The position numbers and the translations under genes are program-made. From positions 1 through 34,714 of the IMG/VR virus record IMGVR_UViG_3300032605_000081: a stretch of 34,714 bases of DNA. One strand, 5' to 3'. The notes beneath the pieces are model-generated. The model was not told the DNA's origin. It ran no database searches and saw only the letters and a list, made by a program, of their open reading frames with translations. Source of the DNA: a virus. Of this stretch, positions 1-34,714 are shown piece by piece; position 1 is the stretch's first letter; every line of letters starts with the position of its first letter.

Positions 1-159
1 TAAAAGACGTTGAAAGTTCTGGAAATCCATTAGCTGTAAACAAACAATCCGGTGCAATGGGAGCATGGCAATTTACGCCTGAAACCGTTGCTAATTTGCA
101 TAAACAAGGGATTAAATTTAATCCTTTCGATGAAAAAGAATCTAGAGAAGCAGCAAGAC
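1..159 (+). repeat. Start copy of the terminal overlap
   Basis: Counterpart of 34556-34714; see that entry. The copy is in frame with the transglycosylase gene. Confidence 0.9.
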
Positions 160-2543
160 ATTTGATTGCAACAAATCTAGAAGCGACTGGTGGTGATCTT
201 AACAAAGCATTGTCAATGTATGGTGGTCACATTACAAAAGACCCAACTTCATATTTAAATAAAATATATTCAAGAATGAAGCAGCCTACACAAACTGCTG
301 AACAAGAATACAAGTATGAACCAGATGACATATCTTCTTTAATACTTGGTGAAGAAAAACCTTCACAAAAACTTATTGAAAATCCAATTGAAAAGCCTGT
401 TTCAGAATTGGACACAAACGCACCTATTGAGCGTGAAAAAGAACCATTAGAAAAAAAACCTGGTAATTGGATGGATTGGGTTGCTGAAAATATTAAATCG
501 TCTGCATTGTCACCTGAAGATCAAAAGCGTGGTGAAGCAATTATTGCTAAAAAAGCAGCACAATTTGATACTTTGTTTGGAGTTGTCCCTGCTCTTACAC
601 AATTAGCGACTTATGCAACAGGCAGAGGAATAAGTCTTGCTGCGGGGATGAATGACGCAGAAACAGCGGCAAAAATGGGTGATTTTTCTAAAGAAATAGC
701 CGAAAAAGTTTCATCACCGTTTGCAAAATCATTAGGAATTGATCGTAATGACCCTAACTATGCAAATGAAGCAACACAAAAATTAATGCAATTTGTTGGT
801 GAAAATATTGAAAAAGGTGCTGACTATATTTCAAACAAAACTGGTTTGCCTAAAGATGATACAGAATTTTTATTAAATACTGTTGGAGTAGCACTTGTTC
901 ATAAAGCTGGTGGCGAAACAATTAAAGTTGCCAAAGGCGCAGCAGAAACTGCTTTAGAAAACCAGTTTGCAAAACGCAAAGAACCCACGTTTGGAGAAGA
1001 AAAATATCGTGTTGGCGGTGAAGTTGCACCTGAAAAGTTAGCAGAACAACCTGTTGCTGAACAACCTGTTGCTGAACAACCTGTTGCTGAACAATTACAA
1101 AAACAATTTGAAGAACGCAAAGTTGGTCAAGTTCCTGTTGCAGAAGCAGCAAATGAGCCAATTGCTTCTAAAATTTCTGCTGTTGAAAAGCCTGTAGAAC
1201 CAGAAATAAAAGTTCCTGAAGAAAATCCTCCTATGCCTAAAACAAAGCCATCCAAGGCTGAATTAGGCGATGCGGAACAAACATTGCGTGATGTTGGCAT
1301 TGAAAGCGTACGCAAATCCGCTTTAGAAAGAAATCCTAAAGAAGCTAGTTCACAATTTATTACATCACAAGCGGATCAAGGGCCATACGGTTCTGGAATG
1401 ACTGCTCAAATTAACCATGAAAAAACTGGTTTAAATAATCATTTTGAAAAATTAGCGGCAGATTCTGGTGGAACAGTTGTTCGCTATGGAACGCCAGAAG
1501 AAGTTGCAGACAAAATGATTGCAGGTAAATCAGTCAAATCTGGTCTTTCTGAAGGCTATAACAATTGGATTAAAGAAGGTCAAAATCTTTATAAACGTGC
1601 TGAAGAAGTGCATGGTGATAAACCTGTTTCAATTGATAAATTTGGTGATTTTTTAAATAAAGACGAACATTTTGCATACACAGAAGAAAAAGGTTTGCAA
1701 AACGCAATTCGTGGATTTATGCAACGTAAAAATTTTATGGATAAAGAGGGAAATGTCAGACCTATGACAGTTGCCGAAGCTGAAGAAGTGCGTCAATTTA
1801 TCAATAATAAATATCACCATGAAACAGCAAGATTAGGCGGTCAACTTAAAGGATTGATTGACGATCAAGTATTTGAACAGGTTGGCGGCGAAACATATCA
1901 ACAAGCAAGAACACATTGGGGTAAAGGTAAAGATATTTATGAAAACCCCAAAGCTATTGGTGATCTTTTAAGTGATAAAGGCGTAAATCAAAAAATTGCT
2001 GATGAAACAGTAATGAATAAAGTTTCCGCTTTACCAGAAAGCCAATTTAATCATCTTGTTGAAACATTAAAAGCAGACAATCAAACCGCTGCAATTAATC
2101 AAATTAAAACATCTTTGGTCGATCAGGTTCGCAGAGCAGGTGAAAGCGGTATTAATCAACCATTTAATAGTATCGCTGCTGCTAAAGAAGCTGCAAAACT
2201 TAGTGAAAAATTTAAAGTTGCGTTTGCTGATGATGCAAAAGGTTTAGAGTCATTTTACAAAGGTATTAAGGCTGCTGACATTTTACATATACCAACTAAA
2301 TATCCAGGCGCAGCAGTTCAAACACATTTATTAAAAACAAAATTTTCAGATATTGCGCTACAAAGAGGAATAAGCGGCACGTTAGGTGCTGCTGGTACTT
2401 ATTTAGGCGGCCCAACTTTAGGCGGCATGGGTGTTGCGGCAGGTGAAATTGCTGGAAGTAAAATGTCCCAAGCAAGAATTTCTAAGCGTCAACAAAAGCA
2501 GTTAAAGAAAGAATTAACAAACCTTCGTGACATTGGCAAATAA
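1..2543 (+). CDS. Lytic transglycosylase ejection protein (3' part of a gene closed across the window ends)
   Basis: The reading frame is open to the window edge. Joined to 34444-34555 it gives an 884-residue protein. The SLT-type lytic transglycosylase signature lies at the start of this part: ESSGNP (catalytic Glu about residue 42 of the joined protein), then QSGAMGAWQFTPE and a later ALSMYGG motif. Such enzymes cleave the peptidoglycan glycan strand. When fused to a large virion protein, as in the T7 gp16 type, they open a local hole during DNA injection. The rest is a long, mostly helical, charged region with a VAEQP repeat near residues 385-402 and a Gly/Ala-rich hydrophobic stretch near the C-terminus (sequence GTLGAAGTYLGGPTLGG). 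The next gene starts 2 bp downstream. An internal ATG at 57 is not the true start, because it would remove the catalytic Glu. The SLT domain is certain; the ejection role rests on size and position. Confidence 0.85.
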   Translation, partial: KDVESSGNPLAVNKQSGAMGAWQFTPETVANLHKQGIKFNPFDEKESREAARHLIATNLEATGGDLNKALSMYGGHITKDPTSYLNKIYSRMKQPTQTAEQEYKYEPDDISSLILGEEKPSQKLIENPIEKPVSELDTNAPIEREKEPLEKKPGNWMDWVAENIKSSALSPEDQKRGEAIIAKKAAQFDTLFGVVPALTQLATYATGRGISLAAGMNDAETAAKMGDFSKEIAEKVSSPFAKSLGIDRNDPNYANEATQKLMQFVGENIEKGADYISNKTGLPKDDTEFLLNTVGVALVHKAGGETIKVAKGAAETALENQFAKRKEPTFGEEKYRVGGEVAPEKLAEQPVAEQPVAEQPVAEQLQKQFEERKVGQVPVAEAANEPIASKISAVEKPVEPEIKVPEENPPMPKTKPSKAELGDAEQTLRDVGIESVRKSALERNPKEASSQFITSQADQGPYGSGMTAQINHEKTGLNNHFEKLAADSGGTVVRYGTPEEVADKMIAGKSVKSGLSEGYNNWIKEGQNLYKRAEEVHGDKPVSIDKFGDFLNKDEHFAYTEEKGLQNAIRGFMQRKNFMDKEGNVRPMTVAEAEEVRQFINNKYHHETARLGGQLKGLIDDQVFEQVGGETYQQARTHWGKGKDIYENPKAIGDLLSDKGVNQKIADETVMNKVSALPESQFNHLVETLKADNQTAAINQIKTSLVDQVRRAGESGINQPFNSIAAAKEAAKLSEKFKVAFADDAKGLESFYKGIKAADILHIPTKYPGAAVQTHLLKTKFSDIALQRGISGTLGAAGTYLGGPTLGGMGVAAGEIAGSKMSQARISKRQQKQLKKELTNLRDIGK
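1050..1094 (+). repeat. Three perfect 15-bp tandem repeats inside the transglycosylase gene
   Basis: The unit CCTGTTGCTGAACAA occurs three times head to tail, preceded by a partial copy (GCAGAACAA at 1041-1049). In frame it encodes the pentapeptide PVAEQ, giving a Pro/Glu-rich linker between the N-terminal lysozyme-like region and the helical C-terminal part. Copies identical at the DNA level suggest recent slippage expansion. Confidence 0.9.
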
Positions 2544-2545
2544 TC

Positions 2546-2779
2546 ATGGATTATCAATCGGCATTTAATACAGTTTTTGGGATATTACTTGGTTTGGTCG
2601 TTTGGCTAGTGAAAGTTATTTGGGATTCTAGCGAAGAATCAAAAGATAAAATTAAAGATTTTTACGAAAAAATGCACTCGGATTTTGTAAAGCGTGATGA
2701 TTTCAAAGAATCTATGAGCGAAGTTAAAACAATGCTTAACAAGATATTAGACAAACTTGATTTGAAACAGGATAAATAA
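2546..2779 (+). CDS. Small one-helix membrane protein of the lysis region
   Basis: A 77-residue protein with a hydrophobic segment at about residues 8-26 (FGILLGLVVWLVKVIW core). A highly charged helical tail follows, with the pattern KRDDFKESMSEVKTMLNKILDKL. The topology is one membrane anchor plus a soluble coiled-coil-like domain. It lies 2 bp after the transglycosylase gene and its stop overlaps the next start (TAATG), so it is translationally coupled to the holin. Small proteins of this layout are common next to phage lysis genes. It could be an accessory holin or a spanin-like component, but no motif proves either; the lysis role is inferred from position. Confidence 0.7.
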   Translation: MDYQSAFNTVFGILLGLVVWLVKVIWDSSEESKDKIKDFYEKMHSDFVKRDDFKESMSEVKTMLNKILDKLDLKQDK

Positions 2780-3180
2780 TGGATCCGATTACCGCACTAT
2801 TAAGTATTGGTAATACGCTTATTACTCGATTGTTTCCAGACCCCGCACAAGCGGCGGCGGCGCAATTAGAGTTAGTCAAGATGCAACAAGCAGGTGACTT
2901 GGCGGCTATTAGCGGTCAGATGGATATTAACAAAGTAGAAGCAGCAAGTACGAGCATATTTGTATCTGGCTGGCGGCCTTTTGCAGGTTGGGTATGCGGC
3001 TTAGGTTTAGGTTACGTTGCTATTATTGAACCATTAGCAAGATTTGTTGCAACGATGGTCGGATACCACGGCGCATTTCCAGTTATTGATACATCGCTAA
3101 CCATGCAAATATTGATGGGTATGCTCGGTATGGGCGGTTTGCGGTCGCTAGATAAAGCAAAGGGTGTTGCCTCTAAATGA
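2779..3180 (+). CDS. Holin, 3-TM gene-transfer-agent type
   Basis: A 133-residue protein matching the 3-TM GTA-type holin pattern. It has an amphipathic N-terminus with FPDPAQAAAAQLELVKMQQ, then the conserved NKVEAASTSIFVSGWRPFAGW segment, and hydrophobic stretches at about residues 63-90 and 105-122. Holins assemble in the inner membrane and open holes at a set time to release the endolysin. Its start overlaps the preceding stop by one base and its stop overlaps the endolysin start (ATGA), giving a tight lysis cassette. The family match is recalled from pattern, but the WRPFAGW core is distinctive. Confidence 0.88.
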   Translation: MDPITALLSIGNTLITRLFPDPAQAAAAQLELVKMQQAGDLAAISGQMDINKVEAASTSIFVSGWRPFAGWVCGLGLGYVAIIEPLARFVATMVGYHGAFPVIDTSLTMQILMGMLGMGGLRSLDKAKGVASK

Positions 3181-3683
3181 ATTGGAACAGGTGTTTTGTT
3201 TTATTGTTGCAATCAGAAGGGGGTTACAGCGATGACCCGGAAGACCCAGGCGGTCGCACAAACTTGGGTGTCACGCAAGCCGTTTGGGAATCGTGGGTAG
3301 GTCGTGCATCAAACGAAAAAGAGATGCGTAACCTAGTTCCTACAGACGTAGAACCATTGTATAAGCGGAAATATTGGGATGCGTGTCGCTGTGATGATTT
3401 GCCGACAGGTTTGGATTATGTTGTATTTGATTTTGCTGTCAATGCTGGGGTTGGTCGCAGCATTAAGACTTTGCAAAGTTCTGTTGATGCGACGGTGGAT
3501 GGGCAGCTAGGAAAAATGACATTGGATGCTGTGTCCAAGTTTCCAACAGATGTAACCATCTTTCGGTTTTCTGACGAAAAAGTTAAATTTTATAAATCAT
3601 TACCAACATTTTCGACATTTGATAAAGGTTGGTTAGATCGTGTTGAACGTGTCAAAAATGACGCATTAAAAATGGTGGACTAA
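3177..3683 (+). CDS. Endolysin, GH108 N-acetylmuramidase
   Basis: A 168-residue glycoside hydrolase of family 108. The signature EGGYSDDPEDPGGRTNLGVTQ lies near the N-terminus, with the family's catalytic Glu at residue 14. YKRKYWDACRCDDLPTGLDY and the following VFDFAVNAG are typical of the family. The C-terminal part (about residues 95-168) fits the associated peptidoglycan-binding region. It hydrolyses the MurNAc-GlcNAc bond. No signal peptide is seen, so export should depend on the holin, whose stop codon overlaps this start. Length is normal for the family. Confidence 0.93.
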   Translation: MNWNRCFVLLLQSEGGYSDDPEDPGGRTNLGVTQAVWESWVGRASNEKEMRNLVPTDVEPLYKRKYWDACRCDDLPTGLDYVVFDFAVNAGVGRSIKTLQSSVDATVDGQLGKMTLDAVSKFPTDVTIFRFSDEKVKFYKSLPTFSTFDKGWLDRVERVKNDALKMVD

Positions 3684-3839
3684 ATGGCTACGAATTTTAC
3701 ATACAAAGATGAACGTAAAGGCACTCAAAAAAGCAATTACGAAGTTGTGAAAGACCAAGTAAAAGAATTGGCAAAAGAATTAAAAAAGCATGAGCAAACA
3801 CCAATAAATAAGGCGCATCCTTCTGCGCCTAAAAAGTAA
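3684..3839 (+). CDS. Small charged protein after the endolysin
   Basis: A 51-residue ORF starting directly after the endolysin stop (taaATG). The product is very polar and Lys-rich, with a central helix pattern VKDQVKELAKELKKHEQ and a tail ending in PSAPKK. No family is recognised. The end of the gene is also the left arm and loop of the hairpin at 3811-3830, so gene and terminator overlap. Confidence 0.55.
   Translation: MATNFTYKDERKGTQKSNYEVVKDQVKELAKELKKHEQTPINKAHPSAPKK
3811..3830. terminator. Hairpin between converging operons, probable bidirectional terminator
   Basis: Perfect 7-bp stem AGGCGCA / TGCGCCT with a 6-base loop. On the minus strand the stem is followed at once by TTATTTATT, a fair U-tract for the operon ending at 3886. 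On the plus strand a run of eight T follows about 11 bases after the stem. It sits where the lysis operon and the minus-strand operon meet tail to tail. Confidence 0.6.
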
Positions 3840-3885
3840 TTATTTTTTTTGGCTTGGCGGTACAAAACCAAACCGCTTAAATGTT

Positions 3886-4137
3886 TCAGCTACGTTTGTT
3901 TGATTTGCTGGCACATACTTGAATTTTGGGTCTAGTAACGATGGGTTTTGCATTTTTCACCATTTTGTAAAGTTTATAAGCACGACTTGGATGCCATTTA
4001 TCTAAAATAACACAACCTGCCCTACGCAGTTCGCCGACACGGGTTGATAGTTTCATCGTACCCGCTTCACGTAATGCGTCTAGGGGCGATTTCCAGCCTT
4101 TCTTGAGGCATTTAATAATTAACTCTTGTTGTGTCAT
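3886..4137 (-). CDS. Winged helix-turn-helix protein (HTH_39-like)
   Basis: An 83-residue basic protein. The N-terminal half fits the small phage winged-helix family recalled as HTH_39: TQQELIIKCLKKGWKSPLDALREAG, then MKLSTRVGELRRAGC (recognition-helix region), then a wing ending SRAYKLYK. The C-terminus is Lys/Arg-rich. It should bind DNA, and a regulatory role is inferred. It is the last gene of the minus-strand unit driven from the promoter at 4487-4515 and is followed by the hairpin at 3811-3830. Confidence 0.7.
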   Translation of the reverse strand: MTQQELIIKCLKKGWKSPLDALREAGTMKLSTRVGELRRAGCVILDKWHPSRAYKLYKMVKNAKPIVTRPKIQVCASKSNKRS

Positions 4138-4174
4138 ATAACATCCGATTTGTTAAAAATGTAAATGATTGTTA

Positions 4175-4237
4175 CTACAGGTAGATTTTTTTTATTACTG
4201 TCCAACTTAACTCTGCGTGCTTGTGTGGTTTGTTCAT
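4175..4237 (-). CDS. Possible 20-residue peptide
   Basis: A short ORF whose ATG overlaps the stop of the preceding gene (ATGA), with AAAAGGAA as ribosome site. The start MNKPHKHAEL resembles the MKHKHYKLIVAWAEG start of the gene just upstream, so it may be the stub of a degenerate paralogue. Function is unknown and it may not be expressed. Confidence 0.35.
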   Translation of the reverse strand: MNKPHKHAELSWTVIKKIYL

Positions 4238-4386
4238 GTTGTTTCCTTTTCTGGTTGGACTCGATATTCTGTATCTTCATTCCATTGAGGATTTTCAATT
4301 TCCTCCCAATCGTTAAATTCGTCTTTGCGCTCAATAACAAGACCTTCTGCCCAAGCGACAATCAGTTTGTAATGTTTGTGTTTCAT
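4234..4386 (-). CDS. Small conserved-type phage protein, KHYKLIVAWAEG family
   Basis: A 50-residue acidic protein starting MKHKHYKLIVAWAEG and ending in NPQWNEDTEYRVQPE. This arrangement (H-x-x-LI-x-AWA, then NP-W...EYR) is familiar from many small phage proteins of unknown function. The start at 4386 is preferred because its ATG overlaps the stop of the upstream membrane peptide (ATGA) and GGTGG lies 6 bases ahead. A longer version from a GTG at 4464 exists, but it would run through the peptide ORF in another frame. Confidence 0.6.
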   Translation of the reverse strand: MKHKHYKLIVAWAEGLVIERKDEFNDWEEIENPQWNEDTEYRVQPEKETT

Positions 4387-4457
4387 TGAAGCCACCAAAT
4401 AATGACGGGGGTGAAAATCAACAACCAGCCTACGCAAGCTAATAAGATTTGTTTCAT
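4383..4457 (-). CDS. 24-residue transmembrane peptide
   Basis: First ORF of the unit transcribed from the promoter at 4487-4515. The ATG at 4457 has AGGTG four bases upstream, the same ribosome site seen at the other early genes here. The product starts MKQILLACVGWLL and is almost wholly hydrophobic with a Trp pair near its end, so it is a single membrane helix. Its TGA overlaps the next ATG. Function is unknown. The good ribosome site, coupling and composition make it credible despite its size. Confidence 0.5.
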   Translation of the reverse strand: MKQILLACVGWLLIFTPVIIWWLQ

Positions 4458-4486
4458 GTTGCACCTATATGATTGATAACAATGAC

Positions 4487-4515
4487 ATATTAAGCGATCT
4501 TAATGTATTACGCAA
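4487..4515 (-). promoter_or_regulatory. Sigma-70-type promoter with two operator-like sites
   Basis: On the minus strand: -35 TTGCGT (4515-4510), 17-base spacer, -10 TAATAT (4492-4487). The transcription start is expected near 4480, 23 bases before the peptide ATG at 4457. A perfect inverted repeat TTAAG-N4-CTTAA (4490-4503) covers the -10. A near copy TTAAG-TTAG-CTTGC (minus strand, 4525-4512) covers the -35. Confidence 0.7.
4490..4503. promoter_or_regulatory. Operator-like site TTAAG-N4-CTTAA
   Basis: A perfect 5-bp inverted repeat with a 4-base centre (CGAT), overlapping the -10 of the minus-strand promoter. The same arrangement recurs at 7128-7141, and with one mismatch at 6321-6334. Confidence 0.6.
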
Positions 4516-4536
4516 GCTAACTTAACAAACTGTTGT

Positions 4537-4591
4537 AAAAAGGGTGCGCCTACTAGGGGAACAAGGAGTTTGGGACACCCCGTTCGGCGCA
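4537..4591 (-). terminator. Candidate terminator after the nuclease gene
   Basis: Read on the minus strand, TGCGCC and GGCGCA pair over a 36-base interval that contains a nested GGGG/CCCC helix, and the outer stem is followed by CCCTTTTT. It lies between the nuclease stop (4596) and the next promoter (4515), where termination is expected. The long, interrupted stem makes it less certain than the other hairpins. Confidence 0.45.
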
Positions 4592-4595
4592 GAAA

Positions 4596-5312
4596 TCATA
4601 GACCTTTGCATGTTTTGAAATATTGTAAAAGGTGATCGAAACAATCAAACGCTAATTGCAAATCATCCTCAGAATGTTCAATGATTTTTACATCACCTTG
4701 TTCTGTAAAAAATACGTTAGCGCATCTGGCTTTGGGCATATTCAAACCAATGCGGTAAGCGGCAAGTTGCATCAATTGATCGTCGTATGCTTTGATTGAT
4801 TCTAAGCTACCTTCTTTGCTCTTAAAATCAACGACAATCCCATCACAATGTAGGTCAACTTTGCCACCAAATCCCATTGGGTCGCTAAATGACCTTTCTG
4901 AAATCCAGTTACGATCACCAAAATGCGAATACAAGGAACGATCAATTTCAATGCAATACGAAGGCCAGATACCAATGCGTTGTTTAGTGTAAAAATTTTC
5001 CAACACATCGTGCATCCTTGAGCCTCTTTCCATAGCGTCCTTACCCGTCGCTTTGGAATCCAGCATCACACGAGCAATCCAGTCTACTTCTGACTCGCCA
5101 TCTTCCCGTGGTAAGGTCAATGCCGCCAGTAAGACGTTTTGCATCTTCCACGATTCAAGTCCAGGCTTGTGCAACAAACCTAAAATCGTAGTCACAGATG
5201 GCACAAGACCTAATTTTCGTGCATCACGAATGGTTGTGTTGCGCTCTTTACCGTTTGACCCGACAACCGTATATGCTGGTTGCCCATCTTTAGAATACCA
5301 ATGTTCGCTCAT
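4596..5312 (-). CDS. PD-(D/E)XK nuclease, RecB/Cas4-like exonuclease
   Basis: A 238-residue nuclease. Motifs in order: RGSRMHDVLENF with His101; SERSF with Glu139; GGKVDLHCDG with Asp153; VVDFKSKE with Asp162 and Lys164; then YDDQLMQLAAYRIG, the Q-(x)6-Y motif of the RecB family. These are the metal-binding and catalytic residues of PD-(D/E)XK exonucleases. Beside ERF and SSB it would supply 3' single-stranded ends for annealing recombination, as lambda Exo does for Beta. The start is fixed by AGGTGA three bases before the ATG. It is third in the operon after ERF and SSB. Confidence 0.87.
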   Translation of the reverse strand: MSEHWYSKDGQPAYTVVGSNGKERNTTIRDARKLGLVPSVTTILGLLHKPGLESWKMQNVLLAALTLPREDGESEVDWIARVMLDSKATGKDAMERGSRMHDVLENFYTKQRIGIWPSYCIEIDRSLYSHFGDRNWISERSFSDPMGFGGKVDLHCDGIVVDFKSKEGSLESIKAYDDQLMQLAAYRIGLNMPKARCANVFFTEQGDVKIIEHSEDDLQLAFDCFDHLLQYFKTCKGL

Positions 5313-5322
5313 ATATCACCTA

Positions 5323-5730
5323 TTAAAAAGGTACGTCATCATCCATATCTGCTAAAGATGCAGCTTTGGGTTTCATCCCGCTATAAACGGGTTTGCTATG
5401 GTCAACTGGTTCTGACTTGCCACCAAGCATTTGCATCTGATCTGCCACAATTTCAGTCGTGTATTGGTCAACACCATCTTTCTGCCATTTGCGAGTGGTC
5501 ATGCGACCCGCTAGAAAGACCTGTGAGCCTTTTTTAAGGTATTCCCCACATATCTCTGCCAGCTTGCCAAATGCGGTCACACGCACCCATTCTGTCGTTT
5601 CTTTTTCTTTGGACTTGTATCCAACGGCAATAGAAAAGTTACACACAGCACCGCCAGAAGGTGCAAAGCGTAGGTCAGGGTCTTTGCCCAAGCGACCAAT
5701 AAATTCACAACGGTTAAGGTCATTACTCAT
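5323..5730 (-). CDS. ssb: Single-stranded DNA-binding protein
   Basis: A 135-residue SSB. The OB fold spans about residues 1-105: NRCEFIGRLGKDPDLRF, then FSIAV, EWVRVTAFGKLAEICGEYL, KGSQVFLAGRM and TTEIVADQMQMLG. The linker is short and the acidic tail DMDDDVPF matches the protein-interaction tip of bacterial SSBs. It coats ssDNA during replication and recombination. The ATG overlaps the ERF stop (TAATG) and AGGAGAA lies upstream, so the two are co-translated. Confidence 0.95.
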   Translation of the reverse strand: MSNDLNRCEFIGRLGKDPDLRFAPSGGAVCNFSIAVGYKSKEKETTEWVRVTAFGKLAEICGEYLKKGSQVFLAGRMTTRKWQKDGVDQYTTEIVADQMQMLGGKSEPVDHSKPVYSGMKPKAASLADMDDDVPF

Positions 5731-6284
5731 TATTTTTTCTCCTGTAATGTTTCTTTCATGCCTTCATAAAACGCTTGAAGCGATGCACGTTGTTCTACGT
5801 CAGCGATTTTGTACCATTTTGCAAATGTAGCTTGCAGGTCTGGCAACGTCTTTTTGGTATTCATTTCGTCCACCGCTTTGTCACCGTCAAACATCAGTTT
5901 TACAGGTGCAGACTTTGTTGCGGCGTTACCGTCATCATCTTCACTTGCGATACATAATGCGGATTGGATTGAATACCGTTTTGCATAAGAAAGTGCCGAG
6001 CCGTAACCTTGGGCATCTTGTTTGGTAGCGGGTACAAACAATTTCCCAAACGACATTTCTTGACCCGATTCATGAATCAGTACGGTTTCAACACATACAC
6101 CACCTTCTGCGTCGTGTGTTTTTTGTACAACAGCTAAACCGTTGCTAGCAAGGTGCGGTCTGACAGCGTCAATGACGGAAACTAGACTTGAGTACGACGA
6201 TTTAAAATGAGGATTTTTACTATCTTTGGCGGCGTGATTCATACTGCTTTGCGCCTTGACTAATGCTTTGGCTAGATCTTGCAT
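5730..6284 (-). CDS. erf: ERF-family single-strand annealing recombinase
   Basis: A 184-residue protein of the ERF family (named after P22 Erf). Visible features: an N-terminal helix LAKALVKAQSSM, KNPHFKSSYSSLVSVIDAVRPHLASNGLAVVQ, then KQDAQGYGSALSYAKRYSIQSALCIASEDDDGNAA, the most conserved block. The C-terminal domain is helical. ERF proteins anneal complementary strands and promote circularisation of terminally redundant phage DNA, which suits a headful-packaging phage. It is the first gene of the minus-strand recombination operon. The start is supported by AGGTGA placed as in the nuclease gene. Confidence 0.93.
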   Translation of the reverse strand: MQDLAKALVKAQSSMNHAAKDSKNPHFKSSYSSLVSVIDAVRPHLASNGLAVVQKTHDAEGGVCVETVLIHESGQEMSFGKLFVPATKQDAQGYGSALSYAKRYSIQSALCIASEDDDGNAATKSAPVKLMFDGDKAVDEMNTKKTLPDLQATFAKWYKIADVEQRASLQAFYEGMKETLQEKK

Positions 6285-6320
6285 ATATCACCTGTATTGG
6301 ATTGCTAGCTTGATTGCTAG

Positions 6321-6334
6321 TGAAGTTATCTTAA
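6321..6334. promoter_or_regulatory. Operator-like site at the recombination promoter
   Basis: TGAAG-TTAT-CTTAA differs from the perfect TTAAG-N4-CTTAA sites by one arm base. It lies over the -10 of the minus-strand promoter, as the other sites do. Confidence 0.45.
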
Positions 6335-6356
6335 CAGACAATTTAGGTTGTTGCAA
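6328..6356 (-). promoter_or_regulatory. Promoter of the recombination operon
   Basis: On the minus strand: -35 TTGCAA (6356-6351), 17-base spacer, -10 TAAGAT (6333-6328). The start is expected near 6321, leaving a leader of about 37 bases with AGGTGA before the ERF ATG. The -35 is its own reverse complement and also serves the plus-strand promoter. Confidence 0.75.
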
Positions 6357-6379
6357 GCAAACTTAACATTAAGTAAAAT
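6351..6379 (+). promoter_or_regulatory. Promoter of the Cro-like gene
   Basis: Plus strand: -35 TTGCAA (6351-6356), exactly 17 bases, -10 TAAAAT (6374-6379). Only six bases separate the -10 from the ATG at 6386, so the transcript should begin at or within a base of the start codon. Confidence 0.75.
6353..6366. promoter_or_regulatory. Operator-like site over the shared -35
   Basis: On the minus strand it reads TTAAG-TTTG-CTTGC, matching TTAAG-TTAG-CTTGC at 4525-4512, where it also covers a -35. A protein bound here would block both divergent promoters. Confidence 0.5.
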
Positions 6380-6385
6380 GAAGCT

Positions 6386-6610
6386 ATGAAACATAAAGAA
6401 ATCATAAACATACTGGGTGGTACGACGAAGGTGGCCAAGATGTGTGGAATTAGTCCCGCTGCCGTTTCGCAATGGCGTGTTGCTGGTGTGCCACAAGAAA
6501 AGCTAATCTTTTTAGCGGCGCAACTTGAAAAGCATAGCAAGGGCAAATACACACGCAAGTGTTTATTTCCCGCATCTTGGCATGAGATCTGGCCTGAATT
6601 GCAGCCCTGA
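6386..6610 (+). CDS. Cro/YdaS-like helix-turn-helix regulator
   Basis: A 74-residue protein with a helix-turn-helix at about residues 10-35: GGTTKVAKMCGISPAAVSQWR, split by the SPAAVSQW recognition helix, followed by VAGVPQEKLIFLAAQ. This fits the Cro/YdaS type of small phage repressors. It lies divergent to the recombination operon, the classical place for Cro. It probably binds the TTAAG-N4-CTTAA sites, which is inferred from position and not shown. No ribosome site precedes the ATG, and the promoter geometry predicts a leaderless mRNA, as for lambda cI from PRM. No CI-like partner is found in the genome. Confidence 0.8.
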   Translation: MKHKEIINILGGTTKVAKMCGISPAAVSQWRVAGVPQEKLIFLAAQLEKHSKGKYTRKCLFPASWHEIWPELQP

Positions 6611-6642
6611 GAAAAGCCAGGGAACGAGAAACCAAATCGCTC

Positions 6643-6687
6643 AAAAAGGATGGTGACTGTTAGGAAAAGACTAACTCCCCTTTTTTT
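6643..6687 (+). terminator. Possible terminator after the Cro-like gene
   Basis: AAAAAGG (6643-6649) pairs with CCTTTTT (6679-6685) around an inner GTTAG/CTAAC hairpin, ending in seven T. The stem is interrupted, so efficiency is uncertain. The A-tract on the other side could make it work in both directions. Confidence 0.45.
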
Positions 6688-6695
6688 GCTATAAT
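6687..6695 (+). promoter_or_regulatory. Extended -10 promoter (TGCTATAAT)
   Basis: A perfect TGN-TATAAT extended -10 element. No good -35 is present, as is usual for this class. Transcription would start near 6702, just before the structured RNA. Confidence 0.6.
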
Positions 6696-6701
6696 TAAAT
6701 T

Positions 6702-6796
6702 GTTGGCGTGAGAACCAATGAGAGCCGTTTAGTCTGTGTCTTGCCCCGTAAATAAGGGGTTCTCACCAAGATGCAGATTAAACGGTTTTTGCTTTT
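6702..6796 (+). ncRNA. Candidate small structured RNA with two interleaved helices
   Basis: Helix A: TTGG-CG-TGAGAACC (6703-6716) pairs with GGTTCTCA-CCAA (6758-6769), 12 pairs with a two-base bulge; a 9-bp perfect version is 6708-6716 with 6758-6766. Helix B: CCGTTTAGTCTG (6725-6736) pairs with CAGATTAAACGG (6774-6785), 12 pairs with one G-U, extendable by wobble pairs, and is followed by TTTTTGCTTTT. The order A5-B5-A3-B3 means the helices form a pseudoknot or exclude each other. A smaller CCCC/GGGG hairpin (6744-6747 with 6756-6759) competes at A3. With the promoter just upstream, this is a transcribed small RNA or an attenuator. No known RNA family was recognised. Confidence 0.55.
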
Positions 6797-6912
6797 CACG
6801 ACTTCCGTCAGGGAGCGTTATCAAATGGGGTTAAATCGCCCGCACCCAAGAAAGATTGGCCTTGACCACACCCGCAAGCGAGCCACGCAGACTTAAATGG
6901 GTACTGCACAAG

Positions 6913-7070
6913 ACATACGGAATTGGTGGTAAACAAGCGTATGTTCGATTGAACATTAACTCCGGTAGGATTGGTAGCTATTTGTGCATAATTCAATAAA
7001 GGTTATTACTCTGGTAAAGCTATGGATCAGGACTGAATAGCCAACGCTATCCACCCTTGTATAGGCTATT
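6913..7070 (+). other. Cluster of inverted repeats in the non-coding region
   Basis: Pairs seen: ACATACG (6913-6919) with CGTATGT (6938-6944); ATGTTC-GATT-GAACAT (6941-6956), which competes with the first; TAGCT (6975-6979) with AGCTA (7018-7022), enclosing AATAA-AGG-TTATT (6995-7007); AATAGCC (7036-7042) with GGCTATT (7064-7070), followed by AT-rich sequence. They may fold in RNA or mark an origin or protein sites. Confidence 0.35.
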
Positions 7071-7115
7071 TGCTAATTATTTAATAGAATATTTACAACA
7101 AAAAGCAAAAAAGGC

Positions 7116-7144
7116 TTGCACAGACTGTTAAGTTGGCTTAATAT
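7116..7144 (+). promoter_or_regulatory. Early promoter of the plus-strand operon
   Basis: -35 TTGCAC (7116-7121), 17-base spacer, -10 TAATAT (7139-7144). The start is expected at about 7151. The operator-like repeat at 7128-7141 overlaps the spacer and -10. This is the closest match to consensus in the window and should drive 7188 to 11930. Confidence 0.8.
7128..7141. promoter_or_regulatory. Operator-like site TTAAG-N4-CTTAA at the early promoter
   Basis: A perfect 5-bp inverted repeat, centre TTGG, placed over the -10 exactly as at 4490-4503. Confidence 0.6.
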
Positions 7145-7150
7145 CTAGTC

Positions 7151-7183
7151 ATGGCAATTACGCCATACAACAAATACAGGTGA
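7151..7183 (+). CDS. Possible 10-residue leader peptide
   Basis: ATG at the predicted +1 of the early promoter, reading MAITPYNKYR and then TGA. The stop lies inside the AGGTGA ribosome site of the next gene. ATGGC/GCCAT (7151-7166) can form a small hairpin over the start. The -10 to ATG distance equals that of the Cro-like gene. This may be chance; expression is unproven. Confidence 0.25.
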   Translation: MAITPYNKYR

Positions 7184-7187
7184 AATG

Positions 7188-7391
7188 ATGAAATTTAGCA
7201 AACAAAAAATAATGCAACACATTGAACAAAAATTGATTTTGTTGGAACGTGAGTTTGGTTTTGACCCCAACAATGGTTCAGATCAATTAAAAACGGCATC
7301 ACAAGAAACAATTATTGCTTACGGCGAATATGAAGCCTTAAATTCGTTGTGGGATGACATAAACAATGGGTTTGAGTTGGTGCAACCATGA
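7188..7391 (+). CDS. Hypothetical early protein
   Basis: A 67-residue acidic, probably helical protein (start MKFSKQKIMQHIEQKLILLERE). No family is recognised. The ATG at 7188 is preferred over the one at 7185, because AGGTGA then lies four bases upstream, as in the other early genes. It is the first real gene after the early promoter and its stop overlaps the next start (ATGA). Confidence 0.65.
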   Translation: MKFSKQKIMQHIEQKLILLEREFGFDPNNGSDQLKTASQETIIAYGEYEALNSLWDDINNGFELVQP

Positions 7392-7624
7392 CATTACATC
7401 CAGACGCTGGTCGCAACGATCATATACACGGTGATGAACATTTATCCGAGTTTGAAGAATTTAACGTAACCGTGACCGTAACCAAAAAAATCGTCATCAA
7501 CATTCTTGCAAAAGACTCAATTGACGCATTGGAATGTGTCAAAGACAACATGGGGTACGAGTTGTATGTATCCGAGATTGATGACGCAGAAATTATTGAT
7601 ACAAAATATGAGGTATCAGAATGA
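7388..7624 (+). CDS. Hypothetical acidic early protein
   Basis: A 78-residue acidic protein with a His/Asp-rich start (HPDAGRNDHIHGDEH) followed by a beta-rich FNVTVTVTKKIVINI segment and a helix, KDSIDALECVKDNMGY. It suggests a small alpha/beta fold. No family is recognised. It overlaps both neighbours by four bases (ATGA), indicating coupled translation. Confidence 0.65.
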   Translation: MTLHPDAGRNDHIHGDEHLSEFEEFNVTVTVTKKIVINILAKDSIDALECVKDNMGYELYVSEIDDAEIIDTKYEVSE

Positions 7625-7797
7625 GCGAAAAGATTGATTACATGGAGCGTCCCGAATACAAAGGCTTTACGCTTGAGCAATGCGCCACCAGACCGAATAG
7701 CTTGGACTTGCTGTACAAACCTAGTCGTATTGAAAACACCCTTTTTTACCCTGACGGACGGATTCAACATGTCACCCCAACAGACAAAAATAATTGA
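7621..7797 (+). CDS. Hypothetical 58-residue protein
   Basis: The ATG overlaps the previous stop (ATGA). The product starts MSEKIDYMERPEYKGFTLEQ and ends HVTPTDKNN; polar, no membrane segment, no known domain. It overlaps the next gene by 29 bases in another frame, which argues against the longer alternative start of that gene at 7634. Confidence 0.55.
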   Translation: MSEKIDYMERPEYKGFTLEQCATRPNSLDLLYKPSRIENTLFYPDGRIQHVTPTDKNN

Positions 7798-8056
7798 CAC
7801 GGTGATTGCCCAAAACGGTAAGTGGATAAACGCAAGGGCAATCGCTGAGTTAACAGGTGTCAAGGATTACAACGTGCATAAAATTATGACGATGGTGCAG
7901 TATCCTGGCATCCAACGGGCAAAGGTAGCAATGGAAGGCAGTCGTACACCGTTTACCGCATGGCGATTTAGTGGTGCTGATACAAGCTGTGAAGAAGCAA
8001 TTAACTTGGCAAGAAAACACCCTGGAATCTGGGGACAACTGGAGTGGTCAAAATGA
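7769..8056 (+). CDS. Probable winged-helix DNA-binding protein
   Basis: A 95-residue protein. The segment KIIDTVIAQNGKWINARAI followed by AELTGVKDYNVHKIMTMV looks like a winged helix-turn-helix (residues about 5-45), then a wing-like RTPFTAWRF. The ATG at 7769, with GGACGG seven bases ahead, is taken as the start; extending to 7634 would overlap nearly all of the preceding ORF. Its role is probably regulatory or in replication; nothing more specific can be said. Confidence 0.6.
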   Translation: MSPQQTKIIDTVIAQNGKWINARAIAELTGVKDYNVHKIMTMVQYPGIQRAKVAMEGSRTPFTAWRFSGADTSCEEAINLARKHPGIWGQLEWSK

Positions 8057-8196
8057 AAGACGAATGGAAAACGCTGGCGCAGGACGCTGGATTTGATACT
8101 GAATTTATGTCTAAGCTGATGCTGGTGCAGCTTGAAATCTTTGCCGCATTGGTTGAGCGTGCGGTATTTGAAAGTTTGATTGAAGAGGCAAAATGA
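8053..8196 (+). CDS. Hypothetical 47-residue helical protein
   Basis: The ATG overlaps the previous stop (ATGA), and the stop overlaps the next start. The start MKDEWKTLAQDAGF resembles MNKRLRVLAEQAGF of the next gene, so both may share a small LAxxAGF-type module. The rest is an amphipathic helix. Confidence 0.55.
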   Translation: MKDEWKTLAQDAGFDTEFMSKLMLVQLEIFAALVERAVFESLIEEAK

Positions 8197-8459
8197 ATAA
8201 GCGACTTAGGGTATTGGCTGAACAAGCGGGGTTTGTTACATCACACCGTGGGGTCGGAGGCATCGGTTGGATCTGGGTGAGCGACGGCTATCCGATTGAT
8301 AACCAGTTAGAACACTTTGCCGCTTTAGTCCGTGACGATGCGTTAGAAGAGGCGGCGAAACGCATTTATGACCCCAAAGACACTATGGTGTCCATGTCCG
8401 AGGGATGCTGGAGAGAATGCTGCGCCAACGAAATCAGAAAACTTAAGGATAAGCCATGA
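8193..8459 (+). CDS. Hypothetical protein with LAEQAGF start
   Basis: An 88-residue protein with RLRVLAEQAGF at the N-terminus and a later DDALEEAAKRIYD helix and WRECCANEIRKLKD. Small proteins of this pattern are common in phage early regions and have no known function. It overlaps both neighbours by four bases. Confidence 0.65.
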   Translation: MNKRLRVLAEQAGFVTSHRGVGGIGWIWVSDGYPIDNQLEHFAALVRDDALEEAAKRIYDPKDTMVSMSEGCWRECCANEIRKLKDKP

Positions 8460-8635
8460 AGATTTTGAAATGTTCAATTGTGTTTTTACTCGTGCAAATT
8501 TTGTTTGCTTTTTTTGCATGGTTAAGCGGATATAACTTTGATGAACGAGGGGTTCATATTGCAATTGTGGCCTTTATTAGCTTGGTTGTTGGATTGTGGG
8601 CAATCGGGGAATTTTTGAATATTGTTAGGGAATAA
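8456..8635 (+). CDS. Two-helix small membrane protein
   Basis: A 59-residue ORF overlapping the previous stop (ATGA). Two hydrophobic segments, residues about 6-24 and 35-53, are separated by the polar turn SGYNFDERG. No family is recognised. It begins a run of tiny membrane ORFs. Confidence 0.6.
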   Translation: MKILKCSIVFLLVQILFAFFAWLSGYNFDERGVHIAIVAFISLVVGLWAIGEFLNIVRE

Positions 8636-8637
8636 CC

Positions 8638-8706
8638 ATGAACAAACTCGATTTGATTATTGATGCGCTGAAATGCGCCGTTGATATCGGCAAGGAGATG
8701 ACATGA
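8638..8706 (+). CDS. Possible 22-residue peptide
   Basis: A short ORF starting MNKLDLIIDALKCAVDIGKE, two bases after the previous stop. Its stop overlaps the next ATG. It may serve mainly to couple translation; AAGGAG for the next gene lies within it. Confidence 0.4.
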   Translation: MNKLDLIIDALKCAVDIGKEMT

Positions 8707-8813
8707 ACATTGTCATAGCAAGCGTTTGTATTATGTTTGGATTGTGGGGCATGGGATTTTTTATTGGTTTTGGGCTTGAGTGCTTGGGAAAACAACTAAG
8801 GAGATTGAAATGA
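8703..8813 (+). CDS. 36-residue one-helix membrane peptide
   Basis: AAGGAG five bases ahead of the ATG gives a strong start. The product is one hydrophobic helix, rich in Gly and Phe (GLWGMGFFIGFGL), with a basic end KQLRRLK, giving a likely N-out, C-in topology. The stop overlaps the next start. Confidence 0.55.
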   Translation: MNIVIASVCIMFGLWGMGFFIGFGLECLGKQLRRLK

Positions 8814-9319
8814 ACCGTGAACTATTACAAAAAGCATTGGACATAATTAAAAAATCTCGCAGCGGCTATGGCGATGATTATCATTCAGAAGATGAACGTA
8901 ATGTTATTGCAGCACTTGAAGCAGAGTTAGCCAAGCCTGAGCAAGATTGGGATTTACTTGCAAAAACTCAGGAGTCGCTCCGTGAACATATGGCACGGAT
9001 TAAGGAGTTGGAGGCAGAGTTAGCCAAGCAAAAAGCATTGGACAAGAAAGCCGAAAATGCCCGTGAACTAGGGCTGGATTATGAGGTTGAGCAAGAGCCT
9101 GTTGCGTGTATCGTCGGCGGCGAAGTGTACTTAGCGGATGAAATTGATTGGGAAGAACTTGGCGGAACACCGCTATACGCCGCACCACCACGCAAACCGT
9201 GGGTTGGATTGACGATTACAGAGCGTGAGCAAATACAGCAAGAGTGTTTTGGCAAAGTTTTTTACCATATTGCATTTTCTTATGCAATCGAAGCTAAACT
9301 CAAGGAGAAAAACATATGA
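8810..9319 (+). CDS. Phage hypothetical protein with GTPLYAAPP motif
   Basis: A 169-residue protein. The N-terminal two-thirds is helical and coiled-coil-like, with LEAELAKPEQDW and KELEAELAKQKALD repeats. The C-terminal part carries EPVACIVGGEVYLADEIDWEELGGTPLYAAPP then WVGLT, a pattern recalled from many phage proteins of unknown function. The start at 8810 is chosen for AAGGAG seven bases upstream and the ATGA overlap; 8780 would lie inside the previous gene. Confidence 0.7.
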   Translation: MNRELLQKALDIIKKSRSGYGDDYHSEDERNVIAALEAELAKPEQDWDLLAKTQESLREHMARIKELEAELAKQKALDKKAENARELGLDYEVEQEPVACIVGGEVYLADEIDWEELGGTPLYAAPPRKPWVGLTITEREQIQQECFGKVFYHIAFSYAIEAKLKEKNI

Positions 9320-9459
9320 TTGAAATTTTACTAGCCTATACTTTACATTCTTTCGAAGCTAATTGGGGATGGTGGTCACTATTTGGCTGTGCGCTTTTTG
9401 TCAAATATTACCAGTTACTGTTTGTAATGATTGACGTTGCAAAACATATGGGTCTATGA
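9316..9459 (+). CDS. 47-residue membrane peptide
   Basis: The ATG overlaps the previous stop, with CAAGGAG upstream. Aromatic-rich and hydrophobic, with likely membrane segments at residues 3-10 and about 20-40 (WWSLFGCALFVKYYQLLFVM). No family is recognised; coupled to the next ORF by ATGA. Confidence 0.5.
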   Translation: MIEILLAYTLHSFEANWGWWSLFGCALFVKYYQLLFVMIDVAKHMGL

Positions 9460-9539
9460 AATATTACCTATGTGTGTTGGGGGTGTCATTTGTTTTGGCA
9501 CTCATTCTAAAATTTATCGTATGGCGATTGTTAAAATGA
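9456..9539 (+). CDS. 27-residue transmembrane peptide
   Basis: A single hydrophobic helix (core CVLGVSFVLALILKFIV) flanked by Lys and Arg. Its ATG and stop each overlap a neighbour by four bases. Function is unknown. Confidence 0.45.
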   Translation: MKYYLCVLGVSFVLALILKFIVWRLLK

Positions 9540-9910
9540 CATTTGCAGAATGGTGGGCGATGTATCCCCGAAAGGTATCCAGACGGGAAGCCGAAAAAGC
9601 ATGGCATAAGCTGTCACCACAAGATCAAGACTCGGCAAGTGACGCATTGCCAAACCATATACAGTATTGGAAGCTAAAGGATACGTCTAGCGAGTTTATT
9701 CCTCATGCTAGTACATGGATTAATCAAGCTAGATTTGAGGATGAATTAGACATGACAGAAAAGGCGCAGAAAGCCCCTAAATTGCCTTGGTACAGCACAG
9801 AGCAGCTAACGCTAGAAAAAGGCAGGGAAGTTGCAATCAATCCCTTGCCAGGCGAGGACTTTGGTCAGTTTAGGTCTAGGATTGCTAAACGTATAGCGGA
9901 GTTAGCGTAA
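9536..9910 (+). CDS. Replication-protein C-terminal-like domain
   Basis: A 124-residue protein beginning MTFAEWWAMYPRKVSRREAEKAW, with SEFIPHASTWINQARFEDEL at about residues 57-76. The YPxK...KAW...FIPHxxTW(I/L)N...R(F/W)ED pattern is recalled from the C-terminal part of phage O-like replication initiators and related helicase-loader-associated proteins. Here it stands alone. It is the only gene that hints at replication initiation. The ATG at 9536 overlaps the stop of the membrane peptide; an upstream start at 9431 would cover two other ORFs. The replication role is an inference from domain similarity. Confidence 0.65.
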   Translation: MTFAEWWAMYPRKVSRREAEKAWHKLSPQDQDSASDALPNHIQYWKLKDTSSEFIPHASTWINQARFEDELDMTEKAQKAPKLPWYSTEQLTLEKGREVAINPLPGEDFGQFRSRIAKRIAELA

Positions 9911-10173
9911 TGCCTTATGCAAAACCAACATCGCAAATGTCTATTTTTGAAGAACAGCAAGGCTGGGAAGCTGAATGGCAAGATATGCCTGAGTTTGTAC
10001 AGCAAAACTTATTGCCAGAAAAGTCTATAAAAGTAAATTTTGCTTCTATTGAAGATATGAAAAAATTTGCTGATCTTATTGGGCAAATTATTACGATAGA
10101 TACGCAATATGTATGGTTTCCAAAAGCTGAAATTCAAATGCTAAAAAACAAACTTTATGTTGATGAAGAATGA
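9910..10173 (+). CDS. Small protein paired with the glycosyltransferase (MPEF...FADLIGQ type)
   Basis: An 87-residue acidic protein with the pattern WQDMPEFVQQNLLPEKSI, then VNFASIEDMKKFADLIGQ and YVWFPKAEI. This small alpha/beta module is recalled as occurring in phages next to TET-associated-type glycosyltransferases and at the ends of DNA-modification proteins; its function is not known. The start overlaps the previous stop (TAATG), and the next gene begins four bases before its end. Close linkage to the glycosyltransferase suggests a shared role in modifying or recognising DNA. Confidence 0.65.
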   Translation: MPYAKPTSQMSIFEEQQGWEAEWQDMPEFVQQNLLPEKSIKVNFASIEDMKKFADLIGQIITIDTQYVWFPKAEIQMLKNKLYVDEE

Positions 10174-11039
10174 ATCCTGGTTATCCTATTTATATTATTT
10201 CCAAAGGCAGATGGGAAACAAGGCTAACTGCAAAATCCTTGGAAAAAATGAATGTGCCTTATTTAATAGTGGTGGAAAAGCAAGAATATGAAAATTATGC
10301 CAATGTAATTGATAAAAACAAAATATTGATTCTTCCTCAAAAATATTTAGATGAATATGATACGTGTGATGATTTGGAAGCAACAAAGAGTAAGGGGCCT
10401 GGCGCAGCACGAAATTTTTGTTGGGAACATTCCATTCAAAACAATGCTGATTGGCATTGGGTTATGGACGATAACATTAATGGATTTACCAGGCTAAATC
10501 AGAACTTAAAAGTAAAAGTTGGTTCAGGAACAATTTTTAAAGTTTGTGAAGATTTTGTAAATCGTTATGAAAATATTTCCATCGCTGGTTTAAATTATGA
10601 AATGTTTGTCAAACGCAAAGACACGCCACCGCCATTTGTTTTAAATACTAGGATTTATTCTTGTTTGCTTATAAAAAATAGCATCCCTTTTAGATGGCGT
10701 GGTAGATACAATGAAGATACAGATTTATCATTAAGAGTGCTAAAAAATGGAGATTGCACATTACAATTTAATGCTTTTTTGTGCAATAAAGTGACAACTC
10801 AGCGAATGAAAGGCGGAAACACTACAGAATTTTACGAAAAAGAAGGAACATTTAATAAATCTAAAATGCTTGTTGATTTGCATCCAGATGTATCAAGAAT
10901 GTTATGGAAGTTTGATAGACATCATCATTACGTTGATTATGGTGCGTTTAAAAAAAATAGATTGATTAAGAAAGATATTATTGTGCCGCCTGGTGTTAAC
11001 AATTATGGAATGAAACTGATAGAGGTAAATAATGAATGA
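10170..11039 (+). CDS. TET-associated-type glycosyltransferase (candidate DNA base glycosyltransferase)
   Basis: A 289-residue GT-A-like glycosyltransferase. Motifs: PIYIISKGRW at the N-terminus (nucleotide-binding strand); GPGAARNFCWEHS at residues 76-88; WVMDDNINGF with the DD (100-101) in the place of the metal-binding DxD; NEDTDLSLRVLKNG at 181-194; and a C-terminal KGGNTTEFYEKEG. The combination is typical of the family predicted to add sugars to hydroxymethylated bases in phage DNA (TAGT). No TET/JBP oxygenase, hydroxymethylase or hmU/hmC pathway gene is seen elsewhere, so its acceptor is unclear. Other acceptors, such as protein or a base modified by the host, are possible. It is coupled to both neighbours by short overlaps. 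Confidence 0.75.
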   Translation: MNPGYPIYIISKGRWETRLTAKSLEKMNVPYLIVVEKQEYENYANVIDKNKILILPQKYLDEYDTCDDLEATKSKGPGAARNFCWEHSIQNNADWHWVMDDNINGFTRLNQNLKVKVGSGTIFKVCEDFVNRYENISIAGLNYEMFVKRKDTPPPFVLNTRIYSCLLIKNSIPFRWRGRYNEDTDLSLRVLKNGDCTLQFNAFLCNKVTTQRMKGGNTTEFYEKEGTFNKSKMLVDLHPDVSRMLWKFDRHHHYVDYGAFKKNRLIKKDIIVPPGVNNYGMKLIEVNNE

Positions 11040-11361
11040 AGATAACGCTAACGCAGCTATACAATATATTTGGGATAACGCACCTAAATACGCTAAAGCA
11101 CGTCAAGAATTGGCAGAACTGGAAACATTCAAATCTAGCTTAAAAGCGTTGGAGATGAAAAAGCATCCGGATTTGCCTGTGTCGGCGCAAGAGCGTGAAG
11201 CGTATGCTAGTGCCGAATATCAAAATCATTGCAAAGCATTAGGTGAGGCAACGTACAATGTAGAGTTGCTACGTTGGCGATTAGCAACGGCGCAGATGCG
11301 CTTTGATGCGTGGAGATCTGAGCAAGCGAACAACAGAATTATGGATAAGAAATTTATATGA
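11032..11361 (+). CDS. Hypothetical coiled-coil protein (SAQEREAYA type)
   Basis: A 109-residue, mostly helical protein with KSSLKALEMKKHPDLPVSAQ followed by EREAYASAEYQNHCKAL and a C-terminal WRSEQANNRIM. This pattern recurs in small proteins of many proteobacterial phages and has no assigned function. It overlaps the glycosyltransferase by eight bases and the next ORF by four. Confidence 0.7.
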   Translation: MNEDNANAAIQYIWDNAPKYAKARQELAELETFKSSLKALEMKKHPDLPVSAQEREAYASAEYQNHCKALGEATYNVELLRWRLATAQMRFDAWRSEQANNRIMDKKFI

Positions 11362-11504
11362 GTGCATGGTTGATAGTCGTGACGGGATTGATTTATAGTT
11401 ATATCTCCCTTGAGCAAGGGATAAAAGGTAATTATCCACTTGCTATCACCTACTTCGGCTATGCGCTTGGCAATGTCGGACTTTATCTTCTGGCGGACAA
11501 ATGA
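11358..11504 (+). CDS. 48-residue two-helix membrane protein
   Basis: Two hydrophobic segments (residues about 3-18 and 28-45) around a polar EQGIKGNYP turn. The ATG overlaps the previous stop, and the stop overlaps the next start. No family is recognised. Confidence 0.55.
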   Translation: MSAWLIVVTGLIYSYISLEQGIKGNYPLAITYFGYALGNVGLYLLADK

Positions 11505-11686
11505 AAGATTATGCAGAAAGTTATTTTGATTTGACCAAATACACCAAACAATTTTACGAGCAAGCGTTAAAGAACGATTGGGAAGCAGCATTTAAGCAAG
11601 TGTCAAACATTGTTGAACAAGCAGAAATTTTGGCGAAAGAAACTCGGGACAAATACGTTGAACAAGTTAGAAAAGAAACATTATGA
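11501..11686 (+). CDS. Hypothetical 61-residue helical protein
   Basis: A charged, fully helical protein (FYEQALKNDWEAAFKQVSN then EQAEILAKETRDKYVEQVRKE). No family is recognised. Its 3' part overlaps the HNH nuclease frame, by 29 to 77 bases depending on that gene's start. Confidence 0.6.
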   Translation: MKDYAESYFDLTKYTKQFYEQALKNDWEAAFKQVSNIVEQAEILAKETRDKYVEQVRKETL

Positions 11687-11930
11687 TTGTTTGGCATCGT
11701 TTGGTTGCATACTGTGTAACTTTTTGGGATTGGGTGAAACGCCCACGGAAATACACCACATCCGACACGGGGGTTTACGCAAAAACGCACCAGTTATACC
11801 ACTCTGCCCCGAACACCATCGAGGAAACAACGGCGTACATGGTATGGGACGCAAAGCGTTTGAGAAACATTACGGTATCAGCGAAGAGGGATTGCTAGAG
11901 CGATTACAACTCAAAGGCATCAAACCCTAA
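11610..11930 (+). CDS. HNH nuclease, Ref-like (RecA-dependent nuclease type)
   Basis: Up to 106 residues. Zinc and catalytic features: CILC, TEIHHIRHGG, PLCPEHHRG, then VHGMGRKAFEKHYGISEEGLL. This set fits the Ref family (phage P1 Ref, a RecA-dependent HNH nuclease). There is no ATG. Possible TTG starts are 11610 and 11658; the latter gives MNKLEKKHYDCLASFGC, which fits the usual family start better but has only a weak CGGGA ribosome site. Expression by frameshift from the overlapping upstream gene (this frame is +1 to it) is an alternative. It is the last gene of the early operon and its end overlaps the converging metallopeptidase gene. Confidence 0.75.
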   Translation: MLNKQKFWRKKLGTNTLNKLEKKHYDCLASFGCILCNFLGLGETPTEIHHIRHGGLRKNAPVIPLCPEHHRGNNGVHGMGRKAFEKHYGISEEGLLERLQLKGIKP

Positions 11931-12248
11931 TTCGGTTGCCACCTGCGTAGCATACTTTCTAAATACAGCGTCGTGCTTATCCCATCCCGATGTTTTCCAT
12001 CGTTTCATGTGTATCATTTCGTGAGCCATTGTTTTAATGACGGTGTCTAAATGACCGTTTTTAATGCGGGAAATAGTGATAACGTGTCGTTCTTTTTCGT
12101 CATCGTAAATGTATGTCCCCATTACATCGGGGTCGGATGACACGACAAAATAAACATCTGCCCAATCTGGCATTGCCCAATTCTTAAATGGGCGCAATTC
12201 GCACAACATAAGGTAAATTGAGCCAAGATTTTTAGATGTGAATTTCAT
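11904..12248 (-). CDS. SprT-like zinc metallopeptidase
   Basis: A 114-residue protein with the zinc motif MAHEMIH (His76, Glu77, His80) and a third probable ligand in GWDKHDAVFRKYA (His92). Small SprT-like or gluzincin-like domains of this kind are frequent in phages, with unknown substrates; in cells SprT/Spartan proteases act on DNA-bound proteins. The start overlaps the stop of the phosphoesterase gene by four bases. The 3' end overlaps the HNH gene tail to tail by 27 bases. Confidence 0.8.
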   Translation of the reverse strand: MKFTSKNLGSIYLMLCELRPFKNWAMPDWADVYFVVSSDPDVMGTYIYDDEKERHVITISRIKNGHLDTVIKTMAHEMIHMKRWKTSGWDKHDAVFRKYATQVATELGFDAFEL

Positions 12249-13207
12249 ACGGATATAATTTTCCCACGAAATTGCACTTCGTCTTCATCCCAAACCTGTA
12301 CCAATTCGGGCATGAGCAATTTGCTACGATCCCACGTTAGAACGGCAAACCCTGATCGCCAATCTTTGCTATTATCTTCGGTATAATCTGCAAACGCCAT
12401 AGCTTCAGGATCGGCTAAACAGCCCGTCTGGACACCGTAACGAGTACCGTTGTAATCAGTTACAGGTTGCACCGCTAAAACGTGCGTATGCCCCGTTACG
12501 ATGTTTACACCGCTGTTAATTGTATTTTGGTATCCGCCGTATCGACCGCCCTTAAAACGATGCTTAATTACGGTATCGTCATTGACCCAAAATGACCAGC
12601 AAGGTTGCCAAAAAGGGAAATGATCTTTAAGCGAGAATCCTGGCACGTTTTCATATTGTCCAGCTACCGAAGCTAGCGCAGTTTCAAACCTTGCATCGTG
12701 ATTGCCCATTGTCCAGATTAGTTTTGCACCCTTAGCGGCTTTCTCAATCTCGCCCAAATAAAACTTACACGCTTCAATTTCATCTTTTACTGTCGGTTTG
12801 TGATCCCATCCGATACGGGGAAATCGAGAAATAGCACCGCCATCAAAAGCATCACCATTACAAACGATGGCAACGGGTTTTAATTCTTTGATAAGTTTGA
12901 TGAGCGCACGGAAAGCCGTGGTGGTTTCGTCAGGCCAAAAATGAGCGTCGCTAAAAACAATGACTACACCCTTTTCTAGTTTTATCTCGCTTCTGACGTT
13001 GGGGGCGGCGTTTTCTACCCTGCTACGCTTGTGTACAATTCGCTGATCGTTCGTTGTGCGTAGTTCTATGTTAAGCCTTGCTTCAAGGGTGCGTCTACGA
13101 GAGTAAACGGCTCGGACAGACAATTGATGGGTTTTGGCAAATAATTCTGGACTGCCTATCTTTTGCCATTCTGCTACAAATTCGTCATCTGTTAAATGCA
13201 AGGGCAT
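12245..13207 (-). CDS. Calcineurin-like metallophosphoesterase with N-terminal HTH-like segment
   Basis: A 320-residue protein. The metal-binding motifs occur in canonical order: SDAH (Asp87, His89), NGDAFD (Asp119), GNHD (169-171), a lone His near 216 (VIKHRF), and GHTH (240, 242). The first 50 residues (LTDDEFVAEWQKIGS...SVRAVYSRRRTLE) look like a helix-turn-helix. Members with this layout are known in phages as uncharacterised phosphoesterases, possibly acting on nucleic acid. The ATG at 13207 is preferred over 13213, because AAAGGA then has normal spacing; the first ATG would fall inside that site. With the SprT-like gene it forms a minus-strand pair inside plus-strand operons. Confidence 0.82.
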   Translation of the reverse strand: MPLHLTDDEFVAEWQKIGSPELFAKTHQLSVRAVYSRRRTLEARLNIELRTTNDQRIVHKRSRVENAAPNVRSEIKLEKGVVIVFSDAHFWPDETTTAFRALIKLIKELKPVAIVCNGDAFDGGAISRFPRIGWDHKPTVKDEIEACKFYLGEIEKAAKGAKLIWTMGNHDARFETALASVAGQYENVPGFSLKDHFPFWQPCWSFWVNDDTVIKHRFKGGRYGGYQNTINSGVNIVTGHTHVLAVQPVTDYNGTRYGVQTGCLADPEAMAFADYTEDNSKDWRSGFAVLTWDRSKLLMPELVQVWDEDEVQFRGKIISV

Positions 13208-13229
13208 AAGCATCCTTTAATTTAAGATA

Positions 13230-13260
13230 CCTTGCAATTGTAGTGATATAAATGTTACAA
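13230..13260. repeat. Inverted repeat in the divergent intergenic region
   Basis: GTAGTG (at about 13231) pairs with CACTAC (at about 13264), separated by an AT-rich stretch, between the minus-strand phosphoesterase pair and the plus-strand resolvase gene. It may be an operator or part of either promoter; no clean sigma-70 promoter is visible on either strand of 13208-13299. Confidence 0.35.
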
Positions 13261-13299
13261 AACCACTACCTTATGCAAATATTGTGATAAAAATCGCAC

Positions 13300-13641
13300 A
13301 TGACAACGATTGAATACCCATTTCCGCCCAAAGAATTAAACCCAAACAAGCAATTACATTGGGCGGTTAAGGCTCGGCATAAGAAAATCTATCGTGAGGT
13401 GTGCAAGATATTGACGTTTGGTACAAAACTGCCAAATGATAAATTGATTGATATGCACATTACCTTTTGTCCACCAGACCGCAGACATAGGGATGACGAT
13501 AATATGGTGGCAGCTTTCAAATCAGGACGAGATGGGATAGCGGATGCGCTAGGTGTTAATGATAAAATGTTTCGTATTCATCCGTCGTTGTCGGATACAA
13601 TTGGCAACAAAGTTGTTGTTACTTTTGTTGTTAGAGAGTAA
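13300..13641 (+). CDS. rusA: RusA-like Holliday junction resolvase
   Basis: A 113-residue RusA-family endonuclease. It has an N-terminal PFPPKELNPNKQLHW, then PPDRRHRDDDNMVAAFKSGRDGIADALGVND (written here as family blocks DDDN 65-68, Asp78, Asp82), which carries the catalytic Asp cluster. RusA cuts four-way junctions. With ERF, SSB and the exonuclease it completes a recombination set, probably for processing concatemers before packaging. Length is normal. Its end contains the promoter candidate at 13616-13644. Confidence 0.92.
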   Translation: MTTIEYPFPPKELNPNKQLHWAVKARHKKIYREVCKILTFGTKLPNDKLIDMHITFCPPDRRHRDDDNMVAAFKSGRDGIADALGVNDKMFRIHPSLSDTIGNKVVVTFVVRE

Positions 13642-13644
13642 AAT
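13616..13644 (+). promoter_or_regulatory. Candidate promoter for the downstream (late) genes
   Basis: -35 TTGTTA (13616-13621), 17-base spacer, -10 TAAAAT (13639-13644), inside the end of the resolvase gene. The start would be near 13651, before the gene at 13672. No operator-like repeat is present, unlike the early promoters. Confidence 0.45.
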
Positions 13645-13671
13645 TAAGCTACCTTCTATTAAAGGATAATC

Positions 13672-14001
13672 ATGGGCTACGAAAAATTCCCCAAAGGCGT
13701 TGCTAAACCAGACCTATCTGGCGAAAAGCGCATCAAAGCGTCAAAAGTTGACAAAGAAGAATACCATCCAGGCGCATCGGGCGAGAAAATGCCTAAAGGC
13801 GTATTGGCAAGCGACAAGTCAGGCGAACGTAAAGCACCTATCGCTGGTGGCGTAGGCATGGGCAAAGCTGACGGTATTGGTTTGCGTGAAGCATCACACA
13901 TGGGCAAAAATGATGGTTGCCTTGGTGAAATGAAAGGTCACATGGGCGAAAAGGTCATTTATGACCACAAGCGCATGGATCACGATCAAGACGGTATGTA
14001 A
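13672..14001 (+). CDS. Gly/Lys-rich hypothetical protein with internal repeat
   Basis: A 109-residue, very polar, probably disordered protein. The module (F/M)PKGV-x4-D-x-SGE(K/R) occurs twice (about residues 6-19 and 40-53), and the tail is rich in His, Asp and Met. No family is recognised. AAAGGA lies five bases before the ATG. Its abundance of charged residues and Gly could suit nucleic-acid or capsid binding, but this is speculation. Confidence 0.6.
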   Translation: MGYEKFPKGVAKPDLSGEKRIKASKVDKEEYHPGASGEKMPKGVLASDKSGERKAPIAGGVGMGKADGIGLREASHMGKNDGCLGEMKGHMGEKVIYDHKRMDHDQDGM

Positions 14002-14004
14002 TTC

Positions 14005-14038
14005 GCAGGTTCAAGGTGTTACAGCACCAAGAACCCGC
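14005..14038 (+). other. Long intercistronic hairpin
   Basis: GCAGGTTC-AA-GGTG (14005-14018) pairs with CACC-AA-GAACCCGC (14025-14038), with one A-C mismatch, a symmetric AA/AA internal loop and a six-base loop. There is no U-tract, so it is not an intrinsic terminator. It may be an RNA processing or stability element, or a protein-binding site, between two cistrons. Confidence 0.5.
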
Positions 14039-14062
14039 TAACCAGTACAAAAGAGGTTTGTA

Positions 14063-14260
14063 ATGGCTGAAGCAGATTTTACATCTTGTTTTAACTGTAA
14101 ATACTTCCTAGGGAATGATTTAGGAAGTTGTAGGCGTTTTCCAACGTATCAAAATCGTCACGCTAATGAATGGTGCGGCGAATGGGCAATGAAGATCATT
14201 CCTTTAATGGATGCGCCACAAATAGAAGTAAAGCGTGGCAGACCAAGGGTGGCAAAATGA
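14063..14260 (+). CDS. Four-cysteine zinc-ribbon-like protein with AT-hook tail
   Basis: A 65-residue protein. Cysteines occur as CFNC, GSCRRFP and EWCGEW, a spacing common in small phage zinc-binding proteins. The tail KRGRPRVAK matches the AT-hook core (RGRP), suggesting minor-groove binding. RBS AGAGG precedes the ATG. The stop overlaps the co-chaperonin start (ATGA). Confidence 0.65.
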   Translation: MAEADFTSCFNCKYFLGNDLGSCRRFPTYQNRHANEWCGEWAMKIIPLMDAPQIEVKRGRPRVAK

Positions 14261-14541
14261 AGCTAAGACCTTTGAAAGATAGAATCGTTGTCAAACCCAT
14301 ATCACGCATTAAATCGTCCATTATTGACGTGGTAATGTCTGAAAAAGACAACATGGGTACTATTGTTGCTGTAGGCGATCAAGCCAAAAACCATCTGAAC
14401 ATAGGCGAATTTGTACGCTTTGGTACGATGGGTAATGATGAATATTTAAATTATCAAGAATACTACGAAGATGGGGAGCGATACCTTATCTGTAGTTGGA
14501 AGGATATTTGCTTTATATCAGAGGAAAATCATGCCGCTTAA
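14257..14541 (+). CDS. GroES-like co-chaperonin
   Basis: A 94-residue protein starting MKLRPLKDRIVVKPI, the hallmark of GroES/Cpn10. A hydrophobic mobile-loop-like stretch follows (SSIIDVVMSEKDNMG), then GTIVAVGDQ, the LNIGEFVRFG strand and a final YLICSWKDICFI that matches the 'DI' ending of the family. Phage co-chaperonins (T4 Gp31 type) replace GroES on host GroEL to fold the coat protein. Just upstream of the packaging and head genes, that role is plausible here. The start at 14257 is fixed by the ATGA overlap and the family start; 14170 would be a wrong extension. Confidence 0.85.
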   Translation: MKLRPLKDRIVVKPISRIKSSIIDVVMSEKDNMGTIVAVGDQAKNHLNIGEFVRFGTMGNDEYLNYQEYYEDGERYLICSWKDICFISEENHAA

Positions 14542-14674
14542 AAAATCAGCAAGCCCCAAAGCATTTCAGGAAAACATCAAGACTGAAGTAAAAGCGGGGA
14601 AACCCGTTAAACAGGCCGTCGCAATAGCGTATGCAGAAAAACGTGAATCTCAAAAGAAAGGAAAAAAGAAATGA
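14531..14674 (+). CDS. Small basic conserved-type phage protein
   Basis: A 47-residue, Lys-rich protein: MPLKKSASPKAFQENIKTEV then KAGKPVKQAVAIAYAEKRE. This KSxSPKAFxxNxKxE...GKPxKQAVAIAYxxKR pattern is very common in phages, with no established function. GAGG lies six bases before the ATG. It overlaps the co-chaperonin gene by 11 bases. Confidence 0.65.
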   Translation: MPLKKSASPKAFQENIKTEVKAGKPVKQAVAIAYAEKRESQKKGKKK

Positions 14675-14850
14675 TTACTTTGCAACACACAAAAGAAGAA
14701 GTAGAAACCATCCTGAAAGCCTTGCAGGAATTGCCGCATAAGCTGGTGCATGAGTTGTTAATAAAGATTCACGCTCAAGCTGTGCCACAAGTGCAAGCCG
14801 CCGAAATCCCTGCCGAAGCACCAGCCGAAGCACAACCACAGGCAAAATGA
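14671..14850 (+). CDS. Hypothetical 59-residue protein with Ala/Pro-rich tail
   Basis: A helical N-terminus (EEVETILKALQELPHKLVHELL) and a tail of AEIPAEAPAEAQPQ type. No family is recognised. ATGA overlaps at both ends place it in the same translational chain as its neighbours. Confidence 0.55.
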   Translation: MITLQHTKEEVETILKALQELPHKLVHELLIKIHAQAVPQVQAAEIPAEAPAEAQPQAK

Positions 14851-15014
14851 TGGAAATTACACTAGACGAAGCACAATGGGATGCGATTGTAGCGATCTTA
14901 AAAGAGCAACCGTATTACATTGCGGCAGAATTGATTGAAAGCATAGAGGATCAGATGGAAGATGCTAATATGCAAGAGATGGCAGACGCATTTGGGATGA
15001 TGGCAAACGAATAA
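14847..15014 (+). CDS. Hypothetical acidic 55-residue protein
   Basis: A strongly acidic, Met-rich helical protein (EDQMEDANMQEMADAFGMM). The start overlaps the previous stop, and the stop shares a base with the terminase small-subunit start (TAATG). No family is recognised. Confidence 0.55.
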   Translation: MMEITLDEAQWDAIVAILKEQPYYIAAELIESIEDQMEDANMQEMADAFGMMANE

Positions 15015-15424
15015 TGGCTAATCCTGTTGGTAGACCAAGTACATACGATTCCGCTTATTGTGAACGGGTGATTGAGCTTGGTCGAATGGGAAAGAGCATT
15101 GAACAGATTGCCTGTGAATTGAACGCAGGAACGAGGACAATCTACCAATGGCGTGATGCACATGAGGAATTTGCGCACGCCTTGGAAATGGCTAAGGAAT
15201 TTGAGCAAAATTGGTGGGAAACGATTGCTCAGACGCACATGATTGAAGAGAAAGATTGTGCGAAGTTGAACGCTAGTATCTGGTCACGATCAATGGCGGC
15301 ACGATTTCCCAAGAAGTACAGAGAATCAACCAAGACTGAGATTACAGGTGCAGACGGTCAACCATTGCTCACAGGCATAGAAGTATCGTTTGTAGTCCCA
15401 AAGAGAAATGACACCACAAGTTAA
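15014..15424 (+). CDS. terS: Terminase small subunit
   Basis: A 136-residue protein. GRPSTYDSAYCERVIELGRMG then KSIEQIACELNAGTRTIYQW form the N-terminal HTH region. The middle is helical (FAHALEMAKEFEQNWWE) and ends with AARFPKKYRES. This is the usual form of small terminase subunits that recognise pac sites and regulate the large subunit. It overlaps the large-subunit gene by 17 bases, as is typical of TerS-TerL pairs. Confidence 0.87.
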   Translation: MANPVGRPSTYDSAYCERVIELGRMGKSIEQIACELNAGTRTIYQWRDAHEEFAHALEMAKEFEQNWWETIAQTHMIEEKDCAKLNASIWSRSMAARFPKKYRESTKTEITGADGQPLLTGIEVSFVVPKRNDTTS

Positions 15425-16694
15425 ACAGGCAATAGCAAAGGCAGAGTTTCCAGTAAAGCTGCAATGCTTGTTTGACCCCCCTAAAAGTCGGTATAGAATT
15501 CTTCACGGTGGGCGTGGTGGTGCGAAGTCGTGGGGGGTAGCTAGAGCATTGCTTATCAAAGGCGCACAAAAGACATTAAGAATACTTTGCGCTCGTGAGT
15601 TTCAAACCAGTATCAAAGACTCGGTGCATAAATTGTTGTCTGACCAGATACAGGCATTAGGGTTGCTAGGATTCTACGAGATCACCCAAAATAGCATCCG
15701 AGGTGCAAATGGCACAGAGTTTAGCTTTGCTGGACTGAAAAACAACGTAGCTAACATTAAGTCATTTGAGGGTGTTGATATTTGCTGGGTGGAAGAAGCA
15801 CAAACAACGTCAAGTGCATCCTGGTCGGTGTTAATCCCAACGATTCGTAAGCAAGACAGCGAGATATGGATTACGTTCAACCCCGAACTAGAATCAGACG
15901 AAACCTATCAACGGTTTGTATTGCATCCACCCGATAATTCCGTGGTGCAGAAAATCAACTGGTCGGATAATCCGTGGTTTCCTGAAACATTGGATTTAGA
16001 GCGTCTATCGCTTAAACAACGGGATATTGAAGCATATAACACGGTTTGGGAAGGCATTTGCCGCCAGACGGTAGACGGTGCTGTTTTTGCCAAAGAGATG
16101 CAGCTAGCAGAGTTAGACGGGCGCATTACAAGGGTGACGTATGACCCTGCCAAGCCTGTTCATGCCGTATTTGATTTAGGCTGGTCTGATGCGACAGCTA
16201 TCTGGTTTGTCCAGTTTATCGGCATGGAAACACGCTTGATTAGATACATTGAAGATAGCCAGCAGACGATTGCATACTATCTGTCCAAATTACAAACCTT
16301 TGGTTATGTCTATGATACGCTATGGTTGCCGCACGATGCTGAGAACAAAACATTGGCGGCAAATGGTCGATCTATTGAGGAAATTGTACGTAATTCAGGG
16401 TTTAAGACACGGATATTGGGCAAAGTGCCTATTGTGGATAGCATTGATGCAGCCAGGACAATATTCCGTAATTGCTATTTTGATAGAGATAATTGTGCAG
16501 AAGGTTTACAATGTTTAAGACATTATCGTTATGAAGTCGATCCTGATACTAAGCAATTTAGCAAGACACCATTGCATGACCAATACTCGCATGGTGCGGA
16601 TGCGTTTAGATATATCGGATTGATGGTTAACGAGCCGAAGCAAGCAAAGCCTAAAAAACTGACGTACTCGCCGCCAAGTTCATGGATGGGATAG
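15408..16694 (+). CDS. terL: Terminase large subunit, PBSX/Terminase_3 type
   Basis: A 428-residue packaging motor. ATPase domain: Walker A GGRGGAKS (34-41), Walker B VDICWVEE (123-130) with catalytic Glu, and coupling motif ITFNPE. Nuclease domain: FDLGWSDATAI (Asp256, Asp261), WLPHDAENK and HGADAFRY supply the acidic metal ligands. It translocates DNA into the prohead and cuts it by a headful mechanism. This agrees with circular permutation of the sequence and with an ERF recombinase for circularisation. Confidence 0.95.
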   Translation: MTPQVKQAIAKAEFPVKLQCLFDPPKSRYRILHGGRGGAKSWGVARALLIKGAQKTLRILCAREFQTSIKDSVHKLLSDQIQALGLLGFYEITQNSIRGANGTEFSFAGLKNNVANIKSFEGVDICWVEEAQTTSSASWSVLIPTIRKQDSEIWITFNPELESDETYQRFVLHPPDNSVVQKINWSDNPWFPETLDLERLSLKQRDIEAYNTVWEGICRQTVDGAVFAKEMQLAELDGRITRVTYDPAKPVHAVFDLGWSDATAIWFVQFIGMETRLIRYIEDSQQTIAYYLSKLQTFGYVYDTLWLPHDAENKTLAANGRSIEEIVRNSGFKTRILGKVPIVDSIDAARTIFRNCYFDRDNCAEGLQCLRHYRYEVDPDTKQFSKTPLHDQYSHGADAFRYIGLMVNEPKQAKPKKLTYSPPSSWMG

Positions 16695-18787
16695 ATATGC
16701 AAGACGATTATGACTCACGGATTACCGAAGCTAAAGAATTCCTGCGATTCTGTAATGATGCTGACTCAAACAATCGTGCTGAGGCTTTAGAGGATATATT
16801 GTTTTGCTCAGGCGATCAATGGCCTGTTGAGTTGCAAAACAGTCGCAGCTTAGAATCTCGCCCATGTCTAACGATTAACAAGCTAGACGCATACTGTCGG
16901 CAGATTACCAATCAGCAACGCCAGCAACGTCCACGAATCAAAGTACATGGGATGAACAATGAAAGCGACGCTAAACTGGCACAGATTTTACAAGGTGTGT
17001 GTCGGCATATTGAGGTCAATAGCAACGCAGACGATGCTTACGATCATGCTTTTGATTTTGCTGTGCGCATGGGTTGGGGTTATTGGCGGGTAGAAACCGA
17101 CTATATCAATGAGAAATCATTTGACCAAGATATTTACATACGGCGCATCAATAACCCATTTACCGTCTATTTCGATCCCAATTCTATTTTGCCCAACGGT
17201 AGTGATGCTGAAAAGTGCTTGATTACCGAAGTTATCCGCAAAGAAACATTTAGAAAGATGTATCCTGATGCAGATGATGGATCGGGGTTTAATCAGCGTG
17301 GGACGGGTGATACCGACTCAGAATGGATTATGAAGGAGGATATTCGTATTGCTGAATACTTCTGGACTGAACGTAAACCTGCTGATCTTGTGTTGTTAAG
17401 TGACGGTTCTCACGTTTTCTTGTCAGAATTGCCCAAACCAGAGATATTACAAGCGGCTGGTGTGTATGAGGTGAGCCGCAGAAAATCATTTAAGAAAGTG
17501 ATTAAGTGGTGCAAAATGTCCGGCATGGAAGTGCTAGAGGAAGGCACATGGGCTGGCAAATATATCCCCGTCGTGCGTGTTACTGGTCAGCAATTGATCG
17601 TTCACAACAAAAAGAAATACTTTGGCTTGGCACGTCAGGCGAAAGACCCTCAAAAGATGTACAACTTCTGGCAGACTGCCCTTACCGAATCTGTTGCACT
17701 TGCACCGAAAGCGAAATGGTTGCTTGCAGAAGGGCAAGACGAAGGGCATGAGAACGAGTGGGCGCAGGCTAATATTAAGGCAATGCCAGTCTTGCGTTAT
17801 AAGCAGACAGATATTGATGGCAGACAAGCACCACCACCACAACGTCTACAACCTGAGCCACCACCAGCAGGCGTGATGGCGGCGGCACAAGCACTCAGCG
17901 CAGATTTAATGGCTGTAATTGGTATTTATGACCCCGCACAGCTACCTACTGGCAATATCAGCGGTAAGTCATTGCAAGGTCAGCAACAAGCCGTTGACAT
18001 GACCAATTACCATTATTACGACAATTTGACGCAATCCATTGCTCAAACAGGGCGGATTATTCTCGATCTTATTCCCAAGATATACGATACCGAAAGGGTC
18101 ATGCGGATTATTGGTGATGATGGCAAGCCAGAGTTGGTAACGCTCAACCAACAGGGCGTGGACGAAACGGGCGTGGAGAAAATTCTAAACGATGTGACCA
18201 TCGGCGAGTACGATGTGGTGATGGAAACAGGCCCAGGCTACAACAGCAAGCGTCAAGAATCGGTGGACGCAATGTTGGGTATGTTGCAAGCTGATCCCAC
18301 ATTGATGCAGACAGCAGGTGATTTGATATTCCGCAACATGGACTTCCCTGGTGCTGAGATCATCGCAGATCGCATGGCGGCGGCTAACCCAATGGCTCAG
18401 ATTGATGATAAGTCACCTATCCCGCCACAAGTACAGATGCAGTTGAAGATGTCGCAAGCGCAAGTACAGCAGATGCAACAACAGATTCAGCAGTTGCAAA
18501 TAGCGATGAAACAACGTCAAGACATCGAGCAGGTCAAGCAAGATAATGAAACCAAGCGTGAGTTGATGAAACAGACCGCTAAAGCGCACGATATTGAAAT
18601 GCGTGACGCTGAACGCCGTGATGTGGCTAAGATGCAAATATCTGGCAAGGCACACGATACGGTATTGAAGACGCAAACTCAGGTACAAATTGAGGAATTG
18701 AAATCGCACGTTGCAATATTGTTGGCAAAAATGGACGAAAAAGCGTTACACGAAGCGTCGGCAGAAACAACAGAACGTGCTATTTAA
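16682..18787 (+). CDS. Portal protein, P22 type
   Basis: A 701-residue protein, close to the P22 portal length. N-terminal region: ITEAKEFLRFCNDAD, LFCSGDQWP, RPCLTINKLDAYCRQITNQQRQ and the WGYWRVETDY strand. Central clip/stem region: NPFTVYFDPNS and EYFWTERKPADL. The C-terminus is a long Gln-rich coiled coil (about residues 585-690), as in the P22 portal barrel. The portal forms the dodecameric ring for packaging and tail attachment. The start may be 16682 or 16697 (both ATG, in frame); it overlaps terL slightly. Confidence 0.93.
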   Translation: MDGIDMQDDYDSRITEAKEFLRFCNDADSNNRAEALEDILFCSGDQWPVELQNSRSLESRPCLTINKLDAYCRQITNQQRQQRPRIKVHGMNNESDAKLAQILQGVCRHIEVNSNADDAYDHAFDFAVRMGWGYWRVETDYINEKSFDQDIYIRRINNPFTVYFDPNSILPNGSDAEKCLITEVIRKETFRKMYPDADDGSGFNQRGTGDTDSEWIMKEDIRIAEYFWTERKPADLVLLSDGSHVFLSELPKPEILQAAGVYEVSRRKSFKKVIKWCKMSGMEVLEEGTWAGKYIPVVRVTGQQLIVHNKKKYFGLARQAKDPQKMYNFWQTALTESVALAPKAKWLLAEGQDEGHENEWAQANIKAMPVLRYKQTDIDGRQAPPPQRLQPEPPPAGVMAAAQALSADLMAVIGIYDPAQLPTGNISGKSLQGQQQAVDMTNYHYYDNLTQSIAQTGRIILDLIPKIYDTERVMRIIGDDGKPELVTLNQQGVDETGVEKILNDVTIGEYDVVMETGPGYNSKRQESVDAMLGMLQADPTLMQTAGDLIFRNMDFPGAEIIADRMAAANPMAQIDDKSPIPPQVQMQLKMSQAQVQQMQQQIQQLQIAMKQRQDIEQVKQDNETKRELMKQTAKAHDIEMRDAERRDVAKMQISGKAHDTVLKTQTQVQIEELKSHVAILLAKMDEKALHEASAETTERAI

Positions 18788-18819
18788 TATAAATAGTATT
18801 AAACTATCAACATAGCTTA

Positions 18820-18838
18820 CTAGTTAGCTTTTAACTAG
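18820..18838 (+). other. Hairpin between portal and scaffold genes
   Basis: CTAGTTA-GCTTT-TAACTAG, a perfect 7-bp stem with a five-base loop, 20 bases before the scaffold ATG. It lacks a U-tract; possibly a processing or translational control element. Confidence 0.35.
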
Positions 18839-18858
18839 GACAATTCTTGAGGCAACTC

Positions 18859-19761
18859 ATGTCTGATGATAGAAATGCAGGAACAGTTATAACGAGTGAG
18901 AACGCAGCGGAATTTTACGCAAACAAGTTAGGTCTGGTTGTAGAAGATGCTCCTGTAGTGGCTGAGGAATCAGAGCGTACAGTAGAGGCAGAATCACAAA
19001 GCGACGCTAATGCGGAAAGTGAAGCGGAAGTAACAGATAAGCCGAAACAAAATCCTAAGATTGAAAAACGGTTTTCTGAATTAACCAAGCAACGTGAGCA
19101 AGCCAAACAAGAAGCGGCTAAGGAACGAGAAGCTAGGGAAAATTTAGAAGCCCGTTTGCGGGAATATGAACAGAAGGCAAGCCCATTAGTAGTGGACGAA
19201 CCTTTAGGTCAAGAACCCCAACCTTCACAGTTTCAGGATGCTTTTGAATACGCAAAAGCGTTGTCTGAATGGAATGTTGAAAAGGTGCTTGCAGAGCGTG
19301 ACAGGGCGGAAGCTAGTCGCAGAGCTAACGAAGAGCGTAACAAGGTTATTAGTGCTTGGACGCAAAAAGTTGAGGCTGCAAAAGCAAAAATGCCAGATTT
19401 TGAGGAAATGGTTGCGAGTGCGGATGTAGCGGTAAACGATGCAGTCCGTGATGCGATTATTGAGAGCGATGTAGGGCCGGAGGTCTTATATCATCTTGCT
19501 CAAGATACTGAATACGCTCGAAAATTGGCTGCGATGCCAGTTGCAAAAGCACTTAAAGAGATTGGGAAATTGGAAGCACGTTTTGAGGTTAAAGACGAGC
19601 CAGAAGCGAAACCTGTTGCTAGACAGTCAAATGCACCTAGTCCTATTCGTCCGTTAAAAGCGTCTAGTTCTGCTGCTGATGTGCCGATTAACGCCAATGG
19701 CGAATTTCATGGAACATATCAGCAATGGAAAGAAGCGAGATTGGCGAAAAAGATTAGATAA
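18859..19761 (+). CDS. Scaffolding protein
   Basis: A 300-residue, highly charged, Glu/Lys/Ala-rich helical protein. The acidic N-terminal part (EDAPVVAEESERTVEAE) is followed by a long coiled coil (about residues 70-105) and a basic C-terminus (YQQWKEARLAKKIR), the usual coat-binding end of scaffolds. Its place between portal and coat genes matches P22 gp8. The ATG at 18859, with GAGG six bases upstream, is chosen over the TTG at 18847. It would be released from the prohead during maturation. Confidence 0.85.
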   Translation: MSDDRNAGTVITSENAAEFYANKLGLVVEDAPVVAEESERTVEAESQSDANAESEAEVTDKPKQNPKIEKRFSELTKQREQAKQEAAKEREARENLEARLREYEQKASPLVVDEPLGQEPQPSQFQDAFEYAKALSEWNVEKVLAERDRAEASRRANEERNKVISAWTQKVEAAKAKMPDFEEMVASADVAVNDAVRDAIIESDVGPEVLYHLAQDTEYARKLAAMPVAKALKEIGKLEARFEVKDEPEAKPVARQSNAPSPIRPLKASSSAADVPINANGEFHGTYQQWKEARLAKKIR

Positions 19762-19787
19762 ACCAATTCTAATTTTAAGGAAATATC

Positions 19788-21035
19788 ATGGCAAATAACT
19801 TGCTAACCATTAGTAAAATCACCAACGAAGCATTGATGGTGCTTGAGAACGAATTAACTTTTACATCAGAAGTTGATCGCAACTATGATGACCAATTCGC
19901 CGTTGTTGGCGCAAAGATTGGTAACACCGTTAACGTCCGCCGTCCTGGTCGCTTTATCGGCACCACGGGGCCTGCGCTTAATGTCGAGGACTTTAACGAA
20001 TCAAGCGTGCCAGTAACTTTATCCACGCAATTCCATGTGGATACTCAATTTACCACGCAGGACTTGGCTCTGTCGCTGGATATGTTCTCGGATCGTGTGT
20101 TGAAGCCCGCTGTAGCGGCTATCGCCAACAAGATCGATCGTGATGGTCTAGTAATGGCTAAAAACAGCACCGCCAACATCGTTGGTACTGCTGGTACGCC
20201 CCCAACTGGTCTGATTACTTATCTGACTGCTGGTGCTTACCTTGATGCTGAAGGCGCACCACGTGATGGCCGTCGCTCATGTATCGTTGAGCCATTTACA
20301 TCTGCAACTATCGTTGACAGTCTGAAAGGTCTGTTTATGCCTGCTGAGAAGATCAGCCGCCAATACGAAAAAGGCTTGATGGGTGTTGACTCGGCTGGTA
20401 TGTCTTGGAAAATGGATCAGAACGTGGTCAGTCAGACGTTTGGTTCGTATTCTTCGGCTACTTTGTCAACCAACACAGCAACTTTCACAGGTTCGTTGAC
20501 TTCTGGTTGGGCATCAACTTCGACTATCACGATTGCTTCGGCTTCTGCCGCTGCCGCTTTGAATCAAGGTGATGTGATTCAGATTGCTAACGTCTACGCA
20601 GTCAACCCACAAAACCGTCAGGCTTACGGCTCAAACAAGTTACGCAACTTTGTCGTGACTTCTGCTGTAACCATCGGTTCGGGTTCGTCAGCTTCGGTTA
20701 CTGTTAGCCCTGCTATCATCACCGCTGGTCAATTCCAGAACGTATCGGTTAGCGCAACATCGTCAAGCGCAGTTGTAACTCCTTTCAACAACACGGGTAC
20801 AGTATCTCCACAAAACATCGTAATGCATCGCAATGCATTTACGCTGGCTGTGGCTGACCTTGAGTTGCCAGAGGGTGTTCACTTCGCTGGTCGTGCGTCT
20901 GACAAAGAGATTGGTCTGTCAATGCGTGTGGTTCGCCAATACACCATCAACAACGATAGTATTCCTACTCGTCTTGATGTGTTGTACGGCTGGGCACCTC
21001 TGTATCCAGAACTGGCTTGCCGAGTCGCAGCCTAA
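19788..21035 (+). CDS. Major capsid protein, P22 coat type
   Basis: A 415-residue coat protein, close to P22 coat length (430). The N-terminal arm and conserved core are visible: MANNLLTISKITNEALMVLE, RNYDDQFA, GNTVNVRRPGRF, and VDTQFTTQDLALSLDMFSDRV. A Ser/Thr-rich stretch (about residues 215-330) corresponds to the inserted I-domain region. The end, RVVRQYTINNDSIPTRLDVL then YGWAPLYPELACRV, is highly typical. RBS TAAGGAA. A strong terminator hairpin follows at once, in line with high expression. Confidence 0.93.
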   Translation: MANNLLTISKITNEALMVLENELTFTSEVDRNYDDQFAVVGAKIGNTVNVRRPGRFIGTTGPALNVEDFNESSVPVTLSTQFHVDTQFTTQDLALSLDMFSDRVLKPAVAAIANKIDRDGLVMAKNSTANIVGTAGTPPTGLITYLTAGAYLDAEGAPRDGRRSCIVEPFTSATIVDSLKGLFMPAEKISRQYEKGLMGVDSAGMSWKMDQNVVSQTFGSYSSATLSTNTATFTGSLTSGWASTSTITIASASAAAALNQGDVIQIANVYAVNPQNRQAYGSNKLRNFVVTSAVTIGSGSSASVTVSPAIITAGQFQNVSVSATSSSAVVTPFNNTGTVSPQNIVMHRNAFTLAVADLELPEGVHFAGRASDKEIGLSMRVVRQYTINNDSIPTRLDVLYGWAPLYPELACRVAA

Positions 21036-21041
21036 ATTTAG

Positions 21042-21067
21042 TGGGGGGTTCGCCCCCCATTTAATAA
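21042..21067 (+). terminator. Intrinsic terminator after the coat gene (UUCG loop)
   Basis: TGGGGGG-TTCG-CCCCCCA, a 7-bp stem with the very stable UUCG tetraloop, followed by TTTAAT. The T-run is short, so read-through into the next genes is likely. Confidence 0.75.
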
Positions 21068-21086
21068 ACTTTTTAAGGAAATTATC

Positions 21087-21506
21087 ATGGCAAATCCAGG
21101 CCCAGCAAGTACCGTAAGTAACCATCCACAACAAGTATCAACCAATCAGGCTCTACGTCTGTTGGCTGTTGCTAAAGGCGTTAACATTAGCCAAGCGGGT
21201 GATTACGCACTTCCGGTTATCAACTCCACAACCTACGAACCAACGAACGTCATTGTGACGAACGCTTCTTCTGCTTTGTCAACCGCTGCTGCTGGTGTTT
21301 ACACCGCAACGGGTGGTTCGACTGGCGGTGGTTCTGCTGTTGTAACTAGCGGCACTTTAACTTGTGCAGCTACGACTGGCGTTGAACAACTCAGCGTTAA
21401 CGTCGGCACTTCGTTTACCGCACAAACTATGTACTTCAACGTAGCTACTGCCCAAGGTTCAGGCGTAACTGCTGACGTATACGTTTACGGTTACGACTTT
21501 AGCTAA
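21087..21506 (+). CDS. Probable head decoration or fibre protein
   Basis: A 139-residue protein, rich in Ser/Thr/Ala/Gly, beta-rich (TYEPTNVIVTNASSALS... then AQTMYFNVATAQGSG). No signal peptide. It lies directly after the coat gene and has its own RBS (TTAAGGAA). No family is firmly recognised; decoration of the capsid surface is inferred from position and composition. A terminator follows. Confidence 0.6.
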   Translation: MANPGPASTVSNHPQQVSTNQALRLLAVAKGVNISQAGDYALPVINSTTYEPTNVIVTNASSALSTAAAGVYTATGGSTGGGSAVVTSGTLTCAATTGVEQLSVNVGTSFTAQTMYFNVATAQGSGVTADVYVYGYDFS

Positions 21507-21513
21507 TAAGACT

Positions 21514-21537
21514 ATCCCCCTTCGGGGGGATTTCTTT
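21514..21537 (+). terminator. Intrinsic terminator after the first decoration-like gene
   Basis: ATCCCCC-TTCG-GGGGGAT, a 7-bp stem with UUCG loop, followed by TTTCTTT. It is the second such hairpin within 500 bases. Confidence 0.75.
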
Positions 21538-21550
21538 AAAGGAACAGATC

Positions 21551-21886
21551 ATGCCTTCGACTACCATTGCTAGGGGTAATGCCCTACAGACTTTTTACGT
21601 TGGCGCAGTTTTGGCTAACGGTTCTAACACGCTGACAGCTAACACGACTACAGCAGTTACTTATACCGTACCTGGTATCCAAGCAACTGACTATATTCTT
21701 GTTCAAGGCGTTGTTGGTTCACAAACCGCTGGAGTAATTATCGCTGAAGCAGACGCAACTGCTGCTAACACGATTCAAATCCAGTATGGCAATTTAACTT
21801 CTAACGCTTCTTTGACACCAGCAAGCGGCACTTATGTAATTCAAGTTGTCCGTTCTGATGGGCCACTCCCAGCGTCGGCGGTGTAA
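21551..21886 (+). CDS. Beta-rich structural protein, possible head decoration
   Basis: A 111-residue, Thr/Ala/Val-rich protein (LTANTTTAVTYTVPGIQATDY, ILVQGVVGSQTAGVIIAEAD). It begins after the 21514 terminator with RBS AAAGGAA. The pattern fits a small beta-sandwich displayed on the virion. No family is recognised. Confidence 0.6.
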   Translation: MPSTTIARGNALQTFYVGAVLANGSNTLTANTTTAVTYTVPGIQATDYILVQGVVGSQTAGVIIAEADATAANTIQIQYGNLTSNASLTPASGTYVIQVVRSDGPLPASAV

Positions 21887-21888
21887 TC

Positions 21889-22236
21889 ATGTCAAATACC
21901 AGCGTAATCCGTACCGCTGGTCAAACCTTTGCGTTGTCGGTTACTAACTCGGCACACGCATCGGTTACGATCAACGACACTACTAACGATCAGATTAACT
22001 TTGCTTCGTTTTTAAATACTGGCGCATCGCCTGTTGCTATCAAAGTGACAAACTATTCACCTGCTCCTGCTGCCGTATTTCCTACGGATGGCACGCCTGG
22101 TGACTTTGTTTTGTCACCTTTGATGACAACTCCGATAGTATTGGCTGTACCGACTAGTCCTTTTTACATGACTGCTATCAGTAATAGTGCAACTGCATCT
22201 ATAATCTATGTAACACCGACTAACGATCAGTCGTAA
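21889..22236 (+). CDS. Beta-rich structural protein, possible head decoration
   Basis: A 115-residue protein of the same general make-up as its two upstream neighbours (FALSVTNSAHASVTINDTT; SPLMTTPIVLAVPTSPFYM). The start is two bases after the previous stop, so the two are probably translated together. Function is inferred only from position. Confidence 0.6.
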   Translation: MSNTSVIRTAGQTFALSVTNSAHASVTINDTTNDQINFASFLNTGASPVAIKVTNYSPAPAAVFPTDGTPGDFVLSPLMTTPIVLAVPTSPFYMTAISNSATASIIYVTPTNDQS

Positions 22237-22246
22237 GGAATTTTTT

Positions 22247-25153
22247 ATGGCTAACCCAGCCTTGACTGTTGACCAAAACTTATTGCCTGTTCAGGCTTAT
22301 TTCAATCTTGACGGGTCATTTAATACGTTCATCGGTCAAGGTCAGCCATTTTATGCAACATTTAACCCTGTTCAATCAGGGTTATCCATTACAAATAGCA
22401 CAATTAATAGTACGACTATTGGTGCTATTACGCCTTCAACGGGTAACTTTACAAGTTTATCGACGGTTACAGGCACAATTACGACTGCACCTGTAAACGG
22501 TACAGATATTGTCAATAAAGCGTATGTTGATAGTGCTGCGCTAGGTCTTAGCTTTAAAAATCCCGCATTAGTAGCGACAACTGCGAACATTACGTTGTCC
22601 GGATTGCAGACAATTGACGGTATTTCTGTCCCTGCGGGTTCACGAGTTCTAGTAAAAAACCAGTCAAATACGCCTGATAATGGCATTTATGTCGCTGATT
22701 CGGGTGCTTGGTCACGTTCTAGTGATGCAGCGACTTGGAACGCCTTAGTATCAGCATTTTTGTTTGTAGAAGAAGGTACAGCAAACGCAGGTGGCGCATT
22801 TTATTGCCCTGTGTTGCCAGGTGGAACGCTTGGTGTCACGCCTGTTACTTGGAATTCATTTACATTTACTGCAATTTATACCGCAGGTACAGGTTTAACG
22901 CTATCTGGCGGCAACGTATTTAGCATTACCAATACAACTGTAACTGCTAACAGCTATGGTTCAGCATCAAGCGTACCGACTTTTACAGTTAACTCTCAAG
23001 GTCAATTAACTGCGGCAAGCAATACACCAATTGCTATTGGCGCATCGCAAATTACGTCTGGCACGCTTGCATCGTCGCTTATTTCTGGTTCTTACACCGG
23101 AATTACAGGCGTTGGCACGTTAACAGCAGGTACTTGGAACGCATCGGTTATTGGTTCTGCTTACGGTGGTTTAGGAGCATCGTCATTAACTGGTTATTTG
23201 TATGGAAATGGCGCAGGTGCAGCAACAGCATCGACAACCATTCCAACTACAGCACTAAGTGGTACGATTACTAACGCTCAATTAGCAAACAGCACGATTT
23301 CTGGCGTTTCGTTGGGCAGCAATTTATTTAGTTTGACGTTTGGTTCAGGCTTATCAGGATCAAACTATAACGGTTCTGGCGCAATAACCGTTACAAACAG
23401 CGCACCAATGGTTTATCCTAGTTCTGGCATCCCAAATAGCACAGGAACAGCGTGGGGAACATCGTATAGCACGTCTGGTTCAGGTTCGGTTGCTTTAACA
23501 ACAGGTGCAACTTTTACCGCACCAATTCAAGCAACTTACGAAACATTTACTGCACAAGCAAGTAATCCGACAGCTAGCACAGGCGTTGTTTGGTACGATC
23601 AAAACAAAGATAGTTTGTCTTATTACAATGCGACAGGCTATGAAATCAACATTGGTCAGCAAGTCGATCAAGTTTGCTATAACAACACAGGTTCAACAAT
23701 TCCGTCTGGAACTGCTGTTTATCTAAGTGGTGGAAGTTCGGGCAACTATCCTTATATTTCACCAGCAATTGCAACATCGCCAACAAATGCAAACATGATT
23801 GGCGTAACAGGTCAGTCAATTACTAATGGTTCAACTGGCGTTGTGGTCATTCTAGGTGGCATTTTTAGCTATAACACAACGGGAATGACTGCTGGGCAAA
23901 CATTATATTTATCGCCTTCAACAGCAGGTGCATTGACAACAACGCAACCTAGCAGCCCATTTTATGCGGTTCGTGCGGGTTTTGTGATTGTTGGCGGTTC
24001 TTCAACTGGCATTATTTTCGTATCAGTACGAAATGTTTATACGCTTGGTTCTAATATTATTTCGCCAGTATCGCTGACAGCGTTTAGCACAAGTTCTAAC
24101 GTAATGTCGCTTTATGGCTATAGTTCTAGCCAAATAGCAGATTTGTTTGATGTATATACATATTCTGGCGGCACAAAAGCATTTGCAATCAATAATGTTG
24201 GCGCAATTCTTTTAAGCAATTCTGCTGGAACGACTGGACAAGTTCTGACTAGCGCAGGTTCGGGTGCGATTCCGACTTGGACAACGCCTAGTTCTGGCGC
24301 AACGATTACAGACGATACGACTACTAACGCAACTCGTTATTTAGGCTTTACATCTGCCACTAGCGGTTCGCTATCAACGCTATATACCAGTTCTACCAAG
24401 CTGCAATACAACCCGTCAACAGGATTGCTAACTTCAACTGGATTTAGCGGTTCTGGTGCGTCATTAACGTCTTTAAACGCTTCTAATCTTTCGTCTGGTA
24501 CTGTACCATCAGCGCAAATTTCAGGCTCTTATACGGGCATTACAGGCGTTGGAACGCTAACTGCGGGAACATGGAACGCTTCTACCATTGGCGTTGCTTA
24601 TGGCGGCACAGGTGCTACGACATTAACTGGCATCTTAAAGGGTAATGGAACGTCAGCATTTACAGCGGCAACAGCAGGTACGGATTATGTTGCACCTGCG
24701 ACAGCAACGACATTTATTGCTACGCAGACATTTAATGGAACATCTAGTACGTTAGCTGCGGTATTTCCTAACATCGCTGAAATGACAACAGTAAGCGCAA
24801 CTGCGGCAACGGGTACGATTAACTACTATTTAAATAGCCAATCTGTGCTGTATTACACAAGTAATGCAAGTGCTAACTGGACGGTTAACTTTGCGTTCTC
24901 AAGCGGCACATCGTTGAATACCGCATTATCCACAGGTCAAAGTATGACGGCGGTATTTTTAGTAACGCAAGGTTCAACCGCTTATTACAACTCTGCCGTG
25001 ACCATTGACGGTACGTCTGTAACACCTAAATGGCAGGGCGGTAGCGCACCGACATCGGGTAACGCAAGCGGTGTAGATGTTTATAGTTATACGATTATTA
25101 AAACGGGTTCTGCTGCTTATACTGTTTTAGCTTCTATCACTCAGTTTAAATAA
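22247..25153 (+). CDS. Large fibre protein with repeated modules
   Basis: A 968-residue, Ser/Thr/Gly-rich fibre protein without membrane or enzymatic motifs. A module of about 58 residues occurs twice (about 265-323 and 745-801), each with ISGSYTGITGVGTLTAG then TWNAS-x-IG-x-AYGG; such modules are widespread in phage fibres. An early region reads NKAYVDSAALGLSFKNPAL and VLVKNQSNTPDNGIYVA, typical of fibre shaft entry domains. RBS AAGGAA. It probably makes a trimeric fibre for host contact. Whether it is on head or tail is not decided by sequence; its place right after the head genes leaves both open. Confidence 0.75.
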   Translation: MANPALTVDQNLLPVQAYFNLDGSFNTFIGQGQPFYATFNPVQSGLSITNSTINSTTIGAITPSTGNFTSLSTVTGTITTAPVNGTDIVNKAYVDSAALGLSFKNPALVATTANITLSGLQTIDGISVPAGSRVLVKNQSNTPDNGIYVADSGAWSRSSDAATWNALVSAFLFVEEGTANAGGAFYCPVLPGGTLGVTPVTWNSFTFTAIYTAGTGLTLSGGNVFSITNTTVTANSYGSASSVPTFTVNSQGQLTAASNTPIAIGASQITSGTLASSLISGSYTGITGVGTLTAGTWNASVIGSAYGGLGASSLTGYLYGNGAGAATASTTIPTTALSGTITNAQLANSTISGVSLGSNLFSLTFGSGLSGSNYNGSGAITVTNSAPMVYPSSGIPNSTGTAWGTSYSTSGSGSVALTTGATFTAPIQATYETFTAQASNPTASTGVVWYDQNKDSLSYYNATGYEINIGQQVDQVCYNNTGSTIPSGTAVYLSGGSSGNYPYISPAIATSPTNANMIGVTGQSITNGSTGVVVILGGIFSYNTTGMTAGQTLYLSPSTAGALTTTQPSSPFYAVRAGFVIVGGSSTGIIFVSVRNVYTLGSNIISPVSLTAFSTSSNVMSLYGYSSSQIADLFDVYTYSGGTKAFAINNVGAILLSNSAGTTGQVLTSAGSGAIPTWTTPSSGATITDDTTTNATRYLGFTSATSGSLSTLYTSSTKLQYNPSTGLLTSTGFSGSGASLTSLNASNLSSGTVPSAQISGSYTGITGVGTLTAGTWNASTIGVAYGGTGATTLTGILKGNGTSAFTAATAGTDYVAPATATTFIATQTFNGTSSTLAAVFPNIAEMTTVSATAATGTINYYLNSQSVLYYTSNASANWTVNFAFSSGTSLNTALSTGQSMTAVFLVTQGSTAYYNSAVTIDGTSVTPKWQGGSAPTSGNASGVDVYSYTIIKTGSAAYTVLASITQFK

Positions 25154-25154
25154 T

Positions 25155-26000
25155 ATGCCAACAATTCAAACGATAGGTTCTGTAGCTGCTCGTTCGTATG
25201 GTTTTGGCGCAAAAGCACCTAAAGTGCCTTATTCTGCATCTTATCTTGTTGTTGCAGGCGGCGGAAGCGGAGGTTCCTACGGGGGGGGCGGAGGCGCAGG
25301 TGGTTTATTATCAGGAAGTTCAACATTAACGCCTAAAACAACTTATAACATTAGCGTTGGTGCTGGTGGAGCTGGAGGTTTAAGTTCAGGCGCAAACGGT
25401 TCAAACAGTTCGTTTGATGTAATTGCTGTGTCGGTTGGCGGTGGCGGTGGCTCTGCTGGTAGTACTGGTAGCAACGGCGGCTCTGGCGGTGGCGGTGGAA
25501 CAGGTGTTAGTGGACCTGCTGGGGGAAGCGGAACATCTGGTCAGGGTTATGCTGGCGGTGCGGGCGCAAACAATTTTGGTGGTGCAGGTGGTGGCGGTGG
25601 AGGCGGTGCTGGTGGTGCTGGAGCAAGCGCAACATATTCTGGTTCTGCTGCTGGTAATGGCGGTTTAGGTCTTGCGTCATCCATAACAGGTTCATCTGTT
25701 TATTACGCTAGTGGTGGTGCTGGTGGTGCGTATTCTGGTAGCACAGCCGGTACAGCAAGTGCTGGCGGTGGTGGGAATGGTTCAAATAGTGTTGCTGGTG
25801 GAAACGGCACAGCCAACACAGGTGGCGGTGGTGGTGGCGGAGGTTATTTACAAAATGGCGGTAATGGTGGAACAGGTGTTGTAATTCTTTCTGTACCAAC
25901 TGCAAGTGTAGGAACATATACAGGAACAACAACCGTTACGACTAGCGGAAGTAATACCATTATTCAATGGACTAGCGGTACTGGAACATATACGGCTTAA
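25155..26000 (+). CDS. Glycine-rich adhesin protein
   Basis: A 281-residue protein with SASYLVVAGGGSGG followed by about 190 residues of very dense Gly motifs (GGGGGAGG type) and a C-terminus GVVILSVPTAS plus an IQWTSGTGTYTA end. This matches glycine-rich fibre-tip proteins that form sandwiches of polyglycine-II helices, as in T-even adhesins. It starts one base after the fibre gene without its own SD site, so it depends on coupled translation. Probable role: receptor-binding tip or chaperone-like cap of the preceding fibre. Confidence 0.7.
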   Translation: MPTIQTIGSVAARSYGFGAKAPKVPYSASYLVVAGGGSGGSYGGGGGAGGLLSGSSTLTPKTTYNISVGAGGAGGLSSGANGSNSSFDVIAVSVGGGGGSAGSTGSNGGSGGGGGTGVSGPAGGSGTSGQGYAGGAGANNFGGAGGGGGGGAGGAGASATYSGSAAGNGGLGLASSITGSSVYYASGGAGGAYSGSTAGTASAGGGGNGSNSVAGGNGTANTGGGGGGGGYLQNGGNGGTGVVILSVPTASVGTYTGTTTVTTSGSNTIIQWTSGTGTYTA

Positions 26001-26002
26001 TC

Positions 26003-26299
26003 ATGTTTAACTGGAAAATCCTAGAAATGTACGCCACAGATGGAATTGTCCATGCTGTGAAATATAGCGTTGAATATGAAGGAATTACCACAGAAGGAAC
26101 ATGGTCACCAAAGGTAATTAACGCTAAAATACCATTTGAAAACCTTAATGAAGGTCTTGTGCGTGATTGGATTAAACAAGACTTAACAATTGATGGTGTA
26201 AACCTTGTTGAAAATAACTTAGCTAAACAGGCTGCGGGATTGCATAATAAAGTGCAAATACCGTGGCGTGCGCCTACTTTTACGCCATTTGGAGAATAA
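26003..26299 (+). CDS. Hypothetical 98-residue protein in the fibre block
   Basis: A small alpha/beta protein (MFNWKILEMYATDGIVHAVK, ENLNEGLVRDWIKQDL, HNKVQIPW). Similar small proteins occur beside fibre genes in other phages, but no function is known to me. It starts two bases after the glycine-rich gene and may be a fibre assembly factor; this is inference. Confidence 0.6.
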   Translation: MFNWKILEMYATDGIVHAVKYSVEYEGITTEGTWSPKVINAKIPFENLNEGLVRDWIKQDLTIDGVNLVENNLAKQAAGLHNKVQIPWRAPTFTPFGE

Positions 26300-26302
26300 A
26301 TA

Positions 26303-27460
26303 ATGTCAGTAAATCTTTCCCCTCTAGCTGGCGCAGGTTGGCAATTTTTTGATAATAATGGCTTGCCGTTGGGTGCTGGCTTGCTTTATACCTATGCCGC
26401 AGGTACTTCTACACCACAAACAACATACACAACAAGTGCAGGTTCTGTTGCCAATTCAAACCCTATTGTTTTAGACGCATCGGGTAGAAGTTCTAACGAA
26501 ATATGGCTAACAACAGGGCAATCATATAAGTTTGTATTACAAACGTCTGCTGCCGTACAAATTTGGTCATTTGATAATATTAGTGGCATCAATGATATTA
26601 CTGTCGCAACAGCAACAAATTTAACAGTTTCTGGCACATTAACAGCTTCTGGAACAATTACTGGTAGCGGATTTACTAATTATTTTGCCGCACCACCCGC
26701 AATTGGCGGAACAACGCCGGCAAACGGTACGTTTACGAATTTGACAGCTACCGTCGCTTCAACGCTGCCGACTGCAGGTCAATTTGACAATAGCACTTCT
26801 GGCGCAACGACTGCGTTTGTGCAAAGTGCGTTAGGAAATTTATCATCTGTCACATTTATTGGCACAACCCAAACTTTAACAAATGCGGTAACAGGTTCAT
26901 TAGTATATTGCACACCAACATCCAACATTATATTAACGCTACCGTTAGCAAATAACTTACCGACAGGCACTCAAATAAATTTTGTTAATATCAATCCATC
27001 AACCGTTCAGTTAGTTGCTAACGGTGCAAATGTTATTAACTTTATTGGTAATGGTGCATCTGTTAGTCCTTATTTATCAGTTAATGATACTGCTACGTTA
27101 ATTTGGACGGGTAGTGTTTGGAATATTATCGGCGGCTCAATTGAATGGCAATATCAATCAGCACGATTTGGTGCAAGTTTAACGAGTAATGGTTATCAAA
27201 AATTACCGTCTGGTTTATATATGCAATGGGGGCAAGCCGTATCAAGCGGTACAAGTGCTGATAATGTTTCTGTTACTTATCCTACTGCGTTTCCAACTGG
27301 TACATTAAGAACATACGCAATACTTGCTGGTTCGCCTTCTAGCGGATCATTTTCTGTTGCAGCAGGTAGTTCTACAACATCAACAGCGGCATTTACAGCA
27401 CTGTCAGGTGGATCAGCAGCTTCAGGCGTTACGATTAACTGGTTTGCCTTGGGGTATTAA
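26303..27460 (+). CDS. Tail fibre protein with gp53-like C-terminal domain
   Basis: A 385-residue protein. The N-terminal domain SPLAGAGWQFFDNNGLPLGAG then LLYTYAAGTSTPQTTYT and GRSSNEIWLTTGQSYKFVL is a common phage fibre attachment domain. The middle is a Ser/Thr-rich shaft. The C-terminal part (SNGYQKLPSGLYMQWGQA ... YPTAFP ... VTINWFALGY) resembles the receptor-binding domain called gp53-like. It likely contacts the host surface. The next gene starts immediately after its stop. Confidence 0.78.
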   Translation: MSVNLSPLAGAGWQFFDNNGLPLGAGLLYTYAAGTSTPQTTYTTSAGSVANSNPIVLDASGRSSNEIWLTTGQSYKFVLQTSAAVQIWSFDNISGINDITVATATNLTVSGTLTASGTITGSGFTNYFAAPPAIGGTTPANGTFTNLTATVASTLPTAGQFDNSTSGATTAFVQSALGNLSSVTFIGTTQTLTNAVTGSLVYCTPTSNIILTLPLANNLPTGTQINFVNINPSTVQLVANGANVINFIGNGASVSPYLSVNDTATLIWTGSVWNIIGGSIEWQYQSARFGASLTSNGYQKLPSGLYMQWGQAVSSGTSADNVSVTYPTAFPTGTLRTYAILAGSPSSGSFSVAAGSSTTSTAAFTALSGGSAASGVTINWFALGY

Positions 27461-28444
27461 ATGACTCAACCAATTGACATTGTAAGCAGAGCATTAAAAG
27501 ATATTGGTGCGCTTGAAGCAGGGGAAACACCTACGGCAGAAGCGGCACAAGATGCGTTTGATATGCTTAACGATATGATTGACCAATGGTCAAACGAAGA
27601 TATGATGGTGTTTTATAAAAACGAAATCGTATTTCCGATTACCGCAGGTCAGACTCAGTACACGATTGGCCCAAACGGTCAAATTGGTGCGGTGGTCACA
27701 GGTTACATATTAGGCACGACTTTAACCATTACAGGTATTACATCTGGTGCAGTATCCACAGGGCAAACCCTAAGTGGTACTGGTATCACAAACGGCACAA
27801 CTATTACTCAAATGTTGACGGGTGCGGGTAACAACGTAAACGAAGCAGGTACATACACCGTTAATATCTCGCAGACAGCGGGTACATCAAGTGTGCCAAT
27901 CACGATAAATTTATACTATCAAAGACCGCTAACGATAAATTCTGCTTTTGTTCGCATCAATACAAACAGCAACGGTATTCCAATCGTAAACGGTGGGTTG
28001 GATTACCCTGTAGCGATATTAAATGTTGAAGATTACGAAATGATTGGGCTGAAAACGCTTAATGGGCCGTGGCCTAAAGCGTTGTATTATCAACCATCCG
28101 AAACGCTCGGCAACATTTATGTATGGCCTAATCCAGCACAAGGTGAAATGCACATATTTGCTGATAACATATTTAGCAGATATTCAACGCTATACGATTC
28201 AATCATATTGCCACAAGGTTATATAAATGCGCTTAGATGGTGTTTGGCAGAAAGACTAATGCCTATGTACGGTAAGAATCAAGCAACACAAATTGGATTG
28301 ATTACTGGATTTGCTGCACAAGCAAAAAGTACAGTAAAGCGTACTAATATGCGTCCGGTTCAGGCTGCTAGATTTGCGGATGCGTTGTTGTCAAGCAGAC
28401 AAAAAGACGCTGGTTGGATACTCTCGGGGGGTTTCTTCAGGTGA
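27461..28444 (+). CDS. Head-tail adaptor, P22 gp4-like, with inserted beta domain
   Basis: A 327-residue protein, about twice the length of P22 gp4 (166). Conserved parts flank an insert: IVSRALKDIGALEAGETPT, DAFDMLNDMIDQWSNEDMMV and YTIGPNGQ before it; SAFVRI, DYPVAILNVEDYEMIGLKTL, PKALYYQP and ALRWCLAERLMPMYG after it. The insert (about residues 74-152; 27680-27916) reads LTITGITSGAVSTGQTLSG, then ITNGTTITQMLTGAG and GTYTVNISQTAGT, an Ig-like surface module. gp4 binds the portal and starts tail assembly. Confidence 0.85.
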   Translation: MTQPIDIVSRALKDIGALEAGETPTAEAAQDAFDMLNDMIDQWSNEDMMVFYKNEIVFPITAGQTQYTIGPNGQIGAVVTGYILGTTLTITGITSGAVSTGQTLSGTGITNGTTITQMLTGAGNNVNEAGTYTVNISQTAGTSSVPITINLYYQRPLTINSAFVRINTNSNGIPIVNGGLDYPVAILNVEDYEMIGLKTLNGPWPKALYYQPSETLGNIYVWPNPAQGEMHIFADNIFSRYSTLYDSIILPQGYINALRWCLAERLMPMYGKNQATQIGLITGFAAQAKSTVKRTNMRPVQAARFADALLSSRQKDAGWILSGGFFR

Positions 28445-28474
28445 TAAATTCCGCTAGTTTGTATAAGGACTAAT

Positions 28475-29941
28475 ATGCCTGATTTTGGTTTTGTTGGCCC
28501 ATCTTACGAAGCACCGTCAATTTACCAAGATGCACAGGAATGTATCAATTTTTATCCAGAAATTGATTCGTTAAAAGCACCTGGTTCTAGGGGTGTGGTT
28601 GCTTTATATCCAACTCCAGGGCTAACACAACAGCTTCAACTTGCAAATGCGCCTGTGCGTGGCATGAGGGCATTATCTGGTGGCAATATTCTAATTGCTA
28701 TCGTTGGCAATACCGTTTATTCAATCAATACGTCAATGGCGTATACGTCTGTTGGTACATTGACTACTTCAACAGGCGTTGTGACGATTACAGATAATAT
28801 TGTTACGACTTCTGGATTGCTTGTATATATCGTGGATGGCCCAAACCGATACATGTTAGACGTATCTACAAATACATTTACAAAACTGCCTAGCACAGAC
28901 GGTGCATGGCAAGGTGCAACGGTATGCGATACAGTTGATAATTACATTCTTTACAATCAACCAAACACGCAAAACTGGGGTGCGACTGATTTATCATCGG
29001 CATTATCAACCAATCAATATTTTGGTTCAAAAGATGGATCGCCTGATAATTTAATTACTTTGATTGCAGATCATCGTCAAGTTTATTTGTTAGGTGAAGT
29101 CACATCAGAAGTTTGGGTGGATGTTGGAAATACAATCACAGGGATTATTACATTTCCTTTTCAAAGAATTCAAGGCACATCAATGCAACACGGTTGTGCT
29201 GCGCCTTATTCTGTTGCCCGTTTTGCTGAACAATTTATGTTTGTTAGCAAAGACACAAGGGGTCAAGTCACAATTGGAATGATTCAAGGGTATCAATATC
29301 AAAGGTTATCAACTCACGCAGTAGAGCAAAGTTTAATAAATCAAACGGTATCGGATGCGATTGCTTATACCTATCGGATTGAAGGGCATGAATTTTACGT
29401 TGTCACTTTTCCAACTGCTGATATTACATGGGTTTATGATTTAGCTTCTGGAATGTGGCATAAATGGTTATCGGTAGATGCTCAGAACGTATTTCATCGT
29501 CATCGTTCTAATTGTTATGCTTTTTTTAACGGTATGAATTTAGTTGGCGATTATCAAAACGGAAAAATTTACAGTTTAGATAACAATGTATTTACTGATA
29601 ACGGTACAGTTATTCGCAGATTAAGACGTGCGCCGCATTTGGTTTCGGATTTGCAAAGGCAATATTTTGATGAGTTGCAGATACAGTTTCAGCCTGGCGT
29701 TGGATTATCAACAGGCCAAGGCAATGATCCCCAAGCAATGTTACGCTGGTCTAACGATGGTGGCTCAACTTGGTCAAACGAGCATTGGGTAAGCATTGGA
29801 AAGATTGGCAGATATAAAAATCGTGCGATTTGGCGGCGTTTGGGTTGGTCAAGGGACAAAATCTTTGAAGTTGTTGTGACTGATCCTATAAAAGCTGTGA
29901 TTGTATCTGCAAACCTAAAAGCATCGGTCGGGGATAACTGA
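28475..29941 (+). CDS. Packaged-DNA stabilisation protein, P22 gp10-like
   Basis: A 488-residue protein, similar in length to P22 gp10 (472). Conserved-type features: GPSYEAPSIYQDAQECINFYPE near the N-terminus, LYPTPGL, then TVCDTVDNYILYNQP, LIADHRQVYLLGEVTSEVW and QHGCAAPYSVARF. The repeated beta structure fits the propeller of gp10-type tail plug proteins. It closes the portal-gp4 channel after packaging. Its stop overlaps the tailspike start (TGATG). Confidence 0.88.
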   Translation: MPDFGFVGPSYEAPSIYQDAQECINFYPEIDSLKAPGSRGVVALYPTPGLTQQLQLANAPVRGMRALSGGNILIAIVGNTVYSINTSMAYTSVGTLTTSTGVVTITDNIVTTSGLLVYIVDGPNRYMLDVSTNTFTKLPSTDGAWQGATVCDTVDNYILYNQPNTQNWGATDLSSALSTNQYFGSKDGSPDNLITLIADHRQVYLLGEVTSEVWVDVGNTITGIITFPFQRIQGTSMQHGCAAPYSVARFAEQFMFVSKDTRGQVTIGMIQGYQYQRLSTHAVEQSLINQTVSDAIAYTYRIEGHEFYVVTFPTADITWVYDLASGMWHKWLSVDAQNVFHRHRSNCYAFFNGMNLVGDYQNGKIYSLDNNVFTDNGTVIRRLRRAPHLVSDLQRQYFDELQIQFQPGVGLSTGQGNDPQAMLRWSNDGGSTWSNEHWVSIGKIGRYKNRAIWRRLGWSRDKIFEVVVTDPIKAVIVSANLKASVGDN

Positions 29942-31719
29942 TGTCAATAAATACAAATATAAACATTCCTCAGAGTCCATTCCTTGACCCTTTGACAGGC
30001 AGACCTGCTCGGGAATGGTTAATTTGGTTACAAAACCCAAGCGTAATAAATTTCAATATTGCAAACGCTTTGCCTATTACATCAGGCGGAACAGGTATTC
30101 CAACTGCACCTAATAATGGTCAATTATTGATTGGTAATAATAAACAATATTCATTAGGATATATCTCCGGCGATTCAAGCATTGCCGTTGCTGATAACGC
30201 TGGTTCAATAGGATTGTCACTTAATAGCACAGGTGTGACTGCAGGACTTTATGGTTCTGGCACTACCATTCCTCAGTTTTCAGTCAATAATAAAGGGCAA
30301 TTAACATTTGTTCAAAATGTTGCTTTTACAGGCTCGGTTTTTTATACCGCACCATTTAGTGGATCTGTCAGTCGATCTTCTACTTCTAAATGGTCTGACA
30401 TTGTAAGTGTCAAAGATTTTGGCGCAACAGGAAATGGTACAACTGATGACACCACAGCAATTCAAAACGCAATCAATACTGGCAAAAAAGTTTACATCCC
30501 GTCTGGTACTTATTACATTACTCAACCGTTAACAATTAGTACCGCTGGTCAAATGATTGACGGAGATGGTCGCAACGAATCAATATTGAAAATTACATCA
30601 ACATTTAATTTATCTGCTACTGGTGTAATTATTTTTTCTACTGGTGAGGAAGGGCCACAATTACAAAACTTTGGCATGGCGTTTACTCAACCAGATACAT
30701 CAACACGCAGCTCTCTTACATCTTATCCAGTTGCAATCTACGCATATAGCACACCACGTTTTACCATTGCTAACTTAAAAATTACAAATGCATCCAACGG
30801 CATTAACATGACGGGAAATAGCGGCGGCGCATTTATTGATTTGTTAGAAATGTCTGCTTATGGAACAGGTATCGCCATTGATGGCTCATTAGACACAATT
30901 AGAATAAACAAATATCATTTTTATAATTTTGGCATGACTAACAATCAAGCCAGCATTTTTTATAGTTCTGGTACGTTGGCGATTAGTTGCGGTCGATGTG
31001 ACGGTTTGTTAATGGATGAGTTTTTTAACATTAGCAATTTGGCGTTATATACATTTGCTGGTTCTAGTGGATCGCCGTGGGTTTATATCAACAATTCAGG
31101 CTTTGACACTTTTAATGGTATTCACCATACAAGCGGAAAATTAACGGTAAATAATAGTTATTTTACCAATCAAGATACGGGCGGGTTTTATAACCTTACA
31201 CTTGAATCAGCTAACGGTTGGTCACAATTTAATAATTGTGCTTTTTTTGCCGGTAGTGGAAATGGCGCACCAATTATTTTATCTGCAACATCTGGTTTAG
31301 GTAATTATCAACGAGCAACTTTTACTAATTGCATTTGTGAAGGTACACCAAATGGTGCCTATTTTTATTTGTCAGGCATAGGTTCATATTTATCAATAGC
31401 AGATACTGTGTTTAGTGCAACAGGTAACAATGCTCGATTTGTATATACAGACGGTTTATCGGCTCAAAAACTTCATTTGGTAAACAACTATATTGATAGT
31501 CCGCCTAATTTGACGTATGCCAATGCAATGATTTATGTGTCAACAAACACAAGAGTTTACGCAACTGGCAATCGTATAAATGACAAAGGTTCTAATTCTG
31601 GGACGTTTATTCAAATTGTGACGGATAACTATAATTGGGTTTCGGGAAACATTTCACCTGGCTGGACAAACAGTTTTCCAAGTGGATCAACTGGATATTA
31701 TTCAGGCAATTTAACATGA
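29941..31719 (+). CDS. Tailspike with pectate-lyase-like beta-helix
   Basis: A 592-residue protein. The N-terminal part (PREWL-type region PAREWLIWLQNP, then LPITSGGTGIPTAPNNGQ and LLIGN) serves as attachment and shaft. From about residue 155, VKDFGATGNGTTDDTTAIQNA then IYIPSGTYYI-like sequence (here VYIPSGTYYI) begins a pectate-lyase superfamily beta-helix, the fold of phage depolymerases. It probably degrades or binds a surface polysaccharide. No catalytic residues can be assigned by eye. The stop overlaps the next start (ATGA). Confidence 0.85.
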   Translation: MSINTNINIPQSPFLDPLTGRPAREWLIWLQNPSVINFNIANALPITSGGTGIPTAPNNGQLLIGNNKQYSLGYISGDSSIAVADNAGSIGLSLNSTGVTAGLYGSGTTIPQFSVNNKGQLTFVQNVAFTGSVFYTAPFSGSVSRSSTSKWSDIVSVKDFGATGNGTTDDTTAIQNAINTGKKVYIPSGTYYITQPLTISTAGQMIDGDGRNESILKITSTFNLSATGVIIFSTGEEGPQLQNFGMAFTQPDTSTRSSLTSYPVAIYAYSTPRFTIANLKITNASNGINMTGNSGGAFIDLLEMSAYGTGIAIDGSLDTIRINKYHFYNFGMTNNQASIFYSSGTLAISCGRCDGLLMDEFFNISNLALYTFAGSSGSPWVYINNSGFDTFNGIHHTSGKLTVNNSYFTNQDTGGFYNLTLESANGWSQFNNCAFFAGSGNGAPIILSATSGLGNYQRATFTNCICEGTPNGAYFYLSGIGSYLSIADTVFSATGNNARFVYTDGLSAQKLHLVNNYIDSPPNLTYANAMIYVSTNTRVYATGNRINDKGSNSGTFIQIVTDNYNWVSGNISPGWTNSFPSGSTGYYSGNLT

Positions 31720-32165
31720 ACATAATTGAACAAATTACCGAAAATGTACCTACTCGTGAACAAATCGAGAAGTTACAAGCTGAAATGACCAATATGCCTC
31801 AAGTAGAGGATATGGTTACAGAGCATTATTTCAATGGTGGAATGTATTGTAGAAAGCTATTTCGCAAAGCTGGTACGCTTATTGTAGGTAAAGTTCACAA
31901 GCAAGATCATTTATTTATTTGCGCTGCTGGTGAAATTATTGCTTGGTCAGAAAAGGGTATGAGAAAACTGCTCCCAGGCGATATAATCGAGAGTAAAGCG
32001 GGTACAAAAAGGGTTACTTTAGCATTAACTGATGCTATTGGAATAACAGTTCATAAAACGGATAAAACGGATTTAGACGAAATTGAAGCTGAATTAATTG
32101 AGCCTGATACTTTAGCTTTATATGATTCGGGCAATAAATTAAAACCCAAAGTTTTGGAGAATTAA
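31716..32165 (+). CDS. Cupin-like virion-region protein
   Basis: A 149-residue protein. The N-terminus is helical (NVPTREQIEKLQAEMTN); the C-terminal half looks like a small cupin: LIVGKVHKQDHLFICAAGEI, then KLLPGDIIESKAGTKRVTLA and GITVHKTD. Such proteins recur in podoviral tail regions with unknown function. The start at 31716 is set by the ATGA overlap with the tailspike; the upstream extension to 31635 would lie inside the tailspike gene. Confidence 0.65.
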   Translation: MNIIEQITENVPTREQIEKLQAEMTNMPQVEDMVTEHYFNGGMYCRKLFRKAGTLIVGKVHKQDHLFICAAGEIIAWSEKGMRKLLPGDIIESKAGTKRVTLALTDAIGITVHKTDKTDLDEIEAELIEPDTLALYDSGNKLKPKVLEN

Positions 32166-32167
32166 AA

Positions 32168-32929
32168 ATGTCATTTGTTGCAGCAGCGATTGGAATAGCG
32201 GGAGCTGGGGTGGCGGGTTCACTAATTAGTGCAGACGCATCTCAAAATGCGGCAAAAACTATTGCCAATGCTACTACGCAAGGTCAACAAATTATGCAGC
32301 AAAACCTGCAAAATTTGACTCCAAACTATACGCCTTACATAAACTTAGGGCAACAAGACGTTAGTACATTATCGTCAATGTTGCCTTCTTTAACACAACA
32401 ATTTACTCCTGCTGATTTACAAAGCAATTTAGCACCAAACTATCAGTTTATGCTAAATCAAGGTTTGGGTGCAACCAACATGGCTGCAAATGTTGGGGGC
32501 GGTGGATCAACGCCTACAACGGCAGCGACACAATTTGCCGAAAATTATGCTGGAAATGCTTATCAAAATGCGTTTAATAACTTTCAGACGCAACAATCAA
32601 ATATTTATAATAGATTGGCTGGAATCGCAAATATTGGTCAAAATTCGGTATCTGGATTGTCTAATTTGGCTACTGGTACTGCTTCTAATCTTACTAACTT
32701 AGGTGTTGCTGGCGCACAAGCTACTGCTGCCGGAACAGTTGGAACTGCTAACGCAATTACTTCTGGAGTTAATAGTTTAGCAAATGCGTATGCTTTACCA
32801 AGTATTGCTCAAGGACAACAAAATAATATAGCGCAATTACTTAATCAAAGTACAAATTTATCTAATCCTGTTGCTCAAGCATATCCAGTACAAAACTCAG
32901 GCCTAATCCAAGGTCAATTATTGCAATAA
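32168..32929 (+). CDS. Ejection protein (gp7-like position)
   Basis: A 253-residue, Ala/Asn/Gln-rich protein. It starts with a hydrophobic Gly/Ala segment (AAAIGIAGAGVAGSLISADA), followed by low-complexity helical sequence with FNNFQTQQSNIYNRLAG. This composition and the place before two other ejection-type genes correspond to the small pilot proteins of P22 (gp7). These travel with DNA into the host envelope. RBS GGAGAA. Identity is inferred from order and composition. Confidence 0.68.
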   Translation: MSFVAAAIGIAGAGVAGSLISADASQNAAKTIANATTQGQQIMQQNLQNLTPNYTPYINLGQQDVSTLSSMLPSLTQQFTPADLQSNLAPNYQFMLNQGLGATNMAANVGGGGSTPTTAATQFAENYAGNAYQNAFNNFQTQQSNIYNRLAGIANIGQNSVSGLSNLATGTASNLTNLGVAGAQATAAGTVGTANAITSGVNSLANAYALPSIAQGQQNNIAQLLNQSTNLSNPVAQAYPVQNSGLIQGQLLQ

Positions 32930-32938
32930 GGCAAAATC

Positions 32939-34444
32939 ATGGCTGATTTCGGTATTAATCCTATTAATACAGCAATTCCTCTTGGTGTAAAACAACCAGA
33001 AGGAATGAAAATTTCCGATATGCTAAATTTAGCAGGAAAAGGTATAGAGTTACAAAAAGCGCAGCAAGAAAATCAGGATCGCAAAGCGATTCAAGGATTT
33101 ATGTCTGATCCTAAAAACTATACAGACGAAAATGGCGATATTGATATTGATAAAGCGTCCAAAGTTTTGCCAACTATTGCTCCTTTAATGGGCATAGATC
33201 AAGTTAAAAAACTTACCGATTTATCAAAAAATCATACTGAAGCTGTAAAAGCCAAAATGGGGTTTGATTCAGAAGTTCGTAGTGTTGTTGGTGCTACATA
33301 CAATGCACTTGCTAATGCTAACGAAACAAATCCAAAAGCATATACTCAAGCATTAGATAATTTAAAAACACAATTTCCTGATAATAAATATGTAAAAAAA
33401 TATGTTGAAGCAGCTAAAGGCAATTTAAATAATGTTGATGATCCAAGCAAATTGCCTAGTATTGCAAAACAAACAGCAATGCAAATGTTGCCTACTACAT
33501 CGCAAATGGGTCAAGTTTCGTTGGGTACTATTGGAGGTCAACAAGTAGCTATTGATCAAGCAAATGGTACATATCGTGCTATTAATCAATTAGGACAACC
33601 TGTTGGTTCGGCTCAACCATTGCCAAATCAAGGTACGCAACAAGCTGCTCCGGTTGCACCGCAACAAACGCAACAAGCTGCGCCGCAGCAAGCACCAATG
33701 ATGCCTGAAGAAGTACACGCAAGCGCAAAAGAAAACTTGCCTTATCCAGTTCGTCAAGCTGGAACTAATTATCCTCAATTACCAAGTGAACAAAAAGATT
33801 TAGAGCAAGGTCAAACATATCGTGCAGGATTGACAGACAGACAAAGTACATTATCATCATCAAGAAGAAATATTGATGAAGTAATTGGGCAAGCACGAAA
33901 AATTGAAAATGAAGCAATAAAAATTAATTCATTAGGATTAAATTCCGCTTCAGGTTCTTTGGGTGCTATAAATAGAAAAATTGCTGATATAACTGGTGAT
34001 CCAAAATATAAGCAATTAAGCAAAGATTTGGCTAATGCTCAAATTGCCAACATGAAAGCTACTGGTGGTTCAATGGATACTGTAGCTGGTCAACATTTAG
34101 CAAAACTGGCAAATGGAGATGAAACTTACCCGCCAGAAGTGTTGATTAACATTGCTGAACGCACAAAAGCGGAAATGACAAATATTGATATGCAAGCATC
34201 TGCAGCAAATAAATTTGCTCAAAAGTTTGGAGATAACAATATGAAAGCATTTCAGCAAATGTGGAATAAAAATGCTGATAGCAAAGTATTCCAAGCAATT
34301 GATATTGGACGAGATAGTAAGCTAACTGCTGAACAAAAGAAAAAAATGATTGATGATTTGATGGGTAATAATAGAGCAGATCGAAAATTGTTTGAGCGTA
34401 AATATCAAAACATTCTCAGGCTTTTAAACACAGGGACGCTGTAA
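32939..34444 (+). CDS. Ejection protein (gp20-like position)
   Basis: A 501-residue helical protein. The N-terminal region is charged (GKGIELQKAQQENQDRKA), with a Gln/Ala/Pro-rich linker at about residues 230-255 and a helical C-terminus (KMIDDLMGNNRADRKLFERKY). No enzymatic motif. It lies between the gp7-like gene and the transglycosylase gene and shares one base with the latter's start (TAATG). A role in the trans-envelope channel during injection is inferred from position. Confidence 0.68.
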   Translation: MADFGINPINTAIPLGVKQPEGMKISDMLNLAGKGIELQKAQQENQDRKAIQGFMSDPKNYTDENGDIDIDKASKVLPTIAPLMGIDQVKKLTDLSKNHTEAVKAKMGFDSEVRSVVGATYNALANANETNPKAYTQALDNLKTQFPDNKYVKKYVEAAKGNLNNVDDPSKLPSIAKQTAMQMLPTTSQMGQVSLGTIGGQQVAIDQANGTYRAINQLGQPVGSAQPLPNQGTQQAAPVAPQQTQQAAPQQAPMMPEEVHASAKENLPYPVRQAGTNYPQLPSEQKDLEQGQTYRAGLTDRQSTLSSSRRNIDEVIGQARKIENEAIKINSLGLNSASGSLGAINRKIADITGDPKYKQLSKDLANAQIANMKATGGSMDTVAGQHLAKLANGDETYPPEVLINIAERTKAEMTNIDMQASAANKFAQKFGDNNMKAFQQMWNKNADSKVFQAIDIGRDSKLTAEQKKKMIDDLMGNNRADRKLFERKYQNILRLLNTGTL

Positions 34445-34714
34445 TGGATGAAATATCAGCATTGATTCTTGGCGAACCTGTAGAAAAACAAGAATCTACT
34501 GAGCCACGTCAGTATAAGTATGGTAATTTAGTGACCGATTCTTTGCTTGACGCTTTAAAAGACGTTGAAAGTTCTGGAAATCCATTAACTGTAAACAAAC
34601 AATCCGGTGCAATGGGAGCATGGCAATTTACGCCTGAAACCGTTGCTAATTTGCATAAACAAGGGATTAAATTTAATCCTTTCGATGAAAAAGAATCTAG
34701 AGAAGCAGCAAGAC
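34444..34714 (+). CDS. Lytic transglycosylase ejection protein (5' part; continues at window position 1)
   Basis: The true start of the split gene. ATG at 34444 overlaps the previous stop (TAATG). The first residues read MDEISALILGEPVEKQES, then YKYGNLVTDSLLDALKDVES, leading into the SLT catalytic segment. The last 159 bases repeat 1-159. Fusion at the overlap restores one uninterrupted frame of 884 codons plus stop. The motif at residues 1-12 recurs at about residues 146-156. Confidence 0.85.
   Translation, partial: MDEISALILGEPVEKQESTEPRQYKYGNLVTDSLLDALKDVESSGNPLTVNKQSGAMGAWQFTPETVANLHKQGIKFNPFDEKESREAAR
34556..34714 (+). repeat. Terminal 159-base overlap with the window start
   Basis: Bases 34556-34714 match 1-159 except A at 34588 against G at 33 (Thr or Ala in the transglycosylase). 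The match runs through the middle of a gene, so it marks a circular or circularly permuted genome opened at an arbitrary point. Confidence 0.9.

Follow-up and report, generated by a model that had tools for sequence, protein, structure and literature searches.

The interval downstream of the Cro-like gene of a P22-like phage holds a putative RNA, RNA1, that represents an unrecorded RNA family. It is predicted to be a terminator-ended phage leader or small RNA with a kissing pseudoknot, in which the loop of a 5′ hairpin (H1) pairs through helix A with a segment in the loop of the long terminator hairpin (helix B). This plan of H1, A, B and a U-run is kept in 57 distinct relatives, P22-like phages that carry it downstream of Cro-like genes, and the structure, including its interleaved helices, is near certain. 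The window, which is the whole stretch of DNA analysed, is a virus record of 34.7 kb; it encodes P22-like portal, coat and terminase proteins as well as ERF, SSB and a Cro-like regulator.

Fold of RNA1 in the window

The elements of RNA1 and its immediate neighbours are placed on the window as follows.

6386-6610, + strand: Cro-like gene (P22_Cro / YdaS), from Pfam and PHROGs
6687-6695, + strand: putative extended -10 promoter element TGCTATAAT, from sequence (TG at 6687-6688, TATAAT at 6690-6695)
6702-6719, + strand: H1, 5′ hairpin GUUGG/CCAAU (strands 6702-6706 and 6715-6719) with 8-nt loop CGUGAGAA (6707-6714), from the MFE fold, with covariation in 3/6 pairs
6708-6716, + strand: A5, kissing strand GTGAGAACC, with 7 nt within the H1 loop, complementary to A3 in 57/57 relatives
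6725-6743, + strand: B5, 5′ strand of the 19-bp helix B, from fold and covariation
6744-6759, + strand: C, inner hairpin CCCC-GTAAATAA-GGGG (6744-6747 with 6756-6759), from the fold; relatives have one or two hairpins here
6758-6766, + strand: A3, GGTTCTCAC, directly 5′ of B3, from complementarity and covariation
6767-6785, + strand: B3, 3′ strand of helix B, from fold and covariation
6786-6790, + strand: TTTTT, U-run of the terminator-like end, from sequence; a T-run follows B3 in members too
6805-7060, + strand: RNA2 type 1, structured non-coding RNA directly downstream of RNA1, from an alignment of 17 sequences

The MFE fold of 6702-6793 consists of H1, B and C (-42.9 kcal/mol, z -7.4), and none of 200 shuffled sequences was as stable (fold z-score -7.3 to -7.4). 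An earlier sequence-only reading, which had judged such a structure unlikely by chance, had described an extended -10 and a terminal T-run, both of which are present, around two helices of 12 pairs each, without H1 and hairpin C. The core of helix A stands, with nine of nine positions matched (6708-6716/6758-6766), but the outer pairs claimed for it at 6767-6769 belong to B; helix B is also real, but 12 pairs was too short for what is a helix of 19 bp (6725-6743/6767-6785). The MFE fold leaves A5 and A3 in loops, except for two bases at each edge, and in place of two 12-pair helices the arrangement is a pseudoknot formed as a kissing loop.

Pseudoknot formation and mutual exclusion of the two helices had both been considered from the sequence. 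Because no base belongs to both A and B, and the two helices are conserved jointly, the RNA is read as a pseudoknot in which the H1 loop kisses a loop segment, not as a choice between folds. A strand-exchange attenuator or riboswitch expression platform was rejected on the same grounds, the A core and B having no nucleotide in common, and no alternative antiterminator fold of RNA1 was found.

Rfam 15 gave no match in the window at the gathering threshold, and at relaxed settings the best sub-threshold matches within 6687-6796 were at chance level (E 0.17 and 0.74), so the earlier impression that no known RNA family applies was borne out. A literature search found no description of an RNA like RNA1. 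A repeat finder returned no repeats in the RNA1 region, and no tRNA or tmRNA was found.

Covariation and the geometry of the kissing loop

Approximately 150 viral loci were gathered via their ERF and Cro-like proteins, and relatives were picked by a long stem (B) with a T-run downstream of the Cro-like gene. The search yielded 58 distinct candidates, of which one was false (L184) and 57 are real, including a divergent member (L155). Support from A and H1 is not circular, because neither was a criterion for collecting sequences; the T-run after B3 in relatives was one, along with B, and its recurrence is therefore circular support.

Among 37 aligned class I sequences (the alignment labelled A3), standard pairs fill 93.8% of pair cells, and both partners change in 26/35 pairs (A 6/7, B 17/22, H1 3/6). 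Covariation is thus found in H1, A and B, the three elements that define the family, and the compensatory changes in both helices by which the sequence-only reading had proposed to check its model are there. The covariation score is 0.567, compared with 0.257 for shuffled alignments and at most 0.143 when partners are slid, and 0/500 shuffles reach the observed score. Since kinship inflates shuffle tests, the weight is carried by the variety of pair types and by the slide control, in which the paired fraction falls to 36-45%. The 14 class II sequences show both-side changes in 17/34 pairs.

The kissing strand A5 occurs as 25 different 7-mers among the 37 aligned members, and it is complementary to a segment of the B loop in all 57 relatives (through the second-listed match in the case of L081, L155 and L185). 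Pairwise comparisons show both sides of A pairs differing in 41.7% of cases and one side in 3.4%; the corresponding values are 22.2% and 13.3% for B and 18.8% and 28.0% for H1. Even between near-identical RNAs (L143/L144, L066/L186, L073/L081), A pairs have changed in step on both strands. Coupled replacement of this kind favours a reading in which the A loops pair between RNA1 molecules, either a terminated with a nascent RNA or in homo-oligomers, and so provide negative feedback or self/non-self recognition of co-infecting phages. The closest parallels are P4 CI RNA and ColE1 RNAI, short phage and plasmid RNAs whose loops pair with nascent transcripts and set specificity groups; RNA1 resembles them in loop specificity but carries its complementarity within the same RNA. 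In homo-oligomeric RNAs such as phi29 pRNA and the GOLLD/ROOL-like RNAs kissing is intermolecular, within a multimer; RNA1 has complementary loops, which may pair within or between molecules.

Geometry bears on the same question. In a crude rigid-helix model the in-molecule kiss appears strained in members with short linkers, and in the window with every pair closed, and pairing of A between two RNA1 molecules is for this reason conceivable. The model nevertheless permits the in-molecule kiss where linkers reach at least 7 nt, or in the window with one frayed pair. Covariation within one RNA fits kissing inside or between molecules equally well, and sequence does not separate the two. Kissing loops also tolerate G-U pairs poorly, which would be enough alone to lower the number of single changes, and a role in lysogenic immunity is improbable given that two complete relatives have no annotated integrase or repressor. 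Self-specific pairing in trans is regarded as unlikely. In a more elaborate and slightly less probable version, RNA1 would be a hypervariable RNA for self-recognition. Its kissing loops would bind, in trans, RNA1 that is still being transcribed from a phage of the same type, so that readthrough into replication functions ceases as copies build up, and lytic phages would exchange loop alleles to evade inhibition by related phages infecting the same cell.

Boundaries, classes and genomic setting

Most relatives have a sigma-70-like promoter, a -35/-10 pair 16-18 nt apart that as a rule lies 2-9 nt upstream of H1, and the promoter score upstream of H1 averages 8.8, compared with 3.2 for shuffled sequence (a few hairpins being mis-parsed). 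H1 in the window starts at about the predicted +1; the promoter there has a poor -35 and is unlisted by a generic promoter scan. At the other end RNA1 has the structure of an intrinsic (Rho-independent) terminator, namely the stable stem B with a U-run directly 3′. The two architectures of RNA1 swap for each other as exact cassettes among nearly identical phages. For example, a class I and a class II locus (L195 and L201) differ by an exact exchange that begins right behind the -10 box and reaches the U-run, between flanks that are 96% identical upstream and 97% downstream. The window compared with L124 is 96% identical upstream, 69% in RNA1 and 90% downstream. From the cassette edges and the promoter before H1 we infer that the unit runs from promoter to terminator, with transcription starting at +1 and stopping at the terminator.

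The position after cro, the long stem and the T-run would also suit an ordinary strong terminator that insulates cro from the genes downstream, with a kissing loop that merely speeds folding. A dedicated promoter before H1, the exchange of cassettes and the second kissing pair of class II all exceed what such a terminator would need, and this explanation is very improbable.

The two classes differ in the placement of A3, which abuts B3 in class I (n=42, usually 0-2 nt between) and lies between two hairpins in class II (n=14); L155 has features of both. Most class II members have a second kissing pair, between the linker 5′ of B and the loop of hairpin C, such as UGGACA/UGUCCA (L085), GCAAUAA/UUAUUGC (L188) and CCAACA/UGUUGG (L132). 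What follows RNA1 differs as well. In 13 of 14 class II loci a Shine-Dalgarno sequence adjoins the U-run and an ATG lies 16-20 nt after it; in MW202520 the gene after RNA1 is a DUF1376, primosomal/O-like gene, so that the elements are arranged as cro, RNA1, O-like, P. In nearly all class I loci RNA2 follows within about 10-25 nt, with no evident room for a promoter. Three loci (L189, L190, L197) are without RNA1 and have RNA2 directly after cro, and RNA1 is therefore seen as an added stop in an otherwise continuous unit. The early genes of the window have their own promoter-like sequence, TTGCAC-17-TAATAT near 7117-7145, after RNA2, so that readthrough may be dispensable for class I genes.

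RNA2 is approximately 250-350 nt long and occurs in at least three interchangeable types across related loci (alignments A5 and A6). Type 1 has compensatory changes in 23/42 predicted pairs (17 sequences) and no Rfam match in the window; type 2 contains RF02932 (Betaproteobacteria-1), which thus occupies the same loci as a neighbour of RNA1 and is not RNA1 itself; type 3 (L076, L086, L061) had no Rfam match in the loci scanned. The Betaproteobacteria-1 RNA in sister loci hints at betaproteobacterial hosts. A sister group without RNA1 (L160-L182) has, in L160, L180 and L182, a different short RNA, GGACAGGC...GCC-AGUCC, before a DUF1376-like replication-type gene, with an apparent covarying pseudoknot, identified by eye, of UUAGUCA/UGACUA and UUAUCAC/GUGAUAA.

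Further elements were noted in the interval. Between cro and RNA1, four loci (L026, L027, L029, L030) have an additional unit that resembles a small RNA, termed RNA0, with a TATAAT-like box of its own and a CCC...GGG hairpin ahead of a T-rich run. Between cro and the promoter (6611-6690), GTTAG-GAAAAGA-CTAAC changes to GCTAG-GAAAAGA-CTAGC in relatives, which is compensatory and suggests that the cro transcript ends with a further small hairpin. An inverted repeat, TTAAG....CTTAA, occurs with promoter-like sequence at 7117-7180 (early right operon) and at about 6284-6380 near the start of ERF, recurs in many relatives and is likely a Cro operator.

RNA1 is carried by dozens of P22-like water phages, with the Cro-like regulator on one side of it and the replication genes or RNA2 on the other. 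These phages are probably lytic, because neither an integrase nor a repressor is annotated in the two complete relatives, MW202674 and MW202520. A GroES-like co-chaperonin gene (14170-14541, phrog_3188) is annotated in both and present in the window. A 289-aa protein at 10170-11039 matches beta-glucosyl-HMC-alpha-glucosyltransferase (phrog_842), and the phage DNA might be modified. Model R1, built on class I only and missing or barely scoring class II members, finds one copy on the + strand in the window and in matched relatives, with weak opposite-strand matches at the same site; the window, itself in the training set, scores 88.7 bits (E 5e-18). Zero bacterial carriers were found with this model in 369 sampled genomes of one class, a weak negative that had no positive control, and an ERF scan of genome contigs returned distant homologues only. 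Moraxella, Thalassomonas and Vibrio phages gave matches to the class II region as well, but these lie outside RNA1, where the query covers the Cro-like or replication gene, and were set aside.

Proposed role between cro and replication

The sequence-only reading had suggested a regulatory RNA or attenuator beside the Cro-like gene. A structured RNA with covarying helices and a terminator-like end is present and its position makes downstream regulation plausible; switching by strand exchange is the part that fails. The function of RNA1 is drawn from position, at about even odds, and the preferred account as a whole, a leader or attenuator that gates passage between cro and the replication genes or RNA2, is given a probability of roughly 0.5. 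RNA1 would be made by an autonomous unit as an RNA of about 90 nt (about 90-155 nt in relatives) that begins with the 5′ hairpin and ends with the long terminator hairpin, the H1 loop kissing a segment of the terminator loop to form a compact pseudoknot. It lies in the cro-to-replication-gene interval, the position of tR1/nutR in lambda. Most transcripts would end at B as a stable small RNA, while regulation would let a share of them continue into the DUF1376/O-like replication gene (class II) or RNA2 (class I). The kissing interaction may set termination or stability, and the short product may act in trans.

A gate is proposed because a replication gene or RNA2 follows closely, in class I lacking evident room for a promoter; the different pseudoknotted RNA noted by eye ahead of a similar replication gene in sister phages speaks for it too. 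Counting against it, RNA1 may be the only product, if leaky termination suffices for the parts downstream, and promoters may possibly lie unseen inside RNA1. A rival explanation, which is conceivable if rather doubtful, makes RNA1 a stand-alone small RNA acting in trans on another RNA or on a host or phage protein, its terminator being a mere 3′ end and its position incidental. The unit has its own promoter, a 5′ end in a hairpin, a 3′ terminator, boundaries kept by the cassettes, one copy in the window and no ORF, and allele exchange between near-identical phages would fit an arms race with host factors or defences. Such an RNA would not account for the start of RNA2 or a replication gene nearly always lying close behind, however, and no target was found, the A5 9-mer GTGAGAACC having 7 matches elsewhere in the genome where 4.7 are expected, no excess.

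The gate reading has a precedent in the Gifsy-1 prophage. There the small RNA IsrK (PMC4825925) is transcribed from a promoter of its own, and since part of the transcription passes its terminator, both a short RNA and a longer transcript reaching downstream are made; anrP is the gene that follows, and the effector under regulation is the antiterminator gene antQ. The genome layout of RNA1 is compatible with a dual-function leader and small RNA of this kind, but readthrough is proven for IsrK and only predicted for RNA1, and the abstract of that paper describes no plan of kissing between an H1 loop and a terminator loop. RNA1 is also similar to the put RNAs of HK022 as a phage RNA in early-transcript position; put is about 70 nt with two stem-loops, exists as putL and putR, acts on the very polymerase that transcribed it, and its structure affects transcription termination (PMC9378689). 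A put-type antiterminator was nevertheless rejected: RNA1 is present once, ends in a terminator and has a different architecture, whereas put occurs in two copies, one per early operon.

RNA1 thus adds an unrecorded phage RNA family with a kissing pseudoknot and unusually clear covariation. It comes in two or more interchangeable architectures and sits at the point where lambda-like phages regulate entry into replication. The interval between cro and the replication genes emerges as a hot spot of phage structured RNA, since RNA2 is likewise conserved and mostly unrecorded. The family makes testable both the control of the passage from cro to replication in P22-like phages that have no repressor or integrase annotated and the fast turnover of loop alleles.
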